Assembly (NCBI RefSeq): GCF_025717535.1
Contig: NZ_JAJIRO010000005.1
Coordinates: 248,001-312,000 of the forward strand
From: Paucibacter sp. Y2R2-4
Lineage (GTDB): Bacteria; Pseudomonadota; Gammaproteobacteria; Burkholderiales; Burkholderiaceae_C
DNA length: 64,000 bases
Direction of reading: 5' to 3'
Shown: piece by piece, positions 1 through 64,000 of the stretch
Layout of the letters: every line of letters starts with the position of its first letter
How positions within the stretch are numbered: the first letter of the stretch is position 1
Notes under the pieces: model-generated
Database searches by the model: none
Told to the model about the DNA's origin: nothing
Seen by the model: the letters and a program-made list of their open reading frames with translations, nothing else
Made by a program: the position numbers and the translations under genes

Positions 1-595
1 GGCGGTCGTGTTTGTCAGCGCCCATGCCGAACATGCACTGCGCGCCTTTGATTTGGAGGCGATGGATTACCTGACCAAACCGGTGCGCCGCGAGCGTTTG
101 CAAGCGGCCTTGCAGCGGGTGGCGCAGCGCCTGGATGAGCGGGCGGCGGCGCAGGCGCGCCAAGGGCAACCAAGCGGGCAGGGTGGAGCTCATGAACTCG
201 ACGACAGCGCATTCATCAATGTCAGCGATCGGGGGCGGCTCTTGCGAGTGCCGCTCTCAGAAGTGCTGTACTTCAAGGCCGAACTGAAGTATCTGACCTT
301 GCGCACTGCCACACAGAGCTTGGTGATGGACGGCAGCTTGTCCGACTTGGAGCCGCGCCTGGGCGATCGCTTTTTGAGGGTGCACCGCAATGCCTTGGTG
401 GCCAAGGCGGCGGTGCGGGAGCTCGAGCGCCATGCGCCCAGCCCGGGCGCTGAGGATGAGGCAACGACAGCGGCGATCGCTGGCGACGCCGGCGAGGGCT
501 GGGCGGTCCGCATAGCCGGGGTCAATGTTTGGCTGGCTGTGTCCAGGCGTCAGATTGCGGCCGTGCGTGAGGCCTTGGCGGCGCAGGGCAATTAG
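1..595 (+). CDS. LytTR-type response regulator, 3' part (start lies before the window)
   Basis: The open frame runs in from the left edge, so the phospho-acceptor part is missing. What remains is the end of a receiver domain, with the conserved lysine in YLTKPVRRERLQ, then a charged linker and a C-terminal LytTR DNA-binding domain (about residues 70-195 of the visible part: FINVSDRGRLLRVPLSEVLYF, then LRVHRNALVAK). This is the AlgR/LytR class, which binds DNA through a beta-rich LytTR domain rather than a helix-turn-helix. Its cognate kinase is presumably upstream, outside the window; the histidine kinase at 626-1240 is on the opposite strand and pairs better with the regulator at 1250-2944. 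The product ends at a TAG at 593-595. The family is clear; the target genes are unknown. Confidence 0.88.
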   Translation, partial: AVVFVSAHAEHALRAFDLEAMDYLTKPVRRERLQAALQRVAQRLDERAAAQARQGQPSGQGGAHELDDSAFINVSDRGRLLRVPLSEVLYFKAELKYLTLRTATQSLVMDGSLSDLEPRLGDRFLRVHRNALVAKAAVRELERHAPSPGAEDEATTAAIAGDAGEGWAVRIAGVNVWLAVSRRQIAAVREALAAQGN

Positions 596-625
596 GACTA
601 AGACTCGAGCGCAATGGCTCAAGTG

Positions 626-1240
626 CTAAGGCAGCCAGATCTCAAAACGTGTGCCTCCGCCTTGCGGCCTGGCGGCCAAGCTCACCCGACCTTGACGCGG
701 CCCGTTGTGATGGGCGCGGGCCACCGCTGCGCACAACTCCATGCCCAGGCCGGTGGACGAGCGGCTGGACGGATCGCTGGCGCCCAAGCCCAGGCCATCG
801 TCTTCGACAGAAAAGACCAGAAAATCGTCGTGAAGCGCGGCGTCTAGACAAACATCGCTGCGCGCAAAGCGCCAAGCATTGTGCAGGGCTGCTTCCATGG
901 CCAGCAACACCAAGCGCGCATCGAAGTACCAGAAGGGCGGCGCAGTAGCGCAGTCAGCCAAGCGCAATGGGGCGCCGTCGGGGCGGGAGTCGACGCGCAG
1001 CAACTGCTGCAAAAAGCCCTGCGGTGATTCATCCACGCATTGGGCGAAGAGCGCCTTGTCCGCCGATCCGTACAGCGTCAGATAAGCAATCAAGCGCTGG
1101 CGCAGCTGCGAGCAATGTTGATGGGCGCGATGGGCGCGGGGCCGGTCCGGGTCGGCCTCCAGCAGGCTCAACTCGGCTTCCAGCACGCCGAGCTGGTTTT
1201 TTACATCGTGTACAAAAAGCGCCAGCAGTTCCCGATTCAT
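626..1240 (-). CDS. Compact soluble sensor histidine kinase (HATPase)
   Basis: A 204-residue kinase with no membrane segment or separate sensor domain. The N-terminus carries a histidine-box-like motif (FVHDVKNQLGVLEAE, about residues 10-24). The C-terminal half is a GHKL ATPase with an N-box (EAALHNAWRFA), a G1 box (VEDDGLGLGA) and a G2-like stretch (STGLGMELCAAVARAHHN). It begins 9 nt after the end of the receiver-TPR gene at 1250-2944 and reads in the same direction, so the two very probably form a transcript and a two-component pair. Such short kinases usually depend on a partner protein for signal input; the TPR regulator may do this. The phosphorylated histidine was identified by eye only. 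Confidence 0.8.
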   Translation of the reverse strand: MNRELLALFVHDVKNQLGVLEAELSLLEADPDRPRAHRAHQHCSQLRQRLIAYLTLYGSADKALFAQCVDESPQGFLQQLLRVDSRPDGAPLRLADCATAPPFWYFDARLVLLAMEAALHNAWRFARSDVCLDAALHDDFLVFSVEDDGLGLGASDPSSRSSTGLGMELCAAVARAHHNGPRQGRVSLAARPQGGGTRFEIWLP

Positions 1241-1249
1241 GGGCTTTGC

Positions 1250-2944
1250 TTATGGCGCAAGGGAACCGAGGCCAGAGTTGCCGGCTGCTTGGCGCCCGGT
1301 GCTGATTTCAAACGCGCCATTGCCCTGCAGCGCAGCGAGGGTCTCTCGCAAATAGCGCCGCATCTGGGCCACCCGGTCATTCGCGGGCAGCAGTTTCTCT
1401 AGCCGAGCCAGATAGTCGCGCACTTGATTGATTCGGCCCTCATCGGCGGTCTTTTTCAAGCGCAGTGACATGCAGTTCATCTGCGCGCATTCCAGCAGCA
1501 CCGTGGTGTTGTCGGGGTACTCCGCCAGCTCGGCCTCGATGGCATGCAAGGCATCATCCAACTGGCCGCTGCGCAGCAGGCGTTTGGCTTCATACAGCCG
1601 GGTTTTGAGGCCTTGCGTGGCGGCATGCACCATCACCTCAATCTGCTCGGCATGACCGGTATCGGTCAAGGCTTTGCAGATCAGCTGCTGCATGCGGCTG
1701 TTTTCATGGTCGGCGCTGACCGATTGGCGCAGCAGGGCCAGGCCCGCCTCGACTTGGCCGGTTTGCAGCGCTGCCCGCGCCACGGCCACCGTGGCAAAGT
1801 CGGCCTTGCCCTGGCGCAAGCCGGCCAAGGCCTGGGTGGCTTCTTTTTGTGCCCGGTCGGTCTCGCCCAGCAAGGCATGGGCCTGGGCGCGTAAGGCTTG
1901 CACGACCAGATCGAACTCGGGCTTGTGCAGGCCACGCAAGGCGCTTTCGCTGATAGTTTCGAGCGCTTCCTTGGCCTCGCCGATGTCGATTTGGGTTTGC
2001 GCCAGTGCCAGGACATCTTGCGAATTCGCCGTCATTGCGCCTTGGCTGGACTTCAAGGCCTTGGCCAGGCTGGATTTGGCGGTGACCAAATCGTCGTTGC
2101 GATAGGCGCTCTCCGACAACAGGCGCAGCCGCTTGGCGGAGGGCACCACTTGCGCGGCCTGCTTGAGCGTGCTGAGGGCGCCGCCGGCGTCACCGAGGGC
2201 TTCCATAGAGCCGGCCAGCAAATCAAACGCAGCCAGGCATTTGGCACCTTCGCGGCTCTCCAAGATTTCTTCTGACAGGCGTTTGGATTCTTCGAACTTG
2301 CCGCTCGCTTTGGCGGCTCGCGCCATGCCGATTTGCGCCCACATCAGGCCAGCGCGCAGGCCCAGGGCGTCTTGATAGACCTTCTTGGCGTCATCCGGGC
2401 AGCCGAGGTCGAGCAAGACCTGACCCTTGATCTGCAGCCCGTGCATGAACCAGCGGTCTTTCTTGGCCAGCAAGGCATCGCAGGCGGCCAGGGCCGCGCC
2501 CAGGTCTTTTTTGTTCAGCTTGCGGTTGATGTCCAGCAAGGCTTGGCGCTTGTCGAGCTGGTTTTTGAGGCGGTCTTCGATATCACCCGCGGTGATGGGC
2601 TTGAGCAGATAAGCGTCAGGCATATGCTCGCTGGCCGCCGCCACCGAGTTGTAATTGCTCTCGGCCGTGATCATGAAGAACAGACAGTCGGAATTCAGCA
2701 ACTGCTGCTCGCGCAGCAATTCAAACAATTGCTGGCCGTCGGTGCGGTGGTTCAGGTTGTAGTCGCACAGGATCAGGCCATAAGGCTTGGCGCGAATCAT
2801 GCGCAAGGCGTCTTCTGCGGAAGCCGCGGCGTCAATCTTGCCGATGCCCAGCATGCCGAGTTGACCGCGCAGCGTGGTTTGCTGGGTGGCCATATCGTCC
2901 ACCACCAGCGCTTCAATGCGGGAGTACGGAGTCTCGACGTGCAT
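1250..2944 (-). CDS. Response regulator with receiver domain and long TPR region
   Basis: A 564-residue protein. Residues about 8-130 form a CheY-like receiver with the acidic pair (VVDDMA), phospho-acceptor aspartate (ILCDYNLN), switch threonine (FMITAES) and lysine (LLKPI). From about residue 135 to the end it is alpha-helical with repeated TPR-like units (for example AKKVYQDALGLRAGLMWAQI and the LLRSGQLDDALHAIEAELAE region). There is no DNA-binding or enzymatic output domain, so output is probably by protein-protein interaction. The start at 2944 gives MHVETPYSRIEALVVDD. It lies directly upstream of the small kinase at 626-1240. A single-domain-like regulator with a TPR scaffold is known in gammaproteobacteria and betaproteobacteria, but the partners here cannot be named. 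Confidence 0.85.
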   Translation of the reverse strand: MHVETPYSRIEALVVDDMATQQTTLRGQLGMLGIGKIDAAASAEDALRMIRAKPYGLILCDYNLNHRTDGQQLFELLREQQLLNSDCLFFMITAESNYNSVAAASEHMPDAYLLKPITAGDIEDRLKNQLDKRQALLDINRKLNKKDLGAALAACDALLAKKDRWFMHGLQIKGQVLLDLGCPDDAKKVYQDALGLRAGLMWAQIGMARAAKASGKFEESKRLSEEILESREGAKCLAAFDLLAGSMEALGDAGGALSTLKQAAQVVPSAKRLRLLSESAYRNDDLVTAKSSLAKALKSSQGAMTANSQDVLALAQTQIDIGEAKEALETISESALRGLHKPEFDLVVQALRAQAHALLGETDRAQKEATQALAGLRQGKADFATVAVARAALQTGQVEAGLALLRQSVSADHENSRMQQLICKALTDTGHAEQIEVMVHAATQGLKTRLYEAKRLLRSGQLDDALHAIEAELAEYPDNTTVLLECAQMNCMSLRLKKTADEGRINQVRDYLARLEKLLPANDRVAQMRRYLRETLAALQGNGAFEISTGRQAAGNSGLGSLAP

Positions 2945-3131
2945 GTCCTGCCCTTCCTGCTGAACCTACTCGCTGAACCAGGCGCCCGGCCTGGGCTCGC
3001 AATTGAAGGCGGTCCGGCGGGTCATTCTTCTTGTCTGCAGGCTTGAGCTTACCGGAGGCGCCAGCATGCCGGTGTGGCATGACGCAAACAAGCGTGCGAT
3101 AAAACGGCCGCGCGGGCTCAGGTCTAGGTGC

Positions 3132-3335
3132 TCAGGCGTAGGTATCCAGGCGCGTACCCAGGCTACCGCTGCTGGCCAGCGGTGGGTTGGGTGGCACGGC
3201 ATTCAGCAGTTCCATCACTCCTTGCGCTTGCAGATGCATGGCCTTTTTGAGAACGCTGATCTGCGCCTCGGCTTGCACCGAACCCGTGGGGGCAGATCCG
3301 GCCTTGTTGACCAGTGCGGTATTGGCAAGATCCAT
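3132..3335 (-). CDS. YjfB-family putative motility protein
   Basis: A 67-residue protein resembling the YjfB family (putative motility protein). The typical features are a short N-terminal region, a conserved middle helix (QAEAQISVLKKAMHLQAQ, about residues 21-38), a GVMELLNAVPPNPPL-type stretch and a disordered tail ending in GTRLDTYA. A GGGAG ribosome-binding site lies 9-10 nt before the ATG at 3335. In other proteobacteria such genes are linked to flagellar regulons; here it stands alone, although chemotaxis genes lie about 20 kb away. The 190 bases between it and the regulator at 2944 hold no gene that can be supported. Confidence 0.68.
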   Translation of the reverse strand: MDLANTALVNKAGSAPTGSVQAEAQISVLKKAMHLQAQGVMELLNAVPPNPPLASSGSLGTRLDTYA

Positions 3336-3412
3336 GATGCGGGCTCCCAGGGGCTGCTGACTCTTGAGCTATCGGCCACTAGGCGCCCAGCTTGAGGCCT
3401 GAACGTTGGACG

Positions 3413-3456
3413 AAAAAAAGGCCTGCTCGGTGCGAACGCCGCTGCAGGCCCTCTTT
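3413..3456 (-). terminator. Terminator after ppc
   Basis: The arms GGCCTGC and GCAGGCC are separated by a 17-nt loop. Read on the minus strand, the hairpin is followed by a run of seven T, in the right place and orientation to end the ppc transcript (ppc stops at 3472). Confidence 0.75.
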
Positions 3457-3471
3457 TGTCTTACTTGGTTC

Positions 3472-6321
3472 TCAACCTGTGTTGCGCAAACCCGCCGCAA
3501 TGCCATTGATGGACAAATGGATGCCGCGTTGCACACGCTCCATGGCCGGGTCCTCCGAACGTTTGTCCGCCGGAATGGCGCGGTAGCGGCGCATCAGCTC
3601 GACCTGCAAGTGGTTCAACGGGTCGATATAGGGGAAGCGGTGCTCGATCGAGCGGGCCAGCGCCGGATTGCCGGCCAAGCGCTGGGCTTCGCCGGTGATC
3701 AGGTTCAAGGCTTGTTGGGTGCGGCTGAATTCCTCTTGCACGGCGGCAAAGATCTTTTTGCCCAGACGCTTGTTCTCGACCAACTCCACATAGCGCTCGG
3801 CAATACCCATATCGGTCTTGGCCAGCACCATGTCAAGATTGGACAGCAGCGTACGGAAGAAGGGCCATTGCTTGAGCATGCGCTTGAGCAGGGCCAGGTT
3901 CTGCGAGTACTGCTCGCTGCCTTCCGCGCCCAAGAAGCCCATCACCGCCGAGCCAAAACCGCACCAGCCGGGCAGGGCTACACGGCTCTGACCCCAGCTG
4001 AAGCCCCAGGGAATGGCGCGCAGGTCTTCAATCGCCCGTGTGGCTTTGCGCGAGGCCGGGCGCGAGCCGATGTTCAGCTCGGCAATCTCGCGGATGGGCG
4101 TGGCGGCGAAGAAGTAATCGGCAAAACCGGCGGTGTCATAGACCAAGCCCCGGTAGGCTTTGAAGCTGGCGTCCGACAAGGTCTGGGCCGCTTCCAAAAA
4201 GCTCTTGGGCGCATTCTTGGTGGGGTGCAACAGGGTCGCTTCCAAGGTGGCGGCCACCAGGGTCTCTAGATTGCGCCGGCCGATCTCGGGGTTGGCGTAC
4301 TTAGATGCAATCACCTCGCCTTGCTCGGTCAGGCGAATTTGGCCATTCACCGTGCCGGGAGGCTGGGCCAAGATGGCTTGATAGCTGGGGCCGCCGCCGC
4401 GACCCACGGTGCCGCCACGGCCGTGGAACAAGCGCAAGGTGATGCCGTGCTCGGCGCGCAAGGCGTCGAACATCTGCACCAGGGCAATCTCGGCGCGGTA
4501 GAGCTCCCAACTGCTGGTGAAGACACCGCCGTCTTTGTTGGAATCGGAGTAGCCCAGCATGATGTCTTGCTCGGCGCCACTGCGCACCAGCATGGCGGCC
4601 ATGCCGGGCAGGGCGTAGAACTCCTGCATGATCTGCGGCGCTTCGCGCAGGTCGCCAATGGTTTCGAACAGCGGCGAGACGATCAGATCGCTGACGGCCG
4701 CGCGTTCGGCGTCGCCGTCCAAGGTGCCGCGCAGCAGTCCCACTTCCTTCAGCAGCAAGAGCACTTCCAGCAAGTCGCTGACCGATTCGGTGTGCGAGAT
4801 GATGTAGTGGCGCAAGGACTCGCGGCCAAAGCGCTGCAGCGATTCGCGCGTCGCTTCAAAGATGGCCAGCTCGGTGACGCTGCGCTCGCTGTATTGAGCG
4901 CCATGCACGCGCAAGGGCCGTGCATCGTTGAGCAGGCGCAAGAGCAGCTCGCGCCTTGGAGCTTCACCCAAGCTGGAATAGTTCGCTTCGATGCGTGCGG
5001 TTTGCAGCAGCTCGGCGACCACGGCCTCATGCTGGTCCGAGCTCTGGCGCAGATCCAAGGTGGCCAGATGGAAGCCGAACACCCGCACGGCGCGCATCAG
5101 CGGCTTCAGGCGCGGCGCAATCAAAGCCTCGGCATGGTGGCTGCGCAAAGAGGCTTCGATCACGCGCAAATCGGCCAGCAGCTCGTCGGGGTTAGCGTAA
5201 GGCTGCTGGGGCGCCACCGCATGGCGCAAGGCCTCGGTGCCGGTCAGTTGATGCAAGGTGGCCGCCGCACGGGCATACATGCCGGTGAGGGCGCGCCGAT
5301 AGGGCTCGTCCATGCGGTGTTCGTTGCGGTCCGGGCTGCGTTCGGCCAGTGCCTGCATTTCAGGCGAGATCTGGGCCAAGCGAGCCGAAATCGACAACTC
5401 CGCGCCCAGCTCATGGATCTCGGTCAGATAGTGGCGCAACGCCACCTCGCTCTGATGCGAGAGCGCATAACGCAGGGTTGCTGCGGTGACATTGGGGTTG
5501 CCGTCGCGGTCGCCGCCAATCCAATGGCCCATGCGCAAGAAGCTGTTGAAGTCATGCCCTGGCAGGGCTTCTTCCAGCTCGGCATAGAGCTTGGGGATTT
5601 GGCGCAAAAAGGTCGACTGGTAGTAGGACAGCGCGTTTTCGATCTCGTCTGCCACCGTCAGCTTGCTGTAGCGCAGCATGCGGGTCTGCCAGAGCTGGGT
5701 CACGCGGGCGCGGATCAGAGCCTCGTTGTCGCGCTTCTCGCGCTCGGTGTGCAGGCTGTCGCGCAGCTCCACCAACTGGGCCACGGCACGCTCGGCATCC
5801 AAGATGCTCTTGCGCTGGACTTCGGTGGGGTGGGCGGTCAGCACCGGCGAGATGAAGCCATGGTGCAGGGTTTTGGCGATCTCAGCGGGGCGCACGCCTG
5901 CTTCGTGGAGTCGCTCCAAGGCGAAACCCAGAGAGCCAGCTTGTTGGCTGCCGGCGCGCTCATGGATTTCGCGGCGGCGCACATGGTGACGGTCTTCGGC
6001 GATATTGGCCAGGTGCGAGAAATAGCTGAAGGCGCGAATCACGCTGACGGCTTGCTCGCCGCTCAAGCTCTTGAGCAGTTTGTCAAAGCTCTTGCCGGCC
6101 TGGGCGTCGGCCTTGTGGCGGTAGGCCACCGAGAGCTTGCGGATGCGTTCCACCAACTCGTAAACCTCGCGCCCCTCTTGTTCGCGAATCACCTCGCCCA
6201 GAATTCGGCCCAGCAGGCGGATGTCATCCATCAGCGGCTGGTTCTTGTCGGCACCGATCAGCTTGGGTGCGACGGATTTTGCGGAGACTCTTTTTGCGGA
6301 CACTGGGGACTTGGGCGGCAT
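3472..6321 (-). CDS. ppc: Phosphoenolpyruvate carboxylase
   Basis: Full-length 949-residue PEP carboxylase, which adds bicarbonate to PEP to make oxaloacetate and refill the TCA cycle. Recognisable motifs are [11 protein letters not shown] (about residue 160, catalytic histidine), the glycine-rich loop [15 protein letters not shown] (about residue 650), [10 protein letters not shown], and the conserved C-terminal NTG (here LRNTG), which contributes to the active site. Length matches the bacterial family (880-950). The N-terminus has a short basic extension ([20 protein letters not shown]). It is divergent from hemC, with about 180 bases between them that contain a perfect inverted repeat at 6350-6372. 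Confidence 0.98.
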
Positions 6322-6349
6322 GGCGGGGGCTCGTCAAAAGGGTGAAACC

Positions 6350-6372
6350 AGCATGTAACCAAGTTACATGCT
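6350..6372. promoter_or_regulatory. Perfect inverted repeat between ppc and hemC (candidate operator)
   Basis: The arms AGCATGTAAC and GTTACATGCT are exact reverse complements separated by CAA. The repeat is 29 bases upstream of the ppc start codon and about 130 bases upstream of hemC, in the only promoter-bearing gap between the divergent genes. There is no T-run on either side, so an operator is more likely than a terminator. The binding protein is unknown. Confidence 0.5.
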
Positions 6373-6500
6373 TCTGACTTTAACAGTTTCTTTGAGGCAG
6401 TCGAAAACGCGCGCAAAGAGAGCTGCGCCTAATGTCAATTCAAGGCCCTGGCAACGCTGCGGTGTGGGGCCTTGGCGGCCTGCCTGCTAGCATTCGCCCC

Positions 6501-7433
6501 ATGAGTGAAACCATTACCATTGCGACGCGCGAAAGCCGTCTGGCGCTGTGGCAGGCCGAATATGTGAAGTCCTTGCTGGAGCAGGATCTGGGGCTGCAGG
6601 TCAGCCTGCTGGGCATGACGACCCGGGGCGACCAAATCTTGGACCGCAGCCTGTCCAAGGTGGGCGGTAAGGGCCTCTTCGTCAAGGAGCTGGAGACCGC
6701 CCTGGAAGAAGGCGCGGCCCAGTTGGCGGTCCATTCCTTGAAGGATGTGCCCATGGAGCTGCCTGAAGGCTTCGAGCTGGTGGCGATTCTGGAACGTGAG
6801 GACCCGCGCGACGCTTTTGTCTCCAATCAATACGCTTCCCTCCATGAACTGCCGCAGGGCGCTGTGGTGGGCACCTCGAGCTTGCGCCGCGTGGTGCAAC
6901 TCAAGGCCTTGCGGCCCGATCTCCGCATTGAGCCCTTGCGTGGCAATTTGGACACACGCTTGCGCAAGCTCGACGAAGGCGGCTATGACGCCATCGTGCT
7001 GGCCGCCGCAGGTTTGATGCGTTTGGGCTTGGCGGACCGCATCCGCTGCCGTTTCGAGACCCGCGAAATGATTCCCTGCGCCGGCCAAGGCGCGCTGGGC
7101 CTGGAGGTGCGCGCCGAGGCTGAGGCCTTGAAGGCGAAGCTCAGCCCCTTGATCCACACGCCCACGTGGTTGGCAACGCAGGCCGAGCGGGCGGTGTCGC
7201 GCAGCTTAGGCGGCAGCTGCAGCATGCCTTTGGCAGCCCATGCGCATTGGGGCGATGAGGCGGTGTTGACGATCGATGTGGCGCTGGGCGATGCCGAGCA
7301 GCCGGAGCGCGCGCTCTTGAAGGCGACGCTGAGCGAGGACGTTCAAACGGTGGCGCAGGCTTTGGCCTTTGGCGAGCGCGCCGCCCAAGCCTTGCGTGAT
7401 CTGGGTGCCGGTAGCTATCTGCCCCAGGTTTGA
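6501..7433 (+). CDS. hemC: Hydroxymethylbilane synthase (porphobilinogen deaminase)
   Basis: A 310-residue enzyme that joins four porphobilinogen molecules into hydroxymethylbilane in haem synthesis. It starts [18 protein letters not shown]. Other family motifs are [25 protein letters not shown] and the dipyrromethane cofactor cysteine in [12 protein letters not shown]. An in-frame ATG 23 codons earlier (6432) exists, but family members begin at the position chosen here. The stop codon overlaps the region of the hemD start. It is the first of four genes, hemC-hemD-hemX-hemY, reading together. Confidence 0.97.
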
Positions 7434-7447
7434 GTGAGCTGATTGCC

Positions 7448-8251
7448 ATGTCAGAAGCGCGGCTGATTCTGACCCGGCCGCGTCAGCAGGCCGAAGATTG
7501 GCTGCGGCGCCTGTCCCTGCATGGGGTCGCTGCCGCCAGCCTACCCCTGATCGACATCGTGCCCGGCGATGGGGCTGCGGCTGAGCAAGCTTGGTCGCTC
7601 TTGCCGGCCGCTGGCTTGGCCATGTTTGTCAGCCCCAATGCCGTGGCGCAGTTCTTTGCCCGTAGGCCTGCGGCGCAGACTTGGCCGCCTCAGACTTTGG
7701 CCGCCTGCGTAGGCCCTGGCAGCGCCAAGGCTTTGGTGGCCCATGGCGTCCCTGAACATTTGATCGTTCAACCGCCTTCGGATGCGCCCAGCCTGGACTC
7801 TGAGCACCTGTGGCCGGTCTTGCAGGCTCGCGGGCCGTGGGCGGGACGGCTGTGCTTGATGCTGCGCGGCGATGGTGGCCGCGAATGGCTGGCCGAGCGT
7901 TTGCAAGAGGCTGGAGCGCAGACGCAGTTTTTCAGCGTCTATCAACGGCGCTGCCCGCAGCTGAGTGAGACGGAGCAAGCGCTGCTGGAGCAAGCCTTGG
8001 CCGCGCCCGAGCGGCATGTTTGGTTGTTCAGCAGCGCCGAGGCCATTGGCTATTTGCAGCGCCTGGCAGGCGAGCAGACCGATTGGCGCGGGCTGAGATG
8101 CATCGCCACCCATGAGCGGATTGCGGCGCGAGCACGCGAGTTGCTCGGCCCAAAGGCGGGGCTTGTGGTTTTGGCGCGACCCGACGCGGCTGCAGTGGTC
8201 GAAGCCTTCCGTGCGATCCAGGGTCGACCCCTACAATCATTTTCACCGTGA
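7448..8251 (+). CDS. hemD: Uroporphyrinogen-III synthase
   Basis: About 267 residues. It closes hydroxymethylbilane to uroporphyrinogen III with inversion of ring D. HemD is poorly conserved, but the opening ARLILTRPRQQAEDW, the FVSPNAV motif and the C-terminal two-domain pattern fit, and the position directly after hemC is decisive. The frame can begin at a TTG at 7430 that overlaps the hemC stop; the ATG at 7448 is preferred because the conserved beta strand begins just after it. The end overlaps the GTG start of hemX. Confidence 0.92.
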   Translation: MSEARLILTRPRQQAEDWLRRLSLHGVAAASLPLIDIVPGDGAAAEQAWSLLPAAGLAMFVSPNAVAQFFARRPAAQTWPPQTLAACVGPGSAKALVAHGVPEHLIVQPPSDAPSLDSEHLWPVLQARGPWAGRLCLMLRGDGGREWLAERLQEAGAQTQFFSVYQRRCPQLSETEQALLEQALAAPERHVWLFSSAEAIGYLQRLAGEQTDWRGLRCIATHERIAARARELLGPKAGLVVLARPDAAAVVEAFRAIQGRPLQSFSP

Positions 8252-9423
8252 GTGATACCCAACAAACCCCTTTTGAAGCCGCCAAGCCTGCGGGCGAAGC
8301 TGCTGTCGCTGCATCGGCGGCAATGGCTGCACCCGTCGCCGCTGGCTCTGGCTCTTTGCCCACCTGGGTGCCGGTCAGCGTCGCACTCTTGACCTTGAGT
8401 TCCCTGGCTGGCGTTGGCTTGGCCTGGCAAAGTCTGAGCCGGCAGCAGGCGCTTGAGCAAGAGCTGGTGAAACGCCAAACAGCGGTGCAGGCCGATGCGG
8501 GCGAGGCGCGCGCCCTGGCTCGTCAGTCTCAAGACCTGACCCGCGATACCGCCGCCAAGGTGGCTTTGCTGGATGCGCGCTTGGCCGAGGTGTCTTTGCA
8601 GCGCGGGCAGTTGGAAGAGTTGATCCAGTCGATGTCCCGCTCCAGAGATGAGAACGTGATCGGGGATATTGAAGCCTCGATTCGGGTTGCGCTGCAGCAG
8701 TCCACCATCACCGGCAGTGCCGAACCTTTGATCGCCACCTTGCGGCAGGCCGACGAGCGCTTGCTGCGCTACAAGCAGCCGCGCATGGAAGGTGTGCGCC
8801 GCGCGGTGTCGCGCGACTTGGATCGGGTCAAGGCGGTTAGCGTGGTGGATATTTCCACCTTGACCATCAAGCTCGACGAAGTGGTGCGCTTGCTGGATGA
8901 GTTGCCGCTCTTGTCCAGCGCCGATTCACTTCATGTCCCTGACGCGGCGGCGCCGCGCGAGGAAAAGACCAACAGCACGCGCAAGCCCTCGGCGAGCGTG
9001 GCCGCCAGGGCGCCGGACCCGGCTGATGGCGTGCTGGCGCAGTGGTGGTGGCAGGCCAAACGAAGCCTGAGCGAAGGCGCCGGGCTGGTGTGGGGCGAGG
9101 CCAGAACCTTGCTGCGTGTCACCCGCATCGATCATCCCGAAGCAGCATTGCTGACGCCGGACCAGTCTTTCTTTCTACGCGAGAACTTGAAGCTGCGCTT
9201 GCTGAATGCTCGGCTGGCTTTGTTGAGCCGCCAGTTCGATACGGCGCAGGCCGATCTACGGGATTCGCAAGAAATGCTGGGACGCTATTTCGACGCTCGC
9301 TCGCGCAAAGTGGCCTCGGCTGCGGATCTGATGCGGCAAGTTGCAGGTCAAGCTCGTCAGGTGAATGTTCCCCGGCCCGACGATACGCTGGCGGCCTTGA
9401 CCGCGGCCGCGGCTGGACGTTGA
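8248..9423 (+). CDS. hemX: HemX family membrane protein
   Basis: A 391-residue HemX protein, often annotated as uroporphyrin-III C-methyltransferase although it lacks a methyltransferase fold. The layout is an Ala/Pro-rich cytoplasmic N-terminus, one membrane helix (about residues 36-58, VPVSVALLTLSSLAGVGLAW), a coiled coil (about 65-140, rich in Q, A, R and E), and a periplasmic domain with the RLLRYKQPRMEGVRRAVSRD and LTPDQSFFLRENLKLRLLNA regions typical of the family. It uses a GTG start overlapping the hemD stop by 4 nt. The biochemical role is not established; it is a constant neighbour of hemC/hemD and hemY in proteobacteria. Confidence 0.9.
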   Translation: MSDTQQTPFEAAKPAGEAAVAASAAMAAPVAAGSGSLPTWVPVSVALLTLSSLAGVGLAWQSLSRQQALEQELVKRQTAVQADAGEARALARQSQDLTRDTAAKVALLDARLAEVSLQRGQLEELIQSMSRSRDENVIGDIEASIRVALQQSTITGSAEPLIATLRQADERLLRYKQPRMEGVRRAVSRDLDRVKAVSVVDISTLTIKLDEVVRLLDELPLLSSADSLHVPDAAAPREEKTNSTRKPSASVAARAPDPADGVLAQWWWQAKRSLSEGAGLVWGEARTLLRVTRIDHPEAALLTPDQSFFLRENLKLRLLNARLALLSRQFDTAQADLRDSQEMLGRYFDARSRKVASAADLMRQVAGQARQVNVPRPDDTLAALTAAAAGR

Positions 9424-9438
9424 GGCGGGGGCGAGTTC

Positions 9439-10686
9439 ATGCGCACCATCATTTGGTTGGTTTTGCTCTTCGCTGTTGCGGTTGTCGCGGCCCTGGTTTT
9501 GGGTCGCAACGATGGCTTGGCGAGTTTTTATTGGAATGGGTGGCGGCTTGATGTCTCCTTGAACCTGTTCTTGCTGGTGCTGGTCGGCAGCTGCTTTGCC
9601 TTTGTGACCGCCATTCAAACGCTGAATTCCCTGACCAGCTTGCCAAGGCGTGCGCGCGAATGGCGCTTGGCCCAGCGTGAGCGCACGGCGCAACTGGCTT
9701 TGCGGGAGTCTTTGGCCGAGTTTTTTGGTGCACGTTACGGGCGAGCTCAGAAGGCCGCTCAACGGGCACTCAGCATTCATGCCCAAACGCCCGACTTGGC
9801 TCAAGACGCGGGCTTCTTGGCCCTGGGTCATTTATTGGCCGCCAGCAGCGCGCACCGCTTGCAAGACCGACGTCGTCGCGATGAACAGTTGCAACTGGCG
9901 CTTGAGCTGTCACGCCGCAGTGCCGCGACCCGGCCGCAGGAAGAGGGCGCCTTGCTCTTGGCTGCCGAATGGGCCTTGGATGACCGTGATGCCAGCCGAG
10001 CCCTGGCCTTGTTGGCAGACCTGAATCCTGGCGTGGCGCGCCGCACCCAGGCTTTGCGCTTGAAGCTGCAGGCCACGCGTTTGGCCAAGCAGTCTTTGGA
10101 AGCTCTGCGCACCGCCCGCTTGCTGGCCAAGCATCAAGGCTTCTCCAAATCAGCAGCTCAGGGCTTGTTGCGCTCTCTGGCTTTTGAGGCCTTGGATGGT
10201 GCCCGCGATGTCGATCAGCTTCGCGCCGTCTGGCTGCAACTGGACGCGGCCGATCGGCGCGATGTCTTGGTCGCCGCGCGAGCCGCGCAACGCGCTGCGG
10301 TGCTCGGTGCGCCGGATGACGGGCGCGGCTGGTTGCGCCCCTTTTGGGATGATGTGGGCGAAATGCCTGCCGACGAGCGCGCGGTCTTGGCCGAGGCCTT
10401 GGTCCAAGTCTTGGCAGGTTTGGGGCCGGAATGGCTGCAACGCCTGGAATCTGCCGTTCAACGTTTTCCTCGAGACAAGTATCTGGCCTACGCCTTGGGT
10501 CACGCCTTGGCCGAGCGCCAGCTGTGGGGCAAGGCACGCTTGATGCTGGAGCAGGTTTGCGATGACCGCGAGATGTCAGCGGCAGCGCGGCGCCGCAGCT
10601 GGCTGATGCTGGCGCAAATGGCCGATCACGACGGCAATCAAGAGCGGCGCGCGCGCTGCCATGAAGCTGCGGCCTTGGTTCAGTAA
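9439..10686 (+). CDS. hemY: HemY family haem-biosynthesis-associated protein
   Basis: A 415-residue proteobacterial HemY (not the Bacillus protoporphyrinogen oxidase of that name). Two membrane helices lie at the N-terminus (about residues 4-20 and 38-60), followed by a large TPR-like helical region (LALRESLAEFFGARYGRAQKAA onward). It starts 15 nt after hemX with a GGCGGGGGCGAG purine-rich leader and is the last gene before the tRNA-Arg cassettes. It probably acts as a scaffold in the inner membrane for late haem or tetrapyrrole steps; this rests on family knowledge only. Confidence 0.9.
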   Translation: MRTIIWLVLLFAVAVVAALVLGRNDGLASFYWNGWRLDVSLNLFLLVLVGSCFAFVTAIQTLNSLTSLPRRAREWRLAQRERTAQLALRESLAEFFGARYGRAQKAAQRALSIHAQTPDLAQDAGFLALGHLLAASSAHRLQDRRRRDEQLQLALELSRRSAATRPQEEGALLLAAEWALDDRDASRALALLADLNPGVARRTQALRLKLQATRLAKQSLEALRTARLLAKHQGFSKSAAQGLLRSLAFEALDGARDVDQLRAVWLQLDAADRRDVLVAARAAQRAAVLGAPDDGRGWLRPFWDDVGEMPADERAVLAEALVQVLAGLGPEWLQRLESAVQRFPRDKYLAYALGHALAERQLWGKARLMLEQVCDDREMSAAARRRSWLMLAQMADHDGNQERRARCHEAAALVQ

Positions 10687-10706
10687 TGCAAATATGTGGC
10701 AAATTC

Positions 10707-10736
10707 TTGTCATGGTCATGAAAGTCATGCTATAGT
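10707..10736 (+). promoter_or_regulatory. Promoter of first tRNA-Arg
   Basis: TTGTCA and TATAGT with an 18-nt spacer, ending 10 bases before the tRNA. The second tRNA-Arg copy has the same -10 hexamer in the same place. Confidence 0.65.
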
Positions 10737-10746
10737 GCAAGGCTTC

Positions 10747-10823
10747 GCGGCTGTAGCTCAGTTGGATAGAGTACTTGGCTACGAACCAAGGGGTCGTGGG
10801 TTCGAATCCTGCCAGCCGCACCA
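10747..10823 (+). tRNA. tRNA-Arg (anticodon ACG)
   Basis: A 77-nt cloverleaf. The acceptor arms are GCGGCTG and CAGCCGC; the D arm contains AGCTCAGTTGGATAGAG, the anticodon loop CTACGAA reads ACG, the T arm contains GGTTCGAATCC, and CCA is encoded. Identical to the copy at 11049-11125. Confidence 0.97.
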
Positions 10824-10842
10824 AAACAAGAAGAATAGAAAC

Positions 10843-10873
10843 AAGGGTCAGTGATTAATCGCTGACCCTTTTT
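10843..10873 (+). terminator. Terminator after first tRNA-Arg
   Basis: The arms AAGGGTCAG and CTGACCCTT surround a further palindrome (GATTAATC) and are followed by a T run. It lies about 20 bases after the tRNA. From here to 11000 there is only AT-rich spacer with no gene. Confidence 0.82.
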
Positions 10874-11006
10874 CAATATCTCAAATCGAGGACGGATACT
10901 CGTCAAGAGTTTTGGTTTTCGAGTCTGATTAAAAATCGGGCAAAGTTTTTTTGAAAAAGCGGCGAGAAGTTTTGAAAAGAATTTTTTGACGCAAATCGTT
11001 TTCCTC

Positions 11007-11036
11007 TTGTGTTGAATTAAAAATCAATGCTATAGT
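11007..11036 (+). promoter_or_regulatory. Promoter of second tRNA-Arg
   Basis: TTGTGT and TATAGT with an 18-nt spacer, 12 bases before the second tRNA. The stretch ATGCTATAGT is shared with the first copy. Confidence 0.6.
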
Positions 11037-11048
11037 AGAGGGCTTGGA

Positions 11049-11125
11049 GCGGCTGTAGCTCAGTTGGATAGAGTACTTGGCTACGAACCAAGGGGTCGTG
11101 GGTTCGAATCCTGCCAGCCGCACCA
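11049..11125 (+). tRNA. tRNA-Arg (anticodon ACG), second copy
   Basis: The same 77-nt sequence as at 10747-10823, including encoded CCA. It has its own promoter and terminator, so it is an independent transcription unit. Confidence 0.97.
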
Positions 11126-11142
11126 AACTAATAAGAAGAGAG

Positions 11143-11175
11143 AAGGGCCAGTGAGAAATCACTGGCCCTTTTTCC
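11143..11175 (+). terminator. Terminator after second tRNA-Arg
   Basis: The perfect arms AAGGGCCAGTGA and TCACTGGCCCTT enclose a GAAA loop, followed by TTT. It is related to, but diverged from, the terminator of the first copy. It lies just before the end of the convergent racemase gene (11206). Confidence 0.85.
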
Positions 11176-11205
11176 GTTTGGGCTCACGGGTTTGTGAGTC
11201 TGGGG

Positions 11206-12348
11206 CTAGTTCTTGGCATTGGCGCGCTCGATCAAATCGGGTGGGAGGCCCAGTTCCGACAAGACTTCCTGCGTATGGCTGCCCGCCGCAGGGCCGGCTT
11301 GCGGTGCGCGAGGCTGGCTGCGAGAAAACCTAGGCGCCGCGGCAGGCTGCCATTGGCCGTTGACGCGTTGGAAATTGCCGCGTGCCAGCTGATGGGGATG
11401 GGCGACGGCTTCGTCCAGGCTCAGAATCGGCGCAAAGCAAGCATCGCTGCCTTCTAGCTGCTGCGTCCATTCGCTTCGCGTGCGGCTGCGTATGCGCTCG
11501 GCGACCCGAGCGCGCAGCGCGGGCCACTGCCTGGCGTCGAATTGGCAGGCTGGGTTTACGTCGCCCAAATCCAGCAGGCGCAACATCTCTTTGAAGAACT
11601 GCGGCTCGATGGCGCCCAGGGTGATGAAGCCTCCGTCCGCGCATTCAAATGCGTCATAGAAGGGGGATTGATGCATGAATAGATTCTGAGCATCGTCGGC
11701 AGGCCAGAGTCCGCTGCCACGCATCGAATGAACCAGCGCGCTCAAGCTGCCCACGCCGTCGATCATGGCCGCGTCAACGACCTGGCCGCGTCCCGAGCGC
11801 TGAGACTCCAGGATGGCGCAGAGCAGGCCGAATGCGAGGAACATGCCGCCGCCGGCCATGTCGCCGATCACTGTGGCGGGCAGGCTGGGCATAGAGCCGG
11901 GCCGTGCTGCAAGTGAGGCCACGCCAGTCAGGGCGACATAGTTGATGTCATGCCCTGCAGCATGTGCCAGAGGCCCACTTTGGCCCCAGCCGGTTACGCG
12001 CCCGTAGATCAAACGCGGGTTGCTGTCCTCAAAGACTGCCGGGCCTAAGCCCAGGCGCTCCATCACACCGGGCCGGTAGCCCTCGATCACAGCAGAAGCG
12101 CCGTTGATCAAGGCGATCGCGGCTTGCAGCCCGGCTTCTTGCTTCAGGTCCAGGCAAACTGAGCGCTTGCCGCGATTCATGGCTTCGCCACCGCTCAGGC
12201 TGCGCATTGATGCGGGGCGTTCGATGACGATGACGTCGGCTCCCATATCGGCCAGCAGCATGCCGCAGTAGGGCGCCGGGCCGATACCGGCCATTTCAAT
12301 CACGCGCAGGCCTTGCAAGGAGCCGGAGTGAGCAGCAGAAGAGGGCAT
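11206..12348 (-). CDS. CaiB/BaiF-family CoA transferase, alpha-methylacyl-CoA racemase type
   Basis: About 380 residues of the class III CoA-transferase fold. The opening GLRVIEMAGIGPAPYCGMLL, the stretch GKRSVCLDLK, and AAGHDINYVAL with its histidine are typical of alpha-methylacyl-CoA racemases, as is IGDMAGGGMF with its aspartate. These enzymes invert the 2-methyl centre of branched acyl-CoAs so that beta-oxidation can proceed. The ATG at 12348 is chosen (MPSSAAHSG) because an upstream in-frame ATG (12402) would overlap the divergent greB start. It is convergent with the tRNA-Arg units. The exact substrate cannot be read from sequence. Confidence 0.87.
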   Translation of the reverse strand: MPSSAAHSGSLQGLRVIEMAGIGPAPYCGMLLADMGADVIVIERPASMRSLSGGEAMNRGKRSVCLDLKQEAGLQAAIALINGASAVIEGYRPGVMERLGLGPAVFEDSNPRLIYGRVTGWGQSGPLAHAAGHDINYVALTGVASLAARPGSMPSLPATVIGDMAGGGMFLAFGLLCAILESQRSGRGQVVDAAMIDGVGSLSALVHSMRGSGLWPADDAQNLFMHQSPFYDAFECADGGFITLGAIEPQFFKEMLRLLDLGDVNPACQFDARQWPALRARVAERIRSRTRSEWTQQLEGSDACFAPILSLDEAVAHPHQLARGNFQRVNGQWQPAAAPRFSRSQPRAPQAGPAAGSHTQEVLSELGLPPDLIERANAKN

Positions 12349-12389
12349 GGTTTGTCGAGGCAGCTTTTCTTGGCACGACAATACACGCC

Positions 12390-12956
12390 ATGAGCAAGGC
12401 ATTCACCAAGGAAAACGAGCAGCAAGATGGCGATGACGACGAAGTCGGCCTGCCTGCGCTGCCGCAAGGCACGCGCAACTACATGACGCCGGCTGGCTAC
12501 GCGCGCATGCGGGCGGAGTTCATGACGCTGCTGGACGAAGAGCGCCCCAAGATTGTCGAAATCGTGTCCTGGGCTGCGAAGAACGGCGATCGCTCAGAGA
12601 ACGGCGACTACTTGTATGGCAAGAAGCGATTGCGTGAGATTGATCGCCGCCTGCGTTTCTTGAGCAAGCGCCTGGACCTGGCTGAGGTGGCCGATCCCAG
12701 CGTTCATCATGGCAGTGAGCAAGTCTTTTTTGGCGCCACCGTGACCTACTGCAATGCCAAAGGTGATGAGCGCACCATCACCATCAAGGGCATTGATGAG
12801 TCAGACAGCTTGGCCGGCGAGGTGTCTTGGATCGCCCCAATTGCGCGTGTGCTTTTGAAGTCACGCGTGGGCGATGAGCTGCAATTGATGACGCCGGGCG
12901 GCGTCGAGCAGATCGAGGTGCTGGAGGTTAACTATCCAGCGCCAAGCCAGGCATGA
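12390..12956 (+). CDS. greB: Transcription elongation factor GreB
   Basis: A 188-residue Gre factor that stimulates RNA cleavage in backtracked RNA polymerase. The N-terminal coiled coil (about residues 30-100, NYMTPAGYARMRAEF then WAAKNGDRSENGDYLYGKKR) carries the acidic tip residues (NGDRSENGDY) and basic patch; the C-terminal FKBP-like domain ends with LMTPGGVEQIEVLEVNY. It is longer than GreA because of an acidic N-terminal extension (KENEQQDGDDDEVG). It is divergent from the racemase and convergent with spoT, with only 3 bases between the stop codons. Confidence 0.95.
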   Translation: MSKAFTKENEQQDGDDDEVGLPALPQGTRNYMTPAGYARMRAEFMTLLDEERPKIVEIVSWAAKNGDRSENGDYLYGKKRLREIDRRLRFLSKRLDLAEVADPSVHHGSEQVFFGATVTYCNAKGDERTITIKGIDESDSLAGEVSWIAPIARVLLKSRVGDELQLMTPGGVEQIEVLEVNYPAPSQA

Positions 12957-12959
12957 ACT

Positions 12960-15239
12960 TCAAGGCTTAACGCGCCAAACCCGCAGCACCACTGGCGAGC
13001 GTTTGAGGGTGCGCAAAACATCGGCCAGGTGCAGGCGGTCGCGAACCGACAGCAGCAGATTCATCTCGGCGGTTTCGCGCTGCTGAGATTCGTCATTCAT
13101 CACGATATGGGTGATGTCAGCCTCGGCCGAGCTGACCGCGGCAGCCACCTGGGCCAGTACCCCTTTGCCGTTGTTCAAAAGAATGGACACGGCGGCTTCA
13201 AAGGGGCGGGTCAACTCCTCGGACCAATTGACGGCAATCCAGTGCTCGCTGTCTCGCTGGAAGAGGCGGCGGCCCACCGCACATTCGGCGGTGTGGACCA
13301 GCAAGCCTTCGCCGCGACCAAGATACCCCTTGATTTCATCTCCAGGGATGGGTCTGCAGCAGCTTGCCAGGCGTACCGAGGCGCCTTCGCTGCCATCCAG
13401 CGTGACCTGGCCTTGCGCCGGCGCGTCGTCGGCTGCAAAACGGCCCATGCTGAGCATGACGGCGTCGGGCCGCTGGCCTTGCTCGGCCAGCATGCGGGCT
13501 AGCTTTTTGGCGACGATGCTGGCGATCTTGCGGCCCAGACCGATTTCAACCAAGAGTTCGTCCACATGGCGGTTGCCGGCCCAGCGCGCGAGTTGCTGCC
13601 AGAGTTGCGCGGCGTGTGCATCCTCATCGCTCAAGCTGGGCAAGGCCAAGCCTTCGGCGCGCAGCGCCTGGGAGAGCATTTTTTCGCCCAAGTCGCGGGA
13701 CTCTTCCTGCTCCAAGTTCTTCAGGAAGTGTCGGATCTTGGAGCGCGCGCGCCCGGTCCGCACAAAGCTCAGCCAGGCAGGGTTGGGGCGTGCGCCAGCG
13801 GCGGTGACGATCTCGATCACATCGCCGCTGCGCAGCTCGGTGCGCAAAGGCACCGGTTCGCCATTGATTTGCGCCGCCACGCAATGGTCCCCCACATCGG
13901 AATGGATGGCGTAAGCAAAGTCCACCGGCGTGGCGCCCTTGGGCAGGGCCATGATCTTGGACTTGGGCGTGAACACATAGACCGCATCAGGGAACAGGTC
14001 GATCTTGACGTGCTCCAAAAATTCGTTCGCGTCGCGGGTTTCGTCCTGAATGTCGATCAGCGACTGCAGCCAGCGCGAGCCCATTTGTTGGGCGCTTTGA
14101 GCGCTTTGGTTGTTGCCGGCGTTTTTGTAGAGCCAATGTGCGGCCACGCCTTTTTCGGCCACCATATGCATGGCCTCGGTGCGGATCTGAAATTCCACCG
14201 GCGTGCCCAGCGGGCTCACCAGCGTGGTGTGCAGTGACTGATAGCCATTCGGCTTGGGGATGGCGATGTAGTCCTTGAAGCGACCCGGTTGCGGCTTGTA
14301 AAGCTGATGCAGTACACCGAGGCTCAAATAACACTGCGACAAGTCGTCCACGACGATTCGAAAGCCAAAGATATCGCTCACCTGGGCAAAGCTCAGGTGC
14401 TTGTCTTTCATCTTTTTGTAGATCGAATACAGGGTCTTCTCGCGACCGTGGATCTCAACCTTGTGGGCGCTGTGCTCAAAAGCCTTCAGCACATCCCGCT
14501 CAATGCGCGAGACCAGGTCCCGGCGATTGCCGCGCGCTTTGGTGATGGCCTTGTCCAGCGCCGCATGGCGCCAGGGGTTGTTGTGTTGAAAGGAGAGGTC
14601 TTGCAGTTCGCGGTAGATCTGGTTCAGACCGAGGCGATGGGCGATGGGGGCGTAGATGTCCAGCGTTTCACGGGCAATGCGGCGGCGCTTGTGCGCGGCC
14701 ATGGCCTCCATGGTGCGCATATTGTGCAAACGGTCGGCCAACTTGATCAGAATGACGCGCACATCGCGCGCCATGGCCAGCAGCATTTTGCGGAAGGACT
14801 CGGCCTGCGATTCTTCCTTGGTGGAGAACTGCAGTTTGTCCAGCTTGGTCAGGCCGTCGACCAACTCGGCGGTGGGCGCCTCGAAGCGCTCGATCAGCTC
14901 GGTCTTGGTGACGCCGCAGTCTTCCATGGCGTCGTGCATCAGCGCGGCCATGATGGCTTGGGCGTCCAGCCGCCATTCGGCGCAAATGCCGGCGACCGCA
15001 ATCGGATGGGTGATGTAGGGTTCGCCGCTGGCACGGAATTGGCCCAGATGGGCTTCGTCCGCGAATTTATAGGCTTCGCGAATGCGCTTGATGTCGGCCT
15101 TGGGCAAATAGCTCAGGCGATGGACCAAGGCGTCAAACGATGCCGCCTCGGCCTCCGTCGGTTCGGGCGTTGCACGTAGGCCAGACAAGCCGCTCAAGGC
15201 GGCGGGCAGGCGAGAAACAGCAAATGATCGAAAACCCAT
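12960..15239 (-). CDS. spoT: Bifunctional (p)ppGpp synthetase/hydrolase (RelA/SpoT family)
   Basis: A 759-residue Rsh protein that makes and degrades (p)ppGpp in the stringent response. The N-terminal HD hydrolase domain is intact (HPIAVAGICAE, ALMHDAMEDC, with LADRLHNMRT further on), followed by the synthetase domain (HGREKTLYSIYKKM, FGFRIVVDD, KPNGYQSLHT), a TGS domain (VYVFTPKSKIMALPKGATPVD) and a C-terminal ACT domain. Both catalytic halves look complete, so bifunctional activity is expected. It lies downstream of rpoZ on the same strand, as in many proteobacteria, with a hairpin between them. Confidence 0.96.
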   Translation of the reverse strand: MGFRSFAVSRLPAALSGLSGLRATPEPTEAEAASFDALVHRLSYLPKADIKRIREAYKFADEAHLGQFRASGEPYITHPIAVAGICAEWRLDAQAIMAALMHDAMEDCGVTKTELIERFEAPTAELVDGLTKLDKLQFSTKEESQAESFRKMLLAMARDVRVILIKLADRLHNMRTMEAMAAHKRRRIARETLDIYAPIAHRLGLNQIYRELQDLSFQHNNPWRHAALDKAITKARGNRRDLVSRIERDVLKAFEHSAHKVEIHGREKTLYSIYKKMKDKHLSFAQVSDIFGFRIVVDDLSQCYLSLGVLHQLYKPQPGRFKDYIAIPKPNGYQSLHTTLVSPLGTPVEFQIRTEAMHMVAEKGVAAHWLYKNAGNNQSAQSAQQMGSRWLQSLIDIQDETRDANEFLEHVKIDLFPDAVYVFTPKSKIMALPKGATPVDFAYAIHSDVGDHCVAAQINGEPVPLRTELRSGDVIEIVTAAGARPNPAWLSFVRTGRARSKIRHFLKNLEQEESRDLGEKMLSQALRAEGLALPSLSDEDAHAAQLWQQLARWAGNRHVDELLVEIGLGRKIASIVAKKLARMLAEQGQRPDAVMLSMGRFAADDAPAQGQVTLDGSEGASVRLASCCRPIPGDEIKGYLGRGEGLLVHTAECAVGRRLFQRDSEHWIAVNWSEELTRPFEAAVSILLNNGKGVLAQVAAAVSSAEADITHIVMNDESQQRETAEMNLLLSVRDRLHLADVLRTLKRSPVVLRVWRVKP

Positions 15240-15296
15240 GAGCCTAATTTACCGCATCAGCAGCAGAGGGCAGGGCTGAAAGGGCATGGAAACGAC

Positions 15297-15320
15297 AACG
15301 GGCACCCGAAGGTGCCCGTT
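15297..15320 (-). terminator. Strong hairpin between rpoZ and spoT
   Basis: The perfect 10-bp arms AACGGGCACC and GGTGCCCGTT enclose a tetraloop (TTCG when read on the minus strand). The downstream minus-strand tail (GTCGTTTCC) has few T, so it may be a partial terminator, an attenuator or an RNA-stabilising element controlling how much spoT is read through from rpoZ. Confidence 0.55.
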
Positions 15321-15349
15321 GATTCAGTTCAGTGGGGGTGAGCTGAGGC

Positions 15350-15553
15350 TCAGACCGGCACTTTGCGCAGCATTTCGATGCCGACTTCGCCGGCGGCGAT
15401 TTCGCGCAGAGCGGTCACGCCAGGCTTGTTCTTGCTTTCGATCTTGGGGGTGTGACCTTGGCTCAGCATGCGAGCGCGGTAAGTCGCGGCAAGCACCAGC
15501 TGGAAGCGGTTCGGGATCTTGGTCAGGCAGTCTTCAACAGTGATGCGGGCCAT
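15350..15553 (-). CDS. rpoZ: RNA polymerase omega subunit
   Basis: A 67-residue omega subunit beginning [20 protein letters not shown], with YRARML and the [17 protein letters not shown] region typical of betaproteobacteria. It assists assembly of the beta-prime subunit and forms part of a ppGpp-binding site on RNA polymerase, which suits the following spoT gene. The longer frame from 15625 was rejected because family members start at MARITV. Confidence 0.95.
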
Positions 15554-15621
15554 ATGAATTTTCCAGGTCAGGTGTTCAAAAATATTCGACAGCAGAAGGC
15601 ACTTGAGAAGCCCAAGGCAGG

Positions 15622-16242
15622 TCAAGGGAGGTCCAGGGCCGTGAACACGGCCGAGCGGTTTCTGCGCTGAGCCGCGTATTTTAACCGCTGCGCATGAACA
15701 ATCGCCTTCAAATCGAAAACTGCGGTGTCAAAAACCGCATTCACGACCACAAAGTCGAAGTTTTGCGCCTTCGCCACCTCGAGTCGGGCATTGGCCATGC
15801 GCTTGGCGATGACCTCGGGCTGGGTGTCGCCACGGCGCTTCAGGCGTTGCTCCAGCTCGTCCCAGCTGGGCGGCAAGATGAAGACCAAGACCGCGTAGGG
15901 AAACAGCTGTTTGATCTGCAGCGCACCTTGGAAGTCGATCTCCAGCACCACATCATCGCCATGTGCCATGCGGGCTTCGATGGCAGCGCGCGAGGTGCCG
16001 TAGAGATTGCCATGCACCTCGGCCCATTCGAAAAACTCGCCGCGATCGGCCATGGCGCGGAACTCTTCCGCGCTGGTGAACCAGTATTCGCGGCCATGTT
16101 GCTCTTGGCCACGCGGCGCGCGCGAGGTGTGTGAGATCGAGACGTCCAACTTGGCGTCCAGCTCCAGCAAGGCCTTGACCAGGCTGGATTTGCCGGCGCC
16201 GCTGGGGGCCGAAACGACGAAAAGATTGCCTGGGTATTCCAT
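15622..16242 (-). CDS. gmk: Guanylate kinase
   Basis: A 206-residue enzyme that phosphorylates GMP to GDP. It has the P-loop [17 protein letters not shown] (about residues 10-26), the GMP-binding stretch [19 protein letters not shown], and [13 protein letters not shown]. It lies between yicC and rpoZ on the same strand (about 23 and 68 bases apart), a common betaproteobacterial order. It feeds GTP synthesis and so links to (p)ppGpp made by the nearby spoT product. Confidence 0.97.
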
Positions 16243-16265
16243 GCGGAGTGTTGCCGGTTGTGTGT

Positions 16266-17192
16266 TTATTCGATGTTCTGCACTTGCTCGCGCAACTGCT
16301 CCACGGCGACCTTCATCTCCACCGAGATATTGGTCAGCTCCAGCGCTGCGGCCTTGGAGCCCAAGGTGTTGGCTTCGCGGTGCAGTTCTTGGATCAGGAA
16401 GTCCAGGCGCTTGCCGATTTCGCCGCCCTTTTTGAGCAGGCGGGCAATTTCTTCCAGATGCGCGCGCAGGCGAGCCAACTCCTCGGCCACGTCGATGCGG
16501 ATGGCGTAAGCGGCGGCTTCGTTGAGTGCCCGTTCGCGCAGGTTTTCTTCCGGAATCGTCTGGGCCGCGCCGGTGGTGGCGAGCGCCTCTTGCCAGCGCT
16601 CCAAAAAGCGTTGCTGTTGACGCTGCACGATGGCCGGCAGCATCGGCTCGGCCGCGTCGGCCAATTCGCGCAGACGGGCGATGCGTTCCATCAAAATGGC
16701 AACCAGCTTCTCGCCTTCACGCTCGCGCGCTTCCAGCAAACCCACCACGCATTGGCGTGCGGCTTCCAGGGCCGGTTCATCGAGCTTTTCAGTGGCGGAG
16801 CCGCCGCCCTTGCACCATTGCAAGGCTTCGTGCACCGACAGCGGCTGCGCTTTCGGCAGCCAGCTTTGTACGGTGTTTTCCAGGCGCGACAGCTTGTTGA
16901 GTTGATCCGCCTGCGGCTGCGGCCAAGCACCATCGCCTTCGCGCTGGGTGTTGATGCGCATCTCCACCTTGCCGCGTTTGAGCTTGGTGGTCAGCAGTTC
17001 GCGCAGGGCCGGTTCGAGTCCGCGCAACTCCTCGGGCATGCGCAGGCTCAGGTCCAGGAATCGGCCGTTGACCGAGCGCAGTTCAACCGTCACGCCGGCA
17101 TGGGGGCTGGCATTGGAGACCGCAGTGTTTTCACTGGGGGCGGAGGGCTGCGAGCTGGCGCTGGCATATCCCGTCATGCTGTAGACTGGCAT
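16266..17192 (-). CDS. yicC: YicC family endoribonuclease-like protein
   Basis: A 308-residue YicC protein. The N-terminus [12 protein letters not shown], the [23 protein letters not shown] stretch and the C-terminal [26 protein letters not shown] region are diagnostic of the family. E. coli YicC is reported as an endoribonuclease acting on small RNA. It starts a yicC-gmk-rpoZ-spoT run. Only 31 bases separate its start from the divergent kinase gene, so the two promoters must overlap. Confidence 0.94.
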
Positions 17193-17223
17193 CTAGCGTC
17201 CGGTGTGTAAATAAAACTCGATT

Positions 17224-18192
17224 ATGTCAAAGCCAAAACCGGCGCCTCTGCCAGCCGGCACGGTGGTTGGGGGCTACCAGATCATCAAGCGACTGGCAGC
17301 AGGAGGATTCGGCGTTGTTTATCTCGCCGAAGACCCCGAGCACCACCTGGTGGCCCTGAAGGAATACCTGCCTTCCTCCTTGGCCGAGCGCTCGCCGGGC
17401 GAGTTGACGCCGCGCGTCAAACCCGAGAAACAGCCGCTTTACCGCCTGGGGCTGAAAAGCTTTTTCGAAGAAGGCCGCTCGCTGGCGCAGATCTCTCACC
17501 CGAGCGTGGTCTCGGTGCTGAATTTCCTGCGCGAGAACGAAACCGTCTACATGGTGATGAACTATCTGCAGGGCGACACCTTGCAGGACTTCATCGTCAC
17601 CGCGCGCGACATGAAGCGCGACAAGGTCTTCCGCGAGTCCACCATTCGCAGCTTGTTCGATGAAATCCTGCGCGGCCTGCGCATCGTGCATCAGCACAAG
17701 ATGCTGCATCTGGACATCAAGCCTGCCAATATCTTCATCACCAATGAAAACAAGGCGGTGCTGCTGGACTTTGGCGCGGCACGCGAGGTGCTGAGCAAAG
17801 AAGGCAACTTCATTCGCCCGATGTACACCCCTGGTTTTGCTGCGCCCGAGATGTATCGCCGCGATGGCTCGCTAGGCCCTTGGACCGACATCTACGCCAT
17901 TGGCGCGTGCATCTACGCCTGCATGCAAGGCTATCCGCCGAATGACGCGCCACAGCGCCTGGAGAAAGACCGCCTGGCCCTGAGTCTGTCGCGCCTGCGC
18001 AATGTCTACTCCGACAATATGATCGAAGTGGCCGAGTGGTGCATGTCGCTGGACCCGCTGGCGCGGCCGCAAAGCGTCTTCTCCTTGCAAAAAGAGTTGG
18101 CCCGCGAAACCGAGCGTCGCTACACCAAGCTGAGCTTCAGTGAGCGCTTGAAGCTGCAGCTGGAGAATCTCAAGACCGGAGCGAAGGCGTGA
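17224..18192 (+). CDS. Eukaryotic-type serine/threonine protein kinase
   Basis: A 322-residue soluble Hanks-type kinase. The glycine loop is LAAGGFGVVYLAED (about residues 25-38); the catalytic lysine is in VALKEYLP, the catalytic loop is HLDIKPANIF, the magnesium motif DFGAAR is complete, and the activation-segment end is YTPGFAAPE. No membrane segment or extracellular sensor domain follows, so it is cytoplasmic. Its stop overlaps the GTG start of the PP2C phosphatase gene, giving a kinase/phosphatase pair. Targets are unknown; the same pair beside yicC and rph is common in Burkholderiales. Confidence 0.92.
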   Translation: MSKPKPAPLPAGTVVGGYQIIKRLAAGGFGVVYLAEDPEHHLVALKEYLPSSLAERSPGELTPRVKPEKQPLYRLGLKSFFEEGRSLAQISHPSVVSVLNFLRENETVYMVMNYLQGDTLQDFIVTARDMKRDKVFRESTIRSLFDEILRGLRIVHQHKMLHLDIKPANIFITNENKAVLLDFGAAREVLSKEGNFIRPMYTPGFAAPEMYRRDGSLGPWTDIYAIGACIYACMQGYPPNDAPQRLEKDRLALSLSRLRNVYSDNMIEVAEWCMSLDPLARPQSVFSLQKELARETERRYTKLSFSERLKLQLENLKTGAKA

Positions 18193-19154
18193 GGTTCAGC
18201 ACCTACCAGGTCAGCAGGCGTGGCGGGCGTGAGAAAAACGAAGACCGCATGGGCTACTGCTACACGCGGGAAGCCGGGCTGTTTGCCTTGGCCGACGGCA
18301 TGGGCGGACACCCCGAGGGCGAAGTTGCGGCGCAACTGGCTTTGCAGACTTTGGCGGCGCTATTCCAGCGCGAAGCCAAACCCGCACTGGCCAAGCCGGA
18401 TGAGTATCTGCAAGACGCCATCCTGATCGCGCAGCAGCAACTCTTGCGCTATGCGGCCGACAAGCAAATGTCCGACACGCCGCGTACCACCATCGTGGCC
18501 TGCGTCTTGCAGGGGCGCAATGCCTATTGGGCCCATTGCGGCGACTCGCGGCTCTACCTGGTGCGAGCCGGTCGATTGATCGCTCGCACCCGTGACCATT
18601 CCTATATCGAGCTGCAGGCGGCTTTGGGCCGCGTGCCGCAAGGGGCTGATGCCTTCAATCGCAATGTCTTGTTCACCTGCCTGGGCAGCCCGGGCAAGCC
18701 GATGGTGGACATCAGCGGTCCGATGCAGTTGGAGCCGGGCGACCGCCTGTTGCTGTGCTCGGACGGCTTGTGGGGCACGGTGGCCGACGATGAAATCACT
18801 GAGCAGTTGGCGAAACGTCCGATATCGGACGCGGTGCCCGAGTTGGTGGAGCAGGCCCTGCGCAACGGCGGCGTGCGCTGCGACAACGTGACGGTCTTGG
18901 CGGTGGAGTGGGAAGGCGCCGGCGATCCGGAAGCCGACAGCGAAGCGATCTCGACCTTGGGGCTGGACGATCAAGGCTTTGCCTCCACCATTCAAGGCCG
19001 CATGGGTGCTGCCGGTCGGCGCGACGAGATGGACGAAGACGAGCTAGACCGCTCGGTGCGTGAGATCAATGAAGTGATCCGCCAGGCGAACAGTCGCGCC
19101 GACAACGCTGCCAAAGTGGCTGCGCCAGATCCGGCCGCCAAGAAGAATTCCTGA
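18189..19154 (+). CDS. PP2C-type protein serine/threonine phosphatase
   Basis: A 321-residue PPM phosphatase. The metal-binding motifs are in order: REKNEDR (about residue 13), [11 protein letters not shown] (about 33), [10 protein letters not shown], and CSDGLWG with the later [12 protein letters not shown] 70-residue charged tail follows the domain (from about residue 240), rich in D/E, with no recognised fold. It starts at a GTG overlapping the kinase stop by 4 nt, so translation is coupled to the kinase it presumably opposes. Confidence 0.92.
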
Positions 19155-19170
19155 AGAAAGACTTGAATCC

Positions 19171-19914
19171 ATGACTGCAGAAACTTCCCGCGTGAACACA
19201 CGGGCGGATGGCCGTGGCGCCGACGCTTTGCGCCCTGTCACCATCACCCGCCACTACACCCGCCACGCCGAGGGTTCGGTGCTGATCGAATTCGGCGGCA
19301 CCAAGGTTTTGTGCACTGCATCGGTGGAAGAAAAAGTGCCGCCGCACAAACGCGGCTCGGGCGAGGGCTGGGTGACGGCCGAATACGGCATGTTGCCGCG
19401 CGCCACCCACACCCGCAGCGACCGCGAAGCCGCACGCGGCAAGCAAAGTGGCCGTACTCAAGAGATTCAGCGATTGATTGGCCGCTCGCTGCGCTGTGTG
19501 TTCGATTTGAAGCGACTGGGCGAGCGCACCATTGCACTCGACTGCGATGTGATCCAAGCCGATGGCGGCACCCGTACGGCAGCCATCACCGGCGCTTTTG
19601 TTGCGGCGCATGATGCGGTCACTTGGCTGCTGGCCCAGGGCAAGATCAGTCAGTCGCCGATCGTCGACGCGGTAGCCGCGATCTCGGTCGGCATCGTTGA
19701 TGGGCAGCCCTTGCTGGACCTGGAATACACCGAGGATTCGGCCTGCGACACCGATATGAATGTGGTGATGACCGCCGGCGGCGGCTTTGTCGAGTTGCAA
19801 GGCACGGCCGAAGGCCAGGCCTTCAGCCGCAAGGAGATGAATGCCTTGTTGGATCTGGCCGAAAAGGGCATTGGTGAATTGCTAGCCGCCCAGAAGACAG
19901 CGCTTGGAGTTTGA
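19171..19914 (+). CDS. rph: Ribonuclease PH
   Basis: A 247-residue phosphorolytic 3' exoribonuclease that trims tRNA 3' ends. It has [18 protein letters not shown] near the N-terminus, [20 protein letters not shown] with the phosphate-binding arginines, the RSLRCVFDL segment, and [20 protein letters not shown]. Length matches the family and it lacks the truncating frameshift known in E. coli K-12. It lies 16 nt after the phosphatase and overlaps the possible rdgB start region. Confidence 0.96.
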
Positions 19915-19919
19915 AGACG

Positions 19920-20534
19920 ATGAAACTGGTCCTCGCCTCCAACAACGCCAAGAAGCTGGCCGAGCTGCAAGTCTTGTTTGCGCCGCTCGGCATTGAGCTG
20001 GTGACACAGGGCTCGCTGGGCATTCCCGAGGCGGAGGAGCCTTTTGAGAGCTTTGTCGAGAACGCCTTGACCAAAGCGCGCCACGCCGCGCGTTTGAGCG
20101 GACTGCCGGCTCTGGCCGACGATTCGGGTCTGGCGGTCGAAGCGCTGAAGGGGGCGCCTGGCGTCTTGTCGGCGCGTTATGCCACGCTGTTTGGCCAGCC
20201 CAAGTCGGATGCGGACAACAACCGCGTCTTGCTGGAGCAGTTGGCTGGTTTTCCGCAAGCCGAGCAACGTGCTGCCCGATTTGTGTGTGCCCTGGTCGCC
20301 GTGCACAGCGCCGCTGACCCCGAGCCGCTGATCGCCATGGGCCGCTGGCAGGGGCAGATCTTGCCTCAGGCGCAAGGCGACTCGGGCTTTGGCTACGACC
20401 CCTTGATGTTCATTCCTGCTTTGGGTCGCAGCGTGGCGCAACTGAGTGCTGCAGAGAAGAACTCTCAGAGCCACCGCGCTCTGGCGGCCGCCGATTTGGT
20501 CGCCCAAATGCGTGAGGTCTGGCATCTTGGCTGA
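19920..20534 (+). CDS. rdgB: XTP/dITP diphosphatase (HAM1 family)
   Basis: About 204 residues. It hydrolyses deaminated purine nucleotides (dITP, XTP) to monophosphates and so keeps them out of DNA and RNA. The start KLVLASNNAKKLAEL, the catalytic ALADDSGLAVEAL, GVLSARYA, and GDSGFGYDPLMFIP are all present. A TTG at 19911 overlaps the rph stop, but the ATG at 19920 gives the usual N-terminus. Confidence 0.95.
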   Translation: MKLVLASNNAKKLAELQVLFAPLGIELVTQGSLGIPEAEEPFESFVENALTKARHAARLSGLPALADDSGLAVEALKGAPGVLSARYATLFGQPKSDADNNRVLLEQLAGFPQAEQRAARFVCALVAVHSAADPEPLIAMGRWQGQILPQAQGDSGFGYDPLMFIPALGRSVAQLSAAEKNSQSHRALAAADLVAQMREVWHLG

Positions 20535-20547
20535 TGTCTTGCACCTG

Positions 20548-21738
20548 ATGCGACCCGGCACCTTGCAGCTGGCGGCGTTGCCTCCGCTGTCTTTGTATGT
20601 GCACCTGCCTTGGTGCTTGCGCAAATGCCCCTACTGCGATTTCAACAGCCATGAGTGGCGGGTTGATGGCGCCGCGCGCGAGTTGCCGGCTGACACGGCG
20701 CGAGCCTACTTGGCCGCGCTGCGTGCCGATTTGGAAGCCGCGCTGCCCTTGATCTGGGGCCGGCCGGTGGTCAGCATCTTCATCGGCGGCGGCACGCCCA
20801 GCTTGTTTGCACCGGAGCAGATTGCCGAGCTGATTTCAGACCTGCGCGCACGCTTGCCGCTGGAGGCGGGCTGCGAAATCACCTTGGAAGCCAATCCTGG
20901 CACCTTTGAGCGGGAGCGCTTCAAAGGCTTCAGGGATGCCGGCGTAACCCGTTTGTCTATCGGTGTGCAGAGCTTTGACGACGCCAAGCTCAAGGCCTTG
21001 GGTCGGGTGCACAGTGCCGAGCAGGCGCTGGCTGCCATTGGCGAGGCGGCCCAGGCCTTTGAGACCTTCAATATTGATTTGATGTACGCCTTGCCCGGCC
21101 AGACCTTGGCCGAGTTGGCTCTGGAATTGACGACGGCACTCAATTTCGAACCGCCGCATCTGTCGGTCTACCACCTGACCATTGAGCCCAATACCCGCTT
21201 TGCAACAGCGCCGCCCAGTGGCCTGCCGGATGCGGATCTGGCCAGCGAGATGCTGGACCTGATCACCGCGCGAACCGGTGGCGTTGAAATGGAGCGCTAT
21301 GAGGTGTCGGCTTATGCGCGCGCTGGCCATCGCTGTGCGCATAACTTGAACTACTGGCAGTTCGGCGATTACTTGGGCATAGGTGCGGGAGCGCACAGCA
21401 AGCTCTCGTTCCCGCACCGGGTGCTGCGCCAAGTGCGTTGGCGTGAGCCCGCTGCCTATATGAGCAAGGCGGGCGAGGGCGCTGCGGTATCGAATGAGAA
21501 CGAGGTGACGCGCGCCGAGCTGCCTTTTGAGTTCATGCTCAATGCGCTGCGCTTGCGCGAGGGCGTGCCCATGCAGTCCTTCTTGGAGCGCACCGGCTTG
21601 CCGCCCTCCAGCATTACCAAGGCCTTGGAGCAAGCGCGCGCCCAAGGTTTGTTGGAGGTGGATCCCGCACGCATCGCTGCCACGCCGCGCGGCTTTGACT
21701 TTCTCAACGACCTGCAGGCCTTGTTCTTGGCCGATTGA
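20548..21738 (+). CDS. hemW: Haem chaperone HemW (radical SAM protein)
   Basis: About 396 residues. The radical-SAM cysteines are in HLPWCLRKCPYCDFNSHEW (CxxxCxxC), followed by the SAM-binding FIGGGTPSLF and GVQSFDDAKLKALGR. It lacks the extra N-terminal cysteine pattern that separates true coproporphyrinogen dehydrogenase HemN, so HemW, a haem-delivery protein, is the better name. The start could be the TTG at 20527 or the ATG at 20548, both near or inside the rdgB end. The order rph-rdgB-hemW is conserved in Burkholderiales. Confidence 0.93.
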   Translation: MRPGTLQLAALPPLSLYVHLPWCLRKCPYCDFNSHEWRVDGAARELPADTARAYLAALRADLEAALPLIWGRPVVSIFIGGGTPSLFAPEQIAELISDLRARLPLEAGCEITLEANPGTFERERFKGFRDAGVTRLSIGVQSFDDAKLKALGRVHSAEQALAAIGEAAQAFETFNIDLMYALPGQTLAELALELTTALNFEPPHLSVYHLTIEPNTRFATAPPSGLPDADLASEMLDLITARTGGVEMERYEVSAYARAGHRCAHNLNYWQFGDYLGIGAGAHSKLSFPHRVLRQVRWREPAAYMSKAGEGAAVSNENEVTRAELPFEFMLNALRLREGVPMQSFLERTGLPPSSITKALEQARAQGLLEVDPARIAATPRGFDFLNDLQALFLAD

Positions 21739-21753
21739 AGGCGTGCTTGCCCT

Positions 21754-23568
21754 TCAAGCCGCCATCACGTACACGCTGAGTTGCTCATGCTTGGCATGGC
21801 GCTTGGCGGTGGCGGCCGCTGTGGCTACTTCCTCCGCGCGGTGCAGTGTGCCTGGTGCGACCCGCACAGCGCCGATGCTCAGCGTGGTGCAGGGGTGAAA
21901 GCGCAGATCGCCATGGCGGTCTTCGGCCATGATGCCGCCGGCCTCGAGTGCGGCCGCGTCGAAGAGATTGCGCGCCATGCTGTTGAAGCGCTCGATGATT
22001 TGCTCGCAGCGATGCTCCCAGTCATCGCTTTGAAAGAGCATGACAAAGTCATCGCCGCCGACATGGCCGAGGAAGTCGCGCTGGCTGTCGCAATGGCTGC
22101 TGGCCACGCGGGCCACCAAGCGAATCATCTCGTCGCCGCGCCAATAGCCGTATTCGTCATTGAAGGGCTTGAAGTGATTCAAGTCGGCATAGGCCGCGAC
22201 GAACTCGCGGCCACTGGTCAATAGACGACCAATGTGCTGGCTGATCGGAATATTGCCCGGCAAGAAGGTCAGCGGGTTGGCATGTCGCGCCGCCTCAATG
22301 CGCGCCTCGGTGACCGAGCGCACCAGTTGCTCGCCGGTACCCAAGCCCAGGTAGCGGCCCTCACGGGTGATGATGAAACCCTCGCGCAAATAGCGTTGGT
22401 CGGCCGAGGTCAGCACCGTGGTCAGGGCTTCGATGCCGGTGTCTGCATCCACGATCAGCGGCGTGGGGTTGGCAAACAAGGTGCAGGCGTGGCGGCCGTA
22501 CAGATCGTTGAAGAAGGGCTTGGCCCAGCGGTTGATGAATTGGCTGCGGTCGACGAGGGCCACTGGTTTCTGCTCGGCGTTCAAAACCGCGATGGCATGC
22601 AGTTGCTCATGTTGGTTGAACAGGCGGAACAATTGTTCATGCGTGGTGTCTTCGCGCACGGTCACGGCATCGACCATCAGGCGTTCCGCGGTGACGCCAT
22701 TGCTGGAGGCGCGGCGCAGCTCGGGCAACACGGCGATGTCATTGCTGGCCAAGACTTCGCGGGCGGCCACCAAGGCCTCGTGTGCACCTTCTGCCGAGGG
22801 GCGGCCGATCAGCCAGCCCTGTCCAAAGGCCACGCCCAGATCACGCAGCACGCGCATCTCTTCGGCGCTTTCGATGCCTTCGGCGACCAATTGGGCGCCA
22901 AAGGTTTCGGCCAGTTGCAGCAAGGCGCGAAAGGTCTGCAGCTTCTCGGCATGGGCCGGCAAATCGTGGGTGAAGTATTTGTCGATCTTGACCAGGTCGG
23001 GCTGCATCTCCGACCACAAGCGCAAGGACGAACGACCATCGCCAAAATCATCCAGCGCAATGCCCACGCCTTGACGGCGCAAACTGGTGATGGCCTGGCG
23101 CAAGCTGTCGATATCGGTGACCCGCTCGTGCTCGGTCAACTCAATGATGATGCTGCCGGGCTTGACGCCATAGTCCTCGCAAACGAACAAGCTGCCACGA
23201 CCGTCTGCATCGTGTGCGACCGCGCGGGCCAGGGCGGTGGCGCTCATATTGATCAAGAGCTTGCCTGGCAGTTTGAGGCGGCTCCAGTCTTTGAGCGCTT
23301 GCTGGGCGCAGCGCACTTCGAGCTCGACCGTCAGCCCTTCGCGGCGCCCGGCGGCGAACAAGGCATCGGGGTACTCCAGTGAGCTGCCAGTTGGTCCTCG
23401 GACCAAGGCCTCGTGGCCGTAGATCAAGCCGCAATCCAATTGGACGATGGGCTGAAACAAAGTGCTCAGCAGGTCTTCTTGGATGAGGTTCTCTACTCGT
23501 AATTTGAGCGGACGCTCAAGGCGCCGGCTGTGCTCTGCCTGGCGGTCGGGGAGGGCAATGGTCGTCAT
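21754..23568 (-). CDS. EAL-CBS-GGDEF cyclic-di-GMP protein
   Basis: A 604-residue soluble protein in the order EAL (about 30-275), paired CBS region (about 290-420) and GGDEF (about 430-600). The EAL domain keeps its catalytic set: the EALVRG signature, IELTEHE, LDDFGDGRSS and VKIDKYF, with EGIES further on. It should therefore be an active c-di-GMP phosphodiesterase. The GGDEF signature reads GGDDF, a one-residue change that may reduce cyclase activity or make it a GTP-binding regulatory domain. No membrane helix is seen. It lies downstream of cheB on the same strand, fitting control of the swim/attach decision. The CBS region could bind a nucleotide. Confidence 0.9.
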   Translation of the reverse strand: MTTIALPDRQAEHSRRLERPLKLRVENLIQEDLLSTLFQPIVQLDCGLIYGHEALVRGPTGSSLEYPDALFAAGRREGLTVELEVRCAQQALKDWSRLKLPGKLLINMSATALARAVAHDADGRGSLFVCEDYGVKPGSIIIELTEHERVTDIDSLRQAITSLRRQGVGIALDDFGDGRSSLRLWSEMQPDLVKIDKYFTHDLPAHAEKLQTFRALLQLAETFGAQLVAEGIESAEEMRVLRDLGVAFGQGWLIGRPSAEGAHEALVAAREVLASNDIAVLPELRRASSNGVTAERLMVDAVTVREDTTHEQLFRLFNQHEQLHAIAVLNAEQKPVALVDRSQFINRWAKPFFNDLYGRHACTLFANPTPLIVDADTGIEALTTVLTSADQRYLREGFIITREGRYLGLGTGEQLVRSVTEARIEAARHANPLTFLPGNIPISQHIGRLLTSGREFVAAYADLNHFKPFNDEYGYWRGDEMIRLVARVASSHCDSQRDFLGHVGGDDFVMLFQSDDWEHRCEQIIERFNSMARNLFDAAALEAGGIMAEDRHGDLRFHPCTTLSIGAVRVAPGTLHRAEEVATAAATAKRHAKHEQLSVYVMAA

Positions 23569-23656
23569 GGCGCAATGCTGCCCGACGAAGGTGACAGGGC
23601 TACGACGATCTCGCCCTGGCGTGCTAAAACTGGCCTCTGTGTGAGGAAATACCGCG

Positions 23657-23684
23657 CGCTTGGGGTCGCTGACAGACCCAAGCG
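23657..23684 (-). terminator. Hairpin after cheB (possible terminator)
   Basis: The perfect 8-bp arms CGCTTGGG and CCCAAGCG are separated by 12 nt, 17 bases past the cheB stop. There is no T-run, so termination is only a possibility. Confidence 0.35.
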
Positions 23685-23700
23685 GCGAGTCGCTCTCGGA

Positions 23701-24816
23701 TCAAACCCGGTTGATCGAGATGCCGGCGGTGCTGCGCAGACGTTCGAGCAGGCGCGGCGCGATCTGCGACAGCGGCAGCACTTCGTCGGCCGCACCCGCC
23801 GCAATGGCTTCGCGCGGCATGCCGAAGACCACGCAGCTGGCTTCATCTTGCACAAAGTTGTAGGCGCCGGCGTCCTTCATCACCTTCATGGCCTTGGCGC
23901 CGTCAGCGCCCATGCCGGTCAGCATGATGCCCAGGGCGTTGGGGCCGACCACCCGTGCAGCGGAGTGGAACAAAACTTCGACCGAAGGCTTGTGGCGATT
24001 CACGGGTTCACCGTCTTGCACCCGAGCGATGTAGTTGGCGCCTGAGCGCTCCACGCTGAGGTGAAAACCGCCCGGGGCGATGTAGCCGTGACCCGGCAAG
24101 ATCCGTTCGCCGTCTTGTGCTTCTTTGACGCGAATGCGGCACAGGCCATCGAGTCGCGCTGCATAGCTCTTGGTAAAGCCTGGAGGCATGTGCTGGGTGA
24201 TGACCACGGCCGGGCAGTCGGCGGGCAGATTCAGCAGCACGTCTTTGGTGGCTTCCGTGCCGCCGGTGGAGGCACCGATGAAGATGATCTTTTCGGTTGA
24301 GAGACGTCCCAAGCTCGCCATGGTCACCGGTTTGGCCGGTGGCGGCGGGGCGGAGCTCGCATGTGCCGCCGCGCCGGTGGGGCTGGCGGACAGCGCCGCA
24401 TGGCTGCGGCGAATATGGGCCTTGGCGGCGATGCGAATCTTGTCGGTGATGTCGTCGGCCAAGAGGCGGATGCCGTCTGCGACGCCGATTTTTGGCTTGG
24501 CGACAAAGTCCACCGCACCCAGTTCCAGCGCTTTCAAAGTGACTTCTGCGCCGCGCTCGGTCAGGGTGGAGACCATCACCACCGGCATGGGGCGCAGACG
24601 CATCAGCCGCGACAAGAAATCCAGCCCGTCCATCTTGGGCATTTCGATGTCCAGCGTGATGACATCAGGGTTCAGATTGCGGATCATTTCGCGCGCCAGC
24701 AGTGGATCGGCAGCAGCGCCAATGCATTCCATATCGGTCTGGCGGTTGATGATTTCGCTCAGGATGCTGCGCACCAGCGCCGAGTCATCCACCACCACAA
24801 CTTTGATTTTGGCCAT
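23701..24816 (-). CDS. cheB: Chemotaxis protein-glutamate methylesterase CheB
   Basis: A 371-residue CheB: an N-terminal receiver ([11 protein letters not shown], phosphorylated aspartate in [16 protein letters not shown]), an Ala/Pro-rich linker (about 140-170), and a C-terminal methylesterase with the catalytic triad in [11 protein letters not shown] (Ser), [10 protein letters not shown] (His) and [10 protein letters not shown] (Asp). It removes methyl groups from, and deamidates, chemoreceptors to adapt the response. It is the last of cheR-cheD-cheB. The C-terminus has no CheR-type pentapeptide. Confidence 0.97.
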
Positions 24817-24846
24817 GTTTTCTACTTCTCCTAACAGGGGGCAGGC

Positions 24847-25521
24847 TCAGAACAGATCGACGGAGCCGCCCGTGGCGACCACCGGCTGAGCCTTCTGGGC
24901 TGCGGCGCGATCTTGTTGCACCAGAGCCTCGGCATTGGTCGGAGCCAAGCGTTTGACCATGGCTTTGCCGCTGTGGGGCAGGAAGCAGACCTTGCGGGGA
25001 TAGATGTCCATCACATCTTTGGACACGATGGGAATACGTTCCGTCTTCAGATAGTCGATGACGAAGTTGGTGTTGCGCTCGCCGACGTTGATGGTGTTCA
25101 TGCCGGCAATGACCGCGCCGCCGCCGAAGATCTTGGCTTCCATGCGGCTCTTGGACGCGCCGCGCTTCATCATTTCATTGATCAAGAGTTCCATCGCGAA
25201 GGAGCCGTAGCGGCCGGAATCGCCGCTGCCTTCTGGCAGCATGAAATGGTTCATGCCGCCGATCTGGGCATGTCGATCCCAAAGGCAAGCCGCGATGCAC
25301 GAGCCTAATGTGGTCATCACCAGAATGTCTTCGGTGTCGACAAAGTACTCGCCGGGCAAGATCTTGACCGCCGCATTCTTGAAATGGGCGTCATAAAAGA
25401 AGAACGAGGCTTCCCCGTTCTTGCGCGGCATGGCTTTCAGTTGGGCAACACGAGTTGCCCCCGCGCCGCTTGAATACAACACGCCGGAGCTGGCGCCGGT
25501 GGAGGCGGTTGGGGTGCTCAT
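24847..25521 (-). CDS. cheD: Chemoreceptor glutamine deamidase CheD
   Basis: About 224 residues. It deamidates glutamines on chemoreceptors and in some species works with CheC. The catalytic cysteine is in LVMTTLGSCIAACLWD, the histidine in IGGMNHFMLPEG, and AKIFGGGAVI is typical of the family. The start at 25521 (MSTPTASTG) is preferred to upstream frames, which lack family similarity. It is 30 bases upstream of cheB and 61 bases downstream of cheR. Confidence 0.95.
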   Translation of the reverse strand: MSTPTASTGASSGVLYSSGAGATRVAQLKAMPRKNGEASFFFYDAHFKNAAVKILPGEYFVDTEDILVMTTLGSCIAACLWDRHAQIGGMNHFMLPEGSGDSGRYGSFAMELLINEMMKRGASKSRMEAKIFGGGAVIAGMNTINVGERNTNFVIDYLKTERIPIVSKDVMDIYPRKVCFLPHSGKAMVKRLAPTNAEALVQQDRAAAQKAQPVVATGGSVDLF

Positions 25522-25582
25522 ATTTTTGTATCGGCCGCTGTTTGTTGGACTTGAGGGGCGATCTGAGGGGAGTGCGTGTACT

Positions 25583-26434
25583 TCAAACGCGCTCGTAAAT
25601 CGTCTTGCCGCGCAGGCGGAACAGATCTCGCGACTCGGTGAAATTCTCCGAGTGGCCGACGAACAGCAGTCCATGCGGCCGCATCACCTTGTGGATGCGT
25701 TCCAAGACTTTGCGCTGTGTCGGCGCGTCAAAGTAAATCATGACGTTGCGACAGAACACGATGTGAAAGGGGTCGCCCAGTGACCACTGCGCGTCCATCA
25801 AATTGAGGGGGCGGAAGTCGATCCAGCGCTGCAATTCCGGCTTGACACGAATGCGCCCCGAATTCGTCCCGGTGCCCTTCATGAAGAAGTTGCGCAGGCG
25901 GGTTTGGTCCAGCCCCCGGGCGTCGGCGTTATAGACGCCGCGCTTGGCGGTGTTCAGCACATTGGTATCAATATCGCTGGCGGTGATTTGCACCTGCGCA
26001 TTGCTGCCGAGCGCTTCGCTGCAGCTGATAGCGATTGAATAGGGCTCTTCGCCCGTGGACGCCGCGCAACACCAAATGCGAACCGGCTTGCCTGCAAGCG
26101 GCTTGAGGTCATCGGCCAAGGCGTGGAAATGGTGCTCCTCGCGGAAGAAGGAGGTCAGATTGGTGGTCAGGCAATTGACGAACTCTTGCCATTCCTGGGC
26201 GCCTTGCGGGCCGGTGACGTTCTCCAGCCACTGCAGGTAGGCGGCAAATGACTTGTGGCCGGTGTCGCGCAGCCGGCGCGAGAGGCGGCTGTAGACCATG
26301 GCGTGCTTGCCGTCATGCAGGCTGATGCCAGCGTGCTTGTAGATCAACTCCCGCACGCGGTCGAAGTCGGCGCGGCTGAAACTGAACTCGTGGTCAATCA
26401 CTTCTGCGCCTGAGGCGCTTGGAACAGCGGGCAT
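25583..26434 (-). CDS. cheR: Chemotaxis protein methyltransferase CheR
   Basis: About 283 residues. An N-terminal helical domain (FDRVRELIYKHAGISLHDGK) is followed by a Rossmann methyltransferase domain with the SAM site WCCAASTGEEPYSIAI, the aspartate in ITASDIDTNVL, and DIVFCRNV-like FHIVFCRNVMIYFD. It methylates receptor glutamates using SAM, opposing CheB. The ATG at 26434 (MPAVPSASG) is chosen over 26581. First gene of cheR-cheD-cheB; the 115 bases before it separate it from the divergent cyclase. Confidence 0.96.
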   Translation of the reverse strand: MPAVPSASGAEVIDHEFSFSRADFDRVRELIYKHAGISLHDGKHAMVYSRLSRRLRDTGHKSFAAYLQWLENVTGPQGAQEWQEFVNCLTTNLTSFFREEHHFHALADDLKPLAGKPVRIWCCAASTGEEPYSIAISCSEALGSNAQVQITASDIDTNVLNTAKRGVYNADARGLDQTRLRNFFMKGTGTNSGRIRVKPELQRWIDFRPLNLMDAQWSLGDPFHIVFCRNVMIYFDAPTQRKVLERIHKVMRPHGLLFVGHSENFTESRDLFRLRGKTIYERV

Positions 26435-26548
26435 GTGATGAGCTCGGTTGATAGTCCCTGAACTGTTGAACAGCTCGGGATCTGATTTTGCATCGGCGTC
26501 AAGTGTGGTCCGTGAACCGCCTCCAGCATAGAGCAAACAAGGCCTGCA

Positions 26549-27343
26549 TTGCGGCCTTGTTTGAGTTTCAGCGACAGACACCCCACTGCTAGACTGAAGC
26601 CGTACTTGCCTTGGACTATCTTGGAATCAAGCCCACAACCCGTTCTTCTGGACGCCCGCCGATTGCGGCTCGACCTCGCCCTGCAGCTGCTGCAGCAGGC
26701 GGGGGCTTTGCTGCCTGAGTCCGAACCCTATGGTGAGGCCTGGATGCAGGGCGTGATTGACGCCTTGTGTGATTTATCCAGCAAGGATGCCCTCACCGGC
26801 CTGGTGAACCGCCGCAGTTTCGAAATGGCGCTGTCGCGCGAGGTCGATCGGGTGGCGCGCTCCGGCGAGTCGGCCCTGTTGTTAACCGTCGACATTGACC
26901 ATTTCAAGGCCGTCAATGACACCTATGGCCATGCCGCTGGAGATTTGGTGATCCAGGCCGTGGCGGGTGCTTTGAATCAAGTGGTGCGCCCCATGGACAC
27001 GGTGGCGCGTGTGGGCGGCGAAGAATTTGCGATCGTGCTGCCGAAATGTGCTGCCAGCTTTGGCGCCATGGTGGCCGAGCGTTTGCGAGAGCGAGTGTCT
27101 GAATTGCGTATTGAAGTGGCTTCAGGCCAGATTTTGGCGGTGACGATCAGCTTGGGCGGTGCGTTCGCGCCGCAGTGGGTGCGCTCGTCTTCGCTGCTTT
27201 GGATGGAGCGAGCCGATCGTCAGCTCTACCGCGCCAAAGCTGAGGGTCGTAACCGCGCCTGCCTGGAGTCGCAGGTGGATTCCTTGGTCAGCGCCGAGGA
27301 AAAAGGCATGTTGTTTGCTGTAACGCAACAGGAAAGTGAATGA
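26549..27343 (+). CDS. Diguanylate cyclase (GGDEF domain)
   Basis: Up to 264 residues; the true start is uncertain. The frame opens with a TTG at 26549, and TTG codons at 26606 or 26624 are alternatives; no ATG lies before the domain. A short helical N-terminus (about residues 35-75) precedes a GGDEF domain: KDALTGLVNRRSF, VDIDHFKAVNDTYGHAAGD, and the active signature RVGGEEF. No receiver, PAS or membrane segment is present. The TGA overlaps the ATG of the MinD-like gene by 4 nt, so the two are translationally coupled and probably act in the same motility process. Confidence 0.86.
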   Translation: MRPCLSFSDRHPTARLKPYLPWTILESSPQPVLLDARRLRLDLALQLLQQAGALLPESEPYGEAWMQGVIDALCDLSSKDALTGLVNRRSFEMALSREVDRVARSGESALLLTVDIDHFKAVNDTYGHAAGDLVIQAVAGALNQVVRPMDTVARVGGEEFAIVLPKCAASFGAMVAERLRERVSELRIEVASGQILAVTISLGGAFAPQWVRSSSLLWMERADRQLYRAKAEGRNRACLESQVDSLVSAEEKGMLFAVTQQESE

Positions 27344-28173
27344 GTACGACATCTGATCCTGCTGCATCCGGCGCTGCGCCACTCGCGCAGGCCATGTCCC
27401 GGCCCCTCGCGTCCAAGGGTGGCGCGCGTACTTTGGCAGTGACCAGCGGCAAAGGCGGCGTAGGCAAGACCTTTGTTACGGCCAATCTGGCCGCTGCATT
27501 GGCGGCGCGTGGCCAAAAAGTCTTGGTGCTGGACGCTGACCTCGGCTTGGCCAATCTGGATGTGGTGCTGAATCTGCACCCCAAGTTGACCCTGCACGAT
27601 GTGTTCACCGAAAAGGCCACGCTGGAGCAGGCGATTTTGCCCGCGCCCGGGGGCTTTTCTGTGCTCTTGGCCGGCTCCGGCATGGTGGAGTACTCGCGCC
27701 TGACACCCGATGTGCGCGACAAGCTGCTGCACATCGTCGACCTGGTCAAACCGCGCTTTGATTGGGTGCTCTTGGACACTGGCGCCGGTATTTCCGACGT
27801 CGTCTTGTTCGCGATTTCTCTGGCCACCGATGTCTTGGTGGTGGCCACGCCCGAACCCACGTCTTTGACGGATGCTTACGCCACCATCAAGGTACTGGCC
27901 ACCCAGCAAAACCGGCGTGAAGTCGGTTTGCTGGTCAATCAAGCCAACCGGGTGGGCGAGGGCAAGCTGATCTGCGGCCAGCTGCAGCAGGTCTTGCAAC
28001 GCTTTGTAGGCTCTAAGCCTGGGCAAACCTTCAAGCTGGAATTGCTGGGCGAGGTCAAGAGCGACCAATCTGTTCGCCAAGCGGTGCTCAAGCGCCAGTT
28101 GGTGCTCGAGCATTACCCCGGCTGCGATGCCGCCCAAGCCATCAAGGCCTTGGCGAGCAAGCTTTTGGGCTGA
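27340..28173 (+). CDS. MinD/ParA-family ATPase, FlhG (FleN)-like
   Basis: A 277-residue P-loop ATPase with the deviant Walker A SGKGGVGKTFVTANLAAAL (about 35-53), the LDADLGLANLDVVL switch I region and DWVLLDTGAGI (Walker B/switch II). MinD relatives of this type in flagellar or chemotaxis regions count or place flagella (FlhG/FleN). The neighbourhood (che genes and a diguanylate cyclase) supports that reading, but no flhF is adjacent and the usual FlhF-activating DQAxxLR motif is not visible at the N-terminus, so a general MinD-like role is possible. Confidence 0.82.
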   Translation: MSTTSDPAASGAAPLAQAMSRPLASKGGARTLAVTSGKGGVGKTFVTANLAAALAARGQKVLVLDADLGLANLDVVLNLHPKLTLHDVFTEKATLEQAILPAPGGFSVLLAGSGMVEYSRLTPDVRDKLLHIVDLVKPRFDWVLLDTGAGISDVVLFAISLATDVLVVATPEPTSLTDAYATIKVLATQQNRREVGLLVNQANRVGEGKLICGQLQQVLQRFVGSKPGQTFKLELLGEVKSDQSVRQAVLKRQLVLEHYPGCDAAQAIKALASKLLG

Positions 28174-28205
28174 GACGGCCGCTGGGGCTAGGTTTCAAAG
28201 CCCGC

Positions 28206-28619
28206 TCAGCCGCCCCGATTACGCATCCAGTCGGCGGTGCCATAAAAAGACTCCGCTAGCCTTTGCTGCAAAGGCTCGGGCAGCGCGCAAGCCTGCATGG
28301 CTTCGATCATGCAGGCCATCCATTGGTCCCGTTCAGCAATGCCGATGGAATAGGGCAGGTGACGGGCGCGCAGGCGTGGGTGGCCAAAACGCTCGATGTA
28401 CAAATCGGGCCCGCCGCTCCAGCCGCATAAAAACCAATGCAGCTTGTTGCGTGATTCCTCCAGCGTGCTGGGGTGGAGCGAGCGCAGCAGCGCGTAGTGG
28501 GGCTCCAGCTCCATGCGGTCATAGAACTGGTCCACCAGTTCGCGGATGCCAGGCTCGCCACCGAGAAGTTCAAACAGGGTGGTGGCGGGTTCTTGCGTAT
28601 TGGCTTGGGTGTCTTGCAT
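28206..28619 (-). CDS. Truncated haemoglobin, group II
   Basis: A 137-residue 2-on-2 globin. TLFELLGGEPGIRELVDQFY, the YDRM segment and GWSGGPDLYIERFGHPRLR are typical, as are the ARHLPYSIG stretch (proximal histidine) and the tryptophan of ERDQWMACMIEA at the G helix. Group II globins bind oxygen or nitric oxide and are implicated in detoxifying reactive species. The ATG at 28619 is chosen; the longer frame to 28916 is antisense shadow of the Smr gene. It is 20 bases downstream of the Smr gene. Confidence 0.9.
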   Translation of the reverse strand: MQDTQANTQEPATTLFELLGGEPGIRELVDQFYDRMELEPHYALLRSLHPSTLEESRNKLHWFLCGWSGGPDLYIERFGHPRLRARHLPYSIGIAERDQWMACMIEAMQACALPEPLQQRLAESFYGTADWMRNRGG

Positions 28620-28639
28620 TGGCGGATTGTCCCGCCTCC

Positions 28640-29320
28640 TCAATCCACTTGCTGCAGCAAGACCATCAAGGCGCCGGTGCCCCCGTCGCTGGCGCGCGCC
28701 TGGACGAAGGCCAGCACCTGCTGCTTTTGCACCAGCCAGCGGCGCACCCGCGCTTTCAGCACCGGTTCCCGGCCTGGCGAGCCATTGCCTTTGCCATGCA
28801 CCACGCGAACGCAGCGCAGGCCGCGCTTGGCGCTGTCTTGGACGAAAGTGCCCAGCGCCTCCCGAGCTTGGTCGCGACGCAAACCATGCAGATCCAACTG
28901 CGCCTGCAAGCTCCAATGGCCGCGACGCAGTTTGCGCACCACTTCTTGGCTGATTTCTGGCCGGCGGAAGGACAGGCTGTCGTCGGTCTCCAGCAGCGAC
29001 TCCACATCGAAATCGTCCGACAAAGCTTGTAGCAAGACCTGGCGCTCGTCGGCCTCGCGCTGCAAGGGCTCTGGCGGTGGGCGCATCGGTGTGTGTTGCA
29101 CGCGTTGCTTGTCTGGCAAGGGCGTGACCGCACCGACGCTGAGCTCAAACACCCGGCGCTCTTGTTCCGCCAAGCGTTGCGCCGCCGCTTGGCGCTCGCG
29201 CTCTTCTTCGGCCCGTTTGCGTTGCAGGGCCAGTTCGCGTTGCAGCAGTTTGAGGTCTTGCAGGCTGTGCAGCGCCGAGTCGGACGTGGATTTTTGCGGG
29301 GCCCGTGGGCGGTGCTTCAC
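28640..29320 (-). CDS. Smr (MutS2 C-terminal-like) domain protein
   Basis: A 226-residue cytoplasmic protein. A basic/acidic helical N-terminus ([19 protein letters not shown]) precedes a C-terminal Smr domain (about 140-226) with the [11 protein letters not shown] and [11 protein letters not shown] motifs. Stand-alone Smr proteins (YdaL/SmrA/SmrB type) are nucleases; SmrB cleaves mRNA at collided ribosomes. Which subclass this is cannot be fixed here. It overlaps the end of radC by 4 nt. Confidence 0.88.
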
Positions 29321-29991
29321 ATCAGCCCCCGTTCGGCAAAAGACACCACCTCGCCGCAGCCCACCACCAAATGGTCAAGCACCCGCATATCTACCAAGGC
29401 CAGCGCGCTGCGCAGCGCGTCAGTCAGCATCTCATCCGCACGCGAAGGTTCGGCCACGCCGGAGGGGTGGTTGTGCGCCAGGATGACGGCAGCCGCGCCC
29501 AAGTCCAGGCTGCGTTTGATGACTTCTCTGGGGTAAACCGAGGTTTGCGTCAGGGTGCCGCGAAACATTTCTTCCATGGCAATCAAGCGGTGTTGGGCAT
29601 CCAAAAACATCACGGCAAACACTTCATGTGGCAGGCCGGCCAGTTTCAGTCGGATGAATTGCTTGACCGAATCGGGTGAGTCGAACACCGGTTGCTGCGC
29701 CAACTCTTGCAGCAGCGAACGGCGGGCGATCTCCAGCACGGCGGCGATTTCTGCACGTTTGGCCGGTCCTAAGCCCTTGATGCAAGCCAGATCGCTGACG
29801 CTGGCGTGCAAGAGGCCATGCCAACCCTTGAATTGATCGAGCAGGTTTTGCGCCAGTTGCAAGACCGGCGTGCCCTGGATGCCGGTGCGCAGCAAAAGCG
29901 CCAGCAATTCGGCATCTGCCAAGGCCTGCGGCCCGCGTGCCAGCAGTTTTTCGCGCGGGCGGGCGTCGGGCGGGAGGTGAGTTAAGGGCAT
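29317..29991 (-). CDS. radC: RadC family protein (JAB/MPN domain)
   Basis: About 224 residues. An N-terminal helix-hairpin-helix ([21 protein letters not shown], then [17 protein letters not shown]) is followed by the metal-dependent JAMM domain with the diagnostic [14 protein letters not shown]. The old name DNA repair protein is not well supported; the activity is unknown. The ATG at 29991 ([14 protein letters not shown]) is chosen over a longer frame. First gene of radC-smr-globin. Confidence 0.94.
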
Positions 29992-30141
29992 GGCAAGGGG
30001 CGAGGTACGGCAGAGGATGTAGCAAAGGCAGGGCGTCAATTCCCGGCAATCCACAGGCATCCAGAAAGGCAATCTTCGCAGACCGACGAAGCCAAAGCAG
30101 CGAGGCCCTAAAATCCTGGCAGTCTAGCCAATATTGTTTCC

Positions 30142-30585
30142 ATGAATCTCATTCAAGCCGGTTCCTTTTTGACCTTGCATTACCGACTGGCTGGCCCGGA
30201 TGGCAGTGACGTCATCAATACCTTCAATGAAAAGCCGGCCACGCTGTCGCTGGGCAGCGGCCAGTTGTCGCCGGCCATCGAGGCCCGTTTGATCGGCTTG
30301 GAGGAGGGCGTGCGCACCCAAATCGAGTTGGCCCCCGGCGAGGCCTTTGGGCCGCACAACCCGGACATGCTGCAGCGCGTCAAGACCAGCTTGTTGCATG
30401 AGTTTGGCGATCCGGACGAGCAATACGTCGTGGGCGATGTGGTGCAGTTCCCAACGCCCGACGGCCAAGGCAACTTCACCGGCACCGTGCGAGAGCTGGG
30501 CGAGGACTGGATGTTGTTCGACTTCAACCATCCGCTCGCTGGCCAGCCGGTCAGCTTTGAAGTGCATGTGATCGGGGTGATTTGA
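30142..30585 (+). CDS. FKBP-type peptidyl-prolyl isomerase (SlpA-like)
   Basis: A 147-residue SlyD/SlpA-class isomerase: [29 protein letters not shown]-type [20 protein letters not shown], the insert-in-flap region about 60-110, and [18 protein letters not shown]. It lacks the histidine-rich metal tail of SlyD, so SlpA is closer. It helps protein folding in the cytoplasm. It is followed after one base by ispH, the same order as in many proteobacteria (slpA-ispH). Confidence 0.92.
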
Positions 30586-30586
30586 G

Positions 30587-31564
30587 ATGAGCGTTGAGAT
30601 GCAAGCCCAAGAAGTGCTGTTGGCCGAGCCGCGTGGTTTTTGCGCCGGTGTGGACCGGGCGATTGAGATCGTCGAGCGCGCGCTGATCAAGTTCGGTTCG
30701 CCCATCTATGTGCGCCATGAAATCGTGCACAACACCTATGTGGTCAATGATTTGAAGGCGCGTGGCGCCATCTTCATCGAAGACCTGGCCGAAGTGCCGC
30801 CTGGCGCCACGCTGGTGTTCAGTGCGCACGGGGTCAGTCAGGCGGTGCGGGCCGAGGCGGCCGCGCGCGGCTTCCAGGTGTTTGATGCGACTTGCCCCTT
30901 GGTCACCAAGGTTCATGTGGAAGTGGCCAAGCTGCACCGCGAGGGCTACGAGTTCATCATGATTGGCCACAAAGGTCACCCCGAGGTGGAAGGCACCATG
31001 GGCCAGTTGAGCGAGGGCATCTATCTGGTCGAAGAAGCCAGCGATGTGCCGCATGTGCGAGTCAAAGATCCCAGCCGCTTGGCGGTGGTGACGCAAACCA
31101 CGCTGAGCGTGGACGACGCGGCCGAAATCTTGCAAGCCGTCAAAACGCATTTCCCACAAGTGCGTGAACCCAAGAAACAAGACATTTGCTACGCCACCCA
31201 GAACCGCCAAGACGCCGTCAAGGTCTTGGCGCCGCAGGTCGATGTGGTGATCGTGGTCGGCAGCCCGACCAGTTCCAACAGCAACCGATTGCGTGAGTTG
31301 GCCGAGCGACTGGGCACGCCTGGCTTCATGGTGGACGCCGCCGAAGATCTGCAAGCCGAATGGCTGGAGGGGCGCAGCCGTGTCGGTTTGACGGCCGGCG
31401 CTTCAGCACCGGACGTGCTGGTGCAGGCTGTGATTGCCCGCCTGCGTGAGCTGGGCGCCACCACGGTGCGCAGCCTGCCCGGTGTGGAAGAGCATGTGCG
31501 CTTCCCGCTGCCTATGGGCCTCGGCGACAAGTCGATGGCAGAGCTGGACGCGTCTCGATCTTGA
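30587..31564 (+). CDS. ispH: 4-hydroxy-3-methylbut-2-enyl diphosphate reductase
   Basis: A 325-residue iron-sulfur enzyme making IPP and DMAPP in the last step of the MEP isoprenoid pathway. The three cluster cysteines are in [31 protein letters not shown] and [27 protein letters not shown] and [10 protein letters not shown] are family signatures. It is followed by a clear terminator, so slpA-ispH is a unit. Confidence 0.97.
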
Positions 31565-32953
<1,389 letters not shown>

Positions 32954-32964
32954 CACAAAATTTC

Positions 32965-32991
32965 TTGAAACCTGAAAAAGTCCGCTATACT
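32965..32991 (+). promoter_or_regulatory. Promoter of tRNA-Ser
   Basis: A good -10 hexamer TATACT (32986-32991) with TTGAAA 15 bases upstream (or a TTTCTT-like -35 at normal spacing), in the gap between serS and tRNA-Ser. Confidence 0.5.
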
Positions 32992-33032
32992 AGTCGGCTT
33001 ACTCGCTAGCACCACGGCGAGCACCGGAATTC

Positions 33033-33120
33033 GGAGAGGTGGCAGAGTGGTTGAATGTACCTGACTCGAAATCAGGCGGACGGAAACGTCTCGGGGGTTC
33101 GAATCCCCCCCTCTCCTCCA
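33033..33120 (+). tRNA. tRNA-Ser (anticodon CGA)
   Basis: An 88-nt class II tRNA: the acceptor arms are GGAGAGG and CCTCTCC, the anticodon stem CCTGA/TCAGG carries the loop CTCGAAA (anticodon CGA), the variable arm is long (GCGGACGGAAACGTCTC region), the T loop is GTTCGAATC, and CCA is encoded. The last 17 bases are duplicated at 42429-42446, the other end of an inserted element, so the gene was kept intact by the insertion. Confidence 0.97.
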
Positions 33121-33121
33121 A
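33104..33121. repeat. Left attachment site (attL), 18-bp direct repeat
   Basis: The sequence TCCCCCCCTCTCCTCCAA covers the 3' end of tRNA-Ser plus one base and occurs again, exactly, at 42429-42446. A tRNA 3' end as crossover site is the rule for tyrosine-integrase elements. Confidence 0.9.
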
Positions 33122-33193
33122 GTGTTACTGTAAGTCGTTGATTTGTAGAGGTTTTTTAGCCTAACAGTCACCGACTCACAAGTCAACTCACAG

Positions 33194-33228
33194 AACGCCG
33201 CATCGGCTTTGTCGATGCGGCGTTTTTG
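33194..33228 (+). terminator. Terminator just inside the left end of the island
   Basis: The arms ACGCCGCATCG and CGATGCGGCGT with a short loop are followed by TTTTTG. It can end the tRNA-Ser transcript now that the host terminator lies beyond the island. Confidence 0.78.
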
Positions 33229-33566
33229 TTTACACGGTCAGGCCGCGGCTTGGCTGGTCGACAGGGCGAGACCCGGTGCTGTTGGGTTGCTCGGGGACAT
33301 GTCCGCAAGGCTCTGCCGAATCGGAACTCGCCATAGCGCGAAGTATTTTGTTCGTTGGCCCGTTCACTGAACCCGGCTAGCATTTGCGAGCCGTGCCATG
33401 CGTTCTGCTTGGCCGGCGCGTCGGCGCCATGCAGCGCCCAGCACGAAGTCGAGTAGGGCGCTTCCGCCCACCCCCTCCACCCAATTGCCTGCTCACCTCG
33501 CCAACACCGGCCAGGTGAGCCGCTGCATTGCACCGCCGCCTCTTCAACTCCAAATAGGAAACAGAA
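33229..33566. other. Island left-end spacer without supported gene
   Basis: GC-rich spacer between the terminator and the first cargo gene. Frames here are short and have no ribosome-binding site or recognisable product. It presumably contains the promoter of the 33567 gene; no clear hexamer pair stands out. Confidence 0.5.
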
Positions 33567-34085
33567 ATGGCAAGCGCCAAGACCAACAACGGACAACTCC
33601 CGCCCGGTTTCGTGTCCCCGTTCAAGCGGGTCGAAATGAAGGGCACCCACGACGACTTGCTGGCCTGTGCGGCCATCTTGTGTGGCAAGTCCATGGAGGA
33701 CGTCAAGAAGATGGCCGTCACCCTGGGCATGCCGGCCAACGGTCCATTCTTCATGTCAGACATGTTGTTTAGGCAGATTGCCTTCAACCTCAGTCCCCTA
33801 GCCGTAAGCGAGTACAAGGATTTGACCGCGACCAATGCGTTGCCCGAGGTAGCCGTTCTTTGCGTGGACTACGACAAGCACAGCGAGGCCTGTCGGCACG
33901 TGGTGTTCCACCAAGTCCGGGCTTCCGAGAAGACGCCAGCTTTCGGCTATGTGATTGATCCCGCCAACTGGCTAACGCCTGACCAGCACATCACGATCGA
34001 CTTGAGCCATCTAAATCTGAAGCCAGCCTGGTACTTGGAGATCACGCAGCGCCCCGGCACCACGCCGATCCGTAGCAGCAAATAA
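33567..34085 (+). CDS. Unknown protein, possible C39-peptidase-like fold without catalytic Cys
   Basis: 172 residues; AGGAAACAGA precedes the ATG at good spacing. Not recognised with confidence. By eye, HDDLLACAAILCGKSMEDV (about residues 28-46) resembles the opening helix of papain-like C39 peptidases (DCGVACLAMLLGxSYEEV), with the later histidine (CRHVVFH, about 110) and aspartate (GYVIDPANW, about 131) in the expected order. The nucleophile cysteine of that pattern is an aspartate here, so it would be inactive or act as a binding module. First gene of the island; it is followed 19 bases later by another unknown gene. Confidence 0.55.
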   Translation: MASAKTNNGQLPPGFVSPFKRVEMKGTHDDLLACAAILCGKSMEDVKKMAVTLGMPANGPFFMSDMLFRQIAFNLSPLAVSEYKDLTATNALPEVAVLCVDYDKHSEACRHVVFHQVRASEKTPAFGYVIDPANWLTPDQHITIDLSHLNLKPAWYLEITQRPGTTPIRSSK

Positions 34086-34104
34086 GCAGAGCCGGACGCC
34101 CACC

Positions 34105-34458
34105 ATGCACACCAGAATGCAAGCGATCCGGCCAATGCGCAGCCTGCTGAATCAGTTGCCATGCCTGCCGGTGACGGACGAGCGCATGGTGGACTACACC
34201 GCAGCTGACCCACATCTCTTCGTAGCGATCCGCGACGACGCGGAGATGACTATGCGGGTCATTCATCAAGGCCTTACCGCCATTGGCAGTCTCATTGCCC
34301 ACTCTGGGGTGGCCATTGAGGATGGCTCCATAGGGGCAGACTGCCTTGAAAGCCTGGGCTACCTGATGGCGGAACTTGGGGACATTGCGTCCGGCTTCAT
34401 GGTCATGGCGGCGCACTGCCGGCGCGAGACTCAGGATTTCAAGGAGCCTTTCCTTTAA
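34105..34458 (+). CDS. Unknown island protein, 117 aa
   Basis: A mostly helical, soluble protein with no signal peptide. The middle (MRVIHQGLTAIGSLIAHSG, about 50-68) and the ESLGYLMAELGDIASGFMVM stretch suggest a helical bundle. Not recognised. It sits 19 bases after the C39-like gene and reads in the same direction, so the two may be one transcript. Two ATGs near the start (34105 and 34117) are possible; the ribosome-binding site is weak. Confidence 0.5.
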   Translation: MHTRMQAIRPMRSLLNQLPCLPVTDERMVDYTAADPHLFVAIRDDAEMTMRVIHQGLTAIGSLIAHSGVAIEDGSIGADCLESLGYLMAELGDIASGFMVMAAHCRRETQDFKEPFL

Positions 34459-34554
34459 GGGGGCAAGGAGCCTGCATGTTCTAGTGGATGCTGCGCGTGG
34501 GAAAATACAGCAAAGTTGCTTGGCAAATGCCAGGCTAAGAATTGTTCAGGACAA

Positions 34555-35367
34555 ATGATGCTGATGAAGCAAGTGGAGTTACTGGAGCCTGAGGCGCCGG
34601 TGCGAAAGCCCAAGCGGGTGGCGGGCGGCGAAGCCACGACCGATCTTGTCTTCTCGGCCTACGTATCAGACAACGCGCCAGTATTCAGGCAGATTCTCGA
34701 CCTGCATATGCCCGACGGCGGCATCATCGCAGACGTTACCTACGGTAAGGGTGCGTTCTGGACCGAGATTGACCTGAGCCGCTACACGTTGCTTGCTTCA
34801 GACATAGCAGCCAAGCCTCAGCGCAAGGAACTGTCGCAGATCGAAATCAAGGACGGTGTGGACTGTCGCGCCTTGCCATATGGCGACAACTCTCTCGATG
34901 GCCTAGTGCTAGACCCACCCTACATGGAGGGCTTCTATCGTGGAGACACAGACCATTTGGCGGGCGGAGGAACTCACGCGGCGTTCAGACATCATTATTC
35001 CAACGGGCGCGCAATCGAAGCCCCCGAAGAGGGGGCTCCGAAGTGGCACGACGCAGTAGTTGATATGTATGTTCGTGCTGGCTGGGAGGCTGAACGAGCA
35101 CTCAAGAGGGACGGCATCTTCATCGTGAAGTGTCAAGATGAGGTCAGCGCCAACAAGCAGCGCTTGACCCATGTTGAACTCATCACCGCATACGAGTCGA
35201 TGGGTTTCTATACAAAAGACTTGTTTGTAGTCGTTAGATCCAACAAAGCAGGCGTGAGTCGCCTTATCAAGCAAGCCCACGCTCGGAAGAACCACTCCTA
35301 CTTCCTCGTGTTCCAGAAAAGGAAGGTCAAGCTCTCGTCGGTCGTTACCGCGCCTAAGCCTAGGTAG
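34555..35367 (+). CDS. DNA methyltransferase (N6-adenine/N4-cytosine type)
   Basis: About 270 residues. A SAM-binding motif I ([14 protein letters not shown], about residues 52-65) is followed by the catalytic motif IV DPPY in [12 protein letters not shown] (about 121-132), then a Rossmann strand [12 protein letters not shown] marks amino-methyltransferases (adenine N6 or cytosine N4); the specific target cannot be read. The start is set at the ATG at 34555, with ATG 34558 having the better AGGA spacing; a TTG at 34516 is also in frame. It ends overlapping, tail to tail by 8 bases, the endonuclease-like gene at 35360-36142, which suggests a restriction-modification pair. Confidence 0.83.
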
Positions 35368-36142
35368 GCTCGTTTGCACCCTTTGCGGCCAGCCGACGTT
35401 CGAGGAGCTTGTCCAACAGCTCGAACGGGTCGCTCACGAACGGAGCGTTCAGTGGCAACGTAACCGGGATCAGCGAGGCGATGAGTTGCTCGCGCACTTC
35501 ATTTGAGTAGCTGCCGTGGGTACTGCGAGGCAGGTCCTCGTTCAGTGCAAATCCGAATTCCCATTCGCCACGAAAGCCGAAGATGCCGGCCGCGACAATA
35601 TCGAACTCGCCCACCTTTAGGAGCGTAGTCTCTACCACCTCACCATTCGCAAGTGGAAGCTTGCGTCGGTCACTGGCATCGCACTGGAATGCACCGCGAT
35701 AGCTAGTCTCTTTCTTGAATTTCTCGGGCAGCGCCGTGTATCGCTCATCTAGCACCCACTTGAAGATGGCGGCTCCCTTCCGTGGCTTGCCCGCTTTGGT
35801 CAAGCCCGGGGATGCCTTGCGGCCGACCTCCTTCTTCGCCATAAGCCGCAGCCAGTTGCCATCGGGCAGGAGCACTTCGACTTGGTTTGTCTGTAGCGAT
35901 TTGACCTCGATGCGAAATTCCTCGCCCTTGTAGGTCACCACTAGGTCGCCCTTTTTCGTCCGATCGTGGTCGTCGTCTTTCCGGTGCGCCTCGGTCCGGT
36001 TGTGATGGTCGAAGAGTTCCTTGAGCTTCCGCTCGGCGATGTAGCCCACGATCATTCCGCGCAGGCTAGGGTTTGTGTTTACAAGGTCGGTGAGGTACTC
36101 GGCACTTATGCCCCACACGTCCAATATCGTCTTTGTTGTCAA
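35360..36142 (-). CDS. Probable type II restriction endonuclease (PD-(D/E)XK-like)
   Basis: About 260 residues. The core [20 protein letters not shown] (about residues 63-82) gives the D-(x)n-E-x-K arrangement of PD-(D/E)XK nucleases, preceded by a helix with a conserved glutamate ([12 protein letters not shown]). No helicase or ATPase motifs are present, as expected for a type II enzyme. The TTG at 36142 is chosen because AAGGGGAG lies 7 bases before it; a GTG at 36193 is an alternative without such a site. Convergent with the methyltransferase; no controller (C) protein gene is seen. Recognition site unknown. Confidence 0.68.
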
Positions 36143-36238
36143 TTCCAATCTCCCCTTGCGTAAAAGGGGGAATGGTAAGTGCTCCGAGCCCACGGGACCG
36201 CGTGAGTTCCATGCCAGAGCCTAATGATTTGGCTGAAA

Positions 36239-36261
36239 AGCCTGCAGTGGCATTGCAGGCT
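36239..36261 (-). terminator. Hairpin upstream of the endonuclease gene
   Basis: Perfect 8-bp arms with a 7-nt loop; read leftward the hairpin is followed by TTTTC. Placed 97 bases upstream of the endonuclease start, it could end a leftward transcript or act as a leader attenuator limiting nuclease expression. Confidence 0.45.
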
Positions 36262-36416
36262 CAGCTCTAGCGTCGTCATTCGCTGGAATCTGTTTCGGCG
36301 CAGCCAAAGTATTAGTAAACATGACCCGCCTGATCGGTATCGATAAACTGACTTTGCGGCGCCGTTTGCGCGCCGTGCCGCGCCATACCAGGGCGCCACC
36401 AACAGCCGATCCCATC

Positions 36417-36450
36417 AAGAGCCACGACTGCGCAAGCGGCCGTGGCTCTT
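36417..36450 (+). terminator. Hairpin 50 bases upstream of the 36500 gene
   Basis: The perfect 10-bp arms AAGAGCCACG and CGTGGCTCTT have a 14-nt loop and are followed by TTTGC. It could be a weak terminator or a structured leader. Confidence 0.45.
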
Positions 36451-36499
36451 TGCATGGTCGGTGCCAATGCAGTGCGGCGCAACCATCAAGGAGCCCTCG

Positions 36500-36862
36500 A
36501 TGCACACTGACCCCACTCCCGGCATAACTGAAGCTTTGGACAATGCTGCCGACGCCGAGTTCGGGCCACCCCGGTTCGGGCTTGGCCTGATTGTCGCAAC
36601 CAACGCCGCCTGCAACTTCTTCAACCGCCACGGCATCAACGCGATGGAGTACCTGCGGCTGCACGTGCGCGGCCAGTGGGGTGACGTGCCGCCCGAGGAC
36701 GCCCGCGCCAACGATGAAGCCATCAAGAACGGCGGGCGCATTCTGTCCAGCTATCGAATGGAGGGGCGCACGGTTTGGATCATCACGGAGGCCGTGACTG
36801 AGTCAGAGGCCGCTGACAACCATAGGGAATCAACCTGCTTGCTGTTTCCAAGCGAGTACTAG
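36500..36862 (+). CDS. Small plasmid/island-type protein of unknown function, 120 aa
   Basis: AAGGAG lies 6 bases before the ATG. The pattern (LGLIVATNAACNFF, then a leucine-rich helix, RGQWGDVPPEDARANDEA, NGGRILSSY and VWIITEAVTES, ending LLFPSEY) matches a widespread family of about 100-residue proteins found on proteobacterial plasmids and islands. Databases often label that family type I restriction endonuclease subunit M, although it has no methyltransferase motifs. The function is unknown; no catalytic residues are evident. It is a useful marker of horizontally acquired DNA. Confidence 0.66.
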   Translation: MHTDPTPGITEALDNAADAEFGPPRFGLGLIVATNAACNFFNRHGINAMEYLRLHVRGQWGDVPPEDARANDEAIKNGGRILSSYRMEGRTVWIITEAVTESEAADNHRESTCLLFPSEY

Positions 36863-37116
36863 CCGACCGTCAACAAGTGACCACTTGTTGGCATTCAAGC
36901 TAGAACCGTGCTTCTCCCGGAATCGAGCTTTGTTGACGCGAGATCTCTTTATGCGCATCGAGCGACATGTCTCCACTAGCTAGTCAATAAGAGATAGGTG
37001 AGAGGGGCGAGTCAATCGGATGTTTTTCGACCAGCCTAAGTTATGGGGCATCAATTGGCTGGGATTATTTGATCCCGCAGAGGCACTTGGCAGAGTCCGC
37101 TAGTGGATGGGGATAC

Positions 37117-37179
37117 GGGGGGGAGTCAGGTGCAAGAGCTTCGTAGATACCCTCGGACATTTTTAGTGAAAAACTTGGC
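37117..37179 (+). repeat. Imperfect direct repeat, left copy
   Basis: Begins with seven G and includes CCTCGGACATTTTTAGTG. The same layout (G run, CCTCAGACATTTTGGTG, ending TTGGC) recurs at 39258-39318 on the far side of the ATPase gene. Roughly two-thirds to three-quarters of positions agree by eye. Confidence 0.55.
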
Positions 37180-37284
37180 AGCTTACTTATTGAATACCTT
37201 CTTCGCACCCCTCCCTGTTTACCGCATGTTGCGCAGACGGCACTCAGGCTCGATTTGCCAATGTTTTTGCACTAGACTAAGCAG

Positions 37285-37301
37285 GCACTAATCATTAGTG
37301 C
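37285..37301. promoter_or_regulatory. Perfect palindrome before the ATPase gene (candidate operator)
   Basis: GCACTAAT and ATTAGTGC flank a single C, 33 bases before the ATG. A further half-site GCACTA lies at 37269-37274. The following GATTTTTC means a terminator cannot be excluded, but a 1-nt loop is unfavourable for a hairpin, and an operator fits better. Confidence 0.5.
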
Positions 37302-37334
37302 GATTTTTCTTAAATTAAAATCAAGGGGGGTGTA

Positions 37335-39047
37335 ATGAAAATAAATGATAAATCCGTTCGAGGACTTATTGCTCGACTGGCTGATGTTATTCGCGCGGAG
37401 AACATTACTGCATCCAATTATTTGGATTTGTATGCTGGTGATGAAGCTCTAGAGTGTATTGATAATGTAAATAATCAAGCAATATACGGCCGCCGAGGAT
37501 CGGGAAAAACGCATCTGCTTAAGGCGCTTCAAGAAAAAATAAATGCTGACTTTGAAAATGGGCGAAGACTTTGTGTTTACATTGACGCAAGAAACATCCT
37601 GCCGCTAATAAATAGTTCAGTGGCTACTTCTGAAGAGTCTGCGCTTCTTATTTTCCAGGGAATCGTGCAGTCAATGATTGACGCATTCTCTATAAACGTT
37701 CGATTGATTTTTGGTCGAGACCAAATCATCCCATTGAATGCGGACCCGTTGGATAGTGATGCGGTCAGGCGGATTGAAGATCAACTGAGAAAAATCAACC
37801 TTGAATTTTCTGGACGGTCCCTCAGGCGGCTAGGTAGTATTGCGATTACTGAGGAGAGAAACTCGGGGTCGGAGTTTCAGTTGGAAGTGGCGGCCAATCC
37901 GAAAATTTCTGCCGGCGGTAAGTCTTCTGGAAAGCAGACAGAGGTGAAGGCAGACATTCGATATGTCAGTATCCAGGAAATATCATCGTCCTTGCAGGCC
38001 TTAATTGAGTGGTTAGACTTAAGCCGTGCGATATGCCTCATTGACGAATGGTCGGAGATTCCATCTGATGTTCAAAAACACTTGGCCGAACTGATTAAAA
38101 GGGTGTTCATTTCTAGTAAGTTCAGTTTTAAAATTGGAGCCATTCCAAATCGAACTGATTTAGGGCATAGAACGCCTGGGAAATTTTACGGCCTCGAGGA
38201 TGGTGGTGATATTTTCGGTTATCAACTGGATAATCGATATGTATTCGAAATCGAAAAAAACAAGACTAGAGATTTCTTCAATGACTTGTTGCATAGGCAT
38301 CTGTACGCTATCGACCCTGTAGTAGTGGAAGGCATCTTAAAAACAAATAATAAAACAGAGTCTACGTTCATAAATGCTTTTCTGACAAATAAGGCGTTGG
38401 GAGAGTTGTGTATTGCGAGCGCCGGCATACCTAGAGATTTTATTAATCTATTTATACACTCTTATGATCAGTTTAAATCCTCTTCATTGCGGCATATTTC
38501 TGTAAAGAATGTCCGAATGGCAACCTCGGGTTGGTATGAGACTGACAAGAAGAAGCAAATAGACGAGCACATGTCAGATAAGGTGCTCCTTCAAGCGATT
38601 GTTGAAGAAATTGTTATGAAGAAAAAGTCTAGTCACTTCATGCTTAGTGAAAAGCACTCTTCGAATCCTCACATTTTGAGCCTTATTGACTTCCGAGTAT
38701 TGCATCTGCGGAAAAAAGGATACTCTCATCAAGATATTCCTGGTGAGTCGTTCAATGTTTACTTCATTGACTATGGATGCTACAATCATTTGAATATAAC
38801 TAGGGCGAATTTGAATCATGCATCTTTGGATAATATATCTGTGCAGGATGATATGCGGCAAATAAGGCGCATAGTTATCTCGGATTCATTTTTGCAGAAA
38901 TTCCAAATGCACATTGGTGAGGCATTTTCATGTCCGGTTTGCAAGAAACCTGTCGATACTATGCATCCGGCCTATGTTAAGCAGCAACTCTGTAACAATT
39001 GCTTCGAGCCTGCCGGTCTTTCTGGTCAATCTCGGTCGACTGTTTAG
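37335..39047 (+). CDS. P-loop ATPase (AAA+, ORC/Cdc6-like) with C-terminal zinc ribbon
   Basis: 570 residues, AT-rich coding sequence, preceded by AAGGGGGGTG. Walker A is YGRRGSGKTHLL (about residues 51-62), Walker B AICLIDEWSEI (about 235-245), and a sensor-1-like strand follows (FKIGAIPNRTDLG). A C-terminal half of unknown fold has FRVLHLRKKGY and YFIDYGCYNHL (about 455-485), which resembles a winged-helix region of ORC/Cdc6-like bacterial ATPases. The protein ends with a zinc ribbon, CPVC and CNNC about 18 residues apart (from about 535). No nuclease motif is in the protein itself. Location in a small island beside a restriction-modification pair suggests a defence or replication-interference role; this is inference. 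Confidence 0.72.
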   Translation: MKINDKSVRGLIARLADVIRAENITASNYLDLYAGDEALECIDNVNNQAIYGRRGSGKTHLLKALQEKINADFENGRRLCVYIDARNILPLINSSVATSEESALLIFQGIVQSMIDAFSINVRLIFGRDQIIPLNADPLDSDAVRRIEDQLRKINLEFSGRSLRRLGSIAITEERNSGSEFQLEVAANPKISAGGKSSGKQTEVKADIRYVSIQEISSSLQALIEWLDLSRAICLIDEWSEIPSDVQKHLAELIKRVFISSKFSFKIGAIPNRTDLGHRTPGKFYGLEDGGDIFGYQLDNRYVFEIEKNKTRDFFNDLLHRHLYAIDPVVVEGILKTNNKTESTFINAFLTNKALGELCIASAGIPRDFINLFIHSYDQFKSSSLRHISVKNVRMATSGWYETDKKKQIDEHMSDKVLLQAIVEEIVMKKKSSHFMLSEKHSSNPHILSLIDFRVLHLRKKGYSHQDIPGESFNVYFIDYGCYNHLNITRANLNHASLDNISVQDDMRQIRRIVISDSFLQKFQMHIGEAFSCPVCKKPVDTMHPAYVKQQLCNNCFEPAGLSGQSRSTV

Positions 39048-39758
39048 TTTTCTGTTTTACAAAGTCCCATGCCTGCGGCAGCGAAGTTGCCAATGAAGGC
39101 CGCAGAGTAGTCTTGCGAGGGGGGGGGCGAGCGAGGACCGCACGACCTACACGTATCCACAGCCGGAACTCAAAAACCGGCAAGCTTGTATGTGCAGTAT
39201 TCAGTCGGAACGGTGGATCAGAGTCTGGCTTGCGCAAACATGGTTGAGACGCAGAGCGGGGGGGGCGCGATGCATGAACCCCGTGGATGTCCTCAGACAT
39301 TTTGGTGCAAAAGTTGGCCCACCCCTCGATTGCGCATTCGGCCCCCAAGCTCGACAGTACTGTTTCGGATGGTCAATAAAAACTAGCTGAGCGCCCCGAG
39401 GTTGCCAAATGCCCAAGCCTGACATTTGAGGTCGAGCGTGGCATTAATTCGATTGGTGCAGATTCGGCCGAGCTATAGTCGTTGCCCAGCATTGCACTAA
39501 ATGGTGACTATCTCTCGCTGCAGGTTGAGTAGAAAGAGCATAAGATTGGTTCAATCTTTTTCGTAATGGTGGAGGGCAAATGCGAGTTAACCTTTAGGGC
39601 TCTTTCCTCAAAGATGTAGCTGCTTTTCTGACTTATTTTCATCGTACTATCTCTAGATCTATGCTAGGACCATTTTATGGTCAAGCAAGGTCTATCCTAT
39701 TTTTTCTAAAAATTAGGGTGGCAATTTTTGACTACTGCCGATAAAACTATTTCTGGAT
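39048..39758. other. 711-base spacer between the ATPase and the 39759 gene
   Basis: No frame here is supported. The left part (39100-39400) is GC-richer, has two G runs (39119-39127, 39258-39265) and holds the right copy of the imperfect repeat; the right part is AT-rich, with an inverted repeat GACCAT/ATGGTC at 39668-39682. It looks like a junction between pieces of different origin. Confidence 0.5.
39258..39318 (+). repeat. Imperfect direct repeat, right copy
   Basis: Starts with eight G, then a diverged copy of the 37117-37179 segment (conserved blocks TGCA, CGTGGATG against CGTAGATA, CAGACATTTT, AAGTTGGC). With the left copy it brackets the ATPase gene. Confidence 0.55.
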
Positions 39759-40391
39759 GTGGATTTTAACTTTGTAAACATGACCGCCACTGAATTTTTT
39801 TACCGCGATATTTTTCAAGAGTTTCGATTTTTTCTTCTTCTGGAAAATCCGAAATCGACTCGCGAAATTACGGTTTCGATTAAAGAATTTTTCAAAAAAC
39901 AGTATTCTGATAAATATACCGTCTTATGTAGCCATGACAGTGGAAGTGAATTCTTGCTCGACATTATGGTTGCAGCGTTTGATCCAAAGTCGATCATTGA
40001 GAAAAATACGCTCAATGTTTCGTCAGCTGAATTCAGTGTCTTTGTCGGAGTTGAATCTGAGCTTGGCGGCGTTGGCGCATCGTCACCCTATGGTGTAATG
40101 AAAAATGTGGTCGAAGATTATCTGAAATTGCTTCTGGTTAACGTTCGTCATCGAGTTATGGTCTTTACCTCTCTTCCTTATCAGGGGGAGGATAATCATG
40201 TCGAATCAAGAGTGGAAACCCTCCGGCTGATCTATGAAAGAACCGCCGTAGCTTCTGGAGGGGTGCTCCTTATCCATCTGGTCGGCTCTCAACCAAGATC
40301 AACTCAAGTTCAAGCCCAAGTTTCTGCAGCATCAATCCGCGGATTTATTATTTCGCAGGACGGGAAGTCAGTGGTAGAGTTAAGTTCATAA
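39759..40391 (+). CDS. Unknown 210-aa island protein, possible PD-(D/E)XK-like nuclease
   Basis: AT-rich gene starting at a GTG (39759) or an ATG (39780); neither has a strong ribosome-binding site. No membrane segment. The central part EFLLDIMVAAF, then FSVFVGVESELGG (about residues 65-103), followed by a helix (MKNVVEDYLKLLLVNVRHR) and a strand (VMVFTSLPY), has the order of a restriction-endonuclease-like core with Asp and ExE in place of ExK. The absent lysine makes this tentative. It lies 711 bases after the ATPase gene, same strand and composition, so they may be parts of one acquired module. Confidence 0.5.
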   Translation: MDFNFVNMTATEFFYRDIFQEFRFFLLLENPKSTREITVSIKEFFKKQYSDKYTVLCSHDSGSEFLLDIMVAAFDPKSIIEKNTLNVSSAEFSVFVGVESELGGVGASSPYGVMKNVVEDYLKLLLVNVRHRVMVFTSLPYQGEDNHVESRVETLRLIYERTAVASGGVLLIHLVGSQPRSTQVQAQVSAASIRGFIISQDGKSVVELSS

Positions 40392-40415
40392 ATTTATTGA
40401 AGGTAACAAAAGGCC

Positions 40416-40724
40416 GTGAAGAAGATATCACTCTTAGTTGTTGTTGCTTTATTACTCTCCGCTTGTGGGGGAGTTGAGTCTGAAGCGAAGAAAGCAGTTC
40501 TAGGTCGGCTTAAAGACCCTGACTCTGCGAAGTTTGGGAAATTCACCCAAGTCAATGAAAAGACCGCTTGCTTGACTGTGAATGCTCGCAACTCTATGGG
40601 GGGCTACACTGGCGATCAGCAGGCGCATCTAATGAAATTTGAGGATAAATGGGATGTCATGACTATTGGCGAAGTGAGTCACGATGAGTGCATTGGCATT
40701 ATGAAGAAGGCCTCAGAGAAATAA
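40416..40724 (+). CDS. Small lipoprotein, 102 aa
   Basis: It begins at a GTG with KKISLLVVVALLLSACGG: a positively charged start, hydrophobic helix and lipobox LSAC with the lipidated cysteine at about residue 17. The mature part (KAVLGRLKDPDSAKFGKF, then ACLTVNARNSMGGYTGDQQ) resembles small lipoproteins widespread in proteobacteria and some phages, with unknown role. Preceded closely by the 39759 gene (24-base gap, AAGG upstream). It is probably anchored to a membrane; surface-exclusion or accessory roles are possible but unproven. Confidence 0.72.
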   Translation: MKKISLLVVVALLLSACGGVESEAKKAVLGRLKDPDSAKFGKFTQVNEKTACLTVNARNSMGGYTGDQQAHLMKFEDKWDVMTIGEVSHDECIGIMKKASEK

Positions 40725-41067
40725 TGCGGAATTGCTCAGTCGGGCCGTGCAAAAGGGTGTCGCGTGATAGAACTTTGTGGTGCCGGTAAGTAGTACCTTG
40801 TGTCGCTGGAAACTGGCCGCGCCTCGAGCACTTGATATGGTAATTGCAGCGTCATCGACTACCTGAGTTGGGTCGGAATCGAGGTCGGAAAGGGTACAAG
40901 CCTGCTGTTGGGAGGTCTGCCGAACTTGTACTAAGTGCATCGCATTCGGCTTACCAGCGCGAATCGGATTGGACGCCTTGGTTGGTCCTGGATATTCAAC
41001 TGGAAGGCGGTTCGGATTGAGTGGAGCAAAAGTACCTGGGGATGCCCCCAAATGCTTTTGTAGGGAT
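40725..41067. other. Spacer between lipoprotein and integrase
   Basis: 343 bases between two convergent genes. GC-mixed; a 112-codon leftward frame covers it but has no family resemblance or start signal. Nothing else seen. Confidence 0.5.
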
Positions 41068-42309
41068 CTAGTCCGGATACCGCACCTTCTCTAGAGCATC
41101 CCGTTTGGCCTGTATGCTGCTTCCACCCGAGTACAGGCCATAGGTCATAGTCTTCTTCTCGTGGCCCAGGATGTCAGCGGCGACACCCTCAGGAACTCCA
41201 GCCTGCTCCAGTAGTGTGGCGACAGTCTTGCGAATGGAGTGGAAGGAATGGGCCTTGCCAAACTCCAGGGATTCCTTGAGCTTGCCGAACCGCTTTGACA
41301 AGGGGTCAGACCTGATGCCGTACTTGCCTGCTGCGGAGGACGGGACCAAATATGTGTCGGTTGCTGCTTCCCCCATCGATGCCACCAAGGGCTTGATCAG
41401 GGAATGAATCGGCACCTGTCGAACCCCGGCTCCTGTCTTGGATGCCTTGATGGTGAGCATGCCTCCAGCGCAGTCCGAGACGGTCAGGCTGCAAAGCTCC
41501 TCAATGCGGGCACCAGTGTAAGCACCCAGCAGGATCAGGTTGGCGAGGTCTTGATCTCCAGCCTGGGCAGCCGCTTGGATTAGCTTGGAGACCTCTGCAG
41601 CGGTGAACGGCTGCCTGCCCACCGTATTGCTGGGGGCGACCTTTCGGGCCAGCTTGAAGGAGCCGGCGAAGGGGTCAGGGGCATCCACCGGGACAGTCTC
41701 GGAGTCTCGCAGATATCGCCAGAGGGACCGGCAGCTGCCCGCGATACGCTCCAGGCTTGACTCAGTGGAGCCGCTCTCTAGCAGCTTCTTGGTCCATGCC
41801 TTCACGGCTTGTGGCTGGAGGTCTTCAAGGTTGTGGAACTGCTCCAGCATCCCGAGGACATCCCTGTGTTGCTGGTCGATTGTCTTGGGAGCCAATCGGA
41901 GGTGTTCCTTCCAGGTCTTCACTAGAGGGGCCAGGGGGGTGGCTTGGTTGGTGGCGACCCGGTACAAAACGCTAGCTTTCTCCCGGTCAGCTAGCTTGGC
42001 GCTTGCCTTCTTTGCTTCATCCTGAATAGCAAACTGCACGCCATCATCGCCAGCCTCTTGGGCCTGGATGTAGTTCTTGCGGAGGGCTGACCAGTAGTCA
42101 TCCTTGGCGTTGGGGAGGGTGCCTCGGGCCTTCTTGATTTCCTCTTTCCAGCCAGCTACCAAGATGGCGGCGCGGAGCTTTGCCGTTGCCCTGTTGCTGG
42201 TCTGGGTGGACTGGACAAAGCGGAGCTTTCCAAGGGCCGGCCGGACATCCTTGGGGATGGTTAACACGGCCAGAAAGTTGGTCCCGCGCTTCTCAAGGTG
42301 GTCTGACAT
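41068..42309 (-). CDS. Tyrosine site-specific recombinase (island integrase)
   Basis: About 413 residues from the ATG at 42309 (an upstream ATG at 42363 is in frame). An N-terminal SAM-like DNA-binding arm region is followed by a catalytic domain with the tyrosine-recombinase set: arginine in YTGARIEELCSL, lysine in IKASKTG, HSIRKTVATLLEQAG (HxxR), ILGHEKK (His), and the nucleophile tyrosine in MTYGLYSGG. Its start codon lies about 120 bases from the right attachment site, so it most likely catalyses integration at the tRNA-Ser 3' end. No excisionase gene was recognised. Confidence 0.92.
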   Translation of the reverse strand: MSDHLEKRGTNFLAVLTIPKDVRPALGKLRFVQSTQTSNRATAKLRAAILVAGWKEEIKKARGTLPNAKDDYWSALRKNYIQAQEAGDDGVQFAIQDEAKKASAKLADREKASVLYRVATNQATPLAPLVKTWKEHLRLAPKTIDQQHRDVLGMLEQFHNLEDLQPQAVKAWTKKLLESGSTESSLERIAGSCRSLWRYLRDSETVPVDAPDPFAGSFKLARKVAPSNTVGRQPFTAAEVSKLIQAAAQAGDQDLANLILLGAYTGARIEELCSLTVSDCAGGMLTIKASKTGAGVRQVPIHSLIKPLVASMGEAATDTYLVPSSAAGKYGIRSDPLSKRFGKLKESLEFGKAHSFHSIRKTVATLLEQAGVPEGVAADILGHEKKTMTYGLYSGGSSIQAKRDALEKVRYPD

Positions 42310-42428
42310 GCTGTCTTGGTTGTGGCTTGCTGGAGGAGTAACTTTACCACCAAGATTTACCACTTAAACAACGATCTAAGTCGTTGTTTACTATGGAGTA
42401 AGTGACTTTTTTAATAAAAAATCGAGAG

Positions 42429-42446
42429 TCCCCCCCTCTCCTCCAA
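42429..42446. repeat. Right attachment site (attR), 18-bp direct repeat
   Basis: Exact copy of TCCCCCCCTCTCCTCCAA from the tRNA-Ser 3' end. Beyond it host DNA resumes with the displaced tRNA terminator. Confidence 0.9.
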
Positions 42447-42451
42447 ATCGC

Positions 42452-42483
42452 AAAGCCCGCTGAGCAAATGCTTAGCGGGCTTT
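42452..42483 (+). terminator. Original tRNA-Ser terminator, displaced by the island
   Basis: The arms AAAGCCCGCT and AGCGGGCTTT have a 12-nt loop and start 5 bases past attR. With the island removed, this would sit immediately after the tRNA-Ser gene. Confidence 0.78.
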
Positions 42484-42611
42484 GTCGTTTTTGCGGTGAC
42501 TCTCGCGTATTGTCTGTCGCAGGGGCCCCATTTGGAGGGGGTATCGCGTCTCTTGCAACTGTTGGACAGTGCTTCTGGCGCGGCGATTTGCCCGCTGCGC
42601 GGGAGCAGATC

Positions 42612-42860
42612 ATGTACTTCGACGAGGCCGACACTGGGGACTACCGCATTTATGCGGGCGCCATGGACCGCTTGAATAGCTACGGCTATGTGGCGGCCGT
42701 TGTGGTGGTGCGCATCCGGGGCGGCCTGCCGCGCCAGGAAGCATTTCGTGATGAGAGTCTGGCCGGTGGCTTTTGCTGGTCGTCGCCCAAGGAAGCCTTG
42801 CAATTTGCCTTGAATGCCGGGCGCGATGTCGTGATGTGTCGCATAGGCGCGCGCGCTTGA
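42612..42860 (+). CDS. Conserved small hypothetical protein, 82 aa
   Basis: The ATG at 42612 is preceded by GGGAG. A small alpha/beta protein beginning MYFDEADTGDYRIYAGAM with a hydrophobic strand (YVAAVVVVRIRGG) and ending DVVMCRIGARA; no signal peptide. Not recognised. It begins in host DNA about 165 bases past attR; the upstream frame back to 42402 crosses the island boundary and is not taken as coding. Confidence 0.55.
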   Translation: MYFDEADTGDYRIYAGAMDRLNSYGYVAAVVVVRIRGGLPRQEAFRDESLAGGFCWSSPKEALQFALNAGRDVVMCRIGARA

Positions 42861-43027
42861 AGGCCATGGGGATGCGCTTCAGCCGGGCCAGCAATTGAAT
42901 CCTGGGGTCGCGAAACTTTGAGCAAGGCTGAGGAAGTGCCGCTTTCTATAGCCAATAAACCGTGACTCGTCGCGCCATTGGCGCCCAAACCTTGCGAGTG
43001 CCTGTGCCGGGCGGCTACGCTGCGCAC

Positions 43028-44146
43028 ATGCTCAAAGTCACGACTGAAACTTTTACACCGGCTCCGGCATCGCATGTGCCCGTCATCAGCCATGTGCAAG
43101 CTTGGCAGGGCTTTATTGCCTATCTGACGCCGCTGCGCTTGATGCTCGCCTTGGGCTTGGCGTCTTTGGGCGCCTTGCTGTTGAGCCCGATTTTTGCAAC
43201 ACCGCTGCCGGTGCTCTTAGGTCGCACTTTATTTGTTGGCCTGCTGGGGTTGTTGGCGTTCTCGGCGGCTGGCCAATGGCCGAGGCGCTTGCCTCAGTGG
43301 ATGGCGCGTTGGCTGTTGCAGGTGCTGGTGGTGGTGGTGGCCGTGCCGGGCGCGACCTTGGTGGTCTATTTGATCGCGGTGGGCGGTGATATCGAGTCCT
43401 TGCTGCGCAGTCCGAATCGCTTGATGGGCTTTATGTGGATCGCGGGTTCGGGTCTGCTGGTGGCGCCCTTGCTGGCCATGGGAGCTTTGTATCGTCAGAG
43501 GGATGCCGAGGCTCGCAGCGAGGCTCTGCGTTTTGAGCTGGAGCGCAGTGAGTTGGAACGCCAAGCCTTGGACGGCCGACTGCGTTTGTTGCAGGCGCAG
43601 ATTGAGCCGCATTTCTTGTTCAACACCTTGGCAAATATCCGCGCCCTCGTTGAAACGGGCTCCCCGCAGGCGGCGCCGGTGTTGCGCAGCTTGATTGCCT
43701 ATCTGCGGGCGGCCATGCCGCGCTTGCAAGATGAGACGGCCAGTGTTGGTGATGAATTGGCCTTGGTTCGCGCCTACTTGGAGTTGATGCACCTGCGCAT
43801 GCCGGACCGACTGGAGTTTCGCATCGAGGTGCCCGCCGACTTGCAGGTCTTGAGGTGTCCGCCGATGGCCTTGTTGACCTTGGTCGAGAACGCGGTTCGC
43901 CATGGCATCGACCCCAGTGAAGAGGGCGGCTGCATTGTGGTTGCCGGGGCACTGAGCGAGGGCGATCGGGTAGCAAGTCTGTGGGTCAGTGACAGTGGTG
44001 TGGGCTTGGCTCAGAGCTCGGGCGCAGGCACGGGCCTGCGCAATCTGCGCGAACGTTTGAAAGTGTTTTACGGGCCCTCGGCGCGCTTGGACTTGACCGA
44101 AAATTCCCCTTCCGGGCTTCGCGCCGAAATTCGTTTTGACGTCTAA
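43028..44146 (+). CDS. LytS-type membrane sensor histidine kinase
   Basis: About 372 residues with four membrane helices in the first half (about residues 35-165), then a short coiled linker and the histidine kinase of the LytS/AlgZ class: phosphorylated histidine in QAQIEPHFLFNTLANI (about 195) and ATPase motifs in LTLVENAVRHGID and VSDSGVGLAQ, with TGLRNLRERL after them. The ATG at 43028 is preferred; an upstream frame reaches 42962. It is 50 bases before a LytTR regulator gene, its evident partner. Confidence 0.9.
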   Translation: MLKVTTETFTPAPASHVPVISHVQAWQGFIAYLTPLRLMLALGLASLGALLLSPIFATPLPVLLGRTLFVGLLGLLAFSAAGQWPRRLPQWMARWLLQVLVVVVAVPGATLVVYLIAVGGDIESLLRSPNRLMGFMWIAGSGLLVAPLLAMGALYRQRDAEARSEALRFELERSELERQALDGRLRLLQAQIEPHFLFNTLANIRALVETGSPQAAPVLRSLIAYLRAAMPRLQDETASVGDELALVRAYLELMHLRMPDRLEFRIEVPADLQVLRCPPMALLTLVENAVRHGIDPSEEGGCIVVAGALSEGDRVASLWVSDSGVGLAQSSGAGTGLRNLRERLKVFYGPSARLDLTENSPSGLRAEIRFDV

Positions 44147-44197
44147 AACATCGGCTTGATCGCTTTACATGCGTGGGGCCTTGAGCCCCTGGAATTT

Positions 44198-45061
44198 ATG
44201 GATTTGATGAACGCCAACCCTGGACGGACTGCTGCGGCGCCCACCGCTCTGATCGCAGATGACGAGCCTTTGCTGCGCGAAAGCCTGGCGCGTGCCTTGG
44301 CTGTGGTTTGGCCTGAGCTGAAGCTGCTGGCTCAGGCCAGGAACGGCCGTGAAGCACTGGAGATGTTCGAGCAGTTGCAACCGGATATTGTTTTCTTAGA
44401 CATTCACATGCCCGGGCTGAGTGGCATCGAAGTCGGGCGTCAGCTGTCGCGGCGGGCTCAAATCGTCTTTGTGACGGCCTATGAGCAATACGCGGTGCAG
44501 GCCTTTGAGCAAGGGGCTTTGGATTACTTGATCAAGCCGCTCGAAGATACGCGTCTCAGCGACACGGTGGAGCGCCTGAAAGCCCGCCTGTCAGAGCGGC
44601 GCCAACAAGGGACAGGGCCCGCGGACGAGGCAATGGAGGCGGTGCTCAGCAAGTTGCTGGAGCGAATGGGTCAGGTTCAGCTTCAATCCTCACCTCAGGC
44701 GCCGCAGGCGATATCAAATACCACGCCTACCAAGCCCTATCTGCAGTGGATTCGAGCCTCGGTGGGAGCCTCTCTCAAGCTGATTCCGGTGGAGGAAATT
44801 CTCTATCTGCGCTCCGACGAAAAGTACACCCTGGTCGCTTGGACCGAAGGCGAGGCCTTGATTCGAACGCCGATACGTGAACTTTTGGAGCAGATGGATC
44901 CGGCTTTTTTTGTGCAAGTCCATCGCTCGGTGGTGGTGAATCTGCGGGCGATCAGCCATGTCACTCGAGGCCCCAATGAGACGGCAGATGTGCATCTCAA
45001 AGGCCGTAGCGAGGTGCTGCCCGTCAGTCGCAGCTATTTGCATTTGTTCCGCCAGATGTGA
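44198..45061 (+). CDS. LytTR-family response regulator
   Basis: About 287 residues. The receiver has IADDEP, the phospho-acceptor in DIVFLDIHMPGLSG, FVTAYEQYAVQAF and YLIKPLED; a linker with low-complexity Gln/Ser precedes the LytTR DNA-binding domain (about 185-287, SLKLIPVEEILYLRSDEKYT, then FVQVHRSVVVNLRAI). It pairs with the kinase just upstream. The start at 44198 (MDLMNANPG) is chosen; a TTG at 44156 is in frame. Targets unknown; the family often controls exopolysaccharide, secretion or motility. Confidence 0.92.
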   Translation: MDLMNANPGRTAAAPTALIADDEPLLRESLARALAVVWPELKLLAQARNGREALEMFEQLQPDIVFLDIHMPGLSGIEVGRQLSRRAQIVFVTAYEQYAVQAFEQGALDYLIKPLEDTRLSDTVERLKARLSERRQQGTGPADEAMEAVLSKLLERMGQVQLQSSPQAPQAISNTTPTKPYLQWIRASVGASLKLIPVEEILYLRSDEKYTLVAWTEGEALIRTPIRELLEQMDPAFFVQVHRSVVVNLRAISHVTRGPNETADVHLKGRSEVLPVSRSYLHLFRQM

Positions 45062-45114
45062 CTTGGCCGCGCACCGCGCGGCCAAGTCTTGGGCTCCTGG
45101 TGATGCCTGGGGTT

Positions 45115-45300
45115 TCAGTGGCTGGGTTGAGCCTGCCCTGTCACCACCACCGGTTCTAGGCGCCACATCACGGGCGTGGCGCCTTCCGGGGTAAAGAACA
45201 GGGAATCGAGCAAGCCGACCAGCAGGATCAGCAAGAGTGCGATCAGCAGGGCCGAATGCAGCCCAGTCTCCGAGAAGGTATGGATCTTTTGGCTTGACAT
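45115..45300 (-). CDS. Small single-pass membrane protein, 61 aa
   Basis: CAGGAG lies before the ATG at 45300. A short polar N-terminus is followed by one strong membrane helix (LHSALLIALLLILLVGLLDS, about residues 14-33) and a polar tail. Not recognised. It is convergent with the LytTR regulator gene. Confidence 0.6.
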   Translation of the reverse strand: MSSQKIHTFSETGLHSALLIALLLILLVGLLDSLFFTPEGATPVMWRLEPVVVTGQAQPSH

Positions 45301-45386
45301 GATGGGAGCTCCTGAGAAGGCGCAGCAGAGGTCTGCAGAGAAACTCTATGCGTCGGTGCCGCAATCTTCCAGGTGCATTAGAAAAG

Positions 45387-45417
45387 AAAAAAGCGCGGAT
45401 CGACCGCGCTTTTTTTG
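45387..45417. terminator. Bidirectional terminator
   Basis: A run of A, the arms AGCGCGG and CCGCGCT with a 5-nt loop, then a run of T. It serves the pepP-like gene (read leftward) and could also insulate the small membrane gene. Confidence 0.78.
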
Positions 45418-45445
45418 TTGTGTGGCTTGAACCTTGCCGCCAGGC

Positions 45446-47254
45446 TCAGATCGGCTGCGTACGTGCTTCCAGCCAAGCCAAGGCATCGCCGCTCAACAGC
45501 GGCGCGAGTTTGGTTCGCACCAGCGCGTGGTAGCGGTTCAGCCAGGCGATGTTGTCGGCGCCCAGCAACTCGACGTCGATGCAACGGGTGTCAATCGGGC
45601 ACAAGGTCAAGGTCTCAAAGGCCAGCATGTCGCCGAACTGCCCTTTCTCGGGCGTTTCGAGCGGCACATTGAGGACCAGGTTCTCGATCCGCACACCCCA
45701 TTTGCCTGGGCGATAAATGCCGGGCTCAATCGAGGTGATCATGCCGATTTCCATGGCCATATTGGCATCGGGCACGCCCTTGGAGATGTTTTGCGGGCCT
45801 TCGTGCACATTCATGAAGTAGCCCACACCATGGCCGGTGCCATGTCCGAAGTCGAGGCCATGCTCCCACATCGGTGCGCGCGCCAGCGCATCCAGCATCG
45901 GCCCCAAGGTGCCGCGCGGATAGCAGGCGCGCGACAGGGCCAGCGTGCCTTTCAGCACCAAGGTGTAATCGCGCTTTTGCTCGGCCGAGACTTCGCCAAT
46001 GGGCCAGACGCGGGTGATGTCGGTAGTGCCGCCCAGGTACTGCGCGCCCGAGTCGATCAGCAGCAGACCGTTGCCTTCGATGACCGCGTGAGATTCCGCC
46101 GTGGCCCGGTAGTGCGGCATGGCGCCATTGGCGTTAAATCCAGCAATAGTGGGGAAGCTCAGGCCGACAAAGCCGGGGCGGCGCGCGCGCGCTGCGCTCA
46201 AATGCTCATCCACACTCAGTTCGGTCAGGCGCTGTTTGCCCTGGGCTTGCTCAAACCAAGCGTAGAACTCGCACATGGCAGCGCCGTCTTGCGCCATGGC
46301 TTCGCGCACAAAGGCGGCTTCCGCCGCGGTCTTGCGGCTCTTGGCCAAGGTGCTGGGGTTGATCGCTTCGATAACGCTGGCATGTGCGGGCACCGCTTCA
46401 CGCAAGCCGAGCGTGACCCGGCGAGGATCCATCAGCACGCAGGCCTTGGCCGGCAAGGCGGCCAGGGCGGCTGCAGCTTCGCTGTATTTGGCGATCTGCA
46501 CGCCATCGGCTGCCAAGCGAGCGCTCAACGCGGCGTCAATCTTGCCTTCGGCGACAAAGAGCGTGGCGCTGTCCTGGCTGAGCAGGGTGTGGGCCATGAA
46601 AACTGGGTTGTAGCTCACATCGGCGCCGCGCAGATTCAGCAACCAGGCGCTGTCGTCCACGCTCGAGATGAAGTGATGGCTGGCGCCATGGCGGGCCATG
46701 GCGGCGCGCACGCCGGCCAGCTTCTCGGCACGCGACACGGTGGCTTGTGGCGGCAAATGCTCGTATATCTTGTCGCTGGGCAGTCCGGGGCGTGTCGGCC
46801 AAATCAGCTCGATCAGGTCGATATCGGTGCGCATCGCAATGCCAAAGCGCTGCATGGCCGCACGCAACTGCTGGGCCAGGCCCAAGCCGAGCACTTGGCC
46901 ATCAATGGCCAAGGTTTGACCAGCTTGCAACTGTGCACCGATCCAGTCGATGTAGTGAGTGGCAGCGGCAGTCGGGATTTTCTCCAGCGCGATGCCGGTG
47001 CCGGTGAGCTCGGCCTCGGCTTGCGTCCAATAGCGGCTGTCGGCAAAAACTGCAGCACGGTCCAGCGTCACCACCAAAGTGCCCACTGAACCAGTGAAGC
47101 CCGACAGCCATTGCCGCGCTTGCCAGCGTTCGGGCAGGTACTCGGACAAGTGCGGGTCGGCGGAAGGCACCAAGCAGGCGTGCACGCCTTGGGCTTTCAT
47201 CGTGTCACGCAGTTGTTCAATTCGTAGCGTGATGGTGGAGGTGCGGGAATCCAT
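45446..47254 (-). CDS. pepP: Xaa-Pro aminopeptidase (M24 family)
   Basis: About 602 residues from the ATG at 47254 (MDSRTSTITL); the frame upstream to 47494 is not coding. It releases N-terminal residues preceding proline. An N-terminal creatinase-like domain is followed by the pita-bread catalytic domain with metal ligands in LLIDSGAQYLGGTTDITR, GHGTGHGVGYFMNVHEGPQ (histidine) and ITSIEPGIYR, with the last glutamate nearby. The length, about 600, and the C-terminal domain match the longer, human-XPNPEP1-like class. Monocistronic, with a terminator downstream. Confidence 0.92.
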   Translation of the reverse strand: MDSRTSTITLRIEQLRDTMKAQGVHACLVPSADPHLSEYLPERWQARQWLSGFTGSVGTLVVTLDRAAVFADSRYWTQAEAELTGTGIALEKIPTAAATHYIDWIGAQLQAGQTLAIDGQVLGLGLAQQLRAAMQRFGIAMRTDIDLIELIWPTRPGLPSDKIYEHLPPQATVSRAEKLAGVRAAMARHGASHHFISSVDDSAWLLNLRGADVSYNPVFMAHTLLSQDSATLFVAEGKIDAALSARLAADGVQIAKYSEAAAALAALPAKACVLMDPRRVTLGLREAVPAHASVIEAINPSTLAKSRKTAAEAAFVREAMAQDGAAMCEFYAWFEQAQGKQRLTELSVDEHLSAARARRPGFVGLSFPTIAGFNANGAMPHYRATAESHAVIEGNGLLLIDSGAQYLGGTTDITRVWPIGEVSAEQKRDYTLVLKGTLALSRACYPRGTLGPMLDALARAPMWEHGLDFGHGTGHGVGYFMNVHEGPQNISKGVPDANMAMEIGMITSIEPGIYRPGKWGVRIENLVLNVPLETPEKGQFGDMLAFETLTLCPIDTRCIDVELLGADNIAWLNRYHALVRTKLAPLLSGDALAWLEARTQPI

Positions 47255-47414
47255 GGCTTGTCTCCAGCGATCCGGGCTGCGCCGGGTGGGCGCGGTGGTC
47301 GCTTGTTTAGGTTGCGTGGGTGGCTTGAATTGCGGTGAGATATCGCCCCGAATTGTAGGGGAGGGGTCTCGATGTGAACGCCGCGCTTGGCCGATCTGCG
47401 CCCACACAAGGGCT

Positions 47415-49937
47415 TCAAGCGGCCGGCAGGCGCAATTCGAACAAGGCGCCACCTTGCGCGTGGTTGTGAGCTGTGACGCTTCCGCCATGCGCAATCATGA
47501 TGTTGCGGCACACCGCAAGCCCTAGCCCCGTGGCTTCCTTGCCGCTGACAAAGCCCGGCCGGGGCATCGCTGGCGATGTGCCTGAATGAGCACTTCTTGT
47601 GGGGGCCGCGGCCTGATGGAAGGGCTCAAAGATTTGATCCAAGTCGGCCACGGGGATGCCGGGGCCTTGGTCATGCACATTGATGCAAAGATCGTCGGCA
47701 TCCCGAAACAGTTGAATCTTGATGGCGCTGTTGGCTGGCGCGAAGCGAAGTGCGTTGTCCAAGACATTGCGCAGCGCCTGCTGCAGCCGGCTGCCGTCTA
47801 TTTCGGCCACTAGGTTTGGGGCCTTCACTTGCAAGTCCAACTGGATGTTTTGTCGGTCGGCCGTGGTTTGCAAGTCTTCGACCAGGGTCTTGACCCAAGG
47901 CACCAAGTCTTGGCGGCTCAGCTGAAGGCTGCCAACGGTACTTTCCAATTTGGACAAGTCCAGCAAATTGTTGACCAACTCCAGCATGCGCTGGCCAGAT
48001 GCGTGAATGCGCGCAAACATATCCTGCAAGCGAGACTGTTCGCCGCTGCGGCCAATGCCCAGCTCTGAAAAACCAATGATGCTTTGCAGCGGCGTGCGCA
48101 GCTCGTGGCTCATATTGGCGACAAACTCAGTCTTGACCCGGTTGGCATGTTCAGCGGCGTCGCGGGCTTCGGCGATTTGGCGCTCGGCCTCTACGAAACG
48201 GCTGATGTCAATGGCGCTGCCCAGCACGCCAGCGGGCTTGCCGCTGGTGTCCAGATAGACCGCCCGATGGGTCAAGAAGTTACGGCCGCGCTCCTGCACC
48301 TCGAGGTGCTCGCTGCCACCGCGGCTGAGTAGCAATTCGTCTCGAGCTTCCACCGGCTCGGCCTGGGCGGCCGGGCGGAGCTCGCTGAGCTTGCGTCCCA
48401 GGGCGAGGTTCTTTTCCACCCCGGTCATATCGGTCCAGGCTTGATTGACCATGACGAAGCGCAGCGCCAAGTCCTTGGCAAAAATGGGGATGGGACAGAC
48501 GTCGATCAAACGCGCAGTGAACTCGAGTTGTGCCTGCAAGCGCAGCCTGGCGTCTTCGCGCTCGGTGACGTCGAGCGCGAAGCCGACAAAACCCTGCAGC
48601 AGATCATCCTCTCGTTTGACGGGGGTGACGCTGACCTCCAGCACTCGCTTGCGTCCGTTAACAGGGGCCAGACGCAGCGTCACCGGTAGGTTCAAAAAAC
48701 CTGCCGTGCTGCGGTACAAACCGCGCGCCCGAGCCTGATCCGCGGGGTCCACCAGGCTTTCAAATGGCAGACCGATCAAGGCCTCGGCGTTGCTGTTTCC
48801 CAGAAACTCTGGGTGATTGATGAACTGCAGCACGCCCTGAGCATCGGTATGGAACATCAGTTCCTGCACATTGGCAATCAGCAGTCGCTGTTCGCGCTCC
48901 TTGGTGGCCAGTTCATTCAAGGCGGCCTCCAGGTCAACGCGCGCCGTGTCGTAGGCGCTCAGCGCTCGCCAAGCCATGGCTCCCAGCGCTCCCATCAAGG
49001 CCAGGCCGGCAATCAAGGCAAAGACGACCGCCTGGGCACTTTCATGCATATGACTCCACACGGAGCTTTGCGGCAGTTCGATGATCAGAGCCAGCGCATG
49101 GTCGCGTGTCAGCCGGAAGCTGCCCAGGCTGGGCTGTTGGTCCAGACCCATGGCGCGGTAATTGCCGCGCTCATGGGCCGGCAAGAACTGTTTGAAGACG
49201 ATGTGCTCAAGGGCTCGGCTGCCCGGCCGCAAGGCGAGTGCTTCATTGGCGGTGACCAACTCGCCATTCAAGCTGTACAGTGCCGCGCGGTGCTCGTTGT
49301 CGCCCAGTTGCAAGGTGAAGACGTTGGCGAAATAGTCAGGGTTCAGCGTGGCCACCCAATAGCGCGGGCCTTGCGGCGTCGATTCAGCCAAGGTCAGCGG
49401 CAGCAAGAATTGTTGAATGGCGCGCTCCAACGCAGGTTTGCCGCGGTTTTGCTGAGTGAGGTCGCTCAACTCACGCCCAGCCAATAAATGGCCTAAGCCA
49501 TCGGGCAATACGTCCTCCCGGCTTTGTAGCAATTTCAATGGCAGGCGGCGACCAATATTGCTGGCGCTGCTACTGGCCAGGATCTGGCCTTTGCTGTCCA
49601 GCAAGGAAAAGCTGCGCACATAGGGCATGGCCGCCAGCGACTGGCTCAGCAGGCTGTTCATGGCCTCGCTGCCCGGGGCCAGTTGTCCGCCCTCCATCGA
49701 ACGGGGCAGGCTTTGCAAAGTCATGCTGACGGTGGTCAGGGTCAGGCTGAGGTGGCCTTCCAGTGTGCGTGCGTAAAGCTCGTTATGTTCTACTTCTGTG
49801 GACAGGCGCTGGCGATATTCAATCCACACAAAGGTGGTTGCCAGCAAGAGCAGCGCTAAGCTCAAGAGGCCCGAACCCCACAGCGCCATGCGGCGATTGA
49901 TCCAGCCGGGCAGATGGTGAGGGTTGATGGGCGGCAT
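47415..49937 (-). CDS. Membrane sensor histidine kinase with two PAS domains
   Basis: An 840-residue kinase. N-terminal membrane helix (about 16-36), periplasmic sensor region (about 40-300, no clear name), second helix (about 305-327, AVVFALIAGLALMGALGAMA), PAS domains (about 350-460 and 470-600), HisKA (FVANMSHELRTPLQSIIGF, about 650) and HATPase (NVLDNALRFAP, DQGPGIPVADLDQIF, GLGLAVCRNIM) domains. It has no receiver or phosphotransfer domain and no regulator gene beside it, so its partner is elsewhere. The preceding gene, a periplasmic binding protein 4 bases upstream, probably supplies the ligand signal. Confidence 0.9.
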   Translation of the reverse strand: MPPINPHHLPGWINRRMALWGSGLLSLALLLLATTFVWIEYRQRLSTEVEHNELYARTLEGHLSLTLTTVSMTLQSLPRSMEGGQLAPGSEAMNSLLSQSLAAMPYVRSFSLLDSKGQILASSSASNIGRRLPLKLLQSREDVLPDGLGHLLAGRELSDLTQQNRGKPALERAIQQFLLPLTLAESTPQGPRYWVATLNPDYFANVFTLQLGDNEHRAALYSLNGELVTANEALALRPGSRALEHIVFKQFLPAHERGNYRAMGLDQQPSLGSFRLTRDHALALIIELPQSSVWSHMHESAQAVVFALIAGLALMGALGAMAWRALSAYDTARVDLEAALNELATKEREQRLLIANVQELMFHTDAQGVLQFINHPEFLGNSNAEALIGLPFESLVDPADQARARGLYRSTAGFLNLPVTLRLAPVNGRKRVLEVSVTPVKREDDLLQGFVGFALDVTEREDARLRLQAQLEFTARLIDVCPIPIFAKDLALRFVMVNQAWTDMTGVEKNLALGRKLSELRPAAQAEPVEARDELLLSRGGSEHLEVQERGRNFLTHRAVYLDTSGKPAGVLGSAIDISRFVEAERQIAEARDAAEHANRVKTEFVANMSHELRTPLQSIIGFSELGIGRSGEQSRLQDMFARIHASGQRMLELVNNLLDLSKLESTVGSLQLSRQDLVPWVKTLVEDLQTTADRQNIQLDLQVKAPNLVAEIDGSRLQQALRNVLDNALRFAPANSAIKIQLFRDADDLCINVHDQGPGIPVADLDQIFEPFHQAAAPTRSAHSGTSPAMPRPGFVSGKEATGLGLAVCRNIMIAHGGSVTAHNHAQGGALFELRLPAA

Positions 49938-49941
49938 GGCC

Positions 49942-50736
49942 TCAGTCGCGAATCAAGATGTCGCTCAAGCCGTGGCGCTGCGCGAAGCGAGCCAGTCGGC
50001 CATCTTTCTTGGTGCTGGCGACAAAGTTGTTGATGCGCTGCAACCAAGCCTCATCGCCGGGTTTGACGGCGTAGGCATAGGGCAGGATGTGAAACGGCGA
50101 AGGGGGTGGCACCAAGCGCGCCCAGTCGGTGTTCTCCAGCAGGCGATGGCTGTAGGGGTAGTCGGTCATGAAGATATCGACGCGCCCCGACTCCAGCTCC
50201 TGCTCCCGGGTGGCGGGCGGCTTGATCACCACCATCTCTGCCTGCTTGAGCCAAGCACCGACCACGGGCTCGATAAAGGTGGCCGCTTGCACGGCCACTT
50301 TGATGCCAGGCTTGTCGATATCCGACCATGTCTTGATGCTGCGATTCGATCGGGTCGTGATGCCGTAGACGTCACTTTGCAAATAGGGCGAAGAAAAGCG
50401 CAACTGCTTTTGCCTCTCGGCGGTGATGCCGATGGCGAACATCGAGACATCGCAGCGGTCTTGCTTCAAGTCTTCCACCAGTTTGGGGAAGCTGGATTCC
50501 ACATAAACCAGTTTCAAGCCCAGGTCCTTGGCCAAAGCAGCGGACATATCGATGTCAATGCCGCTGAGTTCCTGGGTGCGCGGGCTGCGGTAGCTGACGC
50601 CGTAATAGGCGGGCCAAATGCACACCCGCAGGGTTTGGCTGGTCTGAACACGCTGCGAAACCTCTCCGGCAAGACCTGACCCCGCGAACATCCACAAGAA
50701 CAATACCGAAAGCGGACAGCGCAGCGAACATGGCAT
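49942..50736 (-). CDS. Periplasmic solute-binding protein (family 3 type)
   Basis: 264 residues with a signal peptide (about 1-23, cut near GLAGEV). The mature protein is a bilobed amino-acid-binding-type protein: LRVCIWPAYYGVSYR, then ELSGIDIDMSAALAKDLGLK, DVSMFAIGITAERQKQL, and GRVDIFMTDYPYSHRLL. No ABC permease or ATPase gene is nearby. It lies directly before, and almost touches, a PAS histidine kinase gene, so a sensing rather than transport role is inferred. Ligand unknown. Confidence 0.85.
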   Translation of the reverse strand: MPCSLRCPLSVLFLWMFAGSGLAGEVSQRVQTSQTLRVCIWPAYYGVSYRSPRTQELSGIDIDMSAALAKDLGLKLVYVESSFPKLVEDLKQDRCDVSMFAIGITAERQKQLRFSSPYLQSDVYGITTRSNRSIKTWSDIDKPGIKVAVQAATFIEPVVGAWLKQAEMVVIKPPATREQELESGRVDIFMTDYPYSHRLLENTDWARLVPPPSPFHILPYAYAVKPGDEAWLQRINNFVASTKKDGRLARFAQRHGLSDILIRD

Positions 50737-50858
50737 GACAAGAATCCCTGAGTTTCTCGGTCCATAGGCTTGGCTCTGCGGCCAAGCTCTGCTGCACCGA
50801 CTCTATCGCAAAGACCTCCTCAGGCGCAGATTGTTGAGGGACGCTTTCAAAGGGCTTT

Positions 50859-51707
50859 TTAGAGTTCGGTGCGCAGGGCCCACAGTTCGGGGAAGAGCAC
50901 CACATCCAACATCTTGCGCAGATAGCCCACGCCCGAGGTGCCGCCGGTGCCGCGCTTGAACCCGATCACCCGCTCCACGGTGGTGACATGGCGGAAGCGC
51001 CAGAGGCGGAAGGCATCCTCCAGGTCAACCAGTTCCTCGCCCATTTGATAGAGGTCCCAGTGCTTGCTCGGGTCGCGGTAGACCTCCAGCCAGGCAGCCT
51101 TGACGCCTTCATCGGCGTTGCGCGCCTGGGTCCAGTCGCGCTCCAAAGCCTCAGCGGGCACCGCAATGCCGCGCCGAGCCAGCAAGCGCAAGACCTCGTC
51201 GTAGAGCGAGGGCGCGCGCCAGGCGGCCTCGACATCGGCCAACAGGTCCGGCCGGTGTGCATGGGGCTTGAGCATGGCCGCATTCTTATTGCCCAGCATG
51301 AACTCGATGCGGCGGTACTGCGCGCTCTGGAAGCCACTGCTGTTGGACAGATAGGGGCGGATGGCGGTGTACTCGGGCGGCGTCATCGTGGCCAGCACAT
51401 CCCAGGCATGTACCAGCTGCTCCATGATGCGCGAGACCCGCGCCAGCATCTTGAAGGCCTCGGGCAGCCGGTCCGCCGCCACGCAGGCCACGGCCGCCTG
51501 CATCTCATGCAGCATCAGCTTCATCCACAGCTCCGAGGTCTGGTGCTGCACGATGAAGAGCATCTCGTTGTGCTCGGGCGAGAGCGGATGCTGGGCGCTG
51601 AGGATCTGGTCCAGATGCAGATAGTCGCCGTAGCTCATGTCTTTGGAGAAGTCGAGCTGGGCCTTCTCCTCGCGAACGATGGCCTCGGTGTTGTGCGGGC
51701 AACTCAT
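50859..51707 (-). CDS. kynA: Tryptophan 2,3-dioxygenase
   Basis: A 282-residue haem dioxygenase opening the indole ring of tryptophan to N-formylkynurenine. It contains [20 protein letters not shown], the [18 protein letters not shown] motif, [17 protein letters not shown], and the haem-binding histidine in [22 protein letters not shown]. First committed enzyme of tryptophan degradation. Last gene of kynB-kynU-kynA; its ATG overlaps the kynU stop by 4 nt. Confidence 0.97.
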
Positions 51708-53002
51708 GTCACGGCTCCTTGCTTTTGAAACTCAGGGCGCTGCCATTCCTTCAGACTCAGCACCTGATGCAGATGTTCGACGGCATCGAAGACATCGGCG
51801 AAACCGATGTAGAGCGGCGTGAAGCCAAAGCGCAGGATGTGCGGCACCTCGGCGAGGCGGCTGGGGTCGCCCGCGCGGAAGTCACCGATCACGCCGCGCG
51901 TAATCAAGGCCTGAATGACGGCATAGCCGGCTTCGTGCAGCGGCGCATCCAGACTCAGACAGACCTGGCTGCCGCGCTTGGCCTCGTCGCGTGGCGAGGC
52001 CAGGCGCACGCCCAGCTGGGCGCAGCGGGCCTCGGCCAGTTCGATGAAGAGCTCGGTCAGAGCGATCGATTTTTTACGCAGTGCGGCCATGCCGCCGAAT
52101 GGCTCTGCCGCCAAGACCGTGTCCACGCCGCATTCCAGCGCGGCCAGCGAAAGCATGGCCGGTGTACCGCAGATGTAGCGCTTGATGCCCGCCGCCGGTT
52201 GGTAATCGGTGGTGAACTGGAAGGGCGCCGCATGGCCCAGCCAGCCCGAGAGCGGCTGCCAAAAACGTTCGGCATGGCGCGGGTGCGCCCACACAAAGGC
52301 CGGCGCGCCGGGGCCGCCATTGAGGTATTTGTAGCCGCAACCGATGGCGAAGTCGGCATTCGCGCCTTTCAGGTCCACCGGCACCGCGCCGGCCGAGTGC
52401 GCCAAGTCCCAGATCACCAGGGCGCCGGCCGCGTGGGCGGCGGCGGTCAGCGCCTGCATATCGTGGCGATAGCCGGTGCGGTAGTTCACCTCGGTGAGCA
52501 TCAGCACGCCCAGCTCGGCGTTCAAGGTCGCGGGGATCTCGTCCACATGGTCGACCAGCTTCAGCGTCCAGCCATGCTGGCGGGCCAAGCTCTCGGCGAT
52601 GTAGAGATCGGTCGGGAAGTTGCTGCGCTCGGAGACGATCAGCTTGCGCTCAGGTGCCAGCTGCTGGCTGATGCCGATGGCGGCGGACAGCACCTTGTAC
52701 AAATTCAGCGAGGTGGAATCGGCCACGATCAACTCGCCGGGCGCCGCACCCACCAGTCGCGCAATCTTGTCGCCGATGCGGCTGGGCAGGGCTATCCAGC
52801 CGGCGGTGTTCCAGCTCTTGATGAGGTCGTGGCCCCATTCTTTCTGAATCACTTCTTGCACCCGGCCCAGCGTGGCGCGTGGCAGCACGCCTAGCGAATT
52901 GCCGTCCAGATAAATCGTGCCGGTCGGCAGATCATATTGATGCTTCAGTTCGCGCAGCGGATCTTCTTGGTCCAGCACATCGCAGTCTTGTCTTGTGGTC
53001 AT
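51704..53002 (-). CDS. kynU: Kynureninase
   Basis: A 432-residue PLP enzyme cleaving kynurenine to anthranilate and alanine. It has the N-terminal [17 protein letters not shown], the SNFPTDLYI stretch, [16 protein letters not shown] (cofactor aspartate), and [19 protein letters not shown] with the Schiff-base lysine in YKYLN. It lies between kynB (20-base gap) and kynA (overlap), on the same strand. Confidence 0.97.
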
Positions 53003-53021
53003 GGGGGGCTCCTGTAGGAAT

Positions 53022-53645
53022 TCAAAGCTCGCGCAGCACGGCGCGAACGGGGGATGCGCAAGCGCCGGCCAGCTTCAGCGGCAGCGCAATCAATTCATAG
53101 TCGCCTTCGGCCACCTCGTCCAAAACGAGGTTCTCCAGCACCCGCAAATCCAGGCGCATCAGTTGCTGGTGGCTGTCCAGGCTCTTGCTGCTGCTCGGGT
53201 CGACGGAGGGAGTGTCCAGGCCGATGAGCTTCACGCCATTTGAGGCCAGCCAGGCCACGGTTTCGGGGGCGAAGGCGCTGAAGTCGGGGTTCCAAGTGGT
53301 GTCGGCGCGCTCGCAGCAGCGCACCAAGATGCGCGCCGGCAGATTGGCGGCGGCGTGGCGCAGATGTTCGATCTGGATCAAGGGGCCGCAGTCGATGGCA
53401 TGGATCACCCGGCAGTGCCCCAGATAGGGGTCTAACTCCACCTCGGCGCTGCTGGGCGCGCCGTTGGCGTAATGCAGCGGCGCATCGGCATGCGCGCCCA
53501 CATGGGGCGACATGGTGATAGCACTCAGATTGACCGGGCAGTTCGGCGAGAGCGTGGCCGTCCAGTTCAGGCGGTAGGGTTCGTCGCCCGGAAAGATCGG
53601 CGCCTCAGCGCTGACCAGCGGGGAAATATCCCAGAGTTTTTTCAT
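53022..53645 (-). CDS. kynB: Kynurenine formamidase (arylformamidase)
   Basis: About 207 residues from the ATG at 53645 (MKKLWDISPLVS). A cyclase-family metal enzyme that hydrolyses N-formylkynurenine. The metal-binding pattern MSPHVGAHADAPLHY (HxGxHxDxPxH) and GLDTPSVDPSSSKSLDSHQ (later ligands) are intact. First gene of kynB-kynU-kynA; divergent from the anthranilate operon across about 220 bases. Confidence 0.95.
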   Translation of the reverse strand: MKKLWDISPLVSAEAPIFPGDEPYRLNWTATLSPNCPVNLSAITMSPHVGAHADAPLHYANGAPSSAEVELDPYLGHCRVIHAIDCGPLIQIEHLRHAAANLPARILVRCCERADTTWNPDFSAFAPETVAWLASNGVKLIGLDTPSVDPSSSKSLDSHQQLMRLDLRVLENLVLDEVAEGDYELIALPLKLAGACASPVRAVLREL

Positions 53646-53777
53646 CGGTGTAAGCCTTTCTTGGGCTTGCGTTTGGGCAGCGGGCGAGACCATAACAACG
53701 CTTGTGCCTGCGTGGTGTCGGTTAATTCCAACATCGCACAGGCGGCTTGGCAAGCGCTTGTTTTTTGAATTTCGGTT

Positions 53778-53842
53778 CGGGAATTTCCCGGGGGTGAGTC
53801 CTTGGTAATTTGATTGACACCTAAACTATCAAGACCTAAAGT
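53778..53842 (+). promoter_or_regulatory. Promoter/operator region of the anthranilate operon
   Basis: TTGACA (53814-53819) and TAAAGT (53837-53842) at 17-bp spacing lie 24 bases before the ATG at 53867; an odd palindrome CGGGAATTTCCCG (53778-53790) sits just upstream, and TTGAT/ATCAA half-sites (53810, 53828) overlap the -35 region. The MarR protein encoded within the operon could bind one of these; assignment is inferred from position. Confidence 0.45.
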
Positions 53843-53866
53843 GGCTGCAAACGAGGAGACTCCAGC

Positions 53867-56218
53867 ATGCGCATCACCTGCATTGGCGGCGGCCCGGCCG
53901 GCCTGTATTTCGCGCTCTTGATGAAGCAGCAAAACCCTGCGCATCAAGTGACGGTGCTAGAGCGCAACAAGTCCGGCGACACCTTTGGCTGGGGCGTGGT
54001 GTTCTCAGACCAGACCCTGGGCGCCATGCGCGAGGCCGATGCGAAGACGGCCGACGCCATCCTCAATGCCTTCAACCATTGGGACGATATCGAGGTCCAT
54101 ATGCAAGGGCGCACGCTGCGCTCGGGCGGCCATGGTTTCTGCGGCATTGGCCGTATGAAGCTCCTGAACATTTTGCAGGCGCGCTGTGTCGAGCTGGGCG
54201 TGGACCTGCGCTATGAATGCGATGTGGCGGATGACGAAGGCCTGGACGCCGACATCATCATCGCCTGCGACGGCTTGAACAGCCGCATCCGCAACAAGTA
54301 CGCGGCGACCTACCAGCCCGACATCGATCTGCGCCAATGCCGCTTTGTCTGGCTGGGCACGACCAAGCTCTTCGACGCCTTTACTTTTGATTTTCAAAAG
54401 ACCGAGCAGGGCTGGTTCCAAGCCCATGCCTACAAGTTCGACGACACCCATTCCACCTTTATCGTGGAGACGCCCGAGTCGGTGTGGCGGGCCGCCGGCC
54501 TGGAGGCCATGAGCAAGGAAGAGGGCATCGCTTTTTGTGAGCACCTCTTCGCCAAGGTTTTGGATGGGCACAAGCTCATCAGCAATGCCGCGCATTTGCG
54601 CGGTTCGGCGCAGTGGATTCGCTTCCCGCGCGTGGTCTGCAAAAACTGGGTGCATCACAACGGTCGTGCGCCGGTGGTCTTGATGGGTGACGCTGCCCAC
54701 ACCGCGCATTTCTCCATCGGCTCCGGCACCAAGCTGGCCTTGGAGGACGCCATCGCCCTGGCGCGTGATATCGAGCAGGCCGGCGGCGACTTGGAAGCGG
54801 CTCTGGCGGCCTATCAGGCCAGCCGCTCGGTGGAGGTCTTGCGCATTCAGAACGCGGCGCGCAATTCGACTGAATGGTTCGAGAACGTGGAGCGCCATGC
54901 ACGTCTGGCGCCCGAGCAGTTCGCCTATTCGCTCTTGACCCGCTCGCAGCGCATCTCGCATGAGAACCTGCGCCTGCGCGATTCGGCCTATATGGATCAG
55001 TTCGAGACCTGGCTGGCGGCTCGCTCGGGCCTGCCCGCGCAATCCGGCGTGCCGCCGATGTTCACGCCCTTCAAGCTGCGCGAACTGACGCTTAAGAACC
55101 GCGTGGTGGTCTCGCCGATGGCTCAGTATTCTTGCGTGGACGGCCTGCCGGGCGACTATCACCTGATGCACCTTGGCGCGCGCGCCGCCGGTGGCGCCAG
55201 CCTAGTTTTTGCCGAAATGACTGCGCCCTCGGCCGAGGGGCGCATCACCCCGGGCTGCCCGGGGCTCTACACCGATGAACAAGGCGAGGCCTGGGGCCGC
55301 ATCGTGGATTTTGTTCACCACCACAGCAGCGCCAAGATCGCCATGCAACTGGGCCATTCCGGCGCCAAGGGTTCAACCCGGCTGGGCTGGGAGGGCATCG
55401 ATCAGCCGCTGCCCGAGGGCAACTGGCCGCTGATCTCTGCTTCGGCTCAGCAATATCTGGACGGCGTGAGCCAGACCTCGCGGGCCATGAGCCGCGCCGA
55501 GATGGACCAGGTGCTGGCGGACTTTTGCGCCGCCACCGAGCGCGCTGCGCGTGCAGGATTCGACTGGTTGGAGCTGCATTGCGCCCACGGCTATTTGCTC
55601 TCCAGCTTTCTCTCGCCCTTGACCAATCGGCGCGAGGATGAGTACGGCGGTTCGCTGGAAAACCGCCTGCGCTTCCCTCTAGAGGTCTTCAAGGCCATGC
55701 GCGCGCTGTGGCCACAGGAACGGCCGATGTCGGTGCGCATCTCGGCGCATGACTGGGTGGAGGGCGGCAACACGCCCGAGGATGCGGTGCAGATGGCGGC
55801 GGCCTTCAAGGCGGCCGGGGCCGATTTGATCGATGTGTCCTCCGGCCAGGTCAGCAAGCAAGAAAGGCCGCGCTATGGCCGCATGTGGCAAACCCCTTTC
55901 TCTGAGAGCATTCGCAACCGGGTCGGCATTGCCACCATGGCGGTGGGTGCTATTTCCGAGGCTGACCATGTCAACAGCATCATTGCCGCCGGCCGCGCCG
56001 ATCTCTGCGCGATTGCCCGCCCGCATCTGGCCAACCCGGCCTGGACGCTGAGCGAGGCCGCGCGCATCGGCTACACCGGGCGGGTGGGGCTGGACTGGCC
56101 CAAGCCCTATCTCTCGGGCAAGTCGCAGCTGGAGAAAGAGTTTGAGCGTCAGCGCGCGGCAGCGGCGGCAGCGGCGGGTGCAAGTCAGGATGAGGCCAAC
56201 AAGGCCTTGGGAGTTTGA
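53867..56218 (+). CDS. Anthraniloyl-CoA monooxygenase/reductase (fused flavoprotein)
   Basis: A 783-residue two-domain protein. The N-terminal FAD monooxygenase (about 1-375) has [15 protein letters not shown] and [19 protein letters not shown]; the C-terminal old-yellow-enzyme-like FMN/NADH reductase (about 390-760) has [40 protein letters not shown] and [13 protein letters not shown]. The pair hydroxylates and then reduces 2-aminobenzoyl-CoA to 2-amino-5-oxocyclohex-1-ene-1-carboxyl-CoA. Some homologues are annotated salicylyl-CoA 5-hydroxylase; neighbours (kynurenine genes, 2-aminobenzoate-CoA ligase) favour anthraniloyl-CoA here. AGGAG lies before the ATG. First gene of the operon. Confidence 0.9.
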
Positions 56219-56221
56219 GCT

Positions 56222-56989
56222 GTGAAATCTCTGAATCTGCAAGGCCTGCATGCGGTGGTGACCGGTGGCGGCAGCGGCATTGGCGCTGCGGTGGCCAGCG
56301 CGCTCTTGGAGGCCGGTGCTTCGGTGACGGTGATGGGTCGCAATCTGGACCGCTTGCAGGGCCAGGTGGCGGCTTTGATGCCGCTCGGTGTGATCGATTG
56401 TTGTGAATTGGATGTGAGCGACGAGGCCAGCGTGAAGGCCGCGTTTGCGGCGCAGGCAAAGGTGGACATCCTGGTCAACAACGCCGGCCAGGCCGAGACG
56501 GCGCCGCTCGCCAAAACCTCGCTGGACCTGTGGCAGCGCATGTTGAACGTCAATCTGACCGGTACCTTTTTGTGCTCCCGCGAGGTGCTGGCCGGCATGA
56601 GCGAGCGCGGCTTTGGCCGCATCATCAATGTGGCCAGTACCGCGGGCCTGACCGGTTATGCCTATGTGGCCGCTTATTGCGCGGCCAAGCATGGGGTGGT
56701 GGGCATGACCCGGGCGTTGGCCCAAGAGGTGGCCAAGAAGGGCATCACGGCCAATGCCGTTTGCCCCGGCTACACCGAGACCGAGATTGTGGACCGTGCG
56801 ATTGCCAACATCATGGCCAAGACCGGCCGCAGCGCCGAGCAGGCCCGCGCCGAGTTGGCCGCCAGCAACCCGCAGGGGCGCTTGGTGCAGCCCCAGGAAG
56901 TGGCCGACGCCGTGCTCTGGTTGGCGCGGCCCGACAGCGCGGCCATGAATGGACAGGCGATCTCGGTCTGCGGCGGGGAGCTCGGCTGA
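56222..56989 (+). CDS. Short-chain dehydrogenase/reductase
   Basis: A 255-residue SDR, GTG start 3 bases after the monooxygenase stop. NAD(P)-binding [29 protein letters not shown], catalytic serine in [14 protein letters not shown], YxxxK as YCAAKHG, and PGYTETEIV. It resembles 3-hydroxyacyl-CoA dehydrogenase-type SDRs. In this operon it may reduce the 5-oxo group or oxidise a later hydroxyacyl-CoA; which one is not determinable from sequence. The TGA overlaps the MarR ATG by one base. Confidence 0.9.
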
Positions 56990-57531
56990 TGGGCCTGGAC
57001 CTGGAGTCCCGCGCCCTGGCGGAGGATCATCAGGCCTTGCGCCTGTGGCTGCGCTTGCTGGCCTGCACCAACCGGGTGGAAGGCGTGATTCGCAAGCGCT
57101 TGAGCCAGGACTTCGCCACCACCTTGCCGCGCTTTGATTTGCTGGCCCAGTTGGAGCGCGCGCCGCAGGGTTTGAGCATGCGCGAGCTGTCCAAACGCTT
57201 GATGGTGACCGGCGGCAATATCACCGGCATCACCGATCAGTTGGAGGCCGAAGGCCTGGTGCTGCGCGAAGCCCATCCCAGCGACCGGCGTTCTTACACC
57301 GTCAAGCTCACCGCGGCCGGCAAGCGCCTGTTCAAGCGCATGGCAGCCACCCATGAGCAATGGGTGATCGAGCTGCTGGAGGGCTGGAGCCCGGACGAGA
57401 AGACCCAGGTCTACGGTCTGCTCGCCGGCTTGAAAACTCATTTGAGCGGACTGGAATCCGATCCGCCGGTCAACAAAAAAACGGTCAGGCCGCTTCGCGC
57501 GGCCCGCGCATTGAAAAAGGAGCCTCTGTGA
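56989..57531 (+). CDS. MarR family transcriptional regulator
   Basis: A 180-residue winged-helix regulator: [20 protein letters not shown] (recognition helix) and the wing [19 protein letters not shown], with flanking dimer helices. It has a basic 20-residue tail. MarR proteins in aromatic-CoA clusters usually bind the CoA thioester as inducer. Its embedded place in the operon, with start and stop codons overlapping its neighbours, predicts autoregulation and control of the divergent promoter region. Confidence 0.92.
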
Positions 57532-58385
57532 TGAATCCCCAAGGCATCAGCCCCCATCTGCTGGAGGGCAACCGGCAGAGCCTGCAAGGCTTCGCCCCGC
57601 AGCATTTTGGCTGGCAGGTGGACGGGCAGGTCGGCGTCATCACGCTGAACCGCCCGGAGCGCAAGAACCCCTTGACCTTTGAATCCTATGCCGAGCTTCG
57701 CGATCTGTTCCGGCGCCTGAGCTATGTGGACGAGGTACGCGCCATCGTGCTGCAGGGCGCCGGCGGCAATTTCTGCTCGGGCGGCGATGTGCATGAAATC
57801 ATCGGGCCGCTGACGCAGATGTCCATGCCCGATCTCTTGGCCTTCACCCGCATGACGGGCGATCTGGTCAAGGCGATGCGGGCCTGCCCGCAGCCTTTGA
57901 TTGCGGCGGTAGACGGCGTATGCGCCGGGGCGGGCGCCATCATGGCCATGGCCTCTGATTTGCGTGTGGGCACGGCGCGCTCCAAGACGGCGTTTTTGTT
58001 CACCCGCGTCGGCCTGGCCGGTTGCGATATGGGCGCTTGCTCCATCTTGCCGCGCATCATCGGTCAAGGCCGAGCTTCGGATCTGCTCTACAGCGGCCGC
58101 AGCCTGGGTGGCGAGGAGGGCCTGAGCTGGGGCTTCTTCAACCGCTTGGCCGAACCCGAGGCGCTGCTCAGCGAGGCGGTGACCTGGGCGCAGCAAATCG
58201 CCAGCGGCCCCAGCTTCGCTCATGCGATGACCAAGAAGATGCTGCATCAGGAATGGGCCATGGGCGTGGACGAGGCCATCGAGGCCGAGGCCCAGGCGCA
58301 GGCCATTTGCATGATGACGCAGGACTTTCACCGGTCCTACCAGGCCTTTGTGGCCAAGCAGCGCCCCGAGTTCAAGGGAGATTGA
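57531..58385 (+). CDS. Crotonase-superfamily enzyme (hydratase or ring-cleaving hydrolase)
   Basis: 284 residues; AAAAAGGAG precedes the ATG that overlaps the MarR stop. The oxyanion-hole motif is [14 protein letters not shown] and the second is [15 protein letters not shown]. The two glutamates of classical enoyl-CoA hydratase are not seen by eye: the first site reads isoleucine and the second arginine. An aspartate occurs in [15 protein letters not shown], at the place where MenB and BadI have theirs. BadI hydrolyses 2-oxocyclohexane-carboxyl-CoA, so ring opening is a sensible alternative to hydration. Alignment was by eye. Confidence 0.88.
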
Positions 58386-58387
58386 AC

Positions 58388-59542
58388 ATGAACCCGCTGA
58401 AGCATTTGGAATGGCCGTTCTTCGAAGACCGCCACCGTGAGCTGGCGCTGCAGCTGGAGGGCTGGTGCAGCGAGTATCTGCACAGTGGCCATGGCGCCGA
58501 TGTGGATGCGGACTGCAAGTCCCTGGTCAAGGCCTTGGGGCAGGGCGGCTGGCTGAAGCATGCGATTGCTGGCACGGCCTTGGGCGGCACGGCCGAGGTG
58601 ATAGACACCCGCGCCATTTGCCTCCTGCGTGAAACACTGGCGCGCTACAACGGGCTGGCGGACTTTGCCTTTGCCATGCAAGGCCTGGGCTCCGGCGCCA
58701 TCTCTTTGGCCGGCACTGACGCCCAACGTCAGCGTTATCTGCCCCGGGTGGCGCGCGGCGAGGCTCTGGCGGCATTTGCCCTGTCTGAGCCCCAGGCCGG
58801 CTCGGATGTGGCGGCCATGCAGTGCAGCGCGGTGCAAGACGGCGACAGCTATGTCTTGAACGGCGTAAAGACCTGGATCTCCAACGGCGGCATTGCCGAC
58901 TTCTACATCGTCTTTGCGCGCACAGGCGAGGCTCCGGGTTCACGCGGCATTTCGGCCTTCATCGTGGACGCGGATCTGCCCGGCTTTGAAATTGCTGAGC
59001 GTATTCATGTCATCGCCCCGCATCCACTGGCCCGGCTGCGCTTCAATAGCTGCCGTGTGCCCAAGAGCCAGATGATTGGCGTGCCCGGAGAGGGCTTCAA
59101 GCTGGCGATGCGTACGCTGGACATCTTCCGCACCTCGGTGGCGGCAGCCGCGCTGGGTTTTGCGCGCCGTGCGCTGCAAGAAGGCTTGCAGCAGGCCAAA
59201 AGCCGGGCCATGTTTGGCGGCACCTTGGCCGAGCTGCCGCTGACCCAAGCCAAGCTGGCCGATATGGCCTGCAGCGTGGATTCATCGGCCTTGCTGGTCT
59301 ACCGCGCTGCCTGGCAGCGCGACCAAGGCCAGAACGTGACCCGCGAGGCCGCCATGGCCAAGCTGATGGCGACCGAGGGCGCGCAGCGGGTGATTGACTC
59401 GGCGGTGCAGCTTTTCGGCGGCCGTGGCGTGCAAAGCGGCGAGGTGGTGGAGTCGCTCTACCGCGAGATCCGCGCCTTGCGCATCTACGAAGGTGCGAGC
59501 GAGGTGCAGCAACTGATCATCGGAAGGGATTTGTTGAAATGA
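58388..59542 (+). CDS. Acyl-CoA dehydrogenase
   Basis: A 384-residue flavoprotein: [55 protein letters not shown], and [21 protein letters not shown] with the catalytic-region ending [16 protein letters not shown]. It resembles cyclohexanecarboxyl-CoA or general acyl-CoA dehydrogenases. Here it probably oxidises an intermediate of the alicyclic CoA thioester; its partner is electron-transfer flavoprotein, whose genes are not in the window. 2-base gap from the crotonase gene; the stop overlaps the ligase ATG. Confidence 0.92.
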
Positions 59543-61155
59543 TTGCCTCCGCTCATGTCGACACTTTCACCCGCGACCATCTGCCCGCGCCCGAGCTGTG
59601 GCCCGAGCTGATCTTTGAGTTGCCGGAGCTGCAGTTCCCCGAGCGGCTCAACTGCGCTACCGAGCTGCTGGACCGCTGGGTCGAGCAAGGGCAGGGCGAG
59701 CGCCTTTGCCTACAAGGCGCAGATGGTTTGCGTTGGACTTATGCCGAGCTGCAGCGCCAGGCCAATCGCATCGCCCATGTGCTGGTGCAGGACCTGGGCC
59801 TGGTCAGCGGCAACCGCGTCTTGCTGCGCGGCGCCAACACGGCGGAGATGGCCGCCTGCTGGTTTGCGGTGCAAAAAGTCGGGGCGGTGGCGGTGGCCAC
59901 CATGCCGCTCTTGCGCGCCAAGGAACTGCAACAAGTCATAGCCAAAGCGCAGATCAGCCATGCGCTGTGTGATCAGCGTTTGGCGGAAGAGCTGCAGCTG
60001 GCGCAGGCGCAATGCCCGCAGCTGCGCAGCCTTAGCTACTTTCACTCCGAGGCCGAAGACGGCTTGGAGGCGCGTGCGGCGCGTCACAGCGAGGTCTTCG
60101 TCAATGCCGACACCGCCGCCGATGACTGCTGCCTGATCGCCTTCACCTCCGGCACCACCGGTGCGCCCAAGGGCACCATGCACTTTCACCGCGATGTGAT
60201 GGCCATCTGCCGCTGCTGGCCGCCGCAGATGCTGCGCGCGCAGCCCGACGATGTCTTCATTGGCAGCCCGCCGCTGGCCTTCACTTTTGGTTTGGGCGGC
60301 TTGCTGCTGTTCCCGATGACTGTGGGCGCCTCCACCGTCTTGTTGGAGAAGGCCTCGCCCGAGGCTTTGTTGCCAGCAATTGCACACTATCGCGCCAGCG
60401 TGATGTTCACCGCTCCCACCTCCTACCGGGCCATGGCGCCGCAGGTGGGGGCGCATGATTTGAGCAGCTTGCGCAAATGCGTCAGCGCCGGTGAGGCTTT
60501 GCCGGCCGCCACCCGCCAGCTCTGGAAAGAAGCCACCGGCATCGAGTTGATCGACGGCATTGGCGCCACCGAGCTTTTGCACATCTTCATCTCGCACGAT
60601 GAGGCCCATGCCAAGCCGGGCGCCACCGGCGTGCCGGTGCGCGGCTACCGCGCTTGTGTGCTGGACGAGCAGGGTCAGGTCTTGCCTGCGGGCCAGGTGG
60701 GTCGGTTGGCCGTCAAAGGGCCGACCGGCTGCCGCTATCTGGCCGATGAGCGTCAGCGCAACTATGTGCTGAACGGCTGGAACCTGACCGGCGACGCCTA
60801 TCTGGTCGATGAGCAAGGCTATTTTGTCTACCAGGCCCGCACTGACGACATGATCATCTCCGGCGGCTACAACATCGCCGGGCCCGAGGTCGAGGCGGCG
60901 CTGCTGCTCCACCCGGCGGTGGCGGAGTGCGGCGTGATCGGCCAGCCCGATGAGGAGCGTGGCCAGATCGTCAAGGCGGTGGTGGTTTTGCGCGCGGGCT
61001 TTGCGGCCGGGCCTGAGCTGCAGCGAGAGCTGCAAGACTTCGTCAAGGCGACGATTGCGCCTTACAAATACCCGCGCGCCATTGAATTCCGCTTCAGTCT
61101 GCCGCGCACCGAGACCGGCAAGCTGCAGCGCTTTCGCTTGCGGAGCCCGGCATGA
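59539..61155 (+). CDS. abmG: 2-aminobenzoate-CoA ligase (benzoate-CoA ligase family)
   Basis: A 538-residue AMP-forming ligase. The signature [19 protein letters not shown] (about 200) binds [31 protein letters not shown], and [20 protein letters not shown] follow, with the C-terminal lysine in [11 protein letters not shown]. The benzoate-CoA ligase group is clear; aminobenzoate specificity is inferred from the kynurenine genes and the adjacent fused monooxygenase. It starts the route by activating anthranilate with ATP and CoA. Confidence 0.85.
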
Positions 61156-61616
61156 GCGCTGAAGCCGTGAACATGCCCCAGTGGGTCTATCAGCGCGAGG
61201 AGTTGGTGCGCTTCGGCCATTGCGACCCAGCCGGCATCGTGTTCTACCCGCGCTACTTTGAGATGCTCAATGCCGTGGTGGAGGACTGGTTCACCCACAG
61301 CCTGGGCGTGGACTATGCGCAGCTGCTCGGGCCACGCCGTGTCGGCATGCCGACGGTGCACTTGAGCAGCGAGTTCAAACGCGTCAGCCGCATGGGCGAG
61401 CGCCTGAGCCAGCGCGTGGCGATCCGAAAGCTGGGGCGAACTTCTCTGACGCTGACAATTCATTTCGACGGACCGGCGCACAGCGCAGCATTCGATGACG
61501 GCCGCGTGGCCTTCGAGCAGATCTTGGTTTGCACCAACCTGGACAGCCACAAAGCCCAGCCTTTTCCGCCCGATTTACGCGCCGCCCTGGAGCGAGCCCA
61601 AGGAGTATCCGCATGA
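61152..61616 (+). CDS. Acyl-CoA thioesterase (4-hydroxybenzoyl-CoA thioesterase type)
   Basis: A 154-residue hotdog-fold protein with the catalytic aspartate motif RFGHCDPAGIVFYPRYFEM, then LSSEFKRVSRMGER. The ATG overlaps the ligase stop by 4 nt. In aromatic CoA operons such enzymes release misused CoA thioesters, freeing CoA; a proof-reading role is likely but unproven. Confidence 0.9.
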   Translation: MSAEAVNMPQWVYQREELVRFGHCDPAGIVFYPRYFEMLNAVVEDWFTHSLGVDYAQLLGPRRVGMPTVHLSSEFKRVSRMGERLSQRVAIRKLGRTSLTLTIHFDGPAHSAAFDDGRVAFEQILVCTNLDSHKAQPFPPDLRAALERAQGVSA

Positions 61617-62026
61617 CGAGCCCCAGCCTCAAACAAGTGTTGCAACCGGCCGACTGGGCCAAGCCCAAGGGCTATGCCAACGGCGTGGCCGCGCAGGGCC
61701 GACTGGTGTTTGTGGCCGGCCAAATCGGCTGGAACGGGCAGTGCCAGTTCGAGAGCGATGACTTCATCGACCAAGTGCGGCAGACCTTGCTGAACGTTCG
61801 CGCGGTTCTGGCCGAAGCCGGCGCCACGCCCGCCCATATGACCCGCATGACCTGGTATTTGCTGGACAAGCAGGAGTACCAAGCGCGGGGCCGCGAGGTC
61901 GGCCAGGTCTACCGCGAGGTGATGGGCGCCGAGTACGGTGTCGCCATGGCGGCGGTGGTGGTGGCCGGTTTGATGGAAGATAGAGCCAAAGTTGAGATTG
62001 AAGTGACGGCTGTTGTGCCGCATTGA
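61613..62026 (+). CDS. RidA family (enamine/imine deaminase) protein
   Basis: A 137-residue YjgF/RidA-fold protein with PKGYANGVAAQGRLVFVAGQIGWN, QTLLNVRAVLAEAGATPAHM and the ending YRE...AVVVAGLMEDRAKVEIEVTAV. The glutamate and arginine positions of deaminating RidA proteins (RAKVEIEV) are plausible. In this operon the amino group of 2-amino-5-oxocyclohexene-carboxyl-CoA is a vinylogous enamine, a chemical fit for hydrolytic deamination. The ATG at 61613 overlaps the thioesterase stop. Confidence 0.87.
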   Translation: MTSPSLKQVLQPADWAKPKGYANGVAAQGRLVFVAGQIGWNGQCQFESDDFIDQVRQTLLNVRAVLAEAGATPAHMTRMTWYLLDKQEYQARGREVGQVYREVMGAEYGVAMAAVVVAGLMEDRAKVEIEVTAVVPH

Positions 62027-62031
62027 TTGAC

Positions 62032-62060
62032 TCATTCATCCTTTCATCCATTCATTCATC
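62032..62060 (+). repeat. CATT/CATC short tandem array
   Basis: Repeated CATTCATC-type units with small variations in the 93-base gap between the RidA gene and gcdH. No hairpin with a T-run is formed; gcdH probably has its own promoter here. Confidence 0.5.
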
Positions 62061-62119
62061 GATGAGGCTTGGCATCCTCATGATTTTTTAGTTGCAAGAG
62101 AAGTAATCGAGACACCACC

Positions 62120-63295
<1,176 letters not shown>

Positions 63296-63404
63296 GCTGA
63301 AGGCTTGGGCGGCTAAGGCCGCCTCTTCTACGCTGTGACGCATTGCTGCTCGATCAGCAGCATTGTTGAGTGCCGCTGATCTCAAACCTTAGCTCCTATC
63401 AAGC

Positions 63405-63974
63405 ATGCCTCCCAGAACCGTGGCAATCGTCGAATACCAGACCAGTTGGTGCGCTGAGTTTGAAGGCATTGCTGCTCGGCTGAGAGAAGCACTCGGAAGC
63501 CAAGCGCTTCGTATCGACCACATCGGCTCCACCGCCGTGCCAGGGCTTGCGGCCAAGGACATCATTGATGTTCAAGTGACGGTAGACCCACTGAACGACG
63601 AAATCTCGAGGCAGTTTCTTGCTGCAGGATTCACGGTCCATACAGAGATCACTCGGCGCGACCATCTGCCACCCGGCTTCGAGGCCAGAGATCAAGATTG
63701 GACCAAGTTCTTCTTTATGCAGCGCTCTGGAGAGCGTCGGTGCAATATTCATGTGAGGCAGTTGGGTAAACCAAACCAACGGTACGCACTGCTGGTCCGA
63801 GACTTTCTTCGAGCCGATGAGCGGGTCGCTGCGGCCTATTGCGAACTGAAGAAGCGGCTCGCTTTGGCGCTTGCCGATGCGGACGCTTATCCTGATGTCA
63901 AAGACCCGGTGGCAGACATCATCTACCTTGCAGCCGAGCGATGGGCGCAGGCAAGTGACTGGCGCCAGGCCTAA
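63405..63974 (+). CDS. GrpB family protein (UPF0157)
   Basis: A 189-residue nucleotidyltransferase-fold protein: VEYQTSWCAEFEGIAARL, the core IDHIGSTAVPGLAAKDIIDVQV with its GSTAV...DI(I)D pattern, and NIHVRQLGKPN. GrpB relatives are widespread; the activity is unknown, though the nucleotidyltransferase-like aspartates are in place. Not obviously part of the catabolic operon. It may be complete, ending at 63974 with 26 bases left in the window. Confidence 0.88.
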   Translation: MPPRTVAIVEYQTSWCAEFEGIAARLREALGSQALRIDHIGSTAVPGLAAKDIIDVQVTVDPLNDEISRQFLAAGFTVHTEITRRDHLPPGFEARDQDWTKFFFMQRSGERRCNIHVRQLGKPNQRYALLVRDFLRADERVAAAYCELKKRLALALADADAYPDVKDPVADIIYLAAERWAQASDWRQA

Positions 63975-64000
63975 CTCGGAGAATCATCGCCATGGGTCTC

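Follow-up and report, generated by a model that had tools for sequence, protein, structure and literature searches.

The open reading frame at 37335-39047 on the forward strand of the window (the whole 64-kb stretch of Paucibacter DNA that was analyzed) encodes a 570-residue protein, predicted to comprise an active AAA+ ATPase of the ORC/Cdc6-STAND clade, then a winged helix and, as in the rest of its own clade, a zinc ribbon. The best explanation, to which we give a probability of roughly 0.55, is that this is a stand-alone anti-invader ATPase, most likely directed against phage, which is carried as cargo by an integrative island and would load onto DNA and block the invader without a nuclease.

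Coding status and conserved motifs

The ORF is a real gene. The frame is open throughout, and the longest stop-free run is 577 residues, against a maximum of 235 in 300 dinucleotide-preserving shuffles of positions 37001-39300. The GC content is 0.414, compared to 0.606 for the whole window, and outside the region of approximately 36.5-41.5 kb every 1713-nt stretch (in steps of 200) has a GC of at least 0.564. The initial annotation described a P-loop ATPase, AT-rich and bearing a zinc-ribbon motif; this description stands, and the motifs can be placed by residue (Table 1). The features that it listed (Walker A, Walker B, a sensor-1-like strand, the FIDYGCY block and a CPVC/CNNC ribbon) were all located, and all are conserved in homologues. 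The sensor-2-like GIPRD (residues 364-368) had not been named there.

Table 1 Features of the ATPase gene and of the island that carries it. Residue numbers are those of the 570-aa protein.
Feature	Coordinates	Strand	Evidence
ATPase gene: 570-aa AAA+ protein, ORC/Cdc6-like, carrying a winged helix and a C-terminal zinc-ribbon motif	37335..39047	+	
Walker A GRRGSGKT, residues 52-59	37488..37511	+	pattern in 81/81 aligned sequences
Walker B ICLIDEWSE, residues 233-241	38031..38057	+	D237, E238 invariant in 81 sequences
Sensor-1-like strand FKIGAIPNRT, residues 265-274	38127..38156	+	putative role
Sensor-2-like AGIPRDF, residues 363-369	38421..38441	+	G364, R367, D368 invariant; putative role
Winged-helix domain, approximately residues 405-483, with FIDYGCY (477-483) at its end	38547..38783	+	secondary structure
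FIDYGCY block, residues 477-483	38763-38783	+	
Zinc-ribbon motif CPVC-x16-CNNC, residues 533-556	38931..39002	+	cysteines invariant in 11/11 clade members
CPVC, residues 533-536	38931-38942	+	
CNNC, residues 553-556	38991-39002	+	
tRNA-Ser(CGA), island integration target	33033..33120	+	
Left attachment repeat (tRNA 3' end)	33101..33121	+	20/21 bases identical to 42426-42446
Pair of scaffold genes of the island (172 aa, 117 aa)	33567..34458	+	83% identical genes in congener G012 island
Methylase-like gene	34516..35367	+	PF01555 1.1e-5, 25.9 bits, just under cut-off of 26.7
Candidate PD-(D/E)XK restriction gene	35360..36193	-	GDLVV...FRIEVKS, read by eye
Third island scaffold gene, 133 aa	36461..36862	+	71% identical gene in G012 island
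Island tyrosine integrase, 431 aa	41068..42363	-	PF00589 4.4e-16, PF20172 5.8e-12
Right attachment repeat	42426..42446	+	

Conservation was assessed in an alignment of 81 sequences (A2), which 80 of the 92 scanned loci entered. Those left out have partial or irregular frames (L040, L070, L081, L083, L084, L086, L098, L099 and L100), a long uncertain start (L031) or a short start (L049), or share a contig with another locus (L062, with L002). The ATPase motifs are conserved among the relatives, and are therefore not a matter of chance. The hallmarks of the ORC/Cdc6-STAND clade of AAA+ proteins are present, namely Walker A in 81/81, the DE of Walker B, and an invariant R367, which would be the sensor-2 arginine. 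D237, E238, R367 and D368 are invariant across the alignment, and R273 is nearly so, making it a candidate arginine finger. A block of the D[YF][GA]xY type is found in all 81 sequences, and is exactly DYGCY in 62 of them.

The ribbon is more restricted. Its cysteines (C533, C536, C553 and C556) are invariant in all 11 members of the nearest clade, whereas a search of the final 120 residues of the other 70 aligned sequences revealed no CxxC-x12-20-CxxC pattern. The assignment as a zinc ribbon is a judgement from the two conserved CxxC knuckles. No effector domain, nuclease or toxin included, was seen in the 570-aa ATPase.

Predicted structure

AlphaFold2 gives a model of the whole protein with pLDDT 84.9 and pTM 0.83, in which the AAA+ core leads into a helical lid and this in turn into a winged helix. 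The predicted core is of the ORC/Cdc6-STAND type. The top rows of a VIA-align comparison against the PDB are an archaeal AAA+ protein (2qen, Z 15.9), Cdc6 (1fnn, 15.7) and Orc2 (1w5s, 15.7), with TnsC (9g0f, 15.0), RdrA of RADAR (8hr8, 14.6) and BrxC (9zdx, 12.8) further down. A profile search of the PDB with the ATPase gave 10 rows, with DnaA at the top (E 0.0049), and a sequence search gave a single irrelevant row (E 1.2). Foldseek against viral models returned four matches at E <= 0.001, which are replication factor C-like or unnamed. ORC/Cdc6 had been suggested earlier as a target for comparison, and this was a good choice, as seen from the Pfam match (PF24389, below), the AlphaFold2 model and the Cdc6/Orc rows at Z up to 15.7.

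The isolated C-terminal region was modelled with moderate confidence (pLDDT 74.7). Its PDB rows lie mostly on residues 1-91 of the model, which are the winged helix, and the top row is a weak one (5v8f_A residues 790-907, Z 5.2), the chain being presumably yeast Orc1. Foldseek with this model gave no matches at E <= 0.001 among 472.

The island and the distribution of the gene

The gene lies on a 9.3-kb island at a tRNA-Ser gene, bounded by direct repeats that match at 20/21 nt and carrying an integrase. The serS-tRNA DNA is matched in 18/18 genomes of the genus, including its own. A related island occupies the same tRNA-Ser in a congener (G012); it has the three scaffold genes in common and a different methylase set, and no ATPase of the ORC/Cdc6-like ribbon kind was found in it. 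The proposal that the gene is island cargo is therefore well borne out, by the tRNA, the repeats, the integrase and the related island that lacks it.

The methylase-like gene upstream is probably one half of a restriction-modification pair. Next to it lies the candidate restriction gene, whose GDLVV...FRIEVKS may be a PD-(D/E)XK motif. This second gene has no match in Pfam at E 1 or in PADLOC at E 0.001, and a single PADLOC row at 0.01. The suggestion that the ATPase is found beside restriction systems thus fits its own island, and does not extend to the other loci, where the neighbours are mixed.

Relatives were found in 152 stretches by an alignment-based scan of 84,980 species genomes; a single-sequence scan had given 33 pattern matches and no relatives. 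A viral scan with the ribbon-clade alignment gave 12 loci, identical to those of an earlier viral scan. The ribbon clade comprises 11 rows (SH-aLRT 100) and mixes Bacillota, Bacteroidota and Pseudomonadota, and the catalytic residues are kept at 37-47% identity to the clade members in other phyla (alignment A3). The gene is sporadic, being present in 0/17 congeners, in 3/148 relatives and, at E 1e-20, in 3/369 genomes of the class, the last two counts including its own genome. A distribution mainly over core genomes, with a housekeeping role, was not seen.

One gene rather than a module

The initial annotation saw the ATPase as the core of an uncharacterized module that would recur with the same downstream gene. 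This was not upheld. When the two downstream genes (39759-40391 and 40416-40724) were compared by blastp (E 1e-3) with the 1,215 genes predicted in 94 homologue loci, no relative of either appeared. Neither attains a Pfam cut-off, and mobile genes apart, no partner recurs across the 94 loci; therefore the unit looks like one gene. The commonest shared neighbour is one tyrosine-integrase cluster, in 11/94 loci, and 6/150 immediate neighbours match Phage_integrase.

The immediate neighbours comprise 166 genes, 152 of them of 80-1000 aa, of which 150 were scanned with PADLOC, together with 106 of the 114 distal genes at the ends of the loci. At 1e-10 there are 65 PADLOC families in the 150 proximal proteins and 18 in the 106 distal ones, but most of the 25 proximal families that are listed are methylase models with two members each, so that a proximal/distal difference is not established at the level of proteins and no clear enrichment of defence genes is seen in this comparison. 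Where a locus had no annotation, its genes were predicted with a simple caller, and some will be wrong, above all in GC-rich DNA.

Individual loci do have defence genes near the ATPase. These were chosen by eye ahead of the scanning: in L016 the gene adjoins a Hachiman HamB (1399 bits); on a B. glumae plasmid (L005) it is preceded at approximately 1.2 kb by annotated Gabija genes, for GajA (817 bits) and GajB (691 bits); and in L013 it stands between a SIR2/ThsA-like gene before it and PDC-S13 behind. In the other ribbon-clade loci that were scanned individually there was no PADLOC match, either for the gene following in L010 or for one neighbour in L089.

In Pseudoxanthomonas (L010) the ATPase gene stands 3' of nrdJ, on the same strand and 41 nt apart. 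In another genome (G159) a homologue of DS41_1 (396 bits, cut-off 370) lies behind a part of nrdJ that is 82% identical, at a distance of 91 nt. The nrdJ set of the family of G159 comprises 30 loci, one with less than 300 nt behind nrdJ, and only one following family recurs in these slots (3 loci), although with the simple gene caller the differences between slots may be somewhat overstated. Ten genes behind nrdJ were picked as intact-looking; five match PADLOC families (HEC-07, PDC-S15, a type II MTase, dGTPase and, weakly, PDC-S31) and five do not. This slot, common to the ATPase and the DS-41 homologue, is the strongest hint of what the gene does, and offers a small readable site in which to look for further single-gene defences.

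Possible function

We infer a defence role for the ATPase gene; ATP hydrolysis, DNA binding, oligomerization and blocking without cleavage are more tentative. According to PMC10853773, members of the ORC/Cdc6 family are a mainstay of various conflict systems. In the proposed mechanism, the winged helix and ribbon would bind to the DNA of an invader or to a protein that sits there, and ATP binding would then allow the AAA+ cores to assemble via the arginine finger as an arc, ring or filament on this DNA. Since neither a nuclease nor a toxin domain is seen, the assembly itself would have to block or stall the invader's replication or transcription, or else recruit a host factor. A more specific version, which we regard as fairly unlikely, is a nuclease-free one-gene immunity in which the ATPase loads on the origin or forks of the invader and poisons replisome assembly, with selfish DNA being recognized by its replication state and not by modification, and the winged helix and ribbon acting as guides. 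We note that to have no visible effector domain is unusual in single-gene defence, and counts against a defence reading.

A possible, if doubtful, alternative is that the protein is a STAND-type switch or regulator, which would sense a phage product and then either alter host transcription through its winged helix or activate a host toxin. The STAND proteins CED-4 and NRC4 are among the structural rows (Z 13.2 each), and a perfect palindrome with 8-bp arms is found at 37285-37301, 33 nt ahead of the start codon. However, no repeat sensor domain is seen and there is no conserved partner. A conserved upstream operator can be discarded, since palindromes with 8-bp arms are found upstream in 9/93 loci, two of these being near copies, compared to a frequency of 4.5% in random stretches, and they vary in sequence from locus to locus.

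The similarity to ORC/Cdc6 and DnaA (Bac_DnaA 23.8 bits, against a cut-off of 23) and the location on an integrative element could also suggest a replication initiator for the excised island, which we consider quite unlikely. An iteron-type origin beside the gene was looked for and rejected: the 472 nt upstream and 711 nt downstream contain only two-copy repeats and no iteron-like array. In a Rhodoferax MAG the gene lies between purH-like and hemL-like genes; nothing else of any size intervenes, and the 13-kb locus (L062) is free of the integrase cluster; the Pseudoxanthomonas copy stands behind nrdJ; and the G012 island does without the gene.

It is likewise improbable that the protein assists a transposase or recombinase as its helper ATPase, selecting targets like TnsC, MuB or IstB. 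The TnsC rows (Z 14-15) are nearly equal to Cdc6, and the integrase neighbours described above would be consistent with such a role, but 83/94 loci have no member of the integrase cluster in the stretch examined (other integrases may escape that cluster) and no transposase recurs beyond a few loci. No tyrosine recombinase is known to require an AAA+ helper. Finally, the gene could be a passenger, neutral or in decay, that does nothing at the Paucibacter locus. This would fit its AT-richness and sporadic occurrence, and a relative in a prophage is cut short next to an IS, but it is very improbable with a full-length frame here and catalytic residues kept across phyla.

Comparison with known systems

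The stand-alone anti-invader ATPase can be compared with several known families. It scores 48.5 bits against PF24389 (ORC-CDC6-like; gathering score 27), and all 81 aligned sequences match this family at E 0.001 in the same P-loop region. The alignment is partial, with two stretches overall, the best being model positions 4-53 of 571 (residues 17-66), and a genome search with PF24389 again aligned the protein at positions 4-53. Comparison of the ATPase family with three PF24389 members using hhalign covered 52 columns only (probability 93). Members that match over the full length, among them one in the host itself (C1:1507507, 353 bits), adjoin a metallophosphoesterase-like gene, named by eye. 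The earlier statement that no family is recognized thus has to be amended in that PF24389 exceeds its gathering score, and stands in that no characterized family matches at full length.

In PADLOC-DB 2.0.0 there is no specific near-full-length match for the ATPase. The only rows are mad8 of MADS (3.7e-7), PDC-S60 (9e-6, 50 residues around the P-loop) and AbiLi (0.015). The mad8 match is uninformative as a sign of MADS, because at 1e-10 the model matches 142/143 genomes and 14/14 control genomes. No experimental study of the family was recognized in the literature searched, whose coverage leaves out many journals.

Archaeal and eukaryotic Orc1/Cdc6 initiators share the AAA+ core, the lid and the winged helix after it, but identity in the listed rows is only about 10-16%, and the protein here is solitary, mobile and bacterial, with an extra ribbon motif. 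There is weak similarity to the Sll1717 P-loop ATPase family (NF047389, 34.5 bits) and to DS-41 (NCBIfam NF053860 DS41_1, 27.8 bits), far under the cut-offs of 75 and 370 bits respectively, and profile comparison with both aligns the P-loop region only (59 columns). A further group of weak Sll1717 matches was rejected as kin (hhalign probability 1.2), and a search of viral contigs for DS41_1 relatives to deepen the profile gave six pattern matches and no relatives. DS-41 is a DefensePredictor system with validated anti-phage activity (PMC13092281). Besides occupying the nrdJ slot, like the ATPase of L010, the DS41_1 homologue of G159 has a terminal CPKC-x15-CQSC.

The BrxC/DUF499 ATPases of BREX and BREX-related systems similarly combine an ORC/Cdc6 ATPase with a winged helix after it, as described in PMC12839542. 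The same paper gives BrxC as a protein of 1200-1300 residues with further domains that acts with other BREX proteins, whereas the ATPase here has 570 residues and no conserved partner. More generally, the ORC/Cdc6-type ATPases of bacterial conflict systems that are described in PMC12839542 and PMC10853773 come with partner enzymes, as in BREX, SspABCDE and HerA/FtsK capture. A widespread single-gene relative without a recognizable nuclease would be a minimal version of such systems, and since in a single gene of this kind the ATPase itself must act, it would allow the capabilities of such cores to be tested cleanly.

Island location of the ATPase gene

The ATPase gene is a 570-aa coding frame, and its stop-free run extends over 577 residues; the longest run in any of 300 shuffles was 235, and the openness of the frame is therefore far beyond chance. 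Its GC content is 0.414, that of the window being 0.606. The initial annotation had listed Walker A and B motifs, a sensor-1-like strand, a FIDYGCY block and a CPVC/CNNC ribbon, all of which are found in it. A perfect palindrome with 8-bp arms, GCACTAATCATTAGTGC, lies 33 nt 5' of the start codon; upstream palindromes occur at 9 of 93 loci (the window counted), with sequences differing from that of the window, the control being 4.5%.

The gene is carried by an island of 9.3 kb that also encodes three small proteins, a methylase-like protein and a product in which a PD-(D/E)XK-like motif was spotted by eye. On the 3' side of the ATPase come a 210-aa gene with no family assigned and a 102-aa lipoprotein-like gene.

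Positions of the features discussed (window positions unless a locus or genome is named)
Feature	Position	Strand	Remark
tRNA-Ser(CGA)	33033-33120		3' end is the island start
Island scaffold, three small genes (172, 117, 133 aa)	33567-36862		common to the tRNA-Ser island of congener G012
Palindrome	37285-37301		
ATPase gene	37335-39047	+	
Tyrosine integrase	41068-42363	-	adjoins the right island end
Right copy of tRNA 3' end	42426-42446		20 of 21 bases the same; island end
nrdJ slot loci	L010:9129-9971, L154:579-1471, L184-L213		
Full-length PF24389 gene (L007)	host genome G000, C1:1507507-1509273		353 bits

The serS-tRNA-Ser DNA is matched in all 18 genomes of the genus, its own included, and the island region was compared in seven of the 17 congeners. 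In G012 the same tRNA has a related island, whose three scaffold genes are 83, 83 and 71% identical to those of the window, and whose methylase and companion genes differ. G009 and G008 have the tRNA and the right flank with unrelated DNA in between, in G006 and G003 synteny returns at about 53.8 kb, and G007 (contig end) and G011 show no match past the tRNA in the stretch compared. Homologues mainly in core genomes, the outcome that the initial annotation had named as refuting its reading, were not seen: none of the 17 congeners was found to carry the ATPase, and only 3 of 148 relatives do (its own genome counted). Given these counts and the other gene set of G012, the ATPase is therefore exchangeable cargo. 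The scaffold region is an apparent restriction-modification exchange slot; the replacement set between the scaffold genes of G012 includes a C5-methylase-like gene (by eye).

Gene neighbourhoods

The gene had been thought to be the core of a module with a recurrent neighbour, and no such partner emerged from the 1,215 genes predicted at 94 loci. Tyrosine integrases form the largest cluster of shared neighbours (11 of 94 loci, which for integrases is a minimum), serine recombinases are found at four loci, and the remaining shared clusters resemble housekeeping genes or transposases. Phage_integrase is matched by 6 of 150 immediate neighbours. The median gap is 238 nt upstream and 172 nt downstream, with a same-strand gene within 50 nt in 13 of 83 cases upstream and 11 of 83 downstream. 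The ATPase gene thus stands as a unit of its own.

Some loci, selected by eye, have defence genes nearby. These include Hachiman HamB, opposite which an integrase flanks the ATPase gene (L016), a SIR2/ThsA-like gene upstream and PDC-S13 downstream (L013), an HNH fragment resembling CBASS effectors (L009, at a contig end), an AbiU2-like gene under cut-off (L012), and, on the Burkholderia glumae plasmid, Gabija about 1.2 kb upstream with gamma-mobile-trio genes downstream. No PADLOC model matched the selected neighbours of L010 and L089. An unselected comparison gave 65 PADLOC families among 150 proximal genes and 18 among 106 distal genes, counts that alone do not establish enrichment near the ATPase. 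At three Lachnospiraceae loci (L013, L014 and L083, the last with its ATPase frame in pieces) a Bro-N / PDC-S13 type protein is directly 3' of the ATPase.

The context of the relatives that says most, which was come upon by chance, is the slot behind the B12-type ribonucleotide reductase gene. In Pseudoxanthomonas (L010), the homologue lies 41 nt behind a gene that encodes the final part (TSCPD domain) of this reductase and is presumably nrdJ. In a second genome, G159, an 82%-identical copy of this gene is followed after 91 nt by a homologue of DS41_1 (the NCBIfam model for anti-phage DS-41), above cut-off and with a C-terminal CPKC-x15-CQSC ribbon. The slot was surveyed in the family of genomes to which G159 belongs, where 51 of 60 have the reductase gene (E 1e-60). 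At 30 slot loci the next gene differs nearly everywhere, one gene family recurring at three, and in these genomes the cargo behind the 3' end of the reductase varies greatly; no relative of the window ATPase was found among the up to three following frames at these loci. Ten slot genes were scanned with PADLOC: five matched, to HEC-07 (3.4e-81), PDC-S15 (3.3e-43), a type II methyltransferase (3.1e-187), a dGTPase (3e-69) and, weakly, PDC-S31 (4.8e-7), and five gave no match.

Structure prediction

The AlphaFold2 model, built from an alignment of 81 family proteins (A2), has a pLDDT of 84.9 and a pTM of 0.83, with low confidence at residues 163-202. The initial annotation had pointed to ORC/Cdc6, and both Cdc6 (1fnn, Z 15.7, rmsd 8.5, 286 aligned) and Orc2 (1w5s, Z 15.7, rmsd 4.5, 258 aligned) are among the best VIA-align rows, headed by the archaeal AAA+ protein 2qen (Z 15.9, rmsd 4.6, 317 aligned). 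Rows for TnsC, RdrA, STAND proteins and BrxC come next, at Z scores lower by no more than about 3. The model thus firmly places the protein among the ORC/Cdc6-STAND AAA+ proteins, at class level only.

Predicted secondary structure gives a helical lid at residues ~300-410 and a winged helix at 413-478. The C-terminal 166 residues modelled alone (pLDDT 74.7) have as best row a stretch of 5v8f_A, from the winged helix of yeast Orc1; its Z of 5.2 is too low alone, and the location is as expected. Active ATP hydrolysis is probable, given the intact Walker A and B, the sensor-2-like arginine and a residue that is a candidate arginine finger. Catalytic motifs of nucleases or toxins were not seen in the protein.

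Family and known relatives

One profile, made from four homologues, identified 152 encoding stretches among 84,980 species genomes, 80 of which were retained, and 12 in viral contigs. Relatives occur in 23 of 72,556 plasmid records, one from Acetobacter and 22 from B. glumae (proteins at least 99% identical), and in one of 50,697 phage records. The latter, a truncated copy adjoining an IS, lies in the Bradyrhizobium prophage ppBdUSDA122-1 (OP596612.1) between the tRNA-Thr/IS1380 end and the integrase, which is a typical cargo position.

The residues invariant throughout A2 include the GRRGxGKTH loop, D84, D237, E238, Q247, D299, G364, R367, D368, R454, H457, D479 and Y483. In a quick maximum likelihood tree the protein falls in a clade of 11 (SH-aLRT 100), from Bacillota, Bacteroidota, Pseudomonadota and a viral contig. 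Such a small clade of mixed phyla fits horizontal transfer without proving it. All 11 keep the four ribbon cysteines, a pattern that was not found when the final 120 residues were examined in the remaining 70 sequences; a distant class genome outside A2 (G240, L103) has a C-terminal CARC...CPEC. Five relatives from Vibrio, Rheinheimera and a viral contig (L074, L076, L088, L085 and L093) are longer, ~655-665 aa, and their extra C-terminal part has an NN[IM]SRxLR-like motif and no family in the tally of model matches.

The protein passes the PF24389 gathering score (48.5 vs 27 bits), its best stretch covering about 50 residues, and is under cut-off for the NCBIfam models Sll1717 (34.5 vs 75 bits) and DS41_1 (27.8 vs 370). 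At E 0.001, Sll1717 and PF24389 each match 81 of the 81 A2 members, DS41_1 45 and mad8 50. With hhalign, A2 aligns to small PF24389 and Sll1717/DS41 sets only round the P-loop. The mad8 match was rejected as evidence: PADLOC PDLC04140 is non-specific, matching 142 of 143 genomes and 14 of 14 controls at 1e-10, and mad8 calls therefore need a stricter threshold. The host itself has a full-length PF24389 protein, its gene lying between one of 330 aa and one of 399 aa that by eye looks metallophosphoesterase-like, possibly a separate defence operon. At L105 a ParA-like domain precedes a PF24389 domain in a single fusion protein, and the next gene, of ~320 aa, may be the same third component.

Possible function

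What is established for the window ATPase is its predicted layout, its conservation and its solitary mobility. A slot occupied by a variety of defence genes typically marks defence cargo, and we therefore infer a defence role ahead of the rival readings, namely that the ATPase is a STAND-type switch, an initiator of the island, a recombinase helper or a passenger. In the proposed defence role, the winged helix and ribbon would bind nucleic acid, and ATP would drive self-assembly, by analogy with BrxC, for which ATP is reported to regulate self-association and DNA binding (PMC13326643). The assembled complex would act through DNA occupancy, since the ATPase has no recognisable nuclease.

The family is real and open to testing, its defence function being putative. 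No ribbon-bearing one-gene clade was found in the literature searched. Among known systems, DS-41 was validated by the DefensePredictor study (PMC13092281), and ORC/Cdc6 ATPases are already known in conflict systems, predicted multi-gene ones included (PMC10853773, PMC12839542).
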